64,000 nt of DNA from Rhodococcus maanshanensis NBRC 100610 (GTDB lineage: Bacteria; Actinomycetota; Actinomycetes; Mycobacteriales; Mycobacteriaceae): the NCBI RefSeq assembly GCF_001894865.1, contig NZ_BCXA01000007.1:1-64000 (forward strand), in the 5' to 3' direction. A program made the translations under genes and the position numbers. The notes under the pieces were generated by a model. That model was not told where the DNA came from and did no database searches. It saw nothing but the letters and a program-made list of their open reading frames with translations. Shown here piece by piece: positions 1 through 64,000 of this stretch. Position 1 is the stretch's first letter; each line of letters opens with the position of its first letter.

Positions 1-1731
1 GGCACCCCGCTGGTCGGCCTGGCCGACGGACCGGACAAGGCCGCCGCCCGCACAGCCGTCGAGGCCGCCGGCTTCAAGGTCAAGGACCAGTCGCGCAGCG
101 AAAACGCCCTGTCCGACCTGCTCGGTCAGCTCAACACCTGGATCCAGCAGCTGCCCGCACCGCTGGCCGGCCTCGTCAACGGCACCGCGATCGACCCCGT
201 CAACAACGACATCGCGCTGAACGTGAAGGACACCGCCGCGGGCCAGGGCCTGCAATTGCCCGACTTCCTCAACTTCGTCCGCGTGGCGCAGGAACCCGCT
301 GGCCCGTCCGCCCTGCCCGGGTTCGGCTCGCTCGGCTCGTCCGACCCGACCAAACCCACCAAGCCGACCACCACCAAGCCTGCCGAACCCACAACCACCA
401 AGCCCACCACCACCAAGCCCACCGACCCGGCCGCCGCCACCACCACCCTCGACCCCATCGCCGGCGCCACCGTCGGCAAGGCGACCACGCTGAAGGCGAA
501 GATCAACCCCGCAGCAGCGGGTGGCACCGTCGTGTTCAGCGACGGTGCAGTCGAATTCGAGCCCGTACCGGTCGGCGCCGACGGCACCGCCACCGCGGAC
601 TGGTTCCCCGACACCGCCGGCACGGTGACCATCACCGCCACCTTCTCCGGCCGCGACGGCGTCGCCGGATCCACCACCACCGCGCAGGTCACCGTCGCAC
701 CCGCCGACAACAACCCCGCCACCTCCACGATCACCCTCGACCCCATCAAGGGAGCCACCGTCGGCAAGGCGACCACGCTCAAGGCGAAGGTCAACAACCC
801 CGCAGCAGCCGACGGCACCGTCGAATTCAAGGACGGCACCACCGTCCTCACCACTGCACTGGTCAACGACGACGGCACCTCCACCTTCCAGTGGACCCCC
901 ACCGCGGCGGGTCAGCGCACCATCACCGCCACCTTCTCCGGCTTCGAGAACGTCGCACTCGCCACCACCACCGCGCAGGTCACCGTCGCGGGTCCCCCCA
1001 AGCCCACCACCACCAAGCCCAAACCGCCGGCCGCCAACGCCATCATGGGTGGCGACACATACGATTTCGTGGGCGCCTCCGGCGGATCCCACATGTGCAC
1101 GCTCGCTTTCAACGCCACCGACGCCTCCGGCCATGCGGCGGTCCTCACCGCCGGTCACTGCGACCCGAACGAGCCTGATTCTGCGGGCACTGATCGCGCC
1201 TCAATCGGACACGAGGTGGTGGGCGGCGAGCGTGGCGTGCGCTTCGGCGAGGCGGTCAAGACGGCAAAGGCGCCACTGCGACTCGATTACTCGGTGATCA
1301 AGATCGACGACACGTTCGCCAAGCGGTTCGAGAACAACTACGTTCGCGTCCCCCGTAAGGCCCCGCTGGCGATCACCGGCACCGCCGACCCCGTGGAGGG
1401 GGCTCCGGTGTGCATGTCCGGCCAAACCACCGGCTACCACTGCGGCACAATCAAAGTCGCCGTGACCGGCGATCCGCGAGGTGGCCACACCACTGGCAGG
1501 TTCGCCGTGAGGATCTGTGGGCTGGGCGGCGACAGCGGCAGCCCCATGATCACCGGCACCGAGGCACTAGGCATCACGGGCCAATCCAACATAATGACGC
1601 TCAGCCAGTCGGAGTGCGAAGAGATGATGGCAGATCCGGATGTTCCGGATGGCTACAAACCCACCGTGAAAGTGACACCGATCAAGGAAATCCTCAAGGA
1701 CAACCCCGGTCTGAAGATCCGCACCAACTAG
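1..1731 (+). CDS. Secreted trypsin-like serine protease with two Ig-like repeats, 5' truncated
   Basis: The frame is open from the first base of the window, so the start and signal peptide lie upstream; 576 residues are visible. Residues 1-98 look like the end of a pro-region. Then come a Pro/Thr/Lys linker (about 110-143, repeated TTTKP units), two Ig-like domains of about 97 residues that repeat each other at DNA level (both contain ATVGKATTLKAK), a second short TTTKP linker and a chymotrypsin-fold domain from about 346. The catalytic triad is visible as TAGHC (His386), LDYSVI (Asp429) and GGDSGSP (Ser512). Cysteines flank the His and Ser motifs and would form the disulfides usual for streptogrisin/alpha-lytic-type enzymes. 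By family it is an exported, self-processing endopeptidase; the Ig-like domains and linkers suggest cell-surface or matrix binding. Substrate unknown. A hairpin follows the stop. Confidence 0.85.
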   Translation, partial: GTPLVGLADGPDKAAARTAVEAAGFKVKDQSRSENALSDLLGQLNTWIQQLPAPLAGLVNGTAIDPVNNDIALNVKDTAAGQGLQLPDFLNFVRVAQEPAGPSALPGFGSLGSSDPTKPTKPTTTKPAEPTTTKPTTTKPTDPAAATTTLDPIAGATVGKATTLKAKINPAAAGGTVVFSDGAVEFEPVPVGADGTATADWFPDTAGTVTITATFSGRDGVAGSTTTAQVTVAPADNNPATSTITLDPIKGATVGKATTLKAKVNNPAAADGTVEFKDGTTVLTTALVNDDGTSTFQWTPTAAGQRTITATFSGFENVALATTTAQVTVAGPPKPTTTKPKPPAANAIMGGDTYDFVGASGGSHMCTLAFNATDASGHAAVLTAGHCDPNEPDSAGTDRASIGHEVVGGERGVRFGEAVKTAKAPLRLDYSVIKIDDTFAKRFENNYVRVPRKAPLAITGTADPVEGAPVCMSGQTTGYHCGTIKVAVTGDPRGGHTTGRFAVRICGLGGDSGSPMITGTEALGITGQSNIMTLSQSECEEMMADPDVPDGYKPTVKVTPIKEILKDNPGLKIRTN

Positions 1732-1746
1732 ACACCCCGAACGTCC

Positions 1747-1796
1747 CGACAAGGGGTCTCGGACGCGAACTCTCTCGCGTTCGGGGCCCCTTGTCG
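1747..1796 (+). terminator. Hairpin terminator after the protease gene
   Basis: Long inverted repeat with arms of about 22 nt (CGACAAGGGG... pairing with ...CCCCTTGTCG, a few mismatches) and a 6-nt loop, 15 nt after the protease stop. No T-run follows, as is common in high-GC actinobacteria. Confidence 0.7.
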
Positions 1797-1869
1797 TATT
1801 CCGGGGTGACGCCCCGCTCTCGGTATCGCCCGCGGCTCCGACTCAGCAGCGCCATGAGGCCACATTCAT

Positions 1870-1941
1870 CCCACCAATTTGGGGCAGCCGGTCAAGTCGG
1901 TCCTCGCGGCCAACCCCGGCCTGACGATCCGCACCAACTGA
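1870..1941 (+). pseudogene. Scrap of a second copy of the protease C-terminus
   Basis: Frame ending at the TGA of 1939-1941 reads QPVKSVLAANPGLTIRTN, which matches the protease C-terminus VTPIKEILKDNPGLKIRTN (1672-1731) at most positions, including the terminal IRTN. Nothing homologous is visible upstream of about 1880, so only the last 20 or so codons survive. It indicates that a tandem paralogue was present and was deleted, or that the 3' end was duplicated. It has no start codon or ribosome site of its own. Confidence 0.65.
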
Positions 1942-1972
1942 TATGTAGGGAAGTTTGTCAAGAGGACAGGAT

Positions 1973-2007
1973 GAGGCGCCGTCGGGAAGCTACCCCGACG
2001 GCGCCTC
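1973..2007 (+). terminator. Perfect hairpin after the protease scrap
   Basis: GAGGCGCCGTCGGG (1973-1986) pairs perfectly with CCCGACGGCGCCTC (1994-2007) around a 7-nt loop. It sits 31 nt after the stop of the protease fragment, as the first hairpin does for the intact gene, so it is probably the terminator of the lost copy. Confidence 0.6.
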
Positions 2008-2258
2008 GGTGCTTCCTCTGGCAAGTCTGTGTGGTGAGCGTGTCGGTTGGCGACGCGCGGTCAGACGGGGGTCCCTCCCTGCACGAAGTGCTCGGGGGCA
2101 TATGCGCGGGTTGGATACCGCAGGACGGGGTTTCGGCTGGATCGGGTTCCGCGTGTCTAGGATCGAGCGTCGACCGGAAGGTCTGCTCATAGTTGGGTCG
2201 CGGGTCGATCCACGCGCTGCCACCACCGGCTCGGGGAGGAAGCGGATCAGGTGGTCGC

Positions 2259-2766
2259 TCAGTCGTTCATGACCGCCAGGGACCAGCACCAGCCGGCCAA
2301 CTCGCGGGCGATCGCCACGTTCGCCACCGTCGGCCGCTTACGGCGTTCGAGGAAACTCACCCACCGGTGGTGCAGGGGCGGTTGCCCTCGTCTCCACGGG
2401 CACGGGCCGCGGCCGGTGCCAGATCCCACCGTCGGCGCATCACCGTCCCGACGTGATAGCGGGGCCGGTGATGCCAGGCCGCTTCCACCAATAGTCGGCG
2501 AACATGGGTGTTCCCGGTCTTGGTGATCGCGCCCAGCACCCGTGATGAACCGGAGGAATACTCCGAGGGAACCAACCCGACGAACGATCCTTGCGAAAGC
2601 CGGTGAACCGGTTCCAGTCCCCGATCTCGAGTGCCAATGCGAACCCGGTCAAGGTGCTCACACCGCGCAGGCATGACATGCGGCGCACCAGTGGGGTGAA
2701 CTCGCTGTCCGCTGCCATTTCTTCGATCGCAGTGTCGAGGCGGCCGCGTCTGGCTTGCCTCGTCAT
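2259..2766 (-). pseudogene. IS110-family transposase remnant, frameshifted and N-terminally truncated
   Basis: Read on the minus strand, three frames in succession give a recognisable C-terminal half of an IS110/IS116/IS902 (Transposase_20) enzyme. Frame 1 (about 2766-2590) has [14 protein letters not shown] and [20 protein letters not shown]. Frame 2 (about 2598-2375) has LVPSEYSSG and [20 protein letters not shown]. Frame 3 (to the stop at 2259) has [15 protein letters not shown] and ELAGWCWSLAVMND. Two single-base shifts (near 2590 and 2380) and loss of the DEDD N-terminal half make it dead. Element ends were not recognised. It marks this stretch as an insertion-prone site next to the decayed protease copy. 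Confidence 0.8.
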
Positions 2767-2845
2767 CGGCGCCACATAGCCCTGCCAAAACCCCGCCACC
2801 TTGGGCTGAAAGTCACAGCTCCCCTTCCTCGATTCGTGTCCAGGT

Positions 2846-2865
2846 AACGACCGATTCTTGGACAG
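2846..2865 (+). repeat. 20-bp inverted repeat, left copy
   Basis: AACGACCGATTCTTGGACAG, found again as a perfect reverse complement at 4532-4551. The pair points inward and encloses the GH54 gene. A chance perfect 20-mer within 64 kb is unlikely. Confidence 0.75.
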
Positions 2866-2968
2866 GGGCTCGGTCGGGCAACTTGAGCGCAGCCTTGACC
2901 GACGGATGCGGGGGCCTACCAACCGAGCGGTCAGTCGGTTAGTCTCCGGGAGAGATTTCAACCCAAAG

Positions 2969-2987
2969 TGGCCTCCGATCGAGGCCA
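2969..2987. promoter_or_regulatory. Palindrome upstream of the GH54 gene, candidate operator
   Basis: TGGCCTCCGATCGAGGCCA has 7-bp arms around CGATC and lies 27 nt before the TTG start. A second, looser inverted repeat AACCGA-N8-TCGGTT sits at 2921-2940, behind a weak -35-like TTGACC at 2895. Both are plausible repressor sites; no regulator gene for them is identified. Confidence 0.4.
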
Positions 2988-3013
2988 GACGCGCATCAGA
3001 GTGGAGAACGCCC

Positions 3014-4327
3014 TTGTCTGTCGAATCCGCACACGCAACAAAGCGTCGTGCTCAGTCCATACCGGCCACCTTCGCACGCTCGAAACGACCTGCTGGAGCA
3101 CGGAGCTGGTCGAGGAGTCGTCGGGGCCGGGTTTTCGGTCTCGCGGTTGCACTGTTGGCGCTTCTGTTCGTCAACCCGTCAGTGGTGACGGGCGAGCCGC
3201 TGTCGGCGCCGCGGCCGTGCGATGTCTACGCCGCTGACGGCGCACCCTGTGTGGCTGCCTACAGCTCGGCGCGAGCGTTGTTCGCCGACTACGCCGGGGC
3301 TCTGTATCAGGTCGAGCGCCACTCCGACAGGGCCCGTACCGATATCGGTGTGACTGCCGCGGGCGGGTACGCCAACGCCTCGTACCAGGACGGGTTCTGT
3401 GCTGCGACACGATGCACCGTCACGACGATCTATGACCAGTCCGACCAGCACAACAACCTGATCCCACAGGGTCCGACGACGGCGATCTACTCGAACTTCT
3501 TCTTCCCTCACGAAGGGGTCGACGCGGCCGCCCTGCCGATCACCGTCGACGGTCGCCCCGCGTACGGCTTCAAGTTCGTCGATGCCCCGCCCGGAACCGG
3601 TCCGAGCGGGGGACAAATGGGACCATGCGAGATCGCGTTGACCTGCTTCACGCTCACCGGCTACCCAGGTCAGGCCTACAACAACGGCAACATCCGGGCC
3701 CGCGGTGTCGCGGTCAACGACGAGCCCGAGAGCATGTACGCAGTGTTCGGCGGCACCCACTCGGGCCGGGACTGCTGCTTCGACTTCGGCAACTCCGAAA
3801 TCTCGGGTACCGACACCGGCAACGGTCATATGGATGCGTTGAACTTCAGCCGTGCCTGCTGGAATGCCTGCGGGCCCGGGGACGGGCCGTGGGTGCAAGC
3901 CGACCTCGAAAACGGGATGTTCATGACGGGGACCCCCACCGAGCAGGCCGAGAACTACCGGGCCAAGCAAGGCGGCACCGCTAAGTCCGGTCTCGGATTC
4001 TGTTGCGCAGCCACGGCAGACAACAAGGCAATGCCCTACCCGTTCGTGACCGCGGTACTCGACAACCCCGGCTCCCAGACGTTCGCGATCAGGGGCGCGG
4101 ACGCCAACGGAGGCCAGCTGGAAACCTTCTATGACGGCCCGACACCACCGGGGCCCGGGTACTCGCCCATGCAGAAGGAAGGGGCCATCATTCTCGGATC
4201 CGGCGGCGACCAGGGAACAACCGACGGTGAGTTCTTCGAAGGGGCCATGACTTTCGGCGTGCCATCAGCCACCGCCCACGCGGCCGTTCAAGCCAATATC
4301 GCCAGCGCGCACTACACGATGCGGTGA
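3014..4327 (+). CDS. Secreted alpha-L-arabinofuranosidase, GH54 (AbfB catalytic domain)
   Basis: 437 residues from TTG 3014, preceded by GGAG at 3003-3006 (7-nt spacing); the longer upstream frame has no ribosome site. A basic N-region of about 45 residues leads to the hydrophobic segment GLAVALLALLFVN, a long signal sequence. The mature part begins PCDVYAADGAPCVAAYS and runs through YQVERHSD, GGYANASYQDGFC, VTTIYDQSDQHNNL and DCCFDFGN to the end: the ArabFuran-catal domain of fungal/bacterial AbfB, with its many cysteines. The C-terminal arabinose-binding beta-trefoil of fungal AbfB is absent, so only the catalytic domain is present. By family it releases terminal arabinofuranose from arabinans or arabinogalactan. 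In an organism with an arabinogalactan wall this could be nutritional or act on wall glycan; that is inference. It is bounded by inverted repeats. Confidence 0.82.
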   Translation: MSVESAHATKRRAQSIPATFARSKRPAGARSWSRSRRGRVFGLAVALLALLFVNPSVVTGEPLSAPRPCDVYAADGAPCVAAYSSARALFADYAGALYQVERHSDRARTDIGVTAAGGYANASYQDGFCAATRCTVTTIYDQSDQHNNLIPQGPTTAIYSNFFFPHEGVDAAALPITVDGRPAYGFKFVDAPPGTGPSGGQMGPCEIALTCFTLTGYPGQAYNNGNIRARGVAVNDEPESMYAVFGGTHSGRDCCFDFGNSEISGTDTGNGHMDALNFSRACWNACGPGDGPWVQADLENGMFMTGTPTEQAENYRAKQGGTAKSGLGFCCAATADNKAMPYPFVTAVLDNPGSQTFAIRGADANGGQLETFYDGPTPPGPGYSPMQKEGAIILGSGGDQGTTDGEFFEGAMTFGVPSATAHAAVQANIASAHYTMR

Positions 4328-4695
4328 TGGTGGGACCGTCGTACGCCGACTCCGTGACCGAGGATATGAGGCGGCTGGGGTGGTAGTTGGCTGGCGCGAG
4401 CCGGCCGACTACCCCGACACCGTCGAGGACGGCGTGCCCGGATTGCCTGGCCGGTCAGCAACGCCGAGCGCGGGCCTTCGGTGTCGGGATCGGCCACCGC
4501 CTCCGTTGGTTGTTGGCGGCACGGTCGACCACTGTCCAAGAATCGGTCGTTTCTGCGACGTGGTGTTGGCTGACCAGGATCGGTAGCCGGTTTCGGCGGT
4601 GCTCGACCACCACGCCCGGTGCGCCTGTAGCCGCCGTCCTCGAGCACCTTCTCAGCCTTCTCGACGTTCCAGATGGACGGATCCGCCTGGGGCAA
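4328..4695. other. Gap without a convincing gene, contains right inverted repeat
   Basis: No frame here has a start, ribosome site and recognisable product. A minus-strand stretch near 4600-4690 (KAEKVLEDGGYRRTG) faintly resembles the GGYRGTG part of IS5-type transposases, too short to call. The right copy of the 20-bp inverted repeat is the only firm feature. Confidence 0.5.
4532..4551 (-). repeat. 20-bp inverted repeat, right copy
   Basis: Reverse complement of 2846-2865 without mismatch. Beyond the 20 bp the flanks diverge, and no target-site duplication is evident. Confidence 0.75.
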
Positions 4696-5292
4696 TCAGC
4701 TCGGATTCACCGCCGCCAGGACCAGCTCGAGCAGGGAGTCCGCGTAGCCCTCGGTCAGGCCTCCCAGCCCGAGCGCCCAGCGGGTCTGGACGGGCCCGAC
4801 CAGCAGGTCGACCGCGACCTCCAGGTCCGCGTCCGCCCTGATCGCGCCGGACTCCACCGCGATCCGGAGCCGCTCGTGGATCGCCTCGCGCTGTGGCGCG
4901 AGCAGCCGTTCCCGGTAGACCTCGGCGAGGTCGGGATCCGACTGGATCTCGATCATGACCGCGCGGAGGAAGGCATCGAAGCGCGGTTCGGTCATCTCCG
5001 CCACGGTGGCGCGGAGGAACAGCCCGAGATCCGCGCGCAGGTCGCCGGTGTCGGGCAGGGCGACCCCGTCCGGTCCGCCGGACAGCTCGAGCAGCGCGTC
5101 GAACAGCACCGCTCCCTTGGTCGGCCACCACCGGTAGATCGTCTGCTTACCCACGCCCGCGCGTGCGGCGATCGCCTCGATCGTCAACCGGCCATAGGGC
5201 ACCTCGAAGACCAGCTCCGTGGTAGCGGTGAGGATCGCGGACCGCGCACGCTCGCTGCGCCGAACCGGCGGGACCTTGGGCTTCGTCGTCAT
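4696..5292 (-). CDS. TetR-family repressor of the divergent SDR/flavoprotein genes
   Basis: 198 residues. The N-terminal helix-turn-helix is clear (RSERARSAILTATTELV... IAARAGVGKQTIYRWWPTKG, residues about 12-60) and the rest is an alpha-helical ligand domain of the TetR_C type. The start ATG at 5292 is close to two 17-bp palindromes in the space shared with the SDR gene, so it very probably represses both that promoter and its own. The inducer is unknown; TetR-SDR pairs of this kind usually respond to the oxidoreductase substrate or a toxic small molecule. Confidence 0.9.
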   Translation of the reverse strand: MTTKPKVPPVRRSERARSAILTATTELVFEVPYGRLTIEAIAARAGVGKQTIYRWWPTKGAVLFDALLELSGGPDGVALPDTGDLRADLGLFLRATVAEMTEPRFDAFLRAVMIEIQSDPDLAEVYRERLLAPQREAIHERLRIAVESGAIRADADLEVAVDLLVGPVQTRWALGLGGLTEGYADSLLELVLAAVNPS

Positions 5293-5313
5293 GCGCCCAC
5301 CGTATCAGCGAGA

Positions 5314-5330
5314 CGAGACGTTGCGTCTTG
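5314..5330. promoter_or_regulatory. TetR operator 1
   Basis: CGAGACG-TTG-CGTCTTG: 7-bp arms around 3 nt, one mismatch. It overlaps the -35 hexamer TTGACA (5328-5333) of the SDR promoter and lies 22 nt upstream of the tetR start. Confidence 0.75.
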
Positions 5331-5356
5331 ACATGACCTCTGGGTGATGCCACAGT
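5328..5356 (+). promoter_or_regulatory. Promoter of the SDR-flavoprotein genes
   Basis: TTGACA (5328-5333), 17-nt spacer, CACAGT (5351-5356). Operator 1 overlaps the -35 and operator 2 begins 9 nt after the -10, a layout that would let the TetR protein block initiation completely. Confidence 0.55.
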
Positions 5357-5364
5357 GGGCTTCA

Positions 5365-5381
5365 CGAGACGCGCCGTCTCG
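5365..5381. promoter_or_regulatory. TetR operator 2, perfect palindrome
   Basis: CGAGACG-CGC-CGTCTCG, perfect 7-bp arms with a 3-nt centre, the same half-sites as operator 1 and 51 bp (centre to centre) downstream of it. Confidence 0.8.
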
Positions 5382-5404
5382 TTACCGAACCCGAGGAGGC
5401 CACC

Positions 5405-6274
5405 ATTCCCACCACCGGACCCCGCACCTGGTTCATCACCGGCGCCGGACGCGGACTCGGACGCGCCTTTGCCACCGCCGCACTCGACGCGGGCGATCGG
5501 GTGGCCGCGACCGCCCGCGACGCGACAGCCCTTCTTGACCTGGAGGCCGCCTACCCCGGGCGTGTGGCCGCGCTGCGCCTGGACGTGACCGATCGCGACG
5601 CCGCCGCCGGGGCCGTCGCGCAGGCGGTCGACCGGTTCGGCCGGATCGACGTCGTCGTCAACAACGCGGGATACGGGCTGATGGGCGCCGTCGAAGAGGT
5701 CACCGAGGATCAGGTCCGTACCCAGATGGAGACGAATTTCTTTGGTGCACTGTGGGTTACCCAGGCCGTGATACCGCAGCTACGGGCGCAGGGATCGGGG
5801 CACATCATCCAGATCTCCAGCGTCGGCGCGGTCGGGGCGATGCCGACCTTCGGTCTCTACAACGCGAGCAAGTGGGCCCTCGAGGGGTTCAGCGCCTCGG
5901 CCGCCGAGGAGCTCCGCCCGTTCGGGATCTCGGTGACGATGGCGCAACTCGGCGGCTTCGACACCGACTGGGCGCGCTCGAGCATGAGATTCGCGACCGC
6001 GAATCGCGCCTACGACGAGACCCGTCTCGCGATACTGGGGACCGCGGAGTACCCGGACCCGAGCGCTCCCCCACCGGCGGAGCCGGAGGACGCCGACCCC
6101 GAGTGGGCCGACGCGCCGCCCGGGGAGGCGGCCGCCGCCCTCCTCGCACTGGTGGACAACCCGCACCCGCCGGTGCGCCAGATCATCGGCACCGGCGCCC
6201 ATCAGATGGTGAACATGGCCCTCGCCGCGCGCCGCGCGGACTACGAGGCGGACGCCGAGTTCGTCTGGCCGTAG
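5405..6274 (+). CDS. Short-chain dehydrogenase/reductase with apparent ATT start
   Basis: 289 residues if started at ATT 5405. A strong ribosome site GAGGAGG (5393-5399) lies 5 nt before it. No ATG, GTG, CTG or TTG occurs in frame until GTG 5501, which would delete the nucleotide-binding TGAGRGLGRAF motif (5438-5470), so the upstream start is needed for a working Rossmann fold. NNAGYG, a catalytic Ser in ISSVG and the YxxxK motif (YNASK) follow in order. It is a classical SDR, NAD(P)-dependent, substrate unknown. It is controlled by the paired operators upstream and is followed 48 nt later by a flavoprotein gene on the same strand. Confidence 0.85.
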   Translation: MPTTGPRTWFITGAGRGLGRAFATAALDAGDRVAATARDATALLDLEAAYPGRVAALRLDVTDRDAAAGAVAQAVDRFGRIDVVVNNAGYGLMGAVEEVTEDQVRTQMETNFFGALWVTQAVIPQLRAQGSGHIIQISSVGAVGAMPTFGLYNASKWALEGFSASAAEELRPFGISVTMAQLGGFDTDWARSSMRFATANRAYDETRLAILGTAEYPDPSAPPPAEPEDADPEWADAPPGEAAAALLALVDNPHPPVRQIIGTGAHQMVNMALAARRADYEADAEFVWP

Positions 6275-6322
6275 CGCGCACGGCCCTTGCCTCGGCGCCT
6301 GCGTCGGGAGGAGCCTTGATGC

Positions 6323-7462
6323 ATGCACACCGTGCTGATCCTCGGCGCCGGATTCGGGGGACTCGAGCTGGCCGCGTGTCTGTCCGAGTCGGTCGCCGAC
6401 GAGGCCCGCGTCGTCCTCGTCGACCGGAGCGACTCGTTCATGTTCGGGTTCGCCAAGATGGATGTCCTGTTCAAGGGCGCGACCGAAGATTCGGTCCGGA
6501 TTCCGTACCGCGATCTCGTCCGGCCGGGCGTCGAGTTCCGGCGGGAGACGGTGACCTCGATCGACCCGCGAACCCGCCGCGTGGTCACCGACCGGTCCGA
6601 ATACGAGCCGGACACCCTGGTGGTCGCGCTCGGCGCCGACTACGAGCCCGGCGCGACCCCCGGGTTCGTGGAGGACGGGCACGAGTACTACTCCATAGAC
6701 GGCGTCGGCCGGTTGCGTGCCAGGCTCGACGACTTCACCGGCGGCAGGGTGTTGCTGGGCATCCTCAGCGTCCCGTTCAAGTGCCCGCCGGCGCCCTACG
6801 AGGGCGTCCTGCTCCTGCACGACGAACTGGTCCGGCGCGGGCTGCGCGACCGGACGAGCATCCACGTGCTCAGCCCCATGGACTCGCCGATCCCGGTGTC
6901 GGCGGAGACCTCGACCGCCCTCGTCGAGGCGCTCGCGGAACGCGGCATCGAGTACTCGCCGGGACGCCTGGTCCACGCGCTCGACCCGTCGGCGCACCGC
7001 GCCCGCACCCGCGCGGGGGAACTCGACTACGACCTGTTCATCGGGATCCCGAAACACCGGGTACCCGACGTGGTCGAGGCGTCCGGACTCACGGTGGGCG
7101 GAGCGGACGGCTGGGTCGCCGTCGACCAGCGCACGCTCGCCACGCCCTTCCCCGGCGTCTACGCCATCGGCGACTGCGCGGACGCACCCGTCCCGAGGGC
7201 CGGGGTGTTCGCCGAGGACGCCGCCCGCACGGTCGCCGCGGTCATCGCCGCGAGGGTGCGATCGACGCCGCAGCCCGAGGTGAAGTACCGCGGCCGGGGC
7301 GCCTGCCACATCGAGTTCGGCGGCGGCCTGGTCGGCAAGGTGGACGCGGACTTCCTGTCCGGTCCGGCGCCCGTCGCGCCGTTCGTCGCGCCATCGGCCG
7401 AGTTGGCCCGGGAGAAGGCGGAATTCGCGGCGGCCAGGCGTCGCCGGTGGTTCACCGGCTGA
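6323..7462 (+). CDS. FAD-dependent pyridine nucleotide-disulfide oxidoreductase, sulfide:quinone reductase-like
   Basis: 379 residues from ATG 6323 with GGAGGAG at 6307-6313. The N-terminal FAD-binding motif is ILGAGFGGLELA, the second dinucleotide region lies in the middle, and the C-terminal FAD motif is GVYAIGDCADAP. FKCPPAPYE near residue 155 matches the cysteine-containing loop conserved in sulfide:quinone oxidoreductases and flavocytochrome c. A second redox cysteine of canonical SQR is not obvious, so quinone-linked oxidation of sulfide or another small donor is a family-level suggestion only. It probably forms a TetR-controlled operon with the SDR. Convergent with gatA across a shared hairpin. 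Confidence 0.8.
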   Translation: MHTVLILGAGFGGLELAACLSESVADEARVVLVDRSDSFMFGFAKMDVLFKGATEDSVRIPYRDLVRPGVEFRRETVTSIDPRTRRVVTDRSEYEPDTLVVALGADYEPGATPGFVEDGHEYYSIDGVGRLRARLDDFTGGRVLLGILSVPFKCPPAPYEGVLLLHDELVRRGLRDRTSIHVLSPMDSPIPVSAETSTALVEALAERGIEYSPGRLVHALDPSAHRARTRAGELDYDLFIGIPKHRVPDVVEASGLTVGGADGWVAVDQRTLATPFPGVYAIGDCADAPVPRAGVFAEDAARTVAAVIAARVRSTPQPEVKYRGRGACHIEFGGGLVGKVDADFLSGPAPVAPFVAPSAELAREKAEFAAARRRRWFTG

Positions 7463-7473
7463 TCAACGAACTG

Positions 7474-7513
7474 TGTGCGATCGGTACCCGCACCGGGGTA
7501 CCGATCGCGCACA
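7474..7513. terminator. Bidirectional hairpin between the flavoprotein gene and gatA
   Basis: TGTGCGATCGGTACC pairs with GGTACCGATCGCGCACA around a short loop. It serves two convergent genes. Its right edge carries a 20-bp sequence repeated at 33074-33093. Confidence 0.7.
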
Positions 7514-7525
7514 GGCGCGCAGCGC
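7506..7525. repeat. 20-bp intergenic repeat, copy 1
   Basis: CGCGCACAGGCGCGCAGCGC, identical to 33074-33093. Both copies sit in a convergent gap, at the end of the hairpin and against the stop codon of the minus-strand gene. Confidence 0.65.
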
Positions 7526-8997
7526 TACTTGATCGAGCCGCGGGCGGTCTCGTAGGCCGCGCCAACCCGGTACAACCGCTCGTCGGCCATCGCCGGAGCC
7601 ATGATCTGCAGGCCGACGGGCAGCCCGTCGTCCGCGGACAGGCCCGAGGGCACCGACATCGCGCAGTGCCCGGCCAGGTTGGTCGGCAGGGTGCACAGGT
7701 CGGAGAGGTACATCGCGAGCGGATCGTTGACCTTCTCCCCCAGCTTCCACGGGGTGAAGGGGCTGGTCGGCGAGACCAGCACGTCGACCGACTCGTACGC
7801 CTTATCGAAGTCGCGCGCGATGAGCGTGCGGACCTTCAGCGCCGAGCCGTAGTAGGCGTCGTAGTAGCCGGAGGACAGCGCGTAGGTGCCGATCATGATG
7901 CGGCGCTTGACCTCCTTGCCGAATCCGGCGGCCCGCGTCGCGGCCATCACCTGGTCGGCACTCATGTTGCCGTCGTCGACGCGCATGCCGTACCGCATCG
8001 CGTCGAAGCGCGCCAGGTTCGAGGAGACCTCGCTCGGCAGGATCAGGTAGTAGGCCGCGAGCGCGTGCAGGAAGTTCGGGCAGGAGACCTCGACGACCTC
8101 GGCACCGAGTTCGGTGAGCTGCGCGACGGCCGCATCGAACGAGGCGATGACGCCGGGCTGGTAACTGTCCGAGTGCAATTCCTTGACGACGCCGACGCGC
8201 ACGCCCTTGAGGTCGCCGCTCGCACCCTGACGGGCGGCCTCGACCACGGGACGGACCGGCGCGTTCACCGAGGTGGAGTCGCGCGGGTCGTGGCCGGCGA
8301 TCACCTCGTGCAGGAGCGCGGTGTCGAGGACACTGCGGCCACACGGGCCGCCCTGGTCGAGCGAGGACGCGCACGCGACCAGACCGAACCGGGACACCGT
8401 GCCGTAAGTGGGCTTGGTGCCGACGGTGGCGGTCACGGCCGCGGGCTGACGGATCGATCCGCCGGTGTCCGTGCCGATGGCCAGCGGCGCCTGGTTCGAG
8501 GCGAGCGCGGCAGCCGAGCCGCCGCCGGAGCCACCCGGGATCCGCGTGGTGTCCCACGGGTTGCGGGTGGGCCCGTAGGCCGAGTTCTCGGTGGACGAGC
8601 CCATCGCGAACTCGTCCATGTTGGTCTTGCCGAGCACCGGGATGCCGGCCTCGCGCAGCTTGGTCGTCAGCGTCGCGTCGTACGGCGACACCCAGCCCTC
8701 GAGGATCTTCGATCCGCAGGTGGTCGGCATGTCCGTGGTGGTGAACACGTCCTTGAGCGCGAGCGGAACGCCCGCCAGTGCGGACGCGGGCGCCTGGCCG
8801 GAGCCCAGCGCGTCGTCCACCGACTTGGCGGCGCTCAGCGCCTGCTCGCCCGCCACGTGCAGGAAGGCGTTGATCTCGCCGTCGACCGCGGCGATGCGGT
8901 CCAGGTGCGCCTGGGTGACCTCGACGGAGGACACCTCACGGGCATGGATCTTCGAGGCGAGGACGGAGGCGTCCAACGCGGTCAGGTCGGTGGTCAC
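7525..8997 (-). CDS. gatA: Glutamyl-tRNA(Gln)/aspartyl-tRNA(Asn) amidotransferase subunit A
   Basis: 490 residues, the usual GatA length. Amidase-signature Ser-cisSer-Lys triad: Lys82 in GVPLALKD, Ser157 in the glycine/serine-rich [11 protein letters not shown], Ser181 in [11 protein letters not shown]. It releases ammonia from glutamine for transamidation of misacylated Glu-tRNA(Gln) in the GatCAB complex. Its ATG overlaps the gatC stop by 4 nt (ATGA). In M. tuberculosis gatA is followed by pfkA and gatB; here a hairpin and a convergent flavoprotein gene follow instead, so gatB must be elsewhere. Confidence 0.97.
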
Positions 8998-9293
8998 TGC
9001 TCTTCCCCCAGGATCTGCGGCACGGCGAAACGGTCCTGCTCGACGGCGGGCGCACCCGAGAGCGCCTGCTCGGGGGTGAGTCCGGGAACGATCACATCGG
9101 GGCGGGTCACGTTGGTGATCGCGTTGGGGTTCGCGGAGGGCGGCACATCGTCCGTGGCGACCTCGGCCACCGTCTTGACATGGCTGAGGATCGAATCGAG
9201 CTGACCGGCGAACTCGTCAAGTTCGGCGTCGGACAGCGCGAGCCGGGACAGCCGGGCGAGGTGGGCGACCTCGTCACGGGAGATGGCAGGCAC
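8994..9293 (-). CDS. gatC: Glutamyl-tRNA(Gln) amidotransferase subunit C
   Basis: 99 residues from GTG 9293, preceded by AAAGGGG; the frame continues upstream without a better start. Typical GatC features are [19 protein letters not shown] at the N-terminus and LDSILSHV, then the extended [17 protein letters not shown] region that wraps around GatA/GatB. It stabilises the GatA-GatB interface. Translationally coupled to gatA through ATGA. Confidence 0.95.
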
Positions 9294-9589
9294 CGCGTGG
9301 GCCCCTTTCAGGTCGGAGACAGCGATCGCCCCTAGCCTAGAGCGTCGCCGCCCGGCCGCCGCAGCCAGAGCCGGGGCCGGACGCGACCCGGGCGCGCGAG
9401 GCGACTTCGTTTCCGCGGCGGAACGATCACATGTCACCCGTGTCACCGATCCGCGGCGAGCTGGGAGTCCGACGGGCAGCGGCGAATTCGCTGACACGTC
9501 CGGGCGGCACACCGAGCAGAAACGGTGCAAGGATGGAGTCAGGGCGAACCCACCGTTCCCCGACCCACCCGCCACAGAAGGAACGCCCC

Positions 9590-10240
9590 GTGTCGTATCT
9601 CCTGCGTGTCCAGCTCCCCGATCGTCCCGGAAGCCTGGGCTCGCTGGCCGTCGCGCTCGGCTCGGTCGGAGCCGACATCCTCTCCCTCGACGTGGTCGAG
9701 CGGGGCGCCGGGTACGCGGTCGACGATCTCGTCGTCGACGTGGCGCACGGCTCGCTGCCGGACACCCTGCTGACCGCCGCGGAGCAGTTGGCCGGCGTCC
9801 GCGTCGACTCGATCCGGCCCTACACCGGAATCCTCGACACCCATCGCGAACTGGAGCTGATCGATCAGGTCGCCACGGCCACCGACGACCGGCTCCAGGT
9901 CCTCGTCGAGGGTGCCCCCCGCGTGCTGCGGGTCGGCTGGGCGACGGTGATCGGCATCGGCTCCCGCGGGACGTTTCGGGTGGTCGGCAGCTCGGGAGCC
10001 CCCGAAACCCATGCCGGGGAGGCCCCGTGGATGCCGCTGACCAAGCCGACGGTCCTCGACGGCGAGGCCGACTGGGTGCCGACGGTGTGGAAGGACATGA
10101 ACACCACGCTCGCGGCGGCTCCCCTCGGGCACTCCGGCCAGGCGCTGTTGCTCGGACGTCCGGGCGGACCGGAGTTCCGGCCGTCCGAGATCGCGCGGCT
10201 CGGCTACCTGGCCGGCATCGTGGCGACCGTGCTCAGCTAG
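9590..10240 (+). CDS. ACT-domain protein (Rv3013-like)
   Basis: 216 residues from GTG 9590 with GAAGGAA 6 nt upstream. Residues 1-75 form an ACT domain ([28 protein letters not shown]), normally a small-molecule, often amino-acid, sensing fold. The remainder holds no recognised catalytic motif and looks like a GAF-like alpha/beta domain with a WMPLTKP segment. Divergent from gatC, the same position as Rv3013 in mycobacteria. Function not established. Confidence 0.8.
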
Positions 10241-10258
10241 CGCGGGGCTGCCACCGGC

Positions 10259-10747
10259 TCAGACGAACTCGCGCACCAGCACGGTGAGCTCGACACCCGG
10301 CGCAGGCTCCCAGTCGCGCTGGGGCGCAGGGACGAAATCGTTGCGATCGTAGATGCGGCGGGCGTCGACCATGTCCGCCTCCGTCGAGATCACCACGCGT
10401 GCGAGCCCACGGTCGTAGGCCTCGTCCAGGACGTGCTTCACCAGCGCCGACCCCACGCCCTTACCGCGGGCGGTCGGCGCGACCGCGAGCATCCGGAACT
10501 CCAGTTCGCCCGGCTCCGCGACGTCGGCGAACGGGGTGCCGGGCTCGGCGATCGTCAGCGAACCGACGATCTCGTCACCGGCGACGGCCACAACGACCTC
10601 GGCGTGCTCCGCGCGGGTCGCGGTATCGCGCAGGCGGTCCACGTACGCGCTCGTGTCCGAAACGAATCCACCGTCTACGTAGACGTCGACGGTCAGCTCG
10701 CCGATGGTGTCGTAGTCGGCGGGCGTTGCGGGGCGAATCTCGATCAT
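10259..10747 (-). CDS. GNAT-family N-acetyltransferase
   Basis: 162 residues beginning MIEIRPATPADYD, a standard GNAT N-terminus. The acetyl-CoA pyrophosphate loop is visible as VAPTARGKGVGSALV (motif A, R/Q-x-x-G-x-G/A), followed by the motif B strand/helix ARRIYDRNDF. Substrate cannot be told from sequence. Convergent with the ACT-domain gene, 18 nt apart. Confidence 0.88.
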   Translation of the reverse strand: MIEIRPATPADYDTIGELTVDVYVDGGFVSDTSAYVDRLRDTATRAEHAEVVVAVAGDEIVGSLTIAEPGTPFADVAEPGELEFRMLAVAPTARGKGVGSALVKHVLDEAYDRGLARVVISTEADMVDARRIYDRNDFVPAPQRDWEPAPGVELTVLVREFV

Positions 10748-10810
10748 GGGGTCACTATCGCAGGAGATTCGTTGGTTCCCGTCACGCGTGCGGGCCGATT
10801 GTGAACAACC

Positions 10811-11911
10811 TCACCCGCGTACCGCCGTCGGCGTGAGGCGCGCGAGCTGGCCTTTTGCGCGCAGCAACAACGCACTGTCCCCGAACTCGTGCCAGAGGTA
10901 TCCCTCCTCGAGCGCGGCCTCGTATGCCCTGCGCACGACCGCCGGGCCCACCACCGACTCGAGGAGCATCAGGTGCGACGCGCCGGGGGCGTGCCAGCCC
11001 GTGACCAGGCCGTCCACTACCCGGGCCGGCCGCCGCGCGCTCAGCACCAGGTCCGTCCAGCCGGCCCCGGCCACCACCGTCCCGCGCTCGGTGGCCCCGG
11101 TTTCGAGTGCCCGGGTCACCGTGGTGCCGACCGCGATCACCCGGCCACCCGCGGCACGCCGGTCGTTGATCAGCCGGGCGGTCCACTCGGGTATCTCGTA
11201 CCGCTCGGGGATCGGTGGCTCGCCCGGTTCGGCCGACGAGACCGACGTGTGCAGCAGGACCGGCGCGACCACCACCCCCGACACGGCCAGCTCGGTGATC
11301 ATGGTGTGCGTGAACGGCCTTGCCGCGCTGGCCATCTCCGCGCTCCCCCGATCCCTCCCGAAGATGGTCTGGTAGTACGGCAGCGGCCACCGTTCCCGCA
11401 CGTACGCGTAGGTGATCGGCCTGCCTGCGACCGCGAGCAGATCCCGCGCGACGTCCGCGACGCCGTCGATCTCGGCGCGCCACAGCCTGATCGATGTCCG
11501 CGGCCACGGCTCCCGGAGGGTTGCCTCCGCGCTGAGCGGGAGGCGAATTCGCATGCCCGCGGCGGCATCGTCGAGCGGCCCTGTCACCGGACCGGGCGCC
11601 CGCACCTCCACCACCCAGGCGCCGTCGTCGAGCGGCATGGAGAAATGCACCACCACCGGGCCCACTCCGTCGACGGTGCCGTCGACGGCGGCGGCGAGGG
11701 TGGCCGACGTGTTCACGACCACAACGTCGCCCGCGCGCAGATACCTCGGCAGCTCGTGGAAACGGGCGTGCTCGACCCGCTCCCCCTCGGCCACCAACAG
11801 GCGCACGGTGTCCCGCAGCTGCCCGCGGCTCTCGGGCGGACCGCTCGCCTCCAGCCGGTCCGGCAGGACGAAGTCGGGCCCGGCCGCGGCCTCGACCCTC
11901 ACCTCGGTCAC
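10811..11911 (-). CDS. queA: S-adenosylmethionine:tRNA ribosyltransferase-isomerase-like protein (QueA family)
   Basis: 366 residues, matching QueA in length and motifs: DVVVVNTSATLAA near residue 62, PFTHTMI, TSVSS, VGTTVTRALE and WHAPGASHLMLLES. QueA transfers and isomerises the ribosyl moiety of SAM onto preQ1 in tRNA during queuosine synthesis. Its ATG overlaps the stop of an SDR gene (4 nt), and that operon starts at a SoxR-controlled promoter. No other queuosine genes occur in this window, and actinobacteria of this order commonly lack the full pathway, so the true substrate may differ from preQ1-tRNA. The family assignment is firm and the role is not. Confidence 0.85.
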   Translation of the reverse strand: MTEVRVEAAAGPDFVLPDRLEASGPPESRGQLRDTVRLLVAEGERVEHARFHELPRYLRAGDVVVVNTSATLAAAVDGTVDGVGPVVVHFSMPLDDGAWVVEVRAPGPVTGPLDDAAAGMRIRLPLSAEATLREPWPRTSIRLWRAEIDGVADVARDLLAVAGRPITYAYVRERWPLPYYQTIFGRDRGSAEMASAARPFTHTMITELAVSGVVVAPVLLHTSVSSAEPGEPPIPERYEIPEWTARLINDRRAAGGRVIAVGTTVTRALETGATERGTVVAGAGWTDLVLSARRPARVVDGLVTGWHAPGASHLMLLESVVGPAVVRRAYEAALEEGYLWHEFGDSALLLRAKGQLARLTPTAVRG

Positions 11912-12609
11912 GGCGACACCGCCTCGGTCAGCAGGTCGGCCGCGCGATAGCGGCCACTGCCCGGGCGGGTGTCGAGGAGCCGCAGCAGCGCGGGCACCAC
12001 CGTCTCGGGTTCGGGGCGGTCGGAGATGTCCTCACCTGGGAACGCCGCCTGGTGCATCGCGGTGCGCATGTCGCCCGGATCGAACGCGTATACCGAGAGC
12101 TGCGGTTGCTCCACCGCGAGCACGGCCGTCGCGTGGTCGAGGGCGGCCTTCGCCGCACCGTATCCGCCCCACCCCTCGTAGGCCTCGACCGCCGCGTCGG
12201 AGGACACGTTCACGATCGCCCCTGCCGCCCGGCTCACCGGTTCGAGCAGCGCGGAGATCAACGCCAGCGGCGCGATCACGTTCGTCGCGAACACGTTCGT
12301 CAGCTCGGCCTCCGGGTACCGTGCGAGCGCAGGCATCGGGCTCGGTCCGAGCGTGCTGGCGTTGTTGAGCAGCAGGTCCAGTCGCCCGCGGGTGGCGATC
12401 TCCGTGTGGAGCTGTTCCCGGTGCGCGGCATCGGTGACATCGCCCTGGCACGCGGTGATCCCGCTCGCCTGCGCCGCGACCCGAGCGAGGGCCGCATCGT
12501 GGCGACCGGTGACGATCACCTGCCAGCCCCGCTCGGCCAGCGCGAGCGCCACCGCCCTGCCGAAACCGGCCGATCCGCCGGTGATCAACGCCGTCTTGGT
12601 GTCGTCCAT
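11908..12609 (-). CDS. Short-chain dehydrogenase/reductase in SoxR-controlled operon
   Basis: 233 residues from ATG 12609, which has AAGGAGCT just upstream; earlier in-frame starts run into the promoter. Motifs: TALITGGSAGFGRAVA (cofactor glycine loop), LLNNASTLG, VNVSSDAA with the catalytic Ser, and YGAAKAA as YxxxK. A classical SDR of unknown substrate. First gene of an operon with queA. A 19-bp-spacer promoter and SoxR box lie in the 87-nt gap to soxR, so it is expected to be induced by redox-active compounds. Confidence 0.88.
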   Translation of the reverse strand: MDDTKTALITGGSAGFGRAVALALAERGWQVIVTGRHDAALARVAAQASGITACQGDVTDAAHREQLHTEIATRGRLDLLLNNASTLGPSPMPALARYPEAELTNVFATNVIAPLALISALLEPVSRAAGAIVNVSSDAAVEAYEGWGGYGAAKAALDHATAVLAVEQPQLSVYAFDPGDMRTAMHQAAFPGEDISDRPEPETVVPALLRLLDTRPGSGRYRAADLLTEAVSP

Positions 12610-12642
12610 CAGAGCTCCTTGCGTCCCGTGACTTCTGGGACC

Positions 12643-12673
12643 ATCCTGAAAGCTCAAGTTCACTTGATGTCAA
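12643..12673 (-). promoter_or_regulatory. SoxR-type promoter with 19-bp spacer driving the SDR-queA operon
   Basis: On the minus strand: TTGACA (12673-12668), a 19-nt spacer, CAGGAT (12648-12643). The overlong spacer is the hallmark of promoters activated by MerR-family proteins through DNA untwisting, and the SoxR box lies inside it. Confidence 0.75.
12653..12669. promoter_or_regulatory. SoxR box
   Basis: CTCAAGTTCACTTGATG, nearly identical to the classical SoxR operator CCTCAAGTTAACTTGAGG, centred between the -35 and -10 above. Confidence 0.85.
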
Positions 12674-12696
12674 GGACCGCAGGTGAGGAGCTCCCC

Positions 12697-13170
12697 ATGC
12701 GCACCACGGATCTGCTGACCGTCGGCGAGGTGGCGCGACGCAGCGGCCTGGCCCCGTCCGCACTGCGGTACTACGAGGACCAGGGCCTGATCACGTCGAG
12801 CAGGACGTCGGGCAACCAGCGGCGCTATCAGCGCAGCGTGCTGCGCAGGATCGCCTTCGTCCGCGCCGCGAGGAGCATCGGGCTCAGCCTGGAGGAGGTG
12901 GCCGAGGCGCTGGCCCAGCTGCCGGACGGGCGCGCCCCGACCCGGGCCGATTGGACCAGGCTGTCGCAGAGTTGGCGCGGCAGGCTCAACGAGCAGATCG
13001 ACGCCCTGATCGCGCTGCGCGACGGGCTCGATTCCTGCATCGGCTGCGGGTGCCTCTCCCTCAAGACGTGCGCACTGTCGAACCCGGGCGATGCCGCCGC
13101 GAGCTACGGACCCGGTGCGGCCTACCTACCCAAGGCGCTGCATCGCGACGACGCGGAACGCCCCGCCTGA
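12697..13170 (+). CDS. soxR: Redox-sensing MerR-family regulator SoxR
   Basis: 157 residues from ATG 12697 with GTGAGGAG upstream. MerR helix-turn-helix VGEVARRSGLAPSALRYYED (9-28) is followed by the RNQRRYxR wing. The C-terminal cluster C114-IG-C117-G-C119-LSLKT-C125 has exactly the C-x2-C-x-C-x5-C spacing that holds the SoxR [2Fe-2S] centre. It senses oxidation or redox-cycling compounds. It is divergent from the SDR-queA operon, whose promoter carries a near-consensus SoxR box, so that operon is its likely target. Unlike enterobacteria, actinobacterial SoxR usually acts directly on oxidoreductase genes and not through soxS. Confidence 0.95.
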   Translation: MRTTDLLTVGEVARRSGLAPSALRYYEDQGLITSSRTSGNQRRYQRSVLRRIAFVRAARSIGLSLEEVAEALAQLPDGRAPTRADWTRLSQSWRGRLNEQIDALIALRDGLDSCIGCGCLSLKTCALSNPGDAAASYGPGAAYLPKALHRDDAERPA

Positions 13171-13197
13171 GAGCGCTTCCACGCCGACCCGCCACGC

Positions 13198-13956
13198 CTA
13201 CTCGAGGTCGAAGCGCAGCAGTGCCGCCCGGATCTTCTGGGTCGCGGCATGCACTGCGAGGCCGTACGTTTCGTACTTGTCGGCGGTGATCCGGCTCGTC
13301 GGACCGGACACCGACACCGAGGCCAGTGGCTGCCCGTCGGCGTCGAGGACGGCCGCGCCGATCGCCGTGATGCCGGTACTCAGACCCTGATCGTTGATCG
13401 AGTATCCGCGACCCCGGATCTGCTCGATGGTTTCCCAGAGCACGTCGGCGTCCGTGATGGTGCTCGGCGTCCGCGGGGCGAGCCCGTCGGCCACATAGGA
13501 CCGGACCGCGTCGTCGGGCTGCGCCGCGAGGAAGGCCTGCCCGGTCGCGGAGGCGTGCATCGGGATCCGTTGCCCCAGTGGCATGAACGCGCGCAAGGAG
13601 TGTGCGGTGTCGAGCCGTTCGATGAGGACCATCTCCCGCCCGTCCGGGGCGCAGAGGTGGATGGTCTCCGTGGTCGCCAACTGCAGCTCGTTCAATGTGG
13701 GCAGCGCCGTTTCCCGAATCTGCTGATGGTCACGGGCTTTGCTGCCGACCGAGAAGGCCCGGTAGGTCAGGCTCCACCGCGTCGGCGCGGCGGAACTCGG
13801 CCGGAGCCAACCGAGTTCGTGCAGCGTCAGCAGGCACCTCTGCACCGTGCTCTTGGGCAGGTCCACCATCCTGCTGAGCTCCGACAGCCCGACGGGCTGC
13901 TGTTCGGCCACCGTCTCCAGCACCCGAAATGCGGAAACGACGCTGTTGGTGGGCAT
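13198..13956 (-). CDS. IclR-family regulator, probably of the malonate genes
   Basis: 252 residues. Winged helix-turn-helix at 1-70 (SELSRMVDLPKSTVQRCLLTL) and IclR effector domain (MHASATGQAFLAA, STGITAIGAAVLD, SVSGPTSRI). Divergent from the MatC-like carrier and matB; such placement usually marks the local regulator. In Rhizobium and Streptomyces the mat genes are governed by a GntR protein, so IclR control here would be a variation. Effector unknown; malonate or malonyl-CoA is a guess from context. Confidence 0.88.
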   Translation of the reverse strand: MPTNSVVSAFRVLETVAEQQPVGLSELSRMVDLPKSTVQRCLLTLHELGWLRPSSAAPTRWSLTYRAFSVGSKARDHQQIRETALPTLNELQLATTETIHLCAPDGREMVLIERLDTAHSLRAFMPLGQRIPMHASATGQAFLAAQPDDAVRSYVADGLAPRTPSTITDADVLWETIEQIRGRGYSINDQGLSTGITAIGAAVLDADGQPLASVSVSGPTSRITADKYETYGLAVHAATQKIRAALLRFDLE

Positions 13957-14092
13957 TTGACCTCCGAGTTTGTTGACGCTGCCGCCCGGTGTGAGCTAGC
14001 TTACACGGCATCGGTTCGCTAGATAGACCAGTGTGCCACACAGTGGACCGATTGGGAATACCCGCCCCCACACTCCTGGAAAAGGCAACCGC

Positions 14093-15482
14093 ATGGCTCT
14101 ACAGCTCTCGGCGCTCGTCATCTTTTGTCGGCGTCTTCTTGGTATCCACGCTCCGCAAGGTCCACATCGGCGTGCTCATGTTCGCCACCGCGTGCGGCGT
14201 CGGGCTCTGGCTGGCCGACATGCCCATCGACGACATCATCGGGGGATTCCCGCTGAGCATCCTGGTGCTGCTCGTGGGCGTGACCTACTTCTTCGCGATC
14301 GCTCAGTCCAACGGCACCATCGACCGCATCATCGAGGTCGCGCTCGCCAAGGTCGGCGACAACGCCGCCGTGCTGCCCTTCGTCTTCTTTGCGCTGACGG
14401 CAGGGATCTCGGCCATGGGCTCGCCACTTGGCGGCCTGGTGGTGGCCCCGATCGGCATGCCGATCGCCAGGAAGTACGGCATGGACCCGATGCTCATGGG
14501 TCTGGCCATCGGGACCGGACTGAGCGCCGGGGCCTTCGCCCCGACCAGTCTCTTCGGGATCGTCAGCTACGGCACCGCCCACGAGGCCGGGATCGAACTG
14601 AGCCCGCTCACCCTGTTCACGGTTGCCGTCGTCGTCAACCTGGTGTTGCTGCTCGGCGCGTTCGTCATGTTCGGCGGATCCAGGTTGCGACAGCGTCACG
14701 TCGCACTGGCCACCGAGATCGGTTCGAGAACACCGTCTTTCGTCACCAGCATCGCCACAGGAGCGGGCACCGCCCAGTACGAGGGCGACGTGACGCACCG
14801 CATCGCAGGCAGCCGCCTCGACGACGGACCGGGACCCCGGCACGGAACGCTCGCCGAACGGGAACCGTTCACGGGGGTCCAGATCGCCACGGTGATCTGC
14901 ATGGTGGGGCTCGTCGGCGCCGTCATCGGGATCTCGCTCGCAGGCCAGGACCCGGACATCGGGGTGCTCGGTTTCGCCTTCGGGGCGGTGCTGACGCTGA
15001 TCGACCCGAAATCCGGCAACAGCGCCGTCGCGAAGATCGACTGGTCGACGGTCCTGTTGGTGGGCGGCATCATCACCTATGTCGGTGTCCTGCAGCACAT
15101 GGGCGCCGTCGACCTGCTCGGGGAAACGGCGGGCAAGGTGGGCGTTCCGATCGTCGCGGCCCTGATCATCTGCCTCCTCGGCGGCCTCATCTCGGCCTTC
15201 GCGTCGACAACCGGCATGCTGGCCGCCCTCGTGCCGCTGGCGCTGCCGCTGGTCGCCACCGGCGACATCCCCGGCTGGGCCCTGATCTGCGCGCTCGCCG
15301 TCTGCTCCTCCATCGTGGACGTCTCGCCGTTCTCGACCGTGGGAGCGACCCTCGTCGCCTCGGTCGCCGAGGACCAGCGGGCCCGGATGACCAGCCTGCT
15401 GACCCGATGGGGGATGTCGATGGTGGTCATCGGCCCCGTCGCGCTCGTCGGCACCCTGGTCGTGCCCGCGATGGTCCTGTGA
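14093..15482 (+). CDS. matC: MatC-like malonate/dicarboxylate carrier with apparent +1 frameshift near the start
   Basis: ATG 14093 follows GGAAAAGG and begins MALQLSALVIF. The frame is then lost: after TCTTTT (14121-14126) the rest, VGVFLVSTLRKVHIGVLMF onward, continues in another frame to the stop at 15482. Removing one T restores a single 462-residue protein matching MatC_N carriers (MSxQLxALxIFVxVF... in that family). About 12 hydrophobic segments are visible, with a hydrophilic central loop near 14690-14870. It would import malonate for MatB, the next gene. The shift is in a T4 run: a sequencing error, a real inactivating mutation or slippage are all possible. No start with a ribosome site exists in the downstream frame. 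Confidence 0.8.
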
Positions 15483-15522
15483 CCGGGGCCTGAAGAACCA
15501 ACCCACCGAAAGGAACTCACCA

Positions 15523-16935
15523 GTGCTTCTCTCGTCATTGGACCCGTCCGGCCACCACGCGGTGGACCTCGCCGATGCGATCACCCTCGGGGACACGAGC
15601 ATGTCGCGATCCGAACTGTTCTCCGCCGCAAGCGGCCTGGCGGCGGCACTCCCGGATGCCGGACCCGTAGCCGTCTGCGCGGAACCCACCCTCGAGACGA
15701 TCATCGCCGTGACGGGGTGCCTGCTGGCGGGGGTGCCCGTGGTGCCGGTCCCGCCCGACTCCGGTCCGGCGGAACTCCGGCACATCATCGCGGATTCCGG
15801 TGCCACCCAGTGGATCGGCCCCACACAGATCGACAGCGGACTCCCGACCATCCCTGTGGACCGCAGGCCGAGCACGAGCGGACAGCTCGGTCGGCCGTCG
15901 ATGGACGAGCTGGCCATGATCCTCTACACGTCAGGGACCACCGGCGCACCCAAGGGCGTCCTGTTGACCCACCGCGCCCTCGCCGCGGGCATCGACGCCC
16001 TCGCCGACGCGTGGCAGTGGACCGCCGACGACACCTTGGTGCACGGGCTACCGCTGTTCCACATGCACGGCCTCGTGCTCGGCGTGCTCGCGTCCCTCCG
16101 GATCGGTTCGCGCGTCACCCACACGGTGCGGCCGAAACCTGCGGCCTACGCGGCGGCGCCGGGAACCATGTATTTCGGTGTGCCCACGGTGTGGTCGAGG
16201 ATCGCGGAGGACGAGCAGTCCGCGCGGGCGCTGCGCCGGGCGCGGCTCCTGGTGTCGGGGAGCGCCGCGCTCTCGGTCCCGGTGTTCGAACGAATCACCC
16301 AGCTCACGGGGATCCCGCCCATCGAGCGGTACGGCATGAGCGAGACGATGATCACCCTGAGCACCCGCGCGGACGGCGAACGCAGGCCGGGCTGGGTGGG
16401 GCAACCGCTTCGCGGCGTCGAGACCCGCCTGCGTACCGAGGACGGCCAGATCGTGGCGCACGACGGATCGAGCATCGGCCGCCTGGAGGTCAGGGGGCCG
16501 ATGCTGTTCGACGGCTACCTGAACCGGCCGGAGGCCACGGCCGCCGCATGGACGGACGACGGCTGGTTCGTCACAGGCGACGTCGCAACCTGCGATCCGG
16601 CCGGATTCCACCGGATCGTCGGTCGCGAGTCGACGGATCTGATCAAGTCGGGCGGCTATCGCATCGGCGCGGGCGAGGTCGAGGCGGCACTGCTCGCACA
16701 CCCCTCGGTCGCGGAGGTCGCCGTCGTCGGGGTTCCCGACAGCGATCTCGGTCAGCGGGTGGTCGCGTTCGTCGTAACCTCCGAGACGAGTCCCGGATCC
16801 GCGCTGGGCGAGCGCCTGATCGACTACGTGGCAGGCGACCTCTCCCGGCACAAGCGGCCGCGCGAGGTGCGGTTCGTCGACGCGCTTCCGCGGAACGCGA
16901 TGGGAAAGGTGCAGAAGGCGGCGCTCGCCCGGTAG
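15523..16935 (+). CDS. matB: Malonyl-CoA synthetase
   Basis: 470 residues in the ANL adenylation superfamily: ATP loop ILYTSGTTGAPKGVLLTHR, IERYGMSETM, GDVATCDPAGFHRIVGR hinge and the terminal lysine motif NAMGKVQKAAL. It shares with characterised Streptomyces MatB the stretches DALADAWQWT and HGLPLFHMHGLVLG, which make it more than a generic acyl-CoA ligase. MatB converts malonate (and methylmalonate) plus CoA and ATP to malonyl-CoA, feeding fatty-acid or polyketide synthesis. AAAGGAA ribosome site; 40 nt after the MatC-like gene, so one operon. Confidence 0.9.
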   Translation: MLLSSLDPSGHHAVDLADAITLGDTSMSRSELFSAASGLAAALPDAGPVAVCAEPTLETIIAVTGCLLAGVPVVPVPPDSGPAELRHIIADSGATQWIGPTQIDSGLPTIPVDRRPSTSGQLGRPSMDELAMILYTSGTTGAPKGVLLTHRALAAGIDALADAWQWTADDTLVHGLPLFHMHGLVLGVLASLRIGSRVTHTVRPKPAAYAAAPGTMYFGVPTVWSRIAEDEQSARALRRARLLVSGSAALSVPVFERITQLTGIPPIERYGMSETMITLSTRADGERRPGWVGQPLRGVETRLRTEDGQIVAHDGSSIGRLEVRGPMLFDGYLNRPEATAAAWTDDGWFVTGDVATCDPAGFHRIVGRESTDLIKSGGYRIGAGEVEAALLAHPSVAEVAVVGVPDSDLGQRVVAFVVTSETSPGSALGERLIDYVAGDLSRHKRPREVRFVDALPRNAMGKVQKAALAR

Positions 16936-16958
16936 CGGGGTCGACGGCGCCCGGCTCC

Positions 16959-17909
16959 CTACTCGGGCAGCCGGGCGCGCAGGGCCCGCACGAACCAGTC
17001 GAGCGCGGCCGCCGAACTGTCGGGCACGGCCCATCCGTTGACCACGGCGAGCAGCCGCAGGTAGCGCTCCCGGCGCGGGTCGTTCGCGGCCTCGAGCCGC
17101 GACAGCAGCCGCCGCTGGAGCCCGACATCGTCGGAGCCACCGCGCAGTCGGGCGTACTGCGCCGTCACCTCCTCGACCACCGGAGTCGCCTCGGGCGCGG
17201 ACGGGTCGACGCCCGCGGCCACCATCGGCGCCGCGTGGTCCCGGACGACCGCGACGATCTCACGGCGCACGCCGACCGCGCCGCCGTGCGCACGTGCTGC
17301 CCTCTGGTCTGCCGCGTGGTCCTGCGCGATCTCCCTCATGACGACGCGAAAGTCCGGATCCCAAGACAGTTCGGCGAGTTCCACCCACGCCTCGATCTGT
17401 TCCGCCTCGGGGTTCTCGGGCAGTTCCGGGGTCATCGAGCGCATGATCCCCTGGAACCCGGGTTCGCCATCGAGTCCGCCGAAGGCGTTGTCGAGGAAAT
17501 CGACTATCAGGCTTCGCCGTTCGGACTCGGACAGCTTGGCCAGCTTGTGCACGAGTCTCATCTCCTCCGGGCCGGATCCACGCTTGGCCACCACCGACAA
17601 CACCGTCCGCCGCAGACTCAGCGTCCGGATCTGCGCCGCCAGCGCCTCGGCGTGCGCAGCCGCGACCTCGGGCAGGGACGTCTGGCGGTCCACGACCCCC
17701 TTGATCGTGACCAGGTCCAATCCCAGCTCGCGCAGCGTCCGCACGAGATCCAGCCGCGCGATCGCGTCGACGTCGTAGAGCCGGTAGCCGGCGGGGCTGC
17801 GGCCGGTCGGCGGCACGATCCCCCGATCCGCGTAGAACCGAATGGCCTTGACCGTCAGTCCGGTTCGCCGGGCCAGATCACCGATCGAGTAGAGCGCGTC
17901 GTCGTCCAT
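16959..17909 (-). CDS. MerR-family regulator with long C-terminal domain
   Basis: 316 residues. N-terminal MerR DNA-binding domain (YSIGDLARRTGLTVKAIRFYADRG ... YRLYD, 7-50) and dimerisation helix to about 120. The remaining 190 residues are helical, without cysteine clusters, so it is not a metal or SoxR-type sensor; probably an organic-ligand sensor. Convergent with matB. A perfect palindrome 28 nt upstream of its start is the likely autoregulatory site. Target beyond itself not evident. Confidence 0.85.
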   Translation of the reverse strand: MDDDALYSIGDLARRTGLTVKAIRFYADRGIVPPTGRSPAGYRLYDVDAIARLDLVRTLRELGLDLVTIKGVVDRQTSLPEVAAAHAEALAAQIRTLSLRRTVLSVVAKRGSGPEEMRLVHKLAKLSESERRSLIVDFLDNAFGGLDGEPGFQGIMRSMTPELPENPEAEQIEAWVELAELSWDPDFRVVMREIAQDHAADQRAARAHGGAVGVRREIVAVVRDHAAPMVAAGVDPSAPEATPVVEEVTAQYARLRGGSDDVGLQRRLLSRLEAANDPRRERYLRLLAVVNGWAVPDSSAAALDWFVRALRARLPE

Positions 17910-17936
17910 GTCCCCACTCTCGCGTCTCCCCCTGCG

Positions 17937-17952
17937 GGAGACTCAAGTCTCC
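17937..17952. promoter_or_regulatory. Palindromic operator of the MerR-type gene
   Basis: GGAGACT-CA-AGTCTCC, perfect 7-bp arms, in the short gap upstream of the minus-strand merR-type gene. A CTTGAGT core resembles MerR-family -35-spanning operators. Confidence 0.6.
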
Positions 17953-18066
17953 TCGACCGCGTGGCATTCACCCCGCGGCTGTGGCTCCGACCTGCGAAAT
18001 CTCGCTCCGAACCTGCCACGTGGATGCTAGCCTGGACAAACGCGGCGACCGGAGAGGCGCTTGTCG

Positions 18067-19326
18067 ATGAATGGACACATTCGGAGATCGGCCACGGTGG
18101 CGCTGGCGCTCGCCGCCGCAGCGTTCGTGATCGCACCGCCGCAGGCGCACGGCTTCGCCGAAGACATCTGTTACAGCCAGGGCGGCGCCCCGCCGGACAA
18201 CTGTGCGCCCCTGCCGCCCCCGTGTCCGGTGGACGACCCGAACGGTCCGCTCTGCGGCCTCGAGGCGTTCGTGCGCTACGGGTACACGCTGCGTCAGCCG
18301 CTCGGCGGACGCAGCCTCGTGCATGCCGATTCTTCGTACATCATCGCCCGCACCGTCGGCTTCTCGGAGCGAGATGCGTACTGGATCGCGGCGTACGACG
18401 AGGCGACCGACCTTGGCACCTTCGCGCCACGCGACGTGAACGGTCAACCCGTCGCCGACGCCGCCACGTTGACCACCAAGGACATCGGCGGGCTCGTGCG
18501 TACGCATTTCGCCACCGGCGGGTTCCTCTTCCACTTCCTCCCGACGATGCCTGGGCCGCTCGCTCCCGGGCCCAGCGGGCTGCGGCCCGATGTCGACGAT
18601 CCCGCACACGAGGTGATGCTCACCCACGTGCGGCGGTGGGCCATGGCCGGGCCGGGCAGCAGCGCCCCGCTGTGCACGGGAGGGTTCACGAACCGCTCGT
18701 CGAACGGCGACTATGCCACTGGCGCAGCGTGTTACGACGACCCGCAGCCTGCGCAGATCAACGGCGTGTACAGCGTGGAGACCCCGGTCGCGATCCCGTT
18801 CACCAACACCACAGGAGAGCAGGTCATCTCCGGCGACGTTCGATCGTCGCAATTCGACTCCTGGATCGGCGACGAATCCTGGAATGCGCGGATCGGCATC
18901 TACCTCCATGCCCTCGGTGATCGCATCTCGCACCATGTCTGCACCGATGCCGGGACGATCACCCCGCCCGCGCCGGATCGGCAGGAGTTCCGCATCGACC
19001 TGAACAAACCCACCTGTGACCAGGGCCCGCACGCGGTCCGCCACGAGTACGAGACCGGGGTGGATTTCGCCGGGCTCGATCCGGAGGATCAGACCACGGA
19101 AGCGGCGCTGTCGATGGTCTACGACGAACTCGTCGAGTTCGCGCGGGCCCGCGGAACCCTCGACGCCAGGGCCACAACGCCCACGACCAAGAGCGCACTC
19201 CTCGGCGACGGACTGCTGCCGGCCCTGGAGGTCAGGAATCCGGTCGAGCGGATGGCCGCCGTCACCGACGTCGGTTGCCGGTTCGGTGTTCCTGCGTTCC
19301 CCGGAAGTCCCGCCTGTCGGGGCTGA
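18067..19326 (+). CDS. Secreted Cys-rich protein of unknown function
   Basis: 419 residues from ATG 18067 (GGAGAGG 9 nt upstream; TTG 18061 is an alternative two codons earlier). A signal peptide is evident (RRSATVALALAAAAFVIAPPQAHG, cleavage after about 30). The mature part opens with a Cys/Pro-rich stretch (DICYSQ, CAPLPPPCPV, PLCGLE). Near residue 285, IGIYLHALGDRISHHVC resembles the His/Asp-rich helix of zinc-dependent phospholipase-C/S1-P1-like and DUF6765 proteins, but the full zinc-ligand set cannot be traced by eye. No membrane anchor. Role unknown; a secreted metal-dependent hydrolase is possible. Confidence 0.7.
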   Translation: MNGHIRRSATVALALAAAAFVIAPPQAHGFAEDICYSQGGAPPDNCAPLPPPCPVDDPNGPLCGLEAFVRYGYTLRQPLGGRSLVHADSSYIIARTVGFSERDAYWIAAYDEATDLGTFAPRDVNGQPVADAATLTTKDIGGLVRTHFATGGFLFHFLPTMPGPLAPGPSGLRPDVDDPAHEVMLTHVRRWAMAGPGSSAPLCTGGFTNRSSNGDYATGAACYDDPQPAQINGVYSVETPVAIPFTNTTGEQVISGDVRSSQFDSWIGDESWNARIGIYLHALGDRISHHVCTDAGTITPPAPDRQEFRIDLNKPTCDQGPHAVRHEYETGVDFAGLDPEDQTTEAALSMVYDELVEFARARGTLDARATTPTTKSALLGDGLLPALEVRNPVERMAAVTDVGCRFGVPAFPGSPACRG

Positions 19327-19332
19327 TTGCGG

Positions 19333-19887
19333 CTAGCGCGTTCGGTAGTGCAGGAACACCGTGCCGCCGCGGAACCGGTGTTCGTCGACCAACTCCAGGT
19401 CCAGGCGAACATCCTGCGGCAGCACCGGGGTACCGCCGCCCACCACGGACGGGACCAGGTACAGCTGCACGTCGTCGACGAGTCCCGCCCGGATCGCACA
19501 GGCCGCGAGGCCGGGGCCACCGACCGAAAGGTCGCGCGGCGAGGACGCCTTCAACGCGCGGATCGCCGCGGGATCGAACTCCCGCTCGAGCCGGGTGCGG
19601 GAGGTCGACACCGCCTGCAGGGTGGTCGAATACACGATCTTGTCGGCGGACCGCCACAGCTCGGCGAAGTCGTCCGCTGTGCCAGGGGCCGTGTTGCCGA
19701 CCGCCGACTCCCAGACGGCCATCACCTCGTACATGCGGCGCCCGAAGAGGTAGGTGCCGATCGGGCGCTCACGGTCGTTGACGAAGCCGTGCACCTCCTC
19801 GTCCGGCGCGGCCCAGTCGAAATTGCCGTCGCGGTCCGCGACGTAACCGTCGAGCGAACAGATCGACGAGTAGATCAACGCGCCCAT
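19333..19887 (-). CDS. Dihydrofolate reductase-fold protein (RibD C-terminal family)
   Basis: 184 residues. Opens MGALIYSSICSLDGYVADRDGNFDWAAPDEE, typical of the stand-alone RibD_C/YyaP group, with YLFGRRMYEVM, the NADPH-binding SVGGPGLAACAIRAGLVDDVQL and a C-terminal strand. Such proteins are NADPH-dependent reductases of unknown substrate, distinct from true FolA. Convergent with the secreted-protein gene and 21 nt downstream of ligA on the same strand. Confidence 0.87.
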   Translation of the reverse strand: MGALIYSSICSLDGYVADRDGNFDWAAPDEEVHGFVNDRERPIGTYLFGRRMYEVMAVWESAVGNTAPGTADDFAELWRSADKIVYSTTLQAVSTSRTRLEREFDPAAIRALKASSPRDLSVGGPGLAACAIRAGLVDDVQLYLVPSVVGGGTPVLPQDVRLDLELVDEHRFRGGTVFLHYRTR

Positions 19888-19908
19888 GTCGTCCTCCCGC
19901 TGTGCCGG

Positions 19909-22047
<2,139 letters not shown>

Positions 22048-22101
22048 TTATCGCAGGAGGCAGACAACACCGCCGCTCGAGCGAGCCGCCGCTGGTCCGA
22101 T

Positions 22102-23124
22102 TCAGTCGAACTCGGCGCCGTCCGCGAATGCCCTCGTCAGCTCGGCGGCTCGACGCAACGCCACCCGCGCCCACTCCGGGCTCGCGCCCGCGAGACCGCA
22201 TCGAGGCGTCACCGTCACCTGCGTGGCGAGGACCGATCGCGGGAACCCCAGCCGGTCGACGAGTGTCACCGCGGGCTGGGCGAGTTCGCGCCAGCCGGGC
22301 GCGGGCTCGGGGCCGAGGGTCGGCACCAGCCCCAGTGCCAGCGCGATGCCGTCCTCGAGCAGTTCGCCGACCCCGTCGAGGTCCGCGACCGTCAGTTCGC
22401 TCATGTCGAGTCCGATCATCGCGGCCCCGCTGCGACGCAGCAGCGCAAGCGGCAGACCGGCGGCGCAGGAGTGCACGAGCACCGGCGACTCCAGCCGGTC
22501 GATCACCGACGAGAGGAAGGCGAGCGCCTCCGGTTCCGGCATCGCGCGAGGGGTCTGCAGGATCGACACGCCTGCCAGCGAACCGGCCAGCACCGCAGGC
22601 AGTCCTGGCTCGTCGAGCTGGACCACGACCGGAGAGCCGAGCCTGCGGGCCACCTCCGCGACGTGCACGCTCAGCCCCTCGGCCAGCGATTCGGCGAGGT
22701 CACGCAGCGCGCCCGCGTCGGTGAGCACGCGGTGCCCGCCGGACAACTCGACCTGCGCGGCCAGCGTCAGCGGCCCGACGGACTGGACCTTCACCGGCTG
22801 ATCGGTGCCCCTGCGCCCGGCGACCTCCCAGGCCTCCTCGAGCGCGTCCAGGTCGCGCCGGAGCAGGTCGCGGGCGCGACGGGTCACCGCACCGGGACGC
22901 TGCGCGAGCCGGTAGGCGGTGGTTGAGGTGTCCAGCGGCAGGTCGACCAGCAGCGCGGCCGCGCGGCCGATCATGTCGGCGCCGACCCCGCGGTCGGGCA
23001 GTTCCACCAGGTGCGGCAGCGCGGGCAGCTCGCCGACCACGATGGCGGCGGCCTCCCGCGGATCGGTGCCGGGCCAGGAACCGACGCCGGTCGCGACGCC
23101 GACCGGGATGGACGGTCCCGTCAC
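22102..23124 (-). CDS. Cobalamin-independent methionine synthase-like protein (Rv3015c-like)
   Basis: 340 residues. Resembles the C-terminal catalytic barrel of Met[14 protein letters not shown] at the start, [32 protein letters not shown] and [14 protein letters not shown]. The His, Glu and Cys positions that bind zinc in MetE are at least partly present (HSC, TPRCGL), but the N-terminal half of MetE is missing and the true methyl donor/acceptor is unknown. Its ATG overlaps the mnmA stop (4 nt), so it is co-translated with mnmA. Confidence 0.85.
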
Positions 23125-24209
23125 CGACGGTCCGTGCCGGTGCCGACGATGGTGCCGCTGCCGAGGACCTCGTCGCCCGCGGGGTCGGGCCGGTACAGCA
23201 CGACGGCCTGCCCCCTCGCGACGCCGGTCAGCGGCTCACGCAGCTGCACGTCCAGTCCGCCGTCGACCGGCACGACCACGGCCTCGGCCAGTCCGCCGTG
23301 CGCCCGGACCTGCACCACGCACTCGACCGGCCCCTGCGGCGCAACGCCGGAGGTCCAGATCGCGCGCTCGGCCGCGATCGACCAGACCTGCAGGCGCTCG
23401 GCCGAGCCGACGGTGACGGTGCCGGTCTCGGGCTCGATGGCGGTGACATAGCGCGGCTTGCCGTCGGCCGCCGGGCCCTGCACTCCCAGTCCCTTGCGCT
23501 GGCCGATGGTGAACCCGTGCACGCCCTCGTGATCGGCGAGCACCTCACCGGAGTCCGCGTCGACGACCTTGCCGGGCCGGATCCCGATCTTGGCGCCGAG
23601 GAAGGCCCTGGTGTCCCCGGACGGGATGAAGCAGATGTCGTGGCTGTCCGGCTTGTCCGCGACCGCGAGCCCACGCTCGGCGGCCTCGGCGCGGATCTGC
23701 GGCTTCGGGGTGTCGCCGACCGGGAACATCGCCCGGGACAGCTGCTCGGCGGTGAGCACACCGAGGACGTACGACTGGTCCTTGTCGGCGTCGACCGCGC
23801 GGCGCAGCACGCCGTCCTCCAGGCGCGCGTAGTGACCGGTCGCGACCGCGTCGAAACCGAGCGCGATCGCGCGGTCCGCGAGGGCGGAGAACTTGATCTT
23901 CTCGTTGCAGCGCAGGCAGGGGTTCGGCGTCTCCCCCGCGGCGTAGGACTCGATGAAGTCCTCGATCACGTCTTCCTTGAAGCGGTCCGCGAAATCCCAG
24001 ACGTAGAAAGGGATCCCGAGGATGTCGGCGGCACGGCGTGCGTCCCCGGCGTCCTCCTTGGAGCAGCAACCGCGCGATCCGGTGCGCAGGGTCCCCGGCG
24101 CCGTGGACAGTGCCAGGTGCACGCCGACCACCTCGTGTCCTGCGGCGACCGCACGCGCCGCCGCCACCGCGGAGTCCACTCCGCCGCTCATCGCCGCAAG
24201 TACCCGCAT
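23121..24209 (-). CDS. mnmA: tRNA 2-thiouridine(34) synthase
   Basis: 362 residues from ATG 24209, where the SGGVDS pyrophosphatase loop starts at residue 8; longer frames upstream lie inside the desulfurase gene. Catalytic cysteines are Cys98 (NPCLRC) and Cys193 (DICFIP). It adenylates and thiolates U34 of Lys, Glu and Gln tRNAs, taking sulfur relayed from a cysteine desulfurase. The gene just before it, overlapping by one base (TGATG), is such a desulfurase, giving a coherent sulfur-transfer pair. Confidence 0.96.
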
Positions 24210-25468
24210 CAGCGTGCCCCTCCCCTGGCCCCTGCGCCTGCCAGACCGGCCATCCTGGCCCGCTCGACCACCTGCGGCAGTGCCGCGATCAATGCATCCA
24301 CGTCGGCGTCGGTCGAGGTGTGTCCCAACGAGAACCGCAGCGACCCGCGCGCCACGGTCGGGTCGACGCCCATCGCGATCAGCACGTGGCTGGCGCTGGC
24401 GACCCCGGCCGTGCACGCCGATCCAGTCGAGCACTCGATCCCCGCCGCGTCGAGCAGCATCAGCAGCGAATCGCCCTCGCAGCCGGGAAAGGTGAAGTGC
24501 GCGTTGCCGGGCAGGCGCTGATCGCCGACCGGACCGTTCAGCACCGCATTCGGCACGACCGCGCGCACCCCGGCGATCAGCCGCTCACGCAGCCGGATCA
24601 GCTCGGAGGAGCGAGAATCCATGTCCGACACCGTCTTCCGCAGTGCGGTTGCCATCGACACCACCGCCGCGGTGTCCAGGGTGCCCGCCCGCAGGTCACG
24701 CTCGTGGCCGCCGCCGTGCAGCAGCGGCGCGCACGGCACCTGGCGGCCGAGCAACAGCGCTCCTGTGCCCTGCGGCCCGCCGAACTTGTGCGCCGCGATG
24801 CTGAGCGCGGAAAGCCCACTGGCCCCGAAGTCCACCGGCAGCTGTGCAACGGCCTGCACCGCGTCGCTGTGGATCGGGACGTCGAATTCGGCCGCGACGG
24901 CGGCGAGTTCGGCGATCGCCATGATCGAACCGACCTCGTTGTTCGCCCACATGACGGTGACGAGGGCGACCTCGTCGGCGCTCGCCGCCAGCTCGACGCG
25001 CAACGCATCGGGGTCGATGCGGCCCAGCCGGTCCACCGGCAGCCAGGTGACCTCGGCGCGCTCGTGCTCCACCAGCCACTCGACCGCGTCGAGCACGGCA
25101 TGGTGCTCGACGGCACCTGCGATGATCCGGCGGCGGCGCGGGTCGGCGTCACGACGGGCCCAGTAGATGCCCTTGACGGCCAGGTTGTCGCTCTCGGTTC
25201 CCCCGGAGGTGAAGATGACCTCCGACGGCCGCGCGCCGAGATCGGCCGCGATGGACTCCCGCGCCTCCTCCACCCGGCGGCGGGCCGCGCGGCCCGAGCC
25301 GTGCAGCGAGGACGCGTTGCCCACCGTGGCGAGCACCGCGGTCATCGACTCGACGGCCTCCGGCAGCATCGGTGTCGTCGCGGCGTGATCGAGGTAGACC
25401 TGGGATGGCGCGCTGGACCGCAGGGTGACGTCACTGCGGTCGGAGGAGCTCGGGTGGGGCGATGTCAT
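24209..25468 (-). CDS. iscS: Cysteine desulfurase (IscS/NifS family)
   Basis: 419 residues. Fold-type I PLP enzyme: [10 protein letters not shown] near the N-terminus, [16 protein letters not shown], the PLP lysine Lys228 in [10 protein letters not shown], and the sulfur-accepting Cys352 in STGSACTAG on a long loop (class I, IscS-like). It converts cysteine to alanine with transfer of persulfide sulfur to MnmA and probably Fe-S assembly. The N-terminal 20-residue Ser-rich extension is poorly conserved; a downstream start is possible. Confidence 0.95.
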
Positions 25469-25532
25469 GACCTGACCAGGATAGCCCGTCGCCCTGAGGG
25501 CACTGCGACCGCGACTGTGCTGGTAGGCCCGC

Positions 25533-26396
25533 TCACGCCGCCGCGGTCTGACGGTCCTCCATGCTGTCGAGGATGTCCTGCACGGTCAGGTCCGCGCCGA
25601 CGATCGCGCGCGCCGCTCGCTCGCAGCGCCGCGCCAACTCCCTGCGGTCGGCGCCCGGCTCCTCCAGCGGCGCGAGCAGCACCTCCACGTCGAGCCTGCG
25701 CAGGCCGACCGTCCTGCGCAGCGACGCGGCCAGCGTCTGGTCCCCGACGAAGCAGGCCGTGGTGTCCAGCCGCCCGTCGGGGGTGCAGTACCTGATCCCC
25801 ACCGGCTGCACCAGCGCGCCTGCCTCGACCGCGGACTGGAACAGGGCGGGGCGGAAGCTGCCGTAGGCACGACCGCACCAGGTGGTGCCCTCCGGGAAGG
25901 CCACCACGCGGCCGCCTGCCCGCAGCCGCTCCGCGGCCTCGTCTACCGCGCCGGGCAGCTCGGACAGCCGCGCCCGGTCGATCGGGATGATCCGCATCCG
26001 ACGCGCCAACGTCCCGAGCAGCGGCCATTCCAGCAGGTCCGCCCTTGCCACGAAGTCTGCGGGCCCGAGCGCGCCGAGCACGAGCACGTCTGCCCAGGAG
26101 ACGTGCCCCGCCACCACCAGCACTCCCCGTTCCCCCGGTTCGAGGTCGAGGCCGCGCTCGTCGCGCACTCGCAGCCGCACCCCCAGCCCGCGCAACGCCG
26201 CCCGCGAGTAGCCGCGCTGCAGCGAGCGGCGCCAGGATCCGGGCAGGGCCCCACCCGCCAGCAGGACGGGCAACGAGAGCACCATCGCCGCGAGCATCGC
26301 GCACCGTGCGGCCACCCGGGCCAGACCCGCCCGCTCCGGCGCGCTGGGCAGGCAGCCGTCGCCGCAGGGGCTCGAGGGCATCCAGTCGTGCGTCAT
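25533..26396 (-). CDS. 1-acyl-sn-glycerol-3-phosphate acyltransferase-like (PlsC family)
   Basis: 287 residues. A membrane segment ([21 protein letters not shown], 31-51) precedes the acyltransferase domain, with HVSWAD as the HX4D catalytic motif and FPEGTT as the acceptor-binding motif. Matches the Rv3026c position. Overlaps the upstream GNAT-like gene by 4 nt (ATGA). Together they resemble an OlsA/OlsB pair, which in other bacteria makes ornithine lipids; that role is inference here. Confidence 0.87.
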
Positions 26397-27208
26397 CGGA
26401 CGATCATCGGGACCGCGGCGGCGGCCGAGCGCAGCCGGCCGAGGTAGCGCTCGTCGGCCTCGGCCATGCCGAGCAGGGCCACGAAGTCGGCGACGCCGAA
26501 GTCGGGGTCGTGGGCGGGCTCCCCGCAGATCGAGGCGCCGAGGCGCAGGTACCCGCGCAGCAGCGGGGGCAGCACCGGGCGGGCGGGCGCCGCGATCTCG
26601 TCGAGGTCGGGCACCGGCCGCAGCGGGCGCACGCGGAGGTCAGGGGCGGTGGCGTGCGCGGCGAGCAGTCGGTCGCGGACCCCGCGCACGTTCGCGCCGG
26701 GCAGATCGCTCGGCCGGGCCTGCATCGGCACCGACACGCAGCCCATGGCCCAGCGGTAGCCGGTGAGCTCCAGGTAGTTGAGGATGCCAGCCCACATCAG
26801 GCCGAGCACCGAACCGGAGCGGTGGTCGGGGTGCACGCAGGCCCGGCCCATCTCGACGAGCTGCGGGCGCAGCGGGTCGAGCGCGGCGAGGTCGAACTCG
26901 GTGGCGGTATAGAGCCCGCCGGCGGCGATGGCGGCGTCCGGGGTCAGCATCCGGTAGCAGCCGACGACCTCGTCGGCCAGCTCGTCGCGCACCAGCAGGT
27001 GATCGCAATACTCGTCGAAGTGGTCGGCGTCGAGACCGTCGGAGATGCCGCGGACCGCGCCTTCGAAGCCCGGTTCGGAGGCGAACACCTGGTATCGCAG
27101 CCGCTGCGCTGCCACCCGGTGCTCGCGGTCCGAGGACAGCAGCAGGGTGTATCTGGGGACGGTGGTGACGCTCGGGCAATCGTTGATGAGGACCGGCGTT
27201 GTCGTCAT
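26393..27208 (-). CDS. OlsB-like N-acyltransferase (GNAT fold, Rv3027c-like)
   Basis: 271 residues if started at ATG 27208 (MTTTPVLIND); no strong ribosome site, and an upstream frame start adds ten residues. RVAAQRLRYQVFASEPGF and DEYCDHLLVRD are typical of the hemolysin/OlsB acyltransferase group; VEMGRACVHPDHRSGSVLGLMWAG is the CoA/ACP-binding core. OlsB N-acylates ornithine with 3-hydroxyacyl-ACP. Coupled to the PlsC-like gene by a 4-nt overlap. Lipid product untested. Confidence 0.82.
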   Translation of the reverse strand: MTTTPVLINDCPSVTTVPRYTLLLSSDREHRVAAQRLRYQVFASEPGFEGAVRGISDGLDADHFDEYCDHLLVRDELADEVVGCYRMLTPDAAIAAGGLYTATEFDLAALDPLRPQLVEMGRACVHPDHRSGSVLGLMWAGILNYLELTGYRWAMGCVSVPMQARPSDLPGANVRGVRDRLLAAHATAPDLRVRPLRPVPDLDEIAAPARPVLPPLLRGYLRLGASICGEPAHDPDFGVADFVALLGMAEADERYLGRLRSAAAAVPMIVR

Positions 27209-27284
27209 GCCCGAAGAGTCACCGAGCCGGGCGGCCACCCGGCATCAGGTCGGTGTCGTGTCGATGCAACTTCGGTGAACACGA

Positions 27285-27321
27285 CGGCGGCCCCGCTCCC
27301 AACCAGGGAACGGGGCCGCCG
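27285..27321 (-). terminator. Terminator of the etfBA operon
   Basis: CGGCGGCCCCG...CGGGGCCGCCG with inner pairing CTCCC/GGGAA around AACCA, 16 nt after the etfA stop. Confidence 0.75.
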
Positions 27322-27336
27322 AAAGGTGACGCGGGA

Positions 27337-28293
27337 TCAGCCCTTGTGAGCCTTGACCGCCTCGGTGAGCTGCGGTGCGACGTTGAACAGGTCGCCGACG
27401 ACGCCGTAGTCCGCGATCTCGAAGATCGGGGCCTCTTCGTCCTTGTTGACGGCGACGATGGTCTTCGACGTCTGCATGCCTGCGCGGTGCTGGATGGCGC
27501 CGGAGATTCCGAGCGCGATGTACAGCTGCGGGGAGACCGTCTTACCGGTCTGACCGACCTGGAACTGGCCCGGGTAGTAGCCCGAGTCCACGGCGGCGCG
27601 CGAGGCACCGACCGCGGCACCGAGCGAGTCGGCGAGCTCCTCGACCACGCTGAACTTGTCGGCGCTGCCGACGCCACGGCCACCGGAGACCACGACGGAG
27701 GCCTCGGTGAGCTCGGGGCGGTCGCCACCGACGATCGGCTGACGCGAGGTCACCTTGACGGCGCTCTCGTCCTGAGCCGGCACCTCGACGGTGACCTGCT
27801 CGGCGGCACCGGCCTGCGGCTGGGCCTCGACGGCACCCGGACGAACCGAGATGACCGGGACCTCGCCGTTGGCCTTGGCCTCGACCGTGAACGCGCCACC
27901 GAAGATCGAGTGCACGGCGCTGCCGTCGGCCTTGACCTCGATGACGTCGCTGAGCAGGCCGGAACCGATCCGCGCTGCCAGACGTCCGGAGACCTCTTTG
28001 CCCTCGGTGGTGGCGGCGGTGATCACGGCGGCCGGACCGGCGGACTCGACCAGGGCGGCGAGGACGTCGACCTTCGGGGTGATCAGGTAGCCGTCGATGT
28101 CATCGGACTCGGCGACGTAGATCTTCGCGGCGCCCGCGGCGGCCAGCGCCTCGGCGAGCTTGGCCGCGGTTCCGGCCGGGCCCGCGACGACCGCGGCCGG
28201 CTCGCCGAGCGCGCGCGCTGCGGTGATGAGCTCGGTGCTGACCTTCTTGAGCGCACCCTCGGCGTGCTCGACGAGCACAAGTACTTCTGCCAT
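27337..28293 (-). CDS. etfA: Electron transfer flavoprotein alpha subunit
   Basis: 318 residues. N-terminal ETF domain, then the C-terminal FAD-binding domain with [40 protein letters not shown] and [10 protein letters not shown]. With EtfB it accepts electrons from acyl-CoA and related dehydrogenases and passes them to ETF:quinone oxidoreductase. 44 nt after etfB, with a good ribosome site (TAGGAGAAG) before its ATG. Housekeeping type, not the nitrogen-fixation FixB type. Confidence 0.96.
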
Positions 28294-28337
28294 TGCTGTC
28301 TTCTCCTACGTGTGGGTCTGCTGGTTGAGGGGCGCGA

Positions 28338-29138
28338 TCAGATGATCTTCTGGCCGACGAGGTAAGCGGCGATCTTGCTGCCGCCATCGCCCTCGTCGGT
28401 GACGCGCTCGCCAGCGGTACGCGGGGGCTTGGGGGTGGACGCGGTGACGGTGGTGCCCGCGTTCGCGACGCCAACGGTCTCCGGGTCGACGCCGAGGTCG
28501 GCGAGGGTGAGGACCGAGACTTCCTTCTTCTTCGCGGCCATGATGCCCTTGAAGGACGGGAAGCGCGGCTCGTTGATCTTCTCGGTGACCGAGACGATGG
28601 CGGGCAGGGTGGCCTCGAGGCCGAAGATGCCCTCGTCGGTCTCGCGCTCGCCGGTGACCTTGCCTTCGGCGACGGTGAGCTTGCGCAGCTGGGTGAGCTG
28701 CGGGATGCCGAGGTACTCCGCGATGATGGCCGGAACGGCGCCGACGCGGCCGTCGGTGGCCTCGTTACCGGCGATGATCAGGTCGGCCGGCTCCTCGTTC
28801 TCGAAGCCGATCTGTCCGAGCGCGGCGGCCAGCGTCCAGCCGGTCTGGATGGCGTCGGAGCCGTGCAGGGCCGGGTCGTTGATGTGAACGGCCTTGTCGG
28901 CACCCATGGACAGCGCCTTGCGGATGGCATCGGTGGCGCGGTCCGGGCCGGCGGACAGCACGGTCACCTCGCCCCCCTGTGCCTCCTTGATGAGCAGGGC
29001 CTCCTCGACCGCGCGCTCGTTGATCTCGTCGAGCACGGCGTCCGCGGCCTCGCGGTCCAGCGTGAAGTCACCATCGGTGAGCTTGCGCTCGGACCAGGTG
29101 TCAGGAACCTGCTTGATCAAAACGACGATGTTCGTCAT
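28338..29138 (-). CDS. etfB: Electron transfer flavoprotein beta subunit
   Basis: 266 residues from ATG 29138 (MTNIVVLIKQVPDTW); upstream in-frame codons are in the promoter region. The AMP-binding features AGNEATDGRVGAVPAIIAEYLG and the PRFPSFKGIMAAKKKEV recognition-loop region are intact. AGGAGG lies 13 nt before the ATG, a rather long spacing. First gene of etfBA; divergent from the methyltransferase gene with a 20-bp palindrome in the shared gap. Confidence 0.95.
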   Translation of the reverse strand: MTNIVVLIKQVPDTWSERKLTDGDFTLDREAADAVLDEINERAVEEALLIKEAQGGEVTVLSAGPDRATDAIRKALSMGADKAVHINDPALHGSDAIQTGWTLAAALGQIGFENEEPADLIIAGNEATDGRVGAVPAIIAEYLGIPQLTQLRKLTVAEGKVTGERETDEGIFGLEATLPAIVSVTEKINEPRFPSFKGIMAAKKKEVSVLTLADLGVDPETVGVANAGTTVTASTPKPPRTAGERVTDEGDGGSKIAAYLVGQKII

Positions 29139-29259
29139 GGGTCTTCGTCGACCTCCTGTGTATTTCTGCCTGATGATCGAGAGCAGCTCCACGTCGAGGA
29201 GGAGCGCTCGCGTAACCGTCTCGTTCGCACGTCGGGTGTGCGTCAGATTACCCCATGTT

Positions 29260-29279
29260 AAGTTACCCGTTAGTAACTT
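29260..29279. promoter_or_regulatory. Palindrome in the etfB/methyltransferase divergent gap
   Basis: AAGTTAC-CCGTTA-GTAACTT, perfect 7-bp arms with a 6-nt centre, in an AT-richer patch between the two divergent operons. It has the look of a TetR-type operator; no cognate regulator is adjacent. Confidence 0.6.
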
Positions 29280-29322
29280 GGGTGGGAAACCTCGTCCACC
29301 ATAACGGCCAGGAGGATCATTC

Positions 29323-30222
29323 ATGCCTGTGATGTGGACCACCCCGACCAGTTCTGACACCGAGGGCACTAACCTCCCAACGGTGAGCGATTCATCTGTC
29401 TCGACCCCGGCCATGTCCGTCGACGCCGACAACCACCCGACGGCTGCCGAGGCGACCCCGCAGCCGAGCGAAGCGACCCTGCCGCTGACCGGCGAGCGCA
29501 CCGTCCCCGGCGTGCCCGAGGAGAACTACTGGTTCCGCCGTCACGAGGTGGTGTACCGGCAGCTGCTCGAGCGCTGCGCAGGCCGCGTCGTTCTCGAGGC
29601 CGGGTCCGGAGAAGGCTACGGCGCCAACATGATTGCCGATGTCGCCGACAAGGTCATCGGGCTCGACTACGACACCTCCGCCGTCGAGCACGTGCGCGCC
29701 CGCTACCCGCGCATCGACATGCGTCAGGGCAACCTCGCCGACCTCCCGCTGTCCGACGCCAGCGTCGGGATCGTCGTCAACTTCCAGGTGATCGAGCACC
29801 TGTGGGACCAGGCCCAGTTCCTGGCCGAGTGCTACCGCGTGCTGACCCCCGGCGGCGAGCTGCTGATCAGCACCCCGAACCGGATCACCTTCTCCCCCGG
29901 CCGGGACACCCCGCTCAACCCGTTCCACACCCGCGAGCTCAACGCCGCCGAGATGACCGAGCTCCTCGAGGAGGCGGGCTTCGTCGTCGACCTGATGACC
30001 GGCGTGCACCACGGCCCCCGCCTGCGCGAGCTCGACGCCAAGCACGGCGGCTCCTTCATCGACGCCCAGATCGACCGCGCGCTGGCGGGCGAGCCGTGGC
30101 CCGCGGACCTCGTCGCCGACGTCGAGGCCATCACCGTGGACGACTTCGTGCTCACCGAGCCCGACATCGACGCCAGCCTCGATCTGGTTGCCATCGCACG
30201 GAAGCCGGCGGTGTCCGGGTGA
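29323..30222 (+). CDS. SAM-dependent methyltransferase (Rv3030-like), glucan-lipopolysaccharide operon
   Basis: 299 residues from ATG 29323 with AGGAGG 8 nt upstream. A disordered Ser/Thr/Pro-rich N-terminus of about 55 residues precedes a class I methyltransferase: VVLEAGSGEGYGANMIA (motif I), VIGLDYD, GNLADLPLSDASVG, VLTPGGELLISTPN. In mycobacteria the orthologous position, Rv3030, is assigned to methylation in the methylglucose lipopolysaccharide pathway. GTGA overlap couples it to the GH57 gene. Confidence 0.88.
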   Translation: MPVMWTTPTSSDTEGTNLPTVSDSSVSTPAMSVDADNHPTAAEATPQPSEATLPLTGERTVPGVPEENYWFRRHEVVYRQLLERCAGRVVLEAGSGEGYGANMIADVADKVIGLDYDTSAVEHVRARYPRIDMRQGNLADLPLSDASVGIVVNFQVIEHLWDQAQFLAECYRVLTPGGELLISTPNRITFSPGRDTPLNPFHTRELNAAEMTELLEEAGFVVDLMTGVHHGPRLRELDAKHGGSFIDAQIDRALAGEPWPADLVADVEAITVDDFVLTEPDIDASLDLVAIARKPAVSG

Positions 30223-31784
30223 ACAAACCGACAGGAGTCGCGCAGGAACCGGGCATGTTCTGCCTGGTCCTGCACTCACACCTGCCGTGGTTGGCAAACC
30301 ACGGCAGGTGGCCCGTCGGCGAGGAATGGCTCTACCAGTCCTGGGCGGCCACCTACCTGCCCGTGGCCCGCGTGCTGCGCACGCTCGCCGCGGAAGGCCG
30401 CACGCGGCTGCTCAGCCTCGGCATCACCCCGGTGCTGGCGGCCCAGCTCGACGACCCGCACTGCCTGGCCGGGATGCACCACTGGCTGGGCAACTGGCAG
30501 CTGCGCGCCCACGAGGCCGCGGGCATGCGCGACCAGGCGCACCGCGACCTCGGCGCCCGCGAGCACCGGCTCGCCGCGGAGGCGCTGACCGACTTCGAGG
30601 AGCGCTGGGCGCACGGCGGCTCGCCGGTGCTGCGCGGGCTCGTCGACGCCGACGCCATCGAACTCCTCGGCGGACCGCTTGCCCATCCGTTCCAGCCGCT
30701 GCTGCATCCGCGACTGCGCTCGTTCCAGCTCACCGAGGGCCTCGCCGACGCGGAGGCGCGTTGGGGCACAAAGCCCTCCGGGATCTGGGCGCCCGAGTGC
30801 GGCTACACACCCGGGATGGAGCGGGAGTACGCCGCCGCGGGCGTGCAGCACTTCATGGTGGACGGCCCGTCGCTGCGCGGGGACACCTCCCTCGGCCGCC
30901 CGGTCCGCGAATCCGACGTGGTGGCCTTCGGCCGCGACCTGCAGGTCTCCTACCGGGTGTGGTCGCCGAAGTCCGGCTACCCGGGTGACGGCGCCTACCG
31001 CGACTTCCACACCTACGACCACGACACCGGGCTCAAGCCCGCACGGGTCACCGGCCGCACCGTCGACTCGAAGGACAAGGCACCGTACGACCCCGAACTC
31101 GCGGCCGCCGCCATCGACCGGCACGTCGCGGACTTCGTCGACACGGTCCGGTCGAGGATGCGCTCGGAGAGCGAACGCATCGGCAGGCCCGCGCTCGTGG
31201 TGGCCGCCTTCGACACCGAGCTGTTCGGGCACTGGTGGTTCGAGGGCCCGCAGTGGCTGGAGAAGGTACTGCGCGCGCTGCCGGAGGCGGGCATCCCGGT
31301 CGGCACCCTCGCCGATGCCAGGGCTGCCGGCTTCGTCGGCGAACCCGTCCAGCTCGCCGACTCCTCATGGGGCAGCGGCAAGGATTGGCGGGTCTGGGCG
31401 GGCGATCAGGTCGCCGACCTGGTCCAGCTGAATGCCGAGGTGGTGCAGACCGCGCTGGACGCGGTGGACAAGGCCCGCGGCGCGCAGCGCGCGCCCGGCC
31501 GGCCGGAGCTGCGGGATCGGGTCAACGACCAGATCCTGCGCGAGGCCATCATGACCGTGCAGAGCGACTGGGCGTTCATGGTCAGCAAGGACTCCGCGGC
31601 GGGGTACGCCCGCGACCGCGCGCACCTGCACGCCCACGCCACCAGGGAGATCGCGGGCGCCGTCGCCGCAGGCCACCTCGACCGGGCGCGGCAACTGGCC
31701 GACGGCTGGAACCACGCCGACGGGCTGTTCCCCTCGCTGGACGCCCGGCGACTCCCCGACGAAGCGATCGGTGGTCCCGCATGA
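30219..31784 (+). CDS. GH57 1,4-alpha-glucan branching enzyme (Rv3031-like)
   Basis: 521 residues from GTG 30219, overlapping the preceding stop by 4 nt. LVLHSHLPW at the N-terminus, LGITPVLAAQL, catalytic Glu193 in GIWAPECGYTPGME and Asp332 in FDTELFGHWWFEGPQWL are the GH57 conserved regions; the C-terminal helical domain with DWAFMVSKDSAAGYA binds glucan. It would introduce alpha-1,6 branches into the acyl-accepting alpha-1,4 glucan made by the next gene. Mycobacterial Rv3031 is implicated in methylglucose lipopolysaccharide synthesis. Confidence 0.93.
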   Translation: MNKPTGVAQEPGMFCLVLHSHLPWLANHGRWPVGEEWLYQSWAATYLPVARVLRTLAAEGRTRLLSLGITPVLAAQLDDPHCLAGMHHWLGNWQLRAHEAAGMRDQAHRDLGAREHRLAAEALTDFEERWAHGGSPVLRGLVDADAIELLGGPLAHPFQPLLHPRLRSFQLTEGLADAEARWGTKPSGIWAPECGYTPGMEREYAAAGVQHFMVDGPSLRGDTSLGRPVRESDVVAFGRDLQVSYRVWSPKSGYPGDGAYRDFHTYDHDTGLKPARVTGRTVDSKDKAPYDPELAAAAIDRHVADFVDTVRSRMRSESERIGRPALVVAAFDTELFGHWWFEGPQWLEKVLRALPEAGIPVGTLADARAAGFVGEPVQLADSSWGSGKDWRVWAGDQVADLVQLNAEVVQTALDAVDKARGAQRAPGRPELRDRVNDQILREAIMTVQSDWAFMVSKDSAAGYARDRAHLHAHATREIAGAVAAGHLDRARQLADGWNHADGLFPSLDARRLPDEAIGGPA

Positions 31785-33025
31785 AGGTCCTGATGGTGTC
31801 CTGGGAGTACCCGCCGGTGGTCGTCGGCGGGCTCGGCAGGCACGTGCACCACCTGGCCACCGAGCTGGTGCAGGCCGGCCACGAGGTGGTCGTGCTCTCG
31901 CGGCGCCCGACCGGCACCGACGCGTCAACCCACCCGACCATCACCCACATCTCGGAGGGCGTGCTGGTGGTGGCGGTCGCCGAGGACCCGGCGCACTTCG
32001 TGTTCGGCGAGGACATGCTGGCCTGGACCCTGGCGATGGGACACGCCATGGTGCGCGCGGGCGTCGCACTCGGCAAGCCCGGCGTCGGCGACGGCTGGCA
32101 GCCCGACGTCGTGCACGCGCACGACTGGCTGGTCGCACACCCCGCCATCGCGCTCGCCGAATACTTCGACGTGCCGCTGGTCTCCACGCTGCACGCCACC
32201 GAGGCAGGCAGGCACAGCGGCTGGATCTCCGGGACGATCAACCGTCAGGTGCACTCCGTGGAGTGGTGGCTGGCCAACGAGTCGGACTCGATCATCACCT
32301 GCTCGGCGTCGATGGAGGAGGAGGTCACCGAGCTCTACGGCCCGCAGTTGCCGCCGATCACGGTGATCCGCAACGGTATCGACGTCACCACCTGGAACTA
32401 CCGGGAGCGCGCGCCACGCTCCGGCCCGCCGCGACTGCTGTTCGTCGGCAGGCTCGAGTACGAGAAGGGCGTGCAGGACATCATCGCCGCGCTGCCCCGG
32501 ATCCGTCGCAGCCATCCGGGCACCACCCTGGCCGTCGCGGGCGAGGGCACTCAGTTCGAGTGGCTGCAGCAGGAGGCACGCTCCAACCGGGTCCTGCGCT
32601 CGGTGACCTTCCTCGGCAGCCTCGACCACACCGAGCTGCTCGGCTGGCTGCACGCGGCGGACGCGATCGTGCTGCCCAGCCGGTACGAGCCGTTCGGCAT
32701 CATCGCGCTCGAGGCGGCGGCGGCGGGCACCCCGCTGGTCACCTCCACCGCGGGCGGGCTCGGTGAGGCCGTTGTCGACGGCGTCACGGGCATGTCGTTC
32801 CTGCCTGGCGACGTCGAGGGACTGACGTCGGCGGTGCGCGAGGTGCTCGACGACCCCGCGGCCGCGCAGCGGCGGGCGGAGGCGGCCAGGGAACGGCTCA
32901 CCGCCGACTTCGACTGGCACAGCGTCGCGGTCGACACCGCGCAGGTCTACCTGAGCGCCAAGCGCCGGGTGCGACACCCTTTGGCACGCCCCGACATCCC
33001 CCAGCGGCCGCTGCCCGGCCGGTAG
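31781..33025 (+). CDS. GT4 alpha-1,4-glucosyltransferase (Rv3032-like)
   Basis: 414 residues, ATGA overlap with the GH57 gene. GT-B fold: MVSWEYPPVVVGGLGRHV at the N-terminus (donor loop), VVHAHDWL, TLHATEAGRHSG, VIRNGIDVTTW, LLFVGRLEYEKGVQDI and the E-x7-E motif in RYEPFGIIALEAAAAGTP. In mycobacteria Rv3032 elongates the alpha-1,4 glucan of methylglucose lipopolysaccharide and contributes to glycogen. The three-gene order methyltransferase-GH57-GT4 is that of mycobacteria. Confidence 0.93.
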   Translation: MKVLMVSWEYPPVVVGGLGRHVHHLATELVQAGHEVVVLSRRPTGTDASTHPTITHISEGVLVVAVAEDPAHFVFGEDMLAWTLAMGHAMVRAGVALGKPGVGDGWQPDVVHAHDWLVAHPAIALAEYFDVPLVSTLHATEAGRHSGWISGTINRQVHSVEWWLANESDSIITCSASMEEEVTELYGPQLPPITVIRNGIDVTTWNYRERAPRSGPPRLLFVGRLEYEKGVQDIIAALPRIRRSHPGTTLAVAGEGTQFEWLQQEARSNRVLRSVTFLGSLDHTELLGWLHAADAIVLPSRYEPFGIIALEAAAAGTPLVTSTAGGLGEAVVDGVTGMSFLPGDVEGLTSAVREVLDDPAAAQRRAEAARERLTADFDWHSVAVDTAQVYLSAKRRVRHPLARPDIPQRPLPGR

Positions 33026-33035
33026 GCGGCTCCGC

Positions 33036-33085
33036 CGCCTGTGCGCGGTTGACGAGTGCAGGCACTCGTCAACCGCGCACAGGCG
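33036..33085. terminator. Bidirectional hairpin between GT4 and acyltransferase genes
   Basis: Perfect 23-bp arms (CGCCTGTGCGCGGTTGACGA... and its complement) around a 4-nt loop CAGG, in a convergent gap. Among the strongest hairpins in the window. Confidence 0.85.
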
Positions 33086-33093
33086 CGCAGCGC
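33074..33093. repeat. 20-bp intergenic repeat, copy 2
   Basis: CGCGCACAGGCGCGCAGCGC, same as 7506-7525 and placed the same way, at the foot of the hairpin and beside the stop codon of the minus-strand gene. Confidence 0.65.
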
Positions 33094-33094
33094 C

Positions 33095-33838
33095 TCAGCC
33101 CGCTGCCGCGGCCTTCTTGCGCTCGATGTCCTCGAGGGCGGCGATGTACTTGGCCCGCTCGGCCGCCCCGGCCTCCCAGGCCTCCTTGCGGTTCTTGACG
33201 ACCTTGACGGGCGCCCCGACCGCGATGCTGTAGTCCGGGATCTGGCCCTTGACCACCGCGTGCGCGCCGAGCACACACCCGCGGCCGACGATCGTGTTCC
33301 GCAGCACGGTCACCTTGGCGGCGATCCAGGTGTCCGGGCCGATGCGAACCGGGCCCTTCACGATGCCCTGGTCCTTGATCGGGACGTTGACGTCGTCCAT
33401 CCGGTGGTCGAAGTCGCAGATGTAGCACCAGTCCGCGACCAGGGTGGAGGCACCGATCTCGATGTCGAGGTAGGTGTTGACGACGTTGTCCTTGCCGAAG
33501 ACGACCTTGTCGCCGATACGCAGGGAACCCTCGTGGCAGCGGATCGCGTTGCCGTCGCCGATGTGCACCCAGCGGCCGATCTCGAGCCGCGACAGTTCGG
33601 GGGTCGAGTGGATCTCCACGTTCTTGCCGAGGAAGACCATGCCGCGCAGGATCACGTGCGGGTTCGCGAGCTTGAACTTGGCCAGCCGGTAGTAACGCAC
33701 CAGGTACCAGGGCGTGTACGCCTTGTTCTCGAGCACCCATCGCAGGGAATCGCGGGTCAGGAACTTCGCCTGCTCGCTGTCGGTCCGACGTGATCCCCGC
33801 CACCTCGTGCGCAACGGTGCGCCCCACATGCTGGTCAT
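33095..33838 (-). CDS. Left-handed beta-helix acyltransferase (Rv3034c-like)
   Basis: 247 residues from ATG 33838 (MTSMWGAPLRTRWRG). Hexapeptide-repeat folding is visible from residue 75 on (LEIGRWVHIGDGNAI, LRIGDKVVFGKDNVV, IEIGASTLV, VRIGPDTWIAAKVTVL, IVGRGCVLGAHAVV), with the catalytic-type His in FDHRMDD. Ends with a helical tail ERKKAAAAG. Probably an O-acetyl or O-acyl transferase for a sugar; its place beside the GH57/GT4 operon suggests a role in acylating that glucan, as has been proposed for the mycobacterial locus. Confidence 0.88.
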   Translation of the reverse strand: MTSMWGAPLRTRWRGSRRTDSEQAKFLTRDSLRWVLENKAYTPWYLVRYYRLAKFKLANPHVILRGMVFLGKNVEIHSTPELSRLEIGRWVHIGDGNAIRCHEGSLRIGDKVVFGKDNVVNTYLDIEIGASTLVADWCYICDFDHRMDDVNVPIKDQGIVKGPVRIGPDTWIAAKVTVLRNTIVGRGCVLGAHAVVKGQIPDYSIAVGAPVKVVKNRKEAWEAGAAERAKYIAALEDIERKKAAAAG

Positions 33839-33854
33839 GCCATGCAGCCTACGG

Positions 33855-34130
33855 TCAGCGAATGTGCGCCCCGCGACGGCCCACTCCGCCCCCACCGCTG
33901 AGCCATCCGCCGCCACCCAACAGCGCCGCGACCAGCGCCGCCGTCACCGCGACCACGATGACCGCGAGCAGGGAGGACGTCATCACGCCGATCAACGTCG
34001 CGGCGCCGACGATCAGGCCGACGACGATCACGACCCCCGCCTGTGGCGTACCGAGCAGGTGATTGTCGTTCGCGTCGACACGCGGCGAACGACGCGGCGC
34101 GCTCAAATCCTCACCCCCGGACCCTTCCAT
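33855..34130 (-). CDS. Small membrane protein of unknown function
   Basis: 91 residues from ATG 34130. A polar N-terminus (EGSGGEDLSAPRRSPRVD) precedes two adjacent hydrophobic segments (AGVVIVVGLIVGAATLIGV and LLAVIVVAVTAALVAALL) and a glycine-rich, RRGAHIR tail. No weak-frame objections: codon use matches the neighbours. Ribosome site is weak. 16 nt upstream of the acyltransferase start, so possibly co-transcribed. Not recognised. Confidence 0.6.
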   Translation of the reverse strand: MEGSGGEDLSAPRRSPRVDANDNHLLGTPQAGVVIVVGLIVGAATLIGVMTSSLLAVIVVAVTAALVAALLGGGGWLSGGGGVGRRGAHIR

Positions 34131-34460
34131 GTCGCCATTCAAACACAATTGCGACCGGAATTGTGCGGTTCCTTCGGCTAATTACCCGCAATTCGATACG
34201 AAACGTACCGAAATAACGTTCCAATCACGGGACGCTTCGGACCTGCTCCGTCGCGCCACAATTGGACGCTTGTGATCGGGCGTCCATTGAATTCTGAATC
34301 ATTCCAGATTTCACATGCGGGCCCCGACCGCCGTTCGGAACCCTCGATTGTCCTGCGTTCAACGGATAGCCGATCCGCATTCTGCGGAGGGGCGGGTTCG
34401 CGCCCCTCGGCGGCAGGCCGGATAGTCTGCACCGAGCGAAATCCACACGAGGAGTGTTGA
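34131..34460. other. Divergent intergenic region, AT-richer, no gene
   Basis: 330 nt between the small membrane protein and the lipoprotein gene. The part 34140-34320 is clearly richer in A/T than its surroundings. It contains a perfect hairpin GAGGGGCG-N6-CGCCCCTC (34387-34408) and, 14 nt later, a -10-like TAGTCT (34423-34428) for the lipoprotein gene. No coding frame stands out. Confidence 0.5.
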
Positions 34461-35759
34461 ATGCGGCGTGTTCTCCGGTCGGCAGCGGTGTCGCTGACGG
34501 CAGTTTCGGCGCTGATCATCGGCGGCTGCAGCGGCGCACCACCGCTCGACGACGCCTACGCCCCGCACGGATGGCCCGCCGCGCACGCGGACGCCCGCAA
34601 CAGCGGCACCAGCCCCGCCGAGGGGGCCCGCTCGATCTCCTTCGACTGGTCGCGCCCGATCGGCGCACCGACCGCGACGGCCGCCTCGGTCGCGTCGAAC
34701 GGCCAGATCTTCGTCACCTCGCGCAGCGAGAACGGCTGCAACCTCTACTCGTTCGAGATCGAGAGCGGCCGCAAGCGCTGGTGCAACCGGCTCGGCCCCG
34801 GCGTCGCGGTCTCGACCCCGCTGGTCGACCGCGTCACGAACGTGTACGTCGGCGAGGACGGCGCCATGAACTCGTTCAACGAACACGGCCAGCTGCGCTG
34901 GCGCACCGTGGTTAGCGGGACGCCGCTGTCCGCCCAGTTCACCGCCGACGGAAACCTGCTGTTCGTCACGCACTTCGGCGTCGTCTCGGTGCTCAGCACC
35001 CAGACCGGCAAGGAGATAGTGCCGTCGTACCAGCTGATCCCGACGCCGACCTACGACACCGCCAAGGATCTCCCGCTGCCGCCTGCCGCGCAGGGACTCG
35101 AGCAGTGCTTCTTCGGCGCCCCCGAGTGCCCCGTCTCGACCGCCGCTGCGATCGACCTCGCCACCGGAAGGTTCTTCCTCACCGTCTGGCGACCGGGCCG
35201 CCCGCACGCCGAGCTGGTCGGCCTGCGGTACGCCGACGGCCGGATCACCGAGGACTGGTCCTCCGACGCGCTGCCCGGCGGCGTGACGTCCAGCCCGGTG
35301 ATCTCCGCCGACGGGACGACGCTGTACGCGAACGACAACAAGGGCGCGCTGTGGGCGCTCGATGCCGAGACCGGCGCGCCCCGCTGGAACCACGACCTCG
35401 GGTTCGCCGCCGCGGGCAGCCCCTCCGTGGCCGCGGACGGCCTGATCATCCCGGCCGGCTCCGACAAGGGCCGCCTGCTCGCACTGGAGGACAAGGGCGA
35501 CCACGCCGAGTTGCTGTGGGAGCGAAAGGACCTCGTCCAGCTCGGCGTCCCGGCGCAGACCGGCGGCGCGACCGGCTACACGGTGGTACGTGAGGGCGAG
35601 ACCGGTCTCGCGGTGCTCACCTTCGACACCGACACCGGCGAGACGCTCGACCAGGACACCCTGCCGGGCGCCGAGGGCTTCACCGTCGGCACGTCGATCG
35701 GCCCCGGCGGCGAGGTCGTCACCCCCACCCTGATCGGCGAGGTGTTCGTCCTCCGCTAG
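34461..35759 (+). CDS. PQQ-like beta-propeller lipoprotein (Rv3035-like)
   Basis: 432 residues; GAGGAG ribosome site. Signal peptide with lipobox LIIGGC (Cys23), so exported and lipid-anchored. The mature protein has repeated propeller blades with the GALWALDAETGAPRW and NLYSFEIESGRKRW type of motif (BamB/PQQ_2-like), and no catalytic residues can be assigned. In mycobacteria the equivalent gene follows the glucan operon. A scaffold or assembly role on the outer face of the membrane is plausible but unproven. Confidence 0.85.
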   Translation: MRRVLRSAAVSLTAVSALIIGGCSGAPPLDDAYAPHGWPAAHADARNSGTSPAEGARSISFDWSRPIGAPTATAASVASNGQIFVTSRSENGCNLYSFEIESGRKRWCNRLGPGVAVSTPLVDRVTNVYVGEDGAMNSFNEHGQLRWRTVVSGTPLSAQFTADGNLLFVTHFGVVSVLSTQTGKEIVPSYQLIPTPTYDTAKDLPLPPAAQGLEQCFFGAPECPVSTAAAIDLATGRFFLTVWRPGRPHAELVGLRYADGRITEDWSSDALPGGVTSSPVISADGTTLYANDNKGALWALDAETGAPRWNHDLGFAAAGSPSVAADGLIIPAGSDKGRLLALEDKGDHAELLWERKDLVQLGVPAQTGGATGYTVVREGETGLAVLTFDTDTGETLDQDTLPGAEGFTVGTSIGPGGEVVTPTLIGEVFVLR

Positions 35760-35784
35760 CCCGCACCGCGACCGGGGTCCGGGT

Positions 35785-36945
35785 TCAGGCCCGGACGCCC
35801 GCGGCGCAGACGAACGCGACCGGGGTGCGACCGATCCGGGTCAGCACGACGCTCAGCGACGCCGAGCCGCGCAGCTTCAGCCTCGGGCGCAGCACCGCCG
35901 GGTCCACGTCGACCCCGCGCACCAGGATCTCGGCCACCCCGCAGTCGAGGCGCGCGAGCTCCTGGCGCAGCGCCTTCTCCGAGTACTTGAGCTGCTCGAT
36001 GATCCGGAAACCGCGCACGCCAGCAGGCACCGCGTCGCCGGTGAGGTACGCGATCCGCGGGTCGAGCTGCCAGAGCCCGTGCCTGGCCGCGTAGTGCCGC
36101 ACCAGGCCCGCGCGCACCACCGCCCCGTCCGGGTCGACGATCCACTCCCCCGGTTCGCGTTCGGGGATCTCGTCCGGTTCGGCATCGGTGAGCTCCCAGG
36201 CCGTGTCCGCGGTCAGCACGGTCGCGCGACGGTGAACCCCGGCCCCGGCCAGCCCGGGCGACCAGAGGCAGGCCTCGCGCACGCCCCCGTCGAGCGAGAC
36301 GATCTCCACCTCGCCCGGCCACTCCAGCGCGTCATAGTCCAGTCCTGGCGCGCATTTCACCGACAGGTCGCGACCGCGGTACGCCTCCAGCAGGTCCGGC
36401 AGCGGCGGCTGCAGCGCGGCCGGGTCGTGTCTGCGCCTGCCGCCCGCCCGCCTGGCCGGATCGGCGAGGACGACGGTGTCGCGGGTGCACGGCACCAACG
36501 CGTCCGCGCGGACGACCGTCGCGCCGGGCACGTTGTGTTGCGCCATGGCGAGGCGAACCGGGTCGAGGTCGCTGCCGATCACCGTGCTCGCGACGCCGAC
36601 AAGGGCGGACAGTTCCGCGCCCACCGAGCAGGTCACGTCGTGCACCGCCCGGCCCGCCACCCGGTCGGCCCGCCTGCGCGCGACCGAGGACGGCGTCGTC
36701 TGCTGCAGCGCGTCGTCGGTGAACAGCCAGTGTCTGCCGCCGTCGATTTTGCCGACGGCCCTGCGCCGCAGCAGCACCGTCTCGACCAGGGCACCGGAGC
36801 GGTCGGCAAAACGCGCACGCACCCGGCCGATGTCGGCCAGGTGCGTGCGCGTCGAGAGTTCGAGCCGATCCACCTCGGCGAGGGCGGCGATGCCGTCCTC
36901 GGACGTCAGGTACCGCACGTCCTCCCGGGTGAACTCGTACCCCAC
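35785..36945 (-). CDS. THUMP-like-domain class I methyltransferase (Rv3037c-like)
   Basis: 386 residues from GTG 36945, sharing one base with the stop of the preceding gene (TAGTG). Motifs: HDVTCSVGAELSALVG (motif I, degenerate), VIGSDLDPVRLAMAQHN, VVLADPARRAGGRRR, and VKCAPGLDYDAL. The C-terminus (FRIIEQLKYSEKALRQELARLDCG, EILVRGVDV) is the THUMP-like domain common to this family. RNA is the likely substrate by family resemblance; specificity unknown. Confidence 0.83.
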   Translation of the reverse strand: MGYEFTREDVRYLTSEDGIAALAEVDRLELSTRTHLADIGRVRARFADRSGALVETVLLRRRAVGKIDGGRHWLFTDDALQQTTPSSVARRRADRVAGRAVHDVTCSVGAELSALVGVASTVIGSDLDPVRLAMAQHNVPGATVVRADALVPCTRDTVVLADPARRAGGRRRHDPAALQPPLPDLLEAYRGRDLSVKCAPGLDYDALEWPGEVEIVSLDGGVREACLWSPGLAGAGVHRRATVLTADTAWELTDAEPDEIPEREPGEWIVDPDGAVVRAGLVRHYAARHGLWQLDPRIAYLTGDAVPAGVRGFRIIEQLKYSEKALRQELARLDCGVAEILVRGVDVDPAVLRPRLKLRGSASLSVVLTRIGRTPVAFVCAAGVRA

Positions 36946-37925
36946 TACTTCGGTTCGGGCTTGACGCCGGTGATCATCACGTTGTAGAAGAAGCCACGCG
37001 GCACGACGTGCTTGAGGACCTTCTCGTCCACCCAGCTGAGCGTCTTCCAGCCGCCGAAGGCGAACCGGCCCCAGCCCCAGCCCAGCTTCTCCGGCGGCAC
37101 GGCGGCCTCGAAGGTCCGGACCGGCCAGCCGAGCAGCGCCGCGGCGAACTCCTCGGTCGCGGCGTGCACCTGGGTGGCGCCCGCCGACTTGGCCATGTTC
37201 TCCAGATCCGTGGGATCGAAGGTGTGCAGGTCGACGACGGCCTCGAGCGCAGCGGCGCGGGAGGACTCGTCGAGCTCGGCCTGCGGGCGACGCCAGTCGG
37301 CCAGGAACGGCAGCTTGGTGACCCGGGTGGTGGCCTCCCACGTCGCGCGGCCGAGCCAGCGTGCGTAGAAGTTACCGATGGTGGTCGGCTCGCCCGCGAA
37401 GACGAAGCGGCCGCCCGGCTTGAGCACCCGCAGCACCTCGCGCAGCGACTGCTCCACATCGGGGATGTGGTGCAGCACGGCGTGACCGACCACGAGATCG
37501 AACGTGTTGTCCTCGTACGGGATGGTCTCCGCGTCGGCGACCCGGCCGTCGACCGGGAGGCCGAGGCCCTCGGCGTTGCGCAGCGCCACCTTCACCATGC
37601 CCGGCGACAGGTCGGTCACCGATCCGGTCTTGGCGACCCCACCCTGCATCAGGTTGAGCAGGAAGAAGCCGGTGCCACAGCCGAGTTCGAGCGCGCGCTC
37701 GTACGGCAGCGGCTGGTCGCCTGCAACCGCGTCGAACCGGCCACGGGCGTAGTCGATGCAGCGCTCGTCGTACGAGATCGACCACTTGTCGTCGTACGTC
37801 TCGGCCTCCCAGTCGTGGTACAGGACCTGGGCGAGCTTGGTGTCCTTGAGCGCGGCTTCGACCTCTTCGGCCGTGGCGTGCGGGTTCGGCGCGGGATCCA
37901 TCCCGTCCTTCGGGCTTGCAGTCAT
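36945..37925 (-). CDS. SAM-dependent methyltransferase (Rv3038c-like)
   Basis: 326 residues. Methyltransferase core: ALELGCGTGFFLLNLM (motif I), VTDLSPGMVKVAL, ADAETIPYEDNTFDLVVGHAVLHHI, VLKPGGRFVFAGEP. The N-terminal extension contains LAQVLYHDWEAETYDDKW, typical of this actinobacterial family, and the C-terminal part carries a domain without known motifs. Small-molecule or lipid methylation is the usual type; substrate unknown. Co-transcribed with the THUMP-like gene. Confidence 0.86.
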   Translation of the reverse strand: MTASPKDGMDPAPNPHATAEEVEAALKDTKLAQVLYHDWEAETYDDKWSISYDERCIDYARGRFDAVAGDQPLPYERALELGCGTGFFLLNLMQGGVAKTGSVTDLSPGMVKVALRNAEGLGLPVDGRVADAETIPYEDNTFDLVVGHAVLHHIPDVEQSLREVLRVLKPGGRFVFAGEPTTIGNFYARWLGRATWEATTRVTKLPFLADWRRPQAELDESSRAAALEAVVDLHTFDPTDLENMAKSAGATQVHAATEEFAAALLGWPVRTFEAAVPPEKLGWGWGRFAFGGWKTLSWVDEKVLKHVVPRGFFYNVMITGVKPEPK

Positions 37926-37991
37926 GGGTGAGAGCCTACCGGGTAGTAAGGAGTGTGAACAGGTTCTAGTTTTGCGCGGAATGCCGGGCCG

Positions 37992-38771
37992 CTACTTGCC
38001 CGTGAACTGCGCCTTACCCGGGCCGTTCGCGACGAAGGACTCCATGCCGATCGTCCGGTCGTCGGTCGCGAAGAGCTGCGCGAACTGCTGCGCTTCGATC
38101 TTGAGCCCGGTGTTCAGGTCGGTGTCGAGGCCCTGATCGATGGACGCCTTGGCTGCGGCGATGGCGCGGCTCGCGGCGCCGACGAACTGCGAGGCCCACG
38201 CGCGGGCGGCGTTGTAGACCTCGTCGGGGGCGACCATCTCGTCGATCAGGCCGATCGCGAGGGCCTCCTCGGCACCGACGAACCGTCCGGTGAACACCAG
38301 GTCCTTGGCCTTGCTTGGGCCGATGAGGCGGGCCAGGCGCTGGGTGCCGCCGCCACCGGGGATCACGCCGAGCAGCACCTCGGGGACGCCGACCTTGGCG
38401 TTGTCGCCCGCGATCCGGCGATCAGCGCCGAGCGCGATCTCCAGGCCGCCACCGAGGGCGTAGCCGGTGATCGCGGCGACGGTCGGCTTCGGGATCTCGG
38501 AGATGCAACCGAGCGCCGACTGCAGGTCGCCCGCGACGGGGCTCATCTCGGCGAAGGACATCTCCGCCATCTCCTTGATGTCCGCGCCCGCCGCGAACAC
38601 CTTCTCGCCGCCGTAGACGATGACGGCCTTGACGTCGGCGTTGACGGTGGCCTCGCGGGCCGCGGCCCGGAGCTCCTCCTGCAACTGACGGTTCAGCGCG
38701 TTCATCGGGGGGCGCGCGAGCCGGATGGTGCCGATGCCGTCGGATACCTCGAGAGTCACAAACTCAGCCAT
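37992..38771 (-). CDS. Enoyl-CoA hydratase/isomerase (EchA17-like)
   Basis: 259 residues, crotonase fold. Oxyanion-hole glycines lie in VFAAGADIKEM (67-77) and ITGYALGGGLEIALGADRRI (about 110-130). The two catalytic carboxylates occupy the expected positions in the region PEVLLGVIPGGGGTQRLARLIG. It hydrates 2-enoyl-CoA in beta-oxidation. The mycobacterial counterpart is echA17 (Rv3039c). Fits with the etf genes nearby as part of fatty-acid oxidation. Confidence 0.94.
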   Translation of the reverse strand: MAEFVTLEVSDGIGTIRLARPPMNALNRQLQEELRAAAREATVNADVKAVIVYGGEKVFAAGADIKEMAEMSFAEMSPVAGDLQSALGCISEIPKPTVAAITGYALGGGLEIALGADRRIAGDNAKVGVPEVLLGVIPGGGGTQRLARLIGPSKAKDLVFTGRFVGAEEALAIGLIDEMVAPDEVYNAARAWASQFVGAASRAIAAAKASIDQGLDTDLNTGLKIEAQQFAQLFATDDRTIGMESFVANGPGKAQFTGK

Positions 38772-38780
38772 GAGCGAAGG

Positions 38781-39593
38781 CTACCTTTCGCCCCACGGGT
38801 GCGCCCCGGCGGCGTAGTACGGTTCCTGACCGGGGAATCGCACCTGCCACGAGCCGTCCTCCTCCTGGTACAGCGTCGGCAGGATCACCGGGATCTCCGG
38901 CTCGGCGGCGAGAACGTCTGCGACGGTGTCGTATTCGCCGATCGAGCTCAGCTGGCTCCAGGTCGGCGGGAGCAGCATGGTGCGGCCCTCGATCCAGTCC
39001 GTGACGGCCTGCGCCGGGGTCTGCCAGGTGACCTCGGCGGCCTCCGACGTCTCGCCGTCCGCGATCTGACCGGCGGGGGCCGCGGCCACGAAGAAGCGGG
39101 TGTCGTAGCGCCTGCCCTCACCGACCGGGGTGATCCAATTCGCCCACGGCCGAAGCAGATCCGCGCGCAGCACCAGGTTCTCGCGCGCGAGGAACTCGCT
39201 GAACGAGAGCTCCCGAGCCTCCAGCTGCTTGCGCGCCTGCGCGTACCCGGCGGTGTCCGCGACGACGGTGTCCGCGGTCGGCCCGGCCAGCAGGACGCCA
39301 CACTCCTCGAAGGTCTCCCGCACCGCCGCGCAGACCAGCGCCTTCGCCCTGCCCTCGTCGACGCCGAACCGCTCGGCCCACCAGGAGACCGGCGGTCCGC
39401 TCCATGCCACGTCCGCATCGGCGTCCTGCGGGTCGACGCCGCCACCGGGGAACACGGTCATGCCACCCGCGAAGGCCATCCCGCCGACGCGCCGGAGCAG
39501 GAACACCTCGGGCCCGGACGCGGAGTCGCGAATCAGGATGACGGTGGAGGCGTCCTTCGGGGGAACTTCGGGGTGCGCATCAAAAGTGGCCAT
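38781..39593 (-). CDS. Nudix hydrolase (Rv3040c-like)
   Basis: 270 residues from ATG 39593. The Nudix box is present in a slightly divergent form, VFPGGGVD near the N-terminus and AAVRETFEECGVLL (REtxEExG), separated by an insertion as in the NUDT19/CoA-type group. ASTVILIRDSASGPEVFLLRRV opens the fold. A nucleoside diphosphate derivative or CoA ester is the usual substrate. 9 nt upstream of the enoyl-CoA hydratase gene, so the two probably form an operon. Confidence 0.88.
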   Translation of the reverse strand: MATFDAHPEVPPKDASTVILIRDSASGPEVFLLRRVGGMAFAGGMTVFPGGGVDPQDADADVAWSGPPVSWWAERFGVDEGRAKALVCAAVRETFEECGVLLAGPTADTVVADTAGYAQARKQLEARELSFSEFLARENLVLRADLLRPWANWITPVGEGRRYDTRFFVAAAPAGQIADGETSEAAEVTWQTPAQAVTDWIEGRTMLLPPTWSQLSSIGEYDTVADVLAAEPEIPVILPTLYQEEDGSWQVRFPGQEPYYAAGAHPWGER

Positions 39594-39640
39594 GTGTCGG
39601 ACGTTACAACGCCGCCGCACCAGTTAGTTCGCGCGGCTCA

Positions 39641-39665
39641 AGAAAGGCCCGCCCAGGGCGGGGCC
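39641..39665 (-). terminator. Intrinsic terminator of the ABC ATPase gene
   Basis: On the minus strand GGCCCCGCCC-T-GGGCGGGCC is followed by TTTCTT, directly after the stop at 39666. One of the few hairpins here with a T-rich tail. Confidence 0.8.
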
Positions 39666-40496
39666 TCAGCGGCGATGCTGACCCGGCAGCCGGGTACGCC
39701 TGGCGAAGAATCGGCCGTCGACCTTGTCCAGGCTGATCGCCTGGCTGAACGCGTGGGTCAGGTTCTCCGCGGTGATCACGTCGTCGATCAGGCCCTGAGA
39801 GACGACCTCGCCCTCCTTGAGCAGCAGCGCGTGCGTGAAGCCGGGGGGGATCTCCTCGACGTGATGGGTGATGAGCACGGTCGCGGGCGCGTCCGGGTCG
39901 GCGGCCAGGTCCGAGAGACGCGCGACGAGCTCCTCGCGCCCGCCCAGGTCCAGGCCCGCCGCAGGCTCGTCGAGCAGCAGCAGCTCAGGATCGGTCATCA
40001 GGGCCCGCGCGATCAGCACCCGCTTGCGCTCCCCCTCCGACAGCGTGCCGTAGGTCCGGTTCGCCAGGTGCTCGGCGCCAAGGCTCTCGAGCATCTCCAC
40101 CGCCCGGGTGGTGTCCATCTCCTCGTAGCGTTCGCGCCACCGGCCCAGCACGGCATAGCCGGCCGAGACCACCAGGTCGCGCACCACCTCGTCGGCGGGC
40201 ACCCGGTGCGCGAGCGAGGAGGAGGACAGCCCGATCCTCGGGCGCAGCTCGGTGACGTCGACGCGGCCGAGGACCTCCCCGAGCAGGTGGGCCTTCCCCG
40301 ACGTCGGGTGCACCTCGGCGGCCGCGATCCGCAGCAGCGAGGTCTTGCCCGCGCCGTTGGGCCCGAGCACAACCCACTTCTCGTCGAGCTCCACCTTCCA
40401 CGTCACGGGGCCGACCAGGGTCACGCCGCCACGGCGGATGAGTACGTCGTCGAAATCGATGAGCAGATCGGGATCAAGTTCGGACACGACGCCCAT
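39666..40496 (-). CDS. ABC transporter ATP-binding protein (Rv3041c-like)
   Basis: 276 residues. Walker A GPNGAGKTSLLRIA, Q-loop region, signature LSEGERKRVLIARAL, Walker B LLLLDEPAAGLD and the H-loop TVLITHHVEEIPP are all intact. No permease gene is adjacent, and the preceding YczE-like gene is not an ABC permease, so its partner is elsewhere or it acts without one. Similar orphan ATPases occur at the equivalent mycobacterial position. Confidence 0.9.
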   Translation of the reverse strand: MGVVSELDPDLLIDFDDVLIRRGGVTLVGPVTWKVELDEKWVVLGPNGAGKTSLLRIAAAEVHPTSGKAHLLGEVLGRVDVTELRPRIGLSSSSLAHRVPADEVVRDLVVSAGYAVLGRWRERYEEMDTTRAVEMLESLGAEHLANRTYGTLSEGERKRVLIARALMTDPELLLLDEPAAGLDLGGREELVARLSDLAADPDAPATVLITHHVEEIPPGFTHALLLKEGEVVSQGLIDDVITAENLTHAFSQAISLDKVDGRFFARRTRLPGQHRR

Positions 40497-40567
40497 CTTG
40501 ACCTACCCGCTCCAGGCGCACGCGTCAGGACCGGGTTGCGTGTCGCCCGCCCCCGGCGCCGCGCTGG

Positions 40568-41230
40568 TCACCGGGCCGGGCACGCCTCGTGCGCGACCGC
40601 GGACACCGACATCGCCGGTGCCGCGTCGGCGACGCGCGGGTCGGGTCGGCCCCGGGACATCAGGCGCATCATCAGCTGGATCAGCGGGCCGATGCCGAGC
40701 GCGTAGACGACGGTGCCGACCCCGACGGTGCCGCCGAGCATCCAGCCGGTCGCCAGCACGGCGACCTCGATCCCGGTGCGGACCAACCGAACCGACAGCC
40801 CGGTGCGCGCGACGAGGCCGGTCATCAGTCCGTCCCTCGGCCCTGGGCCTAGCCCCGCACCGATGTAGAGCGCCGTCGCGAGGGCGTTGAGCACCACCGC
40901 GAACAGCATCACCGGAATCCGGGCTGCCATCGCATCCAGTTCGGGGAGCAGGGCCAGCGAGGTATCCACCGACACCGCGATCACCACGACGTTCGCGACC
41001 GTGCCGAAGCCGGGGCGCTGACGGATCGGGATCCACAGCAGCAGCACCGCGGCACCTGTCAGCGCGATGACGGTGCCGAAGCTCAGCGACGTCCGCTGGG
41101 CCACACCCTGGTGAAACACGTCCCAGGGGTCGAGCCCGAGCCCGGCGACCACCATCAGTGCCATCGAGAATCCGTAGAGCCACAGACCGACGAAGAGCGC
41201 GGAGAGACGGGCGGGCAGGCGGGTGAACAT
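40568..41230 (-). CDS. YczE-family integral membrane protein
   Basis: 220 residues from ATG 41230 with GGGAG upstream; the longer frame runs through a region without coding signal. Five hydrophobic segments: LFVGLWLYGFSMALMVVAGL, VIALTGAAVLLLWIPI, ANVVVIAVSVDTSLALLP, VMLFAVVLNALATALYIGAG and GVGTVVYALGIGPLIQLMM. GLDPWDVFHQG and GPGPRDGLMTGLV are YczE/YitT-type loops. Transport role unknown. Confidence 0.82.
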   Translation of the reverse strand: MFTRLPARLSALFVGLWLYGFSMALMVVAGLGLDPWDVFHQGVAQRTSLSFGTVIALTGAAVLLLWIPIRQRPGFGTVANVVVIAVSVDTSLALLPELDAMAARIPVMLFAVVLNALATALYIGAGLGPGPRDGLMTGLVARTGLSVRLVRTGIEVAVLATGWMLGGTVGVGTVVYALGIGPLIQLMMRLMSRGRPDPRVADAAPAMSVSAVAHEACPAR

Positions 41231-41301
41231 GGTGGCCAGTCTCCCGACAACTGGACCGGGAGAAAAGAGCCACTTCGGCGCCGGTGGACCGCATGGTCCA
41301 G

Positions 41302-41844
41302 TCAGGTCGTCAGGGCGCGCAGCCGCGCCAGCATCGCCTGCGGATCGTCCACATGCAGGCTCACGCCGGTGATCTCGGTCGGTTCGCCGCGGCGAAAGGT
41401 GATCGGGATGCCGCCTCGAAAGTCGATGTCGAGGACCGTGCCGTCCGGCCCCGGCAGATAGAGGCGGCCGTCGCGGAGTTCCTCGTCGGTGCGGTCGAAC
41501 CGCCTGACGAGCCGCGCAGCACCGATCACGGCCAGATCGACGGTCGCCAGGACTGCCGACCCCGATCGGAGGACCAGTTCGTCCTCGGTGATCAGATGCG
41601 GGTGCACCACCCGCCCGGCGAGCCAACCGACGACCATGGCGAGTGAGACAACCGTGGCGATCAGCAGCGTCACGCGCAGCCACTGCCAAGGCACGAGGAG
41701 GTGGATCGCCACCGCCTCGATCAGCCCGGCGACCATGAAGGCGAACGGGAGCACGAAGGTGCCCTTGGTGTATCCGAACCCGGCCGCCTGACCGTGTCGA
41801 TCGTCCACCTCACCGCGGATCCACATCCACACCGAGGCGATCAC
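41302..41844 (-). CDS. Membrane protein of unknown function
   Basis: 180 residues. Two hydrophobic segments (about 28-50, FVLPFAFMVAGLIEAVAIHLL, and 57-77, VTLLIATVVSLAMVVGWLAG) precede a soluble C-terminal domain with EELRDGRLYLPGPDGTVLDI. The ATG overlaps the stop of the MerR-type gene by 4 nt, so it is the second gene of that operon and a candidate target. Not recognised. Confidence 0.7.
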   Translation of the reverse strand: MIASVWMWIRGEVDDRHGQAAGFGYTKGTFVLPFAFMVAGLIEAVAIHLLVPWQWLRVTLLIATVVSLAMVVGWLAGRVVHPHLITEDELVLRSGSAVLATVDLAVIGAARLVRRFDRTDEELRDGRLYLPGPDGTVLDIDFRGGIPITFRRGEPTEITGVSLHVDDPQAMLARLRALTT

Positions 41845-42653
41845 GCGGTGGCCTCATCCAATGACGACCCGAGCCGTGCGAGGACCCGCATGACGACCTC
41901 GCGCTGCGCCGGGTCGGGCACCAGCTCGGCGACGGTCATCATCGGACGCGTCATCGGCGCCGCGGACTCCGCGCCGTCACCCATCAAGCCGGTTCCGCCG
42001 TACTCGCGAACGATCACGGACACGAACCCCTCGGCGAGAGAGTCGATCTCCTGTTCCACCGGAGCTGGATCGACCCCGACCAGTGCCGCGAACCGCCGAT
42101 ACATGCTGACTATCGTCGCGCGCGAGCCCGGATCCGAGAGCACCCGTGTCGCGGCGTCGAACAGCGCGGAGGGTCCCGTGCCGGAAACGGCGAGCAGTTC
42201 CCAGGCGTCCCGCTCGCGTTCGAACTCACGGCGTGTTCTGGGATCGTCTTCCGCCGAGATCAATTCGGAGAAGGCCACGGCCAGTTCGGCGGGCAGTGGA
42301 GAGACCGGTCGACCGTCGCGGTGTGCGTCCAGCATCTCCTGCAACCGCCGCCGCTGGCCGCCGAGACGATCGAGTTCGGCATCGATACCGTCGATGAGCG
42401 CCCTCAGGTCATCGCCCAGGTCGTCCGTATCGCACTCTGCGCGAGCCGAATCCATGATCGTGGCGATCGAACCGAGCGGAACCCCCGCGGTGGCCAGCCA
42501 CCGAATACGGAGCAGCCTGATCAGATCCGGCAACTCGTAGACGCGGTACCCGTTGGAGAGCCGTCTCGGCTCCTCGAGTACTCCCAGGCGGTGGTAGTGC
42601 CGGATTGTCCGCGGAGTGATTCCGGCCGTCTGCGCCAGGTCGCCGATTCGCAT
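41841..42653 (-). CDS. MerR-family regulator, probably leaderless and autoregulated
   Basis: 270 residues from ATG 42653 (MRIGDLAQTAGITPRTIRHYHRLG). MerR DNA-binding domain at 1-70 and a long helical C-terminal domain, without metal-binding cysteines. A -10-like GATGCT ends 7 nt before this ATG, so the transcript would begin at or next to the start codon. A further ATG six codons upstream (42671) lies inside the operator and is rejected. Coupled with the downstream membrane protein gene. Confidence 0.83.
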   Translation of the reverse strand: MRIGDLAQTAGITPRTIRHYHRLGVLEEPRRLSNGYRVYELPDLIRLLRIRWLATAGVPLGSIATIMDSARAECDTDDLGDDLRALIDGIDAELDRLGGQRRRLQEMLDAHRDGRPVSPLPAELAVAFSELISAEDDPRTRREFERERDAWELLAVSGTGPSALFDAATRVLSDPGSRATIVSMYRRFAALVGVDPAPVEQEIDSLAEGFVSVIVREYGGTGLMGDGAESAAPMTRPMMTVAELVPDPAQREVVMRVLARLGSSLDEATA

Positions 42654-42659
42654 GGTTCC

Positions 42660-42690
42660 AGCATCAACCATGACGCTGCGTCATGGTCAA
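42660..42690 (-). promoter_or_regulatory. MerR-type promoter with 21-bp palindromic operator
   Basis: On the minus strand TTGACC (42690-42685), 19-nt spacer, GATGCT (42665-42660). The perfect palindrome ACCATGACGC-T-GCGTCATGGT occupies 42667-42687, inside the spacer, the classic arrangement for MerR-family autoregulation. Confidence 0.8.
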
Positions 42691-42700
42691 GCCTCGGTGT

Positions 42701-43452
42701 CTATCCGACCGGCGCGATCACCGTCATCGAGCCAGGCGCCACCTCGGTGTACCCGGCGTCGCGGACGGCGATCGCCCGCCCCTGCGTCACCAGTTCGCCG
42801 AGCGCCGCCCAGCGCGCCGGATCGGCGTCCCGCACGCTGCAGCGGTAGCCCTCGCGCGACCACGCCCAGGCCCGCTCGGGCTCCATCGCACCCGCCAACA
42901 GCATCGACGCGTGCCCGACCTGGGCCGCGGCCTTGCCGACGGTCATCTCCAGGGAACGGTTCACCCACAGCACAGGAAGGCCTGCCGCCGGTTCGCCCGG
43001 CTCGTCGTGCTCGAGGTCGGTACCGCCGATCTGGAGTTTGCGGACACGCTGATCGACCTCGCCGACCGGTCCCGGCACGATGGCCCTGGCCTGCGCCCCG
43101 TCGACCTCGACGGTGACGCCGTCCACGTGCTGTGCGGCGAGCCACTGCGATCCCCTGGCCCTGCGGGCGACCTTCCGGATCCGCGAGCCCGTCCAGTCGA
43201 GTAGGGCCTGCTGCCACGGGCCAGGCTCGCCCTCGTCGGTTGCGCCCGCCCGCTCGTCGAGGCACAGCGCCACCGTGGCCGCGGCCGCGGCCGCCAGCAA
43301 CGCGCTGCGCGCGGGCGGGTGCACCTTGGTGATGTGCAGGACCACCGGCATCGCCAGCACCTGCGCGGGGTCTTCCGGGTCCGCACGGCCGCCGTAGCCG
43401 GCCGCGAGCACCGCATGCCGGTCGAGGAAGGCGGCTGGGAGGCGCTCATCCA

Positions 43453-43453
<1 letters not shown>
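42701..43453 (-). CDS. Peptidyl-tRNA hydrolase Pth2-like protein
   Basis: 250 residues. The C-terminal 110 residues carry VNRSLEMTVGKAAAQVGHASM, the KMGKGKxAAQCxHA-type motif of Pth2, followed by RCSVRDADPARWAALGE. The N-terminal 140 residues are actinobacteria-specific and helical. Pth2 releases peptides from peptidyl-tRNA in archaea and eukaryotes, and in actinobacteria the activity of these longer versions is not established. Starts one base before the serB stop ends, so translationally coupled to serB. Confidence 0.8.
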
Positions 43454-44772
<1,319 letters not shown>

Positions 44773-44781
44773 TCATTGCGG

Positions 44782-46515
44782 CTAGTGCGCGTCCTCGAGG
44801 ACCGCGGTCGCCTTGCTGCCGTGGCCGGGCCCGACGTGCGCCTCGGCACGCATCCGCTCGACCATGTGCGGGTAGTGCAGCTCGAACGCCGGACGCTCCG
44901 AACGGATCCGGGGCAGCTCGGTGAAGTTGTGCCGCGGCGGCGGGCAGGACGTCGCCCACTCCAGGGAGTTGCCGTAGCCCCACGGGTCGTCGACCGTGAC
45001 GATCTCGCCGTAGCGGTAGCTCTTGAAGACGTTCCAGATGAACGGCAGCGTGGAGGCACCGAGGACGAACGCGCCGATCGTGGAGATCGTGTTCAGCGTG
45101 GTGAAGCCGTCGCTGGGCAGGTAGTCCGCGTAACGACGGGGCATGCCCTCGTTGCCCAGCCAGTGCTGCACGAGGAATGTGGTGTGGAAGCCGATGAAGG
45201 TCGTCCAGAAGTGCCACTTGGCGAGGCGCTCGTCGAGCAGGCGACCGGTCATCTTCGGGAACCAGAAGTAGATGCCCGCGTAGGTGGCGAACACGATGGT
45301 GCCGAAGAGCACGTAGTGGAAGTGCGCGACCACGAAGTACGAGTCCGTGACGTGGAAGTCGAGCGGCGGGCTGGCGAGCAGCACGCCGGACAGACCACCG
45401 AAGAGGAAGGTCACCAGGAAGCCGACGGAGAACAACATCGGCGACTCGAAGGTCACCTGACCCTTCCACATCGTGCCGATCCAGTTGAAGAACTTCACGC
45501 CGGTCGGGACCGCGATCAGGAACGTCATGAAGGAGAAGAACGGCAGCAGCACGGCGCCGGTGGCGTACATGTGGTGCGCCCACACCGCGATGGAGAGGGC
45601 GGCGATGCCGAGCGTGGCGTAGACCAGGCCGCTGTAGCCGAAGAGCGGCTTACGGCTGAACACCGGGAAGATCTCCGAGACGATGCCGAAGAACGGCAGC
45701 GCGATGATGTAGACCTCGGGGTGACCGAAGAACCAGAACAGGTGCTGCCAGAGCAGGACGCCGCCGTTGGCCGGGTCGAAGATGTGTGCACCGAAGTGCC
45801 GGTCCACGAACACACCCAGCAGCGCCGCGGTCAGCAGCGGGAAGGCCAGGAGGATCAGGACGCTCGTCACCAGGATGTTCCAGGTGAAGATCGGCATGCG
45901 GAACATGGTCATGCCGGGGGCGCGCAGACAGATCACCGTGGTGATCATGTTGACGCCACCGAGGATGGTGCCGAGACCACCGACCGCGAGGCCCAGGATC
46001 CACAGGTCCGCACCGACGCCGGGCGAATGCAGGGCGCTGGTCAGCGGGCTGTAGGCGGTCCAACCGAAGTCGGCGGCACCACCGGGGGTGATGAAGCCTG
46101 CGGTGGCGATGATCGCGCCGAACAGGTACAGCCAGTAGCTGAACGCGTTCAGGCGCGGGAACGCCACGTCGGGGGCGCCGATCTGCAGCGGCAGGATGTA
46201 GTTCGCGAAGCCGAACACGATCGGGGTCGCGTACAGCAGCAGCATGATGGTGCCGTGCATCGTGAAGAGCTGATTGAACTGCTCGTTCGACAGGAACTGC
46301 ATGCCCGGAACCGCGAGTTCTGAACGCATCAGCAGGGCCATGAGGCCGCCGATGAGGAAGAACGCGAACGACGTCACCATGTACATGATCCCAAGAACCT
46401 TGGGGTCAGTGGTGGTGATCATCTTGTAGATGTACGAGCCCTTGGGTCCCAATCGCGCCGGGTAGGGCCTGGCGGCGTTTATCTCGGGGACTGGCTGGGG
46501 CGCTACGGCAGTCAC
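44782..46515 (-). CDS. ctaD: Cytochrome c oxidase subunit I (aa3 type)
   Basis: 577 residues, twelve membrane segments. Haem/copper ligands are in place: the low-spin haem His in [25 protein letters not shown] (CuB His cross-linked to Tyr), WAHHMYATG (the two other CuB His), and [10 protein letters not shown] (high-spin and low-spin haem His). K-channel [17 protein letters not shown] is also seen. The catalytic core of the bc1-aa3 respiratory branch. Other ctaCEF genes are not in the window; a separate ctaD locus is usual in this order. Confidence 0.97.
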
Positions 46516-46686
46516 TGATCCTCCTGAATGTGCCCTTGGTCGCTCCGCAGGCTCCGCTCAGGACGTCCGGCCCCGGGCTGCGAGGCGAACATCCTCTTGC
46601 TTGCGCTCTGACGAATCGTAGACCGTCCCTCCACGATCCGCGGAGCCGGTCCTACCCATCGTCGTACTTCGTGTCGCGTACAGCCG

Positions 46687-47532
46687 TCACGCAGGCTCCG
46701 ACCAGGGCGTACGCGCCCCGACCATCGGTGCGCCGTCGACGGTCACGTCGAGTCGCTCCTGAAAGAAGGCGACCAGTCCGGCGATCTCGGGACAGTCCGG
46801 CAGCGGGTGTTCGTAGCTCCACGCGACATCGATTCCGCGCTCGCCCGCCGACTCGACGGTGAAGTACGACGCCTCCCCCTTGTACGCGCAGTACGTGCGG
46901 GTCTCGGTGGGCACCAGCGGAACGCGGACGTCCTCGCGCGGCAGATAGAAGCGCGTCACGGGCAGCAGGGTCTCGAACACCGCGGACGGCCGGTCCGACT
47001 CGGCGAGCAGAAGGCCCTCGAGCTCCACGCGAACCCTCCGAGAGCTTCGACGGACGTCGACCCGATGGAAGGGGTCGCGCGGATGACCGAGGATCTGCTC
47101 GTCCTCCTCCCACCAGTCGAAGGCCTCGAAATCCAGCAACACCAGCGTGGACAGCACCTCGTCCGCCGGCCGGAATGCGGCGGCCGGGTACACCGCGTCA
47201 TCGGTGACGATGTCGAGCGCGGTTCCGTGGCAGGTGTGCGCGGCGAAGCCGACTCCGGGGCCGAGCGGCGGGCCGGCCTGCTCGTCCAGGAAGACCGGCA
47301 TCTGCGCGCCGCCACCACCCGGGGCAGGCGACAGCGTGCCCTGCACGTCGCGGATCGGCACCGCGTAGACCGGGACCACCCGGCGGGGCTCCCACACCAG
47401 CACCGCATCGAGGGAGTCGGCCACCACCCGGTCACGGCTGCGGGCGCGGATCCGCTTGCCGGTGGGCACGTATCGAAGCTCGCCCAGCTCCTGCAACAAC
47501 CTCTTGTGCATCGAGACGGCCATGCCCTCCAT
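46687..47532 (-). CDS. Tandem DUF427-domain protein
   Basis: 281 residues from ATG 47532. Two DUF427 domains: the first has RSRDRVVADSLDAVLVWEPRRVVPVYAVP, the second VRVELEGLLLAESDRPSAVFET and FYLPREDVRV, then TRTYCAYKGEASYFTV (the characteristic CPYKG-like turn) and VAWSYEHPLPDCPEIAG. Biochemical function is unknown for the family. It sits between ctaD and the iron-uptake genes, divergent from the latter, so it may share regulation with them through the gap holding the iron box. Confidence 0.87.
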   Translation of the reverse strand: MEGMAVSMHKRLLQELGELRYVPTGKRIRARSRDRVVADSLDAVLVWEPRRVVPVYAVPIRDVQGTLSPAPGGGGAQMPVFLDEQAGPPLGPGVGFAAHTCHGTALDIVTDDAVYPAAAFRPADEVLSTLVLLDFEAFDWWEEDEQILGHPRDPFHRVDVRRSSRRVRVELEGLLLAESDRPSAVFETLLPVTRFYLPREDVRVPLVPTETRTYCAYKGEASYFTVESAGERGIDVAWSYEHPLPDCPEIAGLVAFFQERLDVTVDGAPMVGARTPWSEPA

Positions 47533-47587
47533 GGTGCCCCCACCCGACCGTCCTGGCGGGGCCATCACACAACAAGGACAGCCTTGC

Positions 47588-47606
47588 TAAGGTTTCGCTT
47601 ACCTAA
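47588..47606. promoter_or_regulatory. IdeR/DtxR-type iron box
   Basis: TAAGGTTTCGCTTACCTAA, 14 of 19 matches (as its complement) to the iron-box consensus TTAGGTTAGGCTAACCTAA. It lies 20 nt before the start of the first periplasmic-binding lipoprotein gene, where iron-loaded IdeR would repress it. Confidence 0.75.
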
Positions 47607-47626
47607 CGATCTGACAGGAGTTCTCT

Positions 47627-48628
47627 GTGAACGCCCGCAAGAATCCGCTGCTCACGCTCGTCGCGGGAGCCGCAGCCGCACTCATCGGCCTGACCGGCTG
47701 TTCGACCGAGAACACCGAGTCGGCCCCCGAGCCTGCCGCCCAGGCCCAGTTCCCGCGCACGGTCGCGCACGCGCTGGGATCGACCGAGATCCCCACCGCA
47801 CCGAAGCGGGTCGTCGCCCTCGACACCAGCTACTCCGACGCCGTCCTGCTCCTCGAGACCGACCTGGTCGGGTACGTCACCTATCGCACCGACACCCTGC
47901 CGGACTATCTCGGCGACGCACGCGGCGAGTTCGCGAAGGACGCCGTCGCGGTCGGCCCACTGGCAACGCCGAGCCTGGAGAAGATCGCCGAGCTGCAACC
48001 CGACCTGATCGTGTCCGCGAAGGTCCGGCACGGCGACATCTACGATCAGCTGTCCAAGATCGCGCCGACGGTGATGTCCGAGACCACCGGGCCGACATGG
48101 AAGGACAACATCCGCCTGCTCGGCAAGGCGCTTGGCAAGGAGGACCTCGCCGAGAAGAAGATCGGCGCCTACGAGGACCGGGCGGCGGCCGTCGGCCGCG
48201 AGATCAACGCCAAGGCGAACACCCCGACCGTCTCGGTGGTCCGCTTCGCGGGTGAGCCGACGGCGCGGATCTACCGGAGCACCTCGTTCAGCGGCATCGT
48301 GCTCGCCGACGCCGGGCTCGCCAGGCCCGCCAGCGCGGCTCCTGACCCGGCAAAGCCCTCCAGCATCGCCAACGACATCAGCCCGGAGCTGATCACCGAG
48401 GCCGAGGCCGACCTGATCCTGGTCTCGACCTACCACGCCCCCGACGGCAGCACCGCGGTGGCCGACCACGCCAAGCCGTTCCTCACCAACCCGCTCTGGG
48501 CGGGCCTGCGCGGCCGCAAGATCGACGTCGACGACACGGTCTGGATGGCCGCGGTCAGCGTCCAGGGCGCGGGCGGCATCCTCGACGACCTGGCCGCGGC
48601 CTACGAGGTCGACCCGCACCGCGGCTAG
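47627..48628 (+). CDS. Iron-siderophore/haem ABC-transporter substrate-binding lipoprotein (FecB-like, Rv3044-like)
   Basis: 333 residues from GTG 47627, ribosome site AGGAG. Signal peptide with lipobox LTGC (Cys25). Class III periplasmic-binding fold with RVVALDTSYSDAVLLLETDLVGYV and EKIAELQPDLIVSAK. It captures ferric siderophore or haem on the outer face of the membrane for an ABC permease that is not in this window. The iron box upstream points to induction by iron starvation. Confidence 0.9.
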   Translation: MNARKNPLLTLVAGAAAALIGLTGCSTENTESAPEPAAQAQFPRTVAHALGSTEIPTAPKRVVALDTSYSDAVLLLETDLVGYVTYRTDTLPDYLGDARGEFAKDAVAVGPLATPSLEKIAELQPDLIVSAKVRHGDIYDQLSKIAPTVMSETTGPTWKDNIRLLGKALGKEDLAEKKIGAYEDRAAAVGREINAKANTPTVSVVRFAGEPTARIYRSTSFSGIVLADAGLARPASAAPDPAKPSSIANDISPELITEAEADLILVSTYHAPDGSTAVADHAKPFLTNPLWAGLRGRKIDVDDTVWMAAVSVQGAGGILDDLAAAYEVDPHRG

Positions 48629-48663
48629 TCTCGACACCGCCCGACAGCTCAGGAGGACCCCAC

Positions 48664-49740
48664 ATGCGTAAGCCTCATCTCGTCCGCCGCGTCGTGCCCG
48701 CGGCCCTGCTCACGGCCTCGACCGTGTTGCTCGCCGCGTGCGGCGGGTCCGGCACCGACGACGCCGCCGACGGCATCGTGCGCAGCACCACCAGCGTCGC
48801 GGGCGCGGGCGTGCTCGGTAACGCCCGTGACACCGAGAACGTCTGCGGCCCAACTGCTCCCGTCGACCCGGCCGGCGTGACGGGCAGCACCCGAAAGGTG
48901 GTGCACGCGGCGGGCGAGACCGAGGTACCCGCGGATCCACAGCGGATCGTGGTGCTCGACACCGACAAGCTCGACACCGTCTGCGCGCTCGGCCTGCAGG
49001 ACCGCCTGGTCGGCGCCGCGGTGACCGGGGCGGTCGGGTCCCAACCCGAGTATCTGGGGCCGACGATCGCGGGCGTCGAATCGGTCGGGACGGTGCAGGA
49101 ACCGGACATCGAGAAGATCGCCACGCTCAAGCCGGACCTGATCCTGGGCTCGAAGTTCCGTACCCCGGAGCTCTACCAGCAGCTCAGCGCGGTCGCCCCC
49201 ACCACGTTCACCGAGAAGGTCGGCACGACGTGGAAGGACAACCTGCTCCTCGACGGCACCGCGCTCGGCCGCGGCGCTGCCGCGCGTCAGGCCCTCGACG
49301 ACTACCAGGGCGCCGCCACCGCGACGGGCAACACCCTCGACTCCTCCCAGACGCAGGCCTCCGTCGTCCGCTTCATGCCCGGTGCCATCCGGATCTACGG
49401 GCCGGACAGCTTCTCCGGCCAGGTCCTCGCCGACGCGGGCGTCCAGCGCCCGACGTTCCAGCGCCTCGAGGACGCCAAGGACAAGCGGTTCGCGGAGCTC
49501 AGCGAGGAACAGCTGAGCAACGCCGAAGGCGACGTCATCTACGTGAGCTTCTACGGCGACGAGGCCAGGGGGCAGGGGGTCGAGGTCATGAAAGGCGGCC
49601 TGTGGCAGGGCCTCGGCGCCGTCAAGGACAAGCGCGTGTTCGCCGTGGACGACGAGATCTGGATGACCGGCATCGGCGTCATCGCGGCCCGCGACATCCT
49701 CAGCGATCTGGAGGCCTCGCTCAATGGCTACGTCAACTAG
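48664..49740 (+). CDS. Second periplasmic-binding lipoprotein, FecB-like paralogue
   Basis: 358 residues, 35 nt after the first and with an AGGAGG ribosome site. Lipobox LLAAC (Cys25). The same TroA-like fold: [53 protein letters not shown] and [26 protein letters not shown], closely paralleling the first protein. A tandem duplication with divergence suggests different siderophore or haem ligands. The last codons overlap the next gene by 17 nt. Confidence 0.9.
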
Positions 49741-50818
49741 GCGCCGCGGCGCCCTCGCCTCGCTGGCGGCCGCCCTGATCGGGTCGATTGCGTGGTCGGC
49801 CCCGGCCGCTGCCGCGCCCGCCGAACCCGGCGGCGCGGCCCGGATCGAGCTGTTCGCCGCCGACGGCAGCACCGCACTCGGCGACACCGCCGTGCACGAG
49901 GGTGACCGGATCGTGGTGCGCGGCACCGGGTTCGATCCGCAGGCCAACACCGGCGGTCTGCCGGTGCCGGTGCCGCCCGGCGTCCCGCACGGCACCTTCG
50001 TCGCGTTCGGTGCGTTCGCCCCGCAGTGGCGTCCGTCCGAGGACGCACCCGCGCAGGCCCGGGTCGGGCAGCAACGCTCGGCCACCGCGTGGGTGATGTC
50101 CGAGGACGCGCTGAACCGGGTTCCCGACGCGCCCTTCGACTTTCGTCGCACCATCCGGCAGCAGTGGGTCCCCCTCGCCGGCGACGGATCCTTCACCGCC
50201 ACGCTCACGGTGAAGAAGCCGGCAACGGCCGCCCCGGACGCGGTCTACGGGGTGTACACCTACGCCGCCGCGGACGCCGTCAACGCCGCGGAGGAGCTGT
50301 CCGTCCCGGTGAACTTCGACCCGGCACCGGGACCGAACGCGCCGACGCCGCCCGCACAGGACCTGCTGTGGGCTCTCGCGCCCGGCTACACCGACCTGGT
50401 GCAGCGCGGCACCCAGGGTTCAGTCGTCGGCAGCGACGGCGGGACGGTACGCAAGGACGGCCGCCTCGCTTTCGAGCTCGAGTCCGCCGATGTCGATCCG
50501 ACGACCGGCCTCGGCACCGTTCGCTATCGGGGCACCGTGGTCTCCTTCACCCGCTTCCACCTCGCGGAGATCGCGCTGGCCGATCCGTGGATCGAGTTCA
50601 CACCGGAGGGCACGTTCCTGTCCGCGAAGACCTCCGAGGGCAACATGGTCGGCACCGACGCCATGAGCCGGATCCGGTTCGCGCAGTTGGACGCTCCGGG
50701 AAAGGCAGGCGTGTCCGAGTTCACCGACGTCCCCGCCCGGTTCGCGACGGCGCTGCAGCCGAGCATCCTGCTGCCGTACTCCGGCGCTCCCGCCGCCCCC
50801 GTCACCTTCAGGTACTGA
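49724..50818 (+). CDS. Secreted HtaA-domain protein, probable haem-binding
   Basis: 364 residues. A twin-arginine-like signal ([27 protein letters not shown]) is cleaved about residue 31. Residues 40-195 form an Ig/IPT-like domain; from about 205 an HtaA domain is recognised by [43 protein letters not shown] and the C-terminal region. HtaA proteins of corynebacteria bind haem at the surface and pass it to HmuT. No C-terminal membrane anchor or sortase signal here, so it may be released. It overlaps the previous gene by 17 nt, which ties it to the iron operon. Confidence 0.8.
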
Positions 50819-50821
50819 CCG

Positions 50822-51313
50822 GTGCCGATCCCCAGGTTCGTCAGCGACCTCCGCGCTCACGTCGGACACGCCCCGTTGTGGCTGTCCGGCGTGAGCGCGG
50901 TCGTCGTCGACGGTGCCGGCCGAATCCTGTTGACGCGCAGGGCTGACAACGGGCTGTGGGCGGTAGTGTCCGGCATCCTCGAACCCGGCGAGGAACCCGG
51001 CCCCGCCGTGCTGCGCGAGATCCTCGAGGAGACCGGGGTCGAGGCAGAGCTCGTGCGCATCACCAGCGTCGACACCGCCGGTCCGATCACCTACCCGAAC
51101 GGGGACGTCGCGAGCTACCTCGACGTCTGCTTCCTGGCGCGGCACACGGCGGGCGAGGCCCGCACGGCCGACGAGGAGAACCTCGAGGTCGCCTGGTTCG
51201 AACCGGGTGCGCTGCCCGCGGATCTCACCGAGAGCTCGATGCAGCGCATCGAGAAGGCCCTCCGCGACGTGCCCGAGGCGTGGTTCAGCCTGCGTTCTCC
51301 CACAGACCCATGA
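50822..51313 (+). CDS. Nudix hydrolase
   Basis: 163 residues from GTG 50822, 3 nt after the previous stop. Nudix box GILEPGEEPGPAVLREILEETGV (positions about 58-80, complete G-x5-E-x7-REuxEExGu). Compact domain, typical of house-cleaning or NADH-type pyrophosphatases; substrate not assignable. Its 3' end overlaps the convergent VOC gene by 29 bp. Confidence 0.9.
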   Translation: MPIPRFVSDLRAHVGHAPLWLSGVSAVVVDGAGRILLTRRADNGLWAVVSGILEPGEEPGPAVLREILEETGVEAELVRITSVDTAGPITYPNGDVASYLDVCFLARHTAGEARTADEENLEVAWFEPGALPADLTESSMQRIEKALRDVPEAWFSLRSPTDP

Positions 51314-51668
51314 TGTTGCCCTCGGTGTCCTTGAAGTAGGCCGCGAACCCCATCTCGCCGACCGGCTGCTTCTCCCCCACCGTCGAGCCGCCCAGCTCGG
51401 CGATCTTGGCGAGGGCGTCGTCGATGCTCGCCACGTCGATGGTGATCACCGGCCCCTTCGGATACTCAGGGACGCGGCCGAACATGCCGCCGTTGATGTA
51501 ACCCGGTTCGGTCGGCATACCCTGCTCGCCCACCGGTCCGGTGCCCGCGATCGTGTAACTCATCTCGGGCATCTCGATGGTGTTCCATCCGAATGCCTGC
51601 TGGTAGAACTTCCTTGCCCGGTCCCCGTCGTCGAACGGGACCTCGAAGTGCACGACCTTGCCGCTCAT
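51285..51668 (-). CDS. Glyoxalase/VOC-superfamily protein
   Basis: 127 residues. Two beta-alpha-beta-beta-beta repeats: VVHFEVPFDDGDRARKFYQQAFGW and VITIDVASIDDALAKIAELGG, ending YFKDTEGNIMGLWE. Metal ligands expected at the first His and the final Glu are visible. Members include dioxygenases, glyoxalases and resistance proteins; no specific role can be named. Tail-to-tail overlap with the Nudix gene. Confidence 0.88.
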   Translation of the reverse strand: MSGKVVHFEVPFDDGDRARKFYQQAFGWNTIEMPEMSYTIAGTGPVGEQGMPTEPGYINGGMFGRVPEYPKGPVITIDVASIDDALAKIAELGGSTVGEKQPVGEMGFAAYFKDTEGNIMGLWENAG

Positions 51669-51733
51669 CGCCGCCTCCTCACCTGAAGTGAACCTCGGAC
51701 GATCCCGACGCTAGCCCGATCCCCCGCACGCGT

Positions 51734-51767
51734 GAAGGGCCCCTGCACGTGTGCAGGGGCCCTTCAT
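51734..51767 (-). terminator. Terminator of the nrd operon
   Basis: TGAAGGGCCCCTGCAC-GT-GTGCAGGGGCCCTTCA, perfect 16-bp arms with a 2-nt centre, 24 nt past the nrdF stop. Confidence 0.85.
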
Positions 51768-51791
51768 CGGTTGTTCTGACCGGGAGCAGGT

Positions 51792-54987
<3,196 letters not shown>

Positions 54988-55426
54988 TGTTCACTCTCCA
55001 TGAATTGTTCGAGCCCGTCCCGGACTGCTACTACGTCTTCGGCGGTACCCATGAGCTCGAAGCGGTACAGGTACGGAACCCTGCACTTCTGCGAAATCAC
55101 GTTTCCGGCATAGCAATACGACTCGCCGAAGTTCGTATTGCCTGCAGCGATCACCCCACGGATGAGGGAGCGATTGTGCGTGTTGTTGAGGAATCTGATG
55201 ACCTGCTTGGGCACGTAGCTCGTGTCCCGTCCGGTCGCGGTGATCCCGCCCCCGTAGGTCGGCAGGATCAGGACGTACGGCTCATCGACCTCGAACGTGC
55301 CCGCACGGTCGTGCAGCGGAATGCGCGTGGCCGGGACACCCAACTTCTGCACGAAGCGATGGGTGTTCTCCGACGCGCTGGAGAAGAAGACCAGCGATGT
55401 CACAGCCGATCATCTCCGTATCGTCT

Positions 55427-55660
55427 TCAGGCGGCAGCCGCGATGAGCGACTTGATCCGGTCCGGGCGAAAACCCGACCAGTGATCCTCGCCTGCCACCA
55501 CGACGGGGGCCTGCAGGTAACCCAGGGCCATCACGTAGTCGCGGGCCTCCGAGTCCTCGGTGATGTCGATGACGGAGTACTCGATACCGGCCTTGTCGAA
55601 CGCCCGGTAGGTCGCATTGCACTGAACGCACGCCGGCTTGGTGTAGACGGTGATGCTCAT
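55427..55660 (-). CDS. nrdH: Glutaredoxin-like electron donor for class Ib reductase
   Basis: 77 residues. Thioredoxin fold with the CVQC redox motif (residues 11-14, KPACVQCNATYRAF) and the cis-Pro in LQAPVVV, and the SGFRPDRIK tail characteristic of NrdH. Reduced by thioredoxin reductase, it passes electrons to NrdE. First gene of nrdHIEF; AAAGAGGGA ribosome site. Confidence 0.96.
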   Translation of the reverse strand: MSITVYTKPACVQCNATYRAFDKAGIEYSVIDITEDSEARDYVMALGYLQAPVVVAGEDHWSGFRPDRIKSLIAAAA

Positions 55661-55978
55661 GTAAGTCCCTCTTTCTCTGGCTTACGGAACTGATGGTCAG
55701 TGACGCGGAAGATCATGTGGATCCCACCTACTGGACAGCGCTCCGGCCTGTGTTTCTCGACCGTTCCGGCTATGCCCTCTCGGTGTTCTAGACACTACAC
55801 CTAGTGTCCGACATATCCATAGAACGCGAGATGTTGTGAACCACAACCGTGGAATTCCCAGGTCGTAAGGCATCCATACGCGCCCCATCGGCGTGTCGCA
55901 GGTCACATTTTCGCCGTGTCGTGCGCGGCACTTGACCGATATGCATGTGGTGGCACCGGACCGGCCTAGGGTGAGGCG
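55661..55978. other. Divergent upstream region of nrdH and siderophore-interacting protein gene
   Basis: 318 nt without a gene. Contains the NrdR-type box at 55792-55807 and AT-richer sequence 55780-55830 that probably holds the nrd promoter. Near the right end, TAGGGT (55967-55972) precedes GTG 55979 by 6 nt, a leaderless arrangement for the next gene. Confidence 0.5.
55792..55807. promoter_or_regulatory. NrdR-type box
   Basis: ACACTACACCTAGTGT, close to the 16-bp NrdR-box palindrome (ACAcwAtATaTwGtGT), about 130 nt upstream of nrdH. NrdR boxes usually occur in pairs; a second good copy was not found by eye. Confidence 0.65.
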
Positions 55979-56800
55979 GTGCCGACCGCCGAGGATCCCC
56001 AGTTCCACGCCGCGGTGGTGTCGACCACCCACCTGTCCCCCAGCCTGCGACGGATCCGATTCGGGCTCGCGGACCCCGCCGCGTTCGCCTCCAGCGGCGA
56101 TCCGGACGAGCGGCTGCTCATCGAGTTCGGCGACGACCACCGGCGCAGCTACACCGTGCGCCACTGGGACGCGGACACCGGCAGCGTCGACATCGACTTC
56201 GCGGTGCACGCGGGCGGGCGGGCCGCCGAGTGGGCGCGCGCGGCCGAGCCGGGCGAGCCGGTGCGGCTGTCCCATCCGAAGGGCTGGTACCGGCCGCCCA
56301 CGGACGCGCGCTGGCAACTGCTGCTCGCGGACCTCAGCGCGCTGCCCGCCGCCGCGCGCATCATCGAGGGCCTGCCGCAGGGAACCGGCGTCCACCTGGT
56401 CGCCGAGATCCCGGAACCGGCCGACGAGCAGGACTGGGCCACCGACGCGGAGCTGACGGTGACCTGGCTACACGACACCGGCAACGGCCGAACCCCGAGC
56501 GCGTTGCCCGCGTGGCTGCGGGCCCACCGGCTCCAGGACGGTCCCGGCTACATCTGGTCTGCGGGCGAGACCGGCGCCTCGCGGCAGATCCGCAGGCACG
56601 TCCGCCGCGAACTGGGCTGGACAGCGGAACGATTCGACATCATGGGCTACTGGCAGGCCGACAAGGAACGCTGGCTGGCCCGGTACGCGGAGGTCGAGCC
56701 GCAGATCGAGGCGCTCACCATGAACGAGCTGTCGGCGGGCCGCAGCATCGACGAGGTCCGCGACGCCGTCGACGACGCGCTCGAGCAGGCCGGGCTGTGA
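55979..56800 (+). CDS. Siderophore-interacting protein (FAD-dependent ferric reductase family)
   Basis: 273 residues, GTG 55979. N-terminal FAD-binding part with RSYTVRHWDADTGSVDIDFAVH (the RxYTxR flavin motif) and GRAAEWARAAEPGEPVRLSHPKG; C-terminal SIP domain with ADLSALPAAARI, YIWSAGETGASRQIRRHVRRELGW and a terminal helix. Reduces ferric siderophores to release iron, using NAD(P)H. A TAGGGT -10 element 6 nt before the GTG suggests a leaderless transcript. Functionally related to the iron genes at 47.6-50.8 kb. Confidence 0.9.
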   Translation: MPTAEDPQFHAAVVSTTHLSPSLRRIRFGLADPAAFASSGDPDERLLIEFGDDHRRSYTVRHWDADTGSVDIDFAVHAGGRAAEWARAAEPGEPVRLSHPKGWYRPPTDARWQLLLADLSALPAAARIIEGLPQGTGVHLVAEIPEPADEQDWATDAELTVTWLHDTGNGRTPSALPAWLRAHRLQDGPGYIWSAGETGASRQIRRHVRRELGWTAERFDIMGYWQADKERWLARYAEVEPQIEALTMNELSAGRSIDEVRDAVDDALEQAGL

Positions 56801-56819
56801 TCCCGGTTACGCTGCCGCG

Positions 56820-57107
56820 GTGAGCATTTCACTGTGCGTCCTGCTGTGGGCCCGCCCCGGCGAAGAGGAAGGCCTCGGCAGGTACGAGGATCGGGTCCTC
56901 GAGCTCGTGACCGAGCACGGCGGCCGGGTACTGCAGCGCGCCCGCACCGACGGCACCGGGGATGAGCCCCTGGAGATCCAGCTGTTCACGTTCGAATCCC
57001 AGTCGGCGCTGGACGGGTACATGCAGGACGAGCGCCGGCTCGCCCTCGCCGACGAACGCGACCGCGTTGTCGCACGCACCGAGATGATGCGGGTCACGCT
57101 CGACTGA
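56820..57107 (+). CDS. Small dimeric alpha/beta-barrel protein, DUF1330-like
   Basis: 95 residues from GTG 56820, 19 nt after the previous stop. SISLCVLLWARPGEEEGLGRYEDRVLELV and the ending LADERDRVVARTEMMRV fit the ferredoxin-like barrel of the DUF1330/ABM families. No function known. Possible operon with the siderophore-interacting gene. Confidence 0.75.
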   Translation: MSISLCVLLWARPGEEEGLGRYEDRVLELVTEHGGRVLQRARTDGTGDEPLEIQLFTFESQSALDGYMQDERRLALADERDRVVARTEMMRVTLD

Positions 57108-57137
57108 CCGGCCGCCTCGCCGCCCTCACATGCACCC

Positions 57138-57172
57138 GCGGCCGGGCGGTGCGTGATGCACCGCCCGGCCGC
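57138..57172. terminator. Bidirectional hairpin between DUF1330-like and FMN reductase genes
   Basis: GCGGCCGGGCGGTGC-GTGAT-GCACCGCCCGGCCGC, perfect 15-bp arms, in a convergent gap. Confidence 0.85.
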
Positions 57173-57188
57173 GAAGGGGAAAGCTGCG

Positions 57189-57752
57189 TCAGGCGTCGAC
57201 GAGCACCTTGGTCGCGTTCACCAGGTCGGCGACGACCTTGGCGAGCTGCGCCGAGACCTCGGCGTTCTCGCTGGCGTGCTTGTCACCGAACTTCTCGAAC
57301 GCGCCGCCGATGACGAGCGCGGTGTCCTCGACCACCTTGCCGCCCGCGATCCCGACGGCCTTGGTGGTGTCCTCGTGGGCCCACTTCGCGCCGTTGGGGC
57401 TCGGGGAGGCACTGATCACGGCGACCGGCTTGCCCGATACGGCACCGGAGCCGTAGGGCCGCGAGATCCAGTCGATGGCGTTCTTGAGCACGGCGGGAAT
57501 GGTGCCGTTGTACTCGGGGGTCACCAGCAGCAGGGCGTCCGCGGCACCGGCGGCCGCGCGCAGCGCCTCGACGCTGTCGATGGTGCCGGGGACGTCGATG
57601 TCCTCGTTGTAGAAGGGCACGTCGGCGAGGCCCTCGTACACCGTGACGTTCGCACCCTCGGGCGCGACGGTGACCGCGGTCTCGGCGAGCTGACGGTTGA
57701 CGGAGGCGGCACGCAGGCTGCCGACCAGGACGAGAACGTTGGCGTTAGACAT
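57189..57752 (-). CDS. NADPH-dependent FMN reductase (quinone reductase type)
   Basis: 187 residues from ATG 57752; the longer frame upstream crosses the divergent promoter. Flavodoxin-like: VLVLVGSLRAASVNRQLAE (FMN phosphate loop), LLLVTPEYNGTIPAVLKNAIDWISRP is the PEYNGSxPGxLKNAIDW-type motif of the family. Reduces quinones, azo dyes or chromate with NADPH. Divergent from a tetR gene, with an inverted repeat in the 99-nt gap, so TetR control is likely. Confidence 0.93.
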   Translation of the reverse strand: MSNANVLVLVGSLRAASVNRQLAETAVTVAPEGANVTVYEGLADVPFYNEDIDVPGTIDSVEALRAAAGAADALLLVTPEYNGTIPAVLKNAIDWISRPYGSGAVSGKPVAVISASPSPNGAKWAHEDTTKAVGIAGGKVVEDTALVIGGAFEKFGDKHASENAEVSAQLAKVVADLVNATKVLVDA

Positions 57753-57808
57753 GAGGACTTCCTTCGATGATCCAGGGGCGCTTGCCGATCTAGGTATATC
57801 AGCTAACC

Positions 57809-57820
57809 GGACCACGGTCC
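57809..57820. promoter_or_regulatory. Inverted repeat in the FMN reductase/tetR gap
   Basis: GGACC-AC-GGTCC, 5-bp arms. It lies 31 nt upstream of tetR and is the best operator candidate. A TACGAT -10 element (57840-57845) ends 6 nt before the tetR GTG, making a leaderless tetR transcript likely. Confidence 0.5.
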
Positions 57821-57851
57821 ACTTATATTCCGGGGAGGGTACGATCGCGTC

Positions 57852-58463
57852 GTGGAGACCACCCCGATCCAGATGGCGGACCAGCCCGAGGCCGAACGGT
57901 GCGACGCCGTGCGCAACCGCGCATTGCTGCTGGACGCCGCCGCCGCGCTGGTCGCCGAGCGGGGCGCGGACGCCGTGACGATGGACGCGGTCGCGGCGAA
58001 GGCCGGTGTGGGCAAGGGCACAGTGTTCCGGCGGTTCGGCAGCCGGTCCGGTCTGATGCAGGCCCTCCTCGACCACACCGAGCAGGAACTGCAGCACGCC
58101 TTCATGTACGGACCGCCACCCCTTGGTCCCGGTGCCGAGCCCATCGACCGCCTCGTCGCCTTCGGCCGGGCCCGCATCGCGCTCGTCGACCTCAGCGGCG
58201 ACACCCTCCGCGCGGTGGAGGACTCCCCCGAACTCCGCTTCGGCAGCGCCCCGCGCCAGGTCAGCCTCACCCACGTGGCGATGCTGCTGCGCGCGGCGGG
58301 CACCGAGGGCGACATCCCACTGCTCGCCCACAGCCTGCTCGCTCCCCTCGAGGCCTCGCTCGTCATGCACCAGATCCGCGCCATGCACATGCCGATCGAG
58401 CGGATCGCCGACGCCTGGGAGGATCTGGTCCGACGGGTCACCGAAAGCCCGGCGGGTCACTAG
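57852..58463 (+). CDS. TetR-family repressor, likely of the FMN reductase gene
   Basis: 203 residues, GTG 57852. Helix-turn-helix ALLLDAAAALVAERGADAVTMDAVAAKAGVGKGTVFRRFGSR (residues 24-65), then a helical ligand domain with MLLRAAGTEGDIPLLAHSLLAPLE. Divergent from the FMN reductase. Leaderless promoter TACGAT. Ligand unknown; quinones or oxidants are reasonable guesses from the reductase. Confidence 0.9.
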   Translation: METTPIQMADQPEAERCDAVRNRALLLDAAAALVAERGADAVTMDAVAAKAGVGKGTVFRRFGSRSGLMQALLDHTEQELQHAFMYGPPPLGPGAEPIDRLVAFGRARIALVDLSGDTLRAVEDSPELRFGSAPRQVSLTHVAMLLRAAGTEGDIPLLAHSLLAPLEASLVMHQIRAMHMPIERIADAWEDLVRRVTESPAGH

Positions 58464-58472
58464 GCTCCGGGC

Positions 58473-59252
58473 ATGCGCCTTCGCCGTGTAGCCGGACTCG
58501 CCCTGCTCGCCGCCGCCTTCCTCACCGCGTGCAGCGCGGAGAGCACGCCGACGCCGAGCGGTGCGGACCTGCAGGGACGCACCTTCGTCTCCACCGAGGT
58601 CGAGGGCGCTCCCATTCCCGGCGGCGGGCCGCTCACCGTCGAATTCGTGGGGCAGGACCGGATCTCCATGACCGCAGGCTGCAACCGCGGCAACAGCACC
58701 GTCGACCTGTCCGACGGCACGGTGGTCACCGGACCCATCGCGACCACCATGATGGCCTGCGTAGGCGACACAGCGGGCGCCGACGAGTGGATGACCTCTC
58801 TGTTCGAGGCCGATCCGGCCTGGACCCTCGACGGCGACACCCTCAGGCTGACCACGAGCGACACCTCGGTCACCCTCGTGGACAAGAAGATCGCCAACCC
58901 GGACCGTCCGATCACCGGGACCACCTGGGTCGTCGACCAGCTGATCAGCCCGACCGCGGTCACCACGTCAGTCGCCCTCGAGACCGCCGCCCCCACCCTG
59001 CTGATCGGCGACGACGGCTCGGTCAGCGGATCCACCGGGTGCAACCGGATGACCGGCACGGCCCAGGTTGCGGGAGACAAGGTCACCTTCGGCCCGCTCG
59101 CGACCACGATGATGGCGTGCGAGCCCGACGTCGCCGAGGTCGAGCGGGCGGTGCTGGGCGTGCTGAACGGCGAGACCACCTTCACCGTCGACGCCGACCG
59201 GGCCCGCGTGATGCAAGCGGACGGCGACGGACTCGGCCTGCGCGCCCGGTGA
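58473..59252 (+). CDS. Lipoprotein with two META domains
   Basis: 259 residues. Signal peptide with lipobox FLTAC (Cys20). Two META/HslJ-type domains, about 32-135 and 145-250: LQGRTFVSTEVEGAPIPG, MTAGCNRGNSTV and ATTMMAC recur as ITGTTWVVDQL, STGCNRMTGTAQ and ATTMMAC. HslJ is linked to novobiocin resistance and envelope stress in enterobacteria; the actinobacterial forms are uncharacterised. 9 nt after tetR on the same strand, so possibly co-transcribed. Confidence 0.88.
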   Translation: MRLRRVAGLALLAAAFLTACSAESTPTPSGADLQGRTFVSTEVEGAPIPGGGPLTVEFVGQDRISMTAGCNRGNSTVDLSDGTVVTGPIATTMMACVGDTAGADEWMTSLFEADPAWTLDGDTLRLTTSDTSVTLVDKKIANPDRPITGTTWVVDQLISPTAVTTSVALETAAPTLLIGDDGSVSGSTGCNRMTGTAQVAGDKVTFGPLATTMMACEPDVAEVERAVLGVLNGETTFTVDADRARVMQADGDGLGLRAR

Positions 59253-59262
59253 CGACGCGGCG

Positions 59263-59835
59263 CTACAGGTTCTCGGTCAACCAGTCACCGAGGATCCGGG
59301 CGCTCGCGTCCACCTGGGCAGGCCAGTCCATGGCCGACTCGTCGGCACGATCGCTGACGTGCTTGACGATTCGGCAGCCGACGCCCATCCGCGCGCAGGA
59401 TGCGGCCACCGCGAAGCCCTCCATGTCGACGAGGTCGGCCCTGGTCGCGAGCGCGTCCCGCACCGCAGCATCGGAGATGAACACGTCGCCGGTCGCGAGC
59501 ACCGAATCGTCGCCGTCGGGGAGCGTGATCCGGTCCGTCACCGGATGTCCGAGCGAGCGCAACACCTCCGCACTGATGTCATGATTGAGCACCGCGGACG
59601 GCACGAACAGGCCGGCATGGTGCTCGTGCAGCGCCCCCGCGGTGCCGATGTTGACGACCGACGGGCGCTCGTCGGGTCGGTACCGCGCGAGCGCCTCCGT
59701 GACCGCGACCGCCGCGGCGACCTTGCCGATCCCGGTGACGACCACCTCGAATCCGTCGGGAACGTATGCGGCCTCCCCCTCGGTGGCGGACACGACGAGG
59801 AATCTGGGCGCGGTCACGTTGGGCACGCGTGGCAC
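59263..59835 (-). CDS. MTA/SAH nucleosidase-like (or futalosine hydrolase-like) phosphorylase-fold protein
   Basis: 190 residues from GTG 59835, with GGGAG 5 nt upstream. Short member of the PNP/UDP phosphorylase superfamily: [54 protein letters not shown] and KHVSDRADE, with the active-site Glu (DMEG) and Asp (SDRAD) as in MTA/SAH nucleosidase. The family cleaves the glycosidic bond of methylthioadenosine or S-adenosylhomocysteine; futalosine is an alternative. Divergent from nadE, a coherent link to adenine-nucleotide salvage only by proximity. Confidence 0.8.
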
Positions 59836-59917
59836 TGTATCTCCCGCCGGATCGCCCGCCGACCGGTGCCCGCGCGCACCCGCGCGCACACCGCCGACCG
59901 TCGCTAGAGTGACGCGC

Positions 59918-60757
59918 ATGGCGAATCTCCGTGCGGAAATCCTGCAAGAACTCGGCGCGAAGCCGACGATCGACGCAGAGGGCGAGGTGCGGGCGCGCGT
60001 CGACTTCCTCAAGGGCTACCTGCGTTCCACTCCCGCCAAGGGATTCGTGCTCGGGATCAGCGGCGGGCAGGACAGCACCCTTGCGGGCCGGCTGGCACAG
60101 CTGGCCGCCGCCGAACTGCGGGCGGAGGGCCACGACGCCGAGTTCGTCGCGGTCCGACTGCCGTACGGCGTGCAGGCCGACGAGCACGACGCCCAGATCT
60201 CGCTCGGGTTCATCAAGCCGGACCGCTCGGTGACCGTCAACATCAAGCCGAGCACGGACGCCGCGGCCGCCGAGAGCGCCGGGGGCCTCGCCGAGATCAT
60301 CGGGCACGACGGCGAACTGCGGGACTTCGTGCGCGGCAACATCAAGGCCCGCGAGCGGATGGTGATCCAGTACGCCATCGCAGGACAGCTCGGCCACCTG
60401 GTGATCGGCACCGACCACGCCGCGGAGGCGATCACCGGTTTCTTCACCAAGTACGGCGACGGCGGTGTCGACCTCACACCGCTGACCGGCCTGAGCAAGC
60501 GACAGGGCGCCGCGCTGCTGCAGCATCTCGGCGCCCCCGCCAGCACCTGGGCCAAGGTCCCGACCGCCGACCTCGAGGACCACAGGCCCGCGCTGCCCGA
60601 CGAGGAGGCGCTCGGCCTGCGCTACAGCGAGATCGACGACTACCTCGAGGGCAAGGAGGTGACCGCGGCGGTGGCCGAGAAGCTCGAGGCGATGTACCGA
60701 AACACCAGGCACAAGCGCGCGGTGCCCGTGTCGCCGCTCGACGACTGGTGGAAGTGA
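59918..60757 (+). CDS. nadE: Ammonia-dependent NAD synthetase
   Basis: 279 residues from ATG 59918. N-type ATP pyrophosphatase loop [39 protein letters not shown] and [17 protein letters not shown] are NadE signatures; ends HKRAVPVSP. Length and motifs are of the short, NH3-using form (E. coli type), lacking the nitrilase-like amidase domain of the long glutamine-dependent NadE of M. tuberculosis. Leaderless: TAGAGT (59905-59910) ends 7 nt before the ATG. Confidence 0.95.
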
Positions 60758-60761
60758 CGCG

Positions 60762-61547
60762 ATGAGCACCGTCCTGGTCGCGGGCGGCACCGGCACCGCG
60801 GGTGCGGCGGTGGTCGCCGAACTCCGCGCGCGCGGGCACCGGGTGCTGACCCTGAGCAGGCACTCCCCCGAGGGTCCCGCCGCCGACCACGTCACCGCGG
60901 ACCTGCTCACCGGCGAGGGACTGGCCGCGGCGCTCGACGGCGTCGACGCGGTGATCTCCGCGGTGAACGGCCAGACCCGAAAGACCAGGCCGGTGTTCAC
61001 CGAGGGCGCCCGAAACCTGGTGCGCGCCGCCGAGGCTGCCGGTGTGCGGCGAGCGGTGCTGCTGTCGATCGTCGGCGTGGACCGGGTGCGGTTGTCCTAC
61101 TACGAAACACTGACCGAGCAGGAGGGCATCTACTCCGCATCCGGCCTCGACGTCCGGATCGTGCGATCGACCCAGTTCCACCAGCTGCTGCGGTCCATCT
61201 TCGCCACGACCGCGCGGTTCGGGGTGATCCCGGCGGTCCGCGGCGCCCGCTTCCAGCCGATCGCCCCGACGGACCTGGCCCGCGCCCTTGCGGACGCCGC
61301 GCTGACCGAGTCCGCCACCGCAGGCGGCAGGATCGAGGTCGGCGGCCCGGAAGTCCGGACGATGCGTGAGCTGGCCGAGTCCTGGAAGCGCGCGACCGGC
61401 AGCCGGGCCCTTGTCCTCCCGGTTCCGATGCCCGGCGCACCCGGGCGTTTCCTGCGCGCGGGGTTGAACCTGACGACGGAAAACCGCTACGGCGCTGTCA
61501 CATTCGACGAGTGGCTGGCCACCGAGGCACCTTCGACGAGTGAATGA
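60762..61547 (+). CDS. NAD(P)-binding SDR-like (NmrA/atypical SDR) protein
   Basis: 261 residues, 4 nt after nadE. MSTVLVAGGTGTAGAAVVAEL is the GxxGxxG dinucleotide loop of atypical SDR proteins; VDAVISAVNG and RRAVLLSIVGVDRVRLSYY follow, with a YxxxK-like site weak or absent (YYETLTEQE). Such proteins often act as redox sensors or reductases of unknown substrate. Likely in an operon with nadE. Confidence 0.82.
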   Translation: MSTVLVAGGTGTAGAAVVAELRARGHRVLTLSRHSPEGPAADHVTADLLTGEGLAAALDGVDAVISAVNGQTRKTRPVFTEGARNLVRAAEAAGVRRAVLLSIVGVDRVRLSYYETLTEQEGIYSASGLDVRIVRSTQFHQLLRSIFATTARFGVIPAVRGARFQPIAPTDLARALADAALTESATAGGRIEVGGPEVRTMRELAESWKRATGSRALVLPVPMPGAPGRFLRAGLNLTTENRYGAVTFDEWLATEAPSTSE

Positions 61548-61561
61548 CAGGCGAGGGCTGA

Positions 61562-61816
61562 TCAGCCGCCCGCGAACGGGGGCAGCACGTCGACGCGCGG
61601 CGCGGCCACCAGAGCGAGGTCGCGGGTCAACTCGTCGCCCTGCAGGAATGCGGCGACCGTCAGCACCCGCTCCATCTTGGGACCGTGCCGCTCGACGAGC
61701 ACTGACCTCAGCGCCCCGAGGTCGGCCCCCTCACCGATCCGCACGGATTCCTCGGTGCACCCGGCCGCTTCCGCCGCGGCCGCGAAGTAGCGCACCAGAA
61801 TCGCCTGTTCAGCCAC
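61562..61816 (-). CDS. moaD: Molybdopterin synthase small subunit
   Basis: 84 residues. Ubiquitin-like: [18 protein letters not shown] and the terminal PPFAGG, whose final Gly-Gly is adenylated and thiocarboxylated. Supplies sulfur to precursor Z for molybdopterin. Overlaps moaA by 8 nt. MoaE and MoeB are not seen in the window. Confidence 0.93.
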
Positions 61817-62882
61817 CGATCGCCCCCATGCTGCGTTGCGGCGGTTCGAAACCCGCCGCGTTGATCCCGTGGCCCGCCCACTTGTTCCACATCGCGCCCC
61901 GCCACAACTGCGCGAGGTCCTCGTCGCTCGCGCCCGAGCGCAGCCCGGCGCGAAGGTCTATCTCGTCGTCGCTGAACAGGCAGGACCGGACGGTCCCCTC
62001 CGCGGTGAGCCTGGTCCGGTCGCAGTCGCCACAGAAGTTCCTGGTGACCGAGGCGATGATGCCTACCGTGGCAGGCCCGCCGTCCACCAGCCATTCCTCG
62101 GCCGGGGCGGAGGGATCGTCGGGACGTCCCGCCTCGGTCAGCTCGAAGCGCTCGCCCAGCACCTCGAGCAGCTGGGTCGCGGCGATCATGGAGTCGCGGG
62201 CCCAGGCATGGTCGGCGTCGAGCGGCATCTCCTCGATGAACCGGAGGTGACAACCCTCCGCGAGACACCACTCCAGCAGATCGGCCGCGCCGCCGAGGGT
62301 CTCGGGCATCAGCACGGCGTTGATCTTCATCGGCGCCAGGCCTGCCGCGGCCGCCGCGCGGATACCGGCCAGCACCGAGGGCAGGCGGTCGCGACGGGTG
62401 AGTTCGGCGAAGTGTGCCCGGTCGATCGAGTCGAGGGACACGTTCACACGGGTGAGGCCGGCGGCGGCCAGCGCCTCGGCCCGGTGTTCGAGTCCGACCG
62501 CGTTGGTGGTCATCGACAGCGGGATGCCCGGCACCGCCGCGGCGCAGCCGGCGATCATCTCCTCGAGGTCAGGGCGCATCAACGGCTCGCCGCCGGTGAA
62601 CCGGACCTCCCGGACGCCGAGCTCCTCGACCGCGATCCGAACCAGCCGGACGATCTCCTCCGCGGTCAGCAACCGCTCACGCGGGATCGCGGGCAGGCCC
62701 TCGGCGGGCATGCAGTAGGTGCAGCGCAGCGAACACTTCTCGGTGATCGACACGCGCAGGTCCCTGGCCACCCGACCGAACCGGTCGACCAGCTCGGGGA
62801 CGTCGGGGCGATCGGCAATCGACGGGTGGCTGTTGCGGACGCGCGGAAGCCCCATCTGGACCGCCCTGACGGTCGCAGTCAT
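61809..62882 (-). CDS. moaA: GTP 3',8-cyclase, first step of molybdenum cofactor synthesis
   Basis: 357 residues from ATG 62882; an upstream in-frame start adds 14 residues and cannot be excluded. N-terminal radical-SAM cluster Cys50-x3-Cys54-x2-Cys57 in [25 protein letters not shown], then the C-terminal cluster in [12 protein letters not shown] and VRSCLF, and a final Gly-Gly. Converts GTP to 3',8-cyclo-7,8-dihydro-GTP. Co-transcribed with moaD. Confidence 0.95.
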
Positions 62883-62965
62883 CGCGTCATCAGCTCTGCC
62901 ACCCCACCAGTATGCGGCCAACACGGGTTGCTCGTCGCGCCGAGCGCCTGCCTAGGATTGGCTCC

Positions 62966-62986
62966 ATGCCGCAGGAAACGCCATGA
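62966..62986 (+). CDS. Putative leaderless hexapeptide upstream ORF of moeA
   Basis: ATG CCG CAG GAA ACG CCA TGA encodes MPQETP. A -10-like TAGGAT (62953-62958) ends 7 nt before this ATG, so the transcript could begin on it, and its TGA overlaps the moeA ATG (ATGA). Translation of it is a conjecture; the same bases contain the AGGAAA ribosome site of moeA. Confidence 0.3.
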   Translation: MPQETP

Positions 62987-64000
62987 CCAGCAGATCTGTC
63001 GAGGAGCACTCCGCCGAGGTGCAACGCCTCCTCGCACCGCTGCTGGCACCAACCGTGGAGGACGTCGCCGTCACCGAGGCGCTCGGACGGGTGCTCGGCG
63101 CTGATGTGCGCTCCCCGCTGGATCTGCCCCTCTTCCGCAACTCTCAGATGGACGGGTTCGCGGTCGCCGCCTCCTCGTTGGCCGCCGTGCCGGTGACCCT
63201 GCCGGTGACCGGGACCATCGCGGCGGGTCCCGCCGAGCCGGCCCCGCTCGCCCCCGGCAGCGCCGTCAGGATCATGACCGGGGCCGTGATCCCGGCGGGC
63301 GCGGACGCCATCGTCCCGGTCGAGGACACCGACGCCACCGAGGACTCGGTGACGATCCGGGTGCCGCGCCGGGCGGGCGAGTACGTCCGTGAGGCGGGCA
63401 CCGACGTCCGGACGGGCGACCTGCTGCTGGCGGCAGGCACCGCGCTCGGTGCGCGGCACCTGTCCCTGTTCGCGGCGGTCGGCCTCGCCACCGTCCCGGT
63501 CCTGCGCCGCCCGCGGGCCGCGGTGATCGCCACCGGCGCCGAATTGGTCCGTGCAGGCGAGCCGCTGCGGCCAGGACAGATCTACGAATCCAACTCGGTG
63601 GCGCTCGCCGCGAGCCTGACGGCGAACGGCGCGGACGTGGTGTTCGTGGACCGCAGCGATGACGACCTCGCCGTGTTCGGTGAGATCCTCCGCCGCGCAA
63701 CCGCTTCCGCGGATCTGGTGATCACCTCCGGCGGGGTGTCGATGGGCGACTTCGAGGTGGTACGCGAGGTGCTCACCCCGCTGGGCGGATGGTTCGGGCA
63801 CACCACCATGCAGCCGGGCGGGCCACAGGGCCTCGCCGAGATCGACGGCGTCCCGGTGCTGAACTTCCCGGGGAACCCGGTGAGCACGATGGTCTCCTTC
63901 GAGGTGTTCGTGCGGCCGCTGCTGCGCCGGTCCGCTGGCCTGCCCGCCGTCCCCCGTGAGGATCTCGTGCTGGCCGAGCCGATCACCTCGATTCCTGGCA
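62983..64000 (+). CDS. moeA: Molybdopterin molybdenumtransferase, 3' truncated by window end
   Basis: 339 residues visible from ATG 62983, the C-terminal domain continues beyond the window. Motifs: LGRVLGADVRSPLDLPLFRNSQMDGFAV with the MDG(Y/F)A motif, IMTGAVIPAGADAIVPVED, and TSGGVSMGDFEVV, LNFPGNPVST. Inserts molybdenum into adenylylated molybdopterin. Divergent from moaA, 100 nt apart. Confidence 0.96.
   Translation, partial: MTSRSVEEHSAEVQRLLAPLLAPTVEDVAVTEALGRVLGADVRSPLDLPLFRNSQMDGFAVAASSLAAVPVTLPVTGTIAAGPAEPAPLAPGSAVRIMTGAVIPAGADAIVPVEDTDATEDSVTIRVPRRAGEYVREAGTDVRTGDLLLAAGTALGARHLSLFAAVGLATVPVLRRPRAAVIATGAELVRAGEPLRPGQIYESNSVALAASLTANGADVVFVDRSDDDLAVFGEILRRATASADLVITSGGVSMGDFEVVREVLTPLGGWFGHTTMQPGGPQGLAEIDGVPVLNFPGNPVSTMVSFEVFVRPLLRRSAGLPAVPREDLVLAEPITSIPG

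Follow-up and report, generated by a model that had tools for sequence, protein, structure and literature searches.

A SoxR-Type Promoter Upstream of a Conserved Short-Chain Dehydrogenase/QueA-Like Gene Pair in Rhodococcus maanshanensis

Our analysis of a 64,000-nucleotide stretch of Rhodococcus maanshanensis NBRC 100610 DNA (the window; genome G000) revealed a promoter of SoxR architecture upstream of a gene for a short-chain dehydrogenase/reductase (SDR) and an overlapping gene for a QueA-like enzyme, with soxR encoded divergently (Table 1). SoxR control of this gene pair is well supported by the sequence. We consider it probable that the two genes form a SoxR-induced small-molecule redox-stress pair in which a QueA fold has been neofunctionalized, and that they do not serve queuosine synthesis.

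Results

A SoxR-Type Box in a 19-Nucleotide Spacer

The earlier note on this DNA had claimed a SoxR-box promoter, and the minus strand of 12643–12673 bears this out: TTGACA and CAGGAT lie 19 nt apart with a dyad between them, the arrangement expected of a SoxR-controlled promoter. The best 18-bp dyad spans 12652–12669, pairs at six of nine positions and has the inner core TCAAGT-GA-ACTTGA. CAGGAT is weak as a −10 element, as expected for an activator-dependent promoter, and no ordinary sigma-70 promoter with a 16–18-nt spacer was found between 10200 and 13300. The operator CTCAAGTTCACTTGATG (12653–12669, plus strand) is the single match in the window at up to three mismatches, against 0.01 expected. 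Across the 5.67-Mb genome, TCAAGTNNACTTGA, with 12 specified bases, has one perfect match; because the 26 sites with zero to two mismatches compare with 27 for a reversed control, the perfect site alone is exceptional. The 31-bp promoter pattern, derived from the window site and related sites, has one genomic match at up to one mismatch, namely 12643–12673, and its reversed control has none.

Table 1. Features of the SDR/QueA-like locus in the window.
Feature	Position	Strand	Basis
soxR, divergent from SDR, CX2CXCX5C intact	12697..13170	+	profile score, motif, PDB match
−35 hexamer TTGACA, SDR promoter	12668..12673	-	sequence reading
19-nt spacer, occupied by SoxR-type dyad	12649..12667	-	sequence and pattern searches
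−10 hexamer CAGGAT, SDR promoter	12643..12648	-	sequence reading
AAGGAG ribosome-binding site of SDR, 5 nt before ATG	12615..12620	-	sequence reading
Short-chain dehydrogenase/reductase (SDR), 233 aa	11908..12609	-	glycine-rich and YxxxK motifs
Stop/start overlap of SDR and QueA-like gene, 4 nt	11908..11911	-	ORF coordinates
QueA-like enzyme, PF02547 superfamily, non-canonical clade, 366 aa, GTG start	10811..11911	-	profile, motifs, tree
GNAT acetyltransferase, 63 nt downstream of QueA-like gene	10259..10747	-	neighborhood comparison

The four-cysteine SoxR gene is likewise intact, as had been proposed. Its product scores 209.1 bits against the TIGR01950 equivalog cut-off of 116.9, carries the complete [2Fe-2S] ligand motif CX2CXCX5C as CIGCGCLSLKTC, and has E. 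coli SoxR (2zhg, E 2.8e-45) as its best PDB match. A second SoxR (227 bits) is encoded on contig C63 of the same genome.

The imperfect TCAAGTNNACTTGA-type boxes of this genome comprise two with one mismatch (C8:26444 and C26:78526) and 23 with two. At G000:C8:26444 (L137:5990-6025), a near-canonical TTGACC-N19-TACGGT promoter with the dyad TCAAGTTAACTCGA lies upstream of an ABC exporter; by its sequence this promoter looks genuine, and it is possibly the target of the unlinked second SoxR. We set aside the box at C26:78526, found at the 3' end of a permease frame, where no such promoter was seen.

Two other regions of the window deserve mention. Positions 13198–17909 encode an IclR regulator, a MatC/CitMHS-type carrier, an AMP-binding ligase and a MerR regulator, and look like a cluster for malonate or dicarboxylate uptake and activation. 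The segment 52001–56000, with a G+C fraction of about 0.62 against about 0.70 and no RNA gene found within it, is possibly foreign DNA.

A Fixed Gene Pair with Changing Regulators

The window SDR has an adh_short domain (130.9 bits), and the operon proposed earlier is upheld by the 4-nt overlap of its gene with the PF02547 gene (Table 1). The homologue search that yielded 22 QueA-like loci, including a 93% identical protein in R. oryzae, placed the GNAT gene at two of them as well (L003 and L006); it also stands beside the apparent deletion scar at L144 described below, and may be co-transcribed with the pair in Rhodococcus. Further regions came from 60 of the 71 genomes with full-length matches, G000 being represented by the window and G258, G211, G037, G392, G383, G304, G358, G241, G375 and G033 lying outside the fetched set.

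In all 82 of these loci (22 + 60) an SDR gene lies upstream of the QueA-like gene on the same strand, its end within 700 bp in 80 (including L020, which a contig end cuts) and about 1 kb away in L097 and L107. Among the relatives' SDRs, YxxxK is present in 77/80 (absent from L020 and L085, where the sequence as read is short, and from L023) and the glycine-rich motif in 79/80. The f18 family loci L079, L086, L087, L091, L093, L097, L103, L107 and L108 have a gap of roughly 450–1000 bp between the two genes, which would have room for a further small gene.

The regulators beside the pair, assigned in the 82 loci by tblastn similarity, are of several types: a divergent SoxR in 23, a divergent kinase with a LuxR-type regulator in 20, a co-directional kinase and regulator in another 20 and the regulator alone in one, and a SufR-related protein in three (L012, L022 and L118); in 15 loci none of the searched types was found. 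All four kinases scanned with Pfam (L009, L016, L114 and L079) have GAF and HisKA_3 domains, the remainder being assigned by similarity, and their kinase matches to NCBIfam all fall below cut-off. These GAF kinases may resemble DevS-type kinases; we set aside the idea that they bind heme. The f18 kinase at L079:1862-3169, which runs in the same direction as the pair, contains several cysteines within the GAF region (YCYCLDTY...LACSRL); were these to bind a metal or an Fe-S cluster, that would suit a redox theme. The SufR-like proteins of L012, L022 and L118 score 108.0, 126.5 and 85.7 bits against the TIGR02702 cut-off of 178.8, and are related, but not orthologous, to the cyanobacterial SufR model.

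Soil actinomycetes are rich in secreted and signaling metabolites. The pair might accordingly be thought to make a SAM-derived metabolite of this kind under redox-dependent control, without any part in detoxification; the carriers named in the 22-locus search are mostly soil actinomycetes, and several regulator types control the same pair. We regard this possibility as distinctly unlikely, since no steady third biosynthetic partner was recognized when the neighborhoods of 81 loci were clustered. In that clustering, which is rough in that it includes antisense frames and chained clusters, only the SDR, QueA-like and regulator families occur in more than 20 loci, and one 20-locus cluster contains an ABC-transporter ATPase mixed with other frames.

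A Characteristic Promoter Accompanies the SoxR-Linked Pairs

A soxR gene diverges from the pair in 24 of 83 loci, the window included. Under equal rules for linked and unlinked loci, TTG(A/C)CN-N19-(T/C)A with an AA(G/C)N4CTT dyad occurs in 23/24 SoxR-linked loci (L083 misses) against 1/57 unlinked ones, and a looser dyad in a 19-nt promoter in 24/24 against 2/57; with the −10 left free, two and three of the 57 unlinked loci match (L005, L023 and L128). Spacers of 16–18 or 20–21 nt were found in none of the 24 linked loci. The 57 unlinked regions include two with fewer than 150 bases upstream (L020 and L101) and exclude L097 and L107, in which about 1 kb separates the SDR from the QueA-like gene downstream. 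The dyad arms of most relatives read TGAAGT or TAAAGT with ACTTCA, while the window retains the classical TCAAGT with ACTTGA. Upstream of the SDR genes of L098 and L105, box matches overlap in more than one register, and these loci may possibly hold two SoxR sites.

Searched against 39 genomes, the 31-bp pattern yields 30 sites, 22 of which are the pair promoter; of the 24 linked genomes, all but G205 and G086 contribute one. The reversed control yields none. Because sites of this kind served to build the pattern, its rarity elsewhere is the informative part. The eight off-locus sites fall in G133 (three) and in G005, G140, G205, G236 and G391 (one each), that of G205 (C292) lying just upstream of another SoxR.

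The proximity of the box to soxR, 30–43 nt upstream of its start, raises the question of whether the operator serves soxR autoregulation alone and leaves the SDR pair uncontrolled, and about 13 percent of the soxR homologues in the other Streptomyces surveyed in PMC4146615 do have a potential upstream box. We find this explanation scarcely credible. The −35 and −10 elements are oriented toward the SDR gene in the 24 linked loci, a similar promoter precedes the SDR gene in L005 and L023, where no soxR was found alongside, and S. coelicolor soxR is described in PMC4146615 as not autoregulated.

A SoxR search covering 57 of the 73 genomes that carry the QueA-like gene, and 23 genomes chosen as non-carriers, gave a tree in which a 96/94 branch separates 23 linked from 20 free proteins, apart from L160 and L144; the truncated linked protein of L121 was left out. 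L160 is probably pair-linked, because its contig ends in a divergent SDR. By this tree the pair-linked SoxRs form their own group, and the second SoxR of G000 (L141) falls in the free one. At L083 (G155) the frame read for the pair-linked SoxR lacks a C-terminal cysteine cluster, although the 19-nt promoter is retained.

The other exception, L144, comes from G005, a related Rhodococcus, whose locus can be aligned to the window in both flanks of the pair but not over 10764–12693. There (L144 ~2468-3454) soxR is kept, the operator has decayed and the pair is lost; what survives of the QueA-like gene is its final nine codons, FGDSALLLR, beside the GNAT gene. This locus looks like a deletion scar of the SDR/QueA-like pair.

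The QueA-Like Protein Is Set Apart from Canonical QueA

The QueA-like protein scores 218.1 bits with PF02547 (cut-off 25) and is the only PF02547 protein of its genome. Against the QueA equivalog models it stays below the cut-offs, at 117.3 versus 267.45 and 147.6 versus 324, and at 71.2 versus 588 for a third. The QueA fold is preserved in it, as are 40 of 76 strongly conserved positions. The canonical motifs PTAGLHF, LHVGxGTF and HxMHxE, a set taken from E. coli QueA and canonical proteins, some of which themselves miss an exact match to some motifs, are not retained in the family; its consensus has instead SAEMPSAGRPF, LHTGVSSPE and an E-only remnant of HxMHxE, with YLWHEFGD close to the C-terminus. 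The window protein carries the variants SAEMASAARPF and LHTSVSSAE. In a tree of 32 QueA-like and 16 canonical rows, one of the 16 fetched canonical proteins having been dropped as too short, the QueA-like clade is split from canonical QueA at 100/100.

On these scores, motifs and tree the second gene encodes a member of the PF02547 superfamily that we assign to a separate paralogous family and not to the orthologues of QueA. The QueA-family label of the earlier note needs correction, and the comparison it suggested, with the residues of characterized QueA enzymes, finds the canonical motifs missing. Its proposal of a QueA with a non-queuosine role stands in part: the sequence supports a role outside queuosine, in a paralogue as opposed to a moonlighting QueA. 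We know of no structure of QueA with substrate against which the changed residues could be interpreted chemically.

Most Carriers Lack a Detectable TGT

TGT makes the preQ1-tRNA used by QueA; where TGT is truly missing, the QueA-like enzyme therefore cannot do QueA's job. Among the 73 carriers of the QueA-like gene (the 71 genomes with full-length matches plus G001 and G003, partial matches in G069, G314, G022, G368, G263, G063, G252, G083, G145 and G161 being excluded), 26 have a TGT and in 47 none was found, counts that are not independent because the sampled genomes are related to one another and that may include gaps, many of the assemblies being fragmented; the genomes without a detected TGT include the single-contig G155, G028 and G231. 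Nor was TGT found in 21 of the 24 SoxR-linked genomes, the exceptions being three Rhodococcus (G000, G001 and G003). In family f18, TGT occurs in 22/23 carriers, and in the three whose positions were compared (G103, G046 and G178) a canonical queA directly adjoins tgt and the QueA-like gene lies elsewhere. The Pfam cut-off for QueC (22 bits) is passed in 46/73 genomes and a full-length match of at least 195 bits is reached in 7/73; the partial matches, of up to 61 bits, are presumably other PP-loop enzymes, as demonstrated for the window's own genome alone.

That genome holds one TGT adjoining a Vut_1 transporter (L001) on a contig separate from the SoxR pair; Vut_1 was examined in this genome only. 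QueG and QueH were not found there, nor was a true QueC, the sub-cut-off match falling inside an asparagine synthase. The complete que pathway with the QueA-like enzyme as its normal member, which would have spoken against the earlier proposal, is thus not what the genome presents. The adjacency of TGT and Vut_1, the QueA fold and the standing of the QueA-like protein as sole PF02547 member could suggest that it is this genome's queuosine QueA, with Vut_1 importing preQ1, TGT inserting it and SoxR adding stress control. We give this account very little credence: QueG and QueH to complete queuosine were not found, two equivalog scores lie far below their cut-offs and the canonical motifs are missing, TGT was not found in most carriers, and the f18 genomes cited above have a canonical QueA beside tgt and the QueA-like gene elsewhere. 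For most carriers we reject a canonical queuosine role on the TGT absence, family scores and tree; the salvage set of TGT and YhhQ/Vut_1, although present in G000, is unlinked to the SoxR pair.

Discussion

Oxidized SoxR activates promoters with over-long spacers by an established mechanism. We propose that SoxR, carrying its [2Fe-2S] cluster, would sit on the over-long 19-nt spacer and, when oxidized by redox-cycling compounds, would distort the promoter such that RNA polymerase transcribes the SDR and QueA-like genes together. The two proteins may then act in a single pathway of small-molecule redox or electrophile stress. In it the SDR would use NAD(P)(H) to reduce or oxidize a carbonyl or quinone-type compound. 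The QueA-like enzyme, a QueA fold with remodeled conserved residues, would take either this compound or a SAM-like nucleoside as its substrate and would make no queuosine. Several observations count against this small-molecule model: SoxR accompanies only 24 of 83 loci and 15 loci have none of the searched regulators, the SoxR of G155 lacks the cysteine cluster, soxR persists without the pair in G005, eight of the 30 pattern sites lie elsewhere, and the window's own genome has TGT and Vut_1.

A bolder version, which we advance tentatively, is that the QueA fold was recruited from tRNA to a SAM-derived ribosyl transfer or isomerization on a redox-active small molecule or the product of the SDR, a new conjugation or cyclopentane-forming chemistry captured independently by unrelated stress regulators, namely SoxR, SufR-like proteins and GAF kinases.

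It is also conceivable, if unlikely, that the QueA-like enzyme modifies tRNA or another RNA at a base not installed by TGT, as a translational stress response. The QueA fold and the 40 of 76 retained positions would agree with such an activity, as would the link between queuosine loss and oxidative stress reported for E. coli in excerpts of PMC9508795. The SDR partner, fixed in 82/82 loci, argues against it, no RNA-specific evidence was found, and the S. coelicolor SoxR regulon, as described in PMC4146615, is made up of a transporter and redox enzymes that act on small molecules.

How does this locus compare with known SoxR and QueA systems? Like those of E. coli soxS and S. coelicolor, it has a four-cysteine MerR activator and a dyad in a 19-nt spacer, and the near-canonical site before the ABC exporter in G000 is comparable to the S. 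coelicolor target SCO7008, an ABC transporter. Unlike them, loci of the window type have a neighboring SoxR of a subgroup whose main target is a single one and, in most relatives, altered dyad arms. QueA itself (TIGR00113/NF001140; 1wdi, 1vky and 1yy3) differs from the QueA-like protein in scores, motifs, SDR partner, TGT absence and clade. PMC4146615, which also surveys 55 Streptomyces, gives a regulon of six genes for S. coelicolor, and no QueA-like gene appears in its Table 4; the list is repeated in an excerpt of PMC7674942. The QueA fold is described in part of PMC1282579, and an excerpt of PMC6313347 lists QueA work. Excerpts of PMC12503941 connect queuosine with oxidative stress and report that queuosine acts on the SoxR regulon of Vibrio cholerae; SoxR control of QueA is not discussed in these excerpts or in those of PMC9508795. 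Among the matches listed from open-licence PMC papers, none concerned a SoxR-controlled QueA-like gene or an SDR/QueA-like pair.

Because QueA-like proteins match the Pfam queuosine family, they invite annotation as queuosine enzymes, even though no TGT could be detected in 47 of 73 genomes. An SDR gene in every locus seen, an operator almost private to the adjacent SoxR and carriers devoid of detectable TGT should make the function of the pair directly testable. If the QueA-like enzyme used SAM on a small molecule, the QueA reaction would be extended beyond RNA, and SoxR regulons would gain a new class of target.
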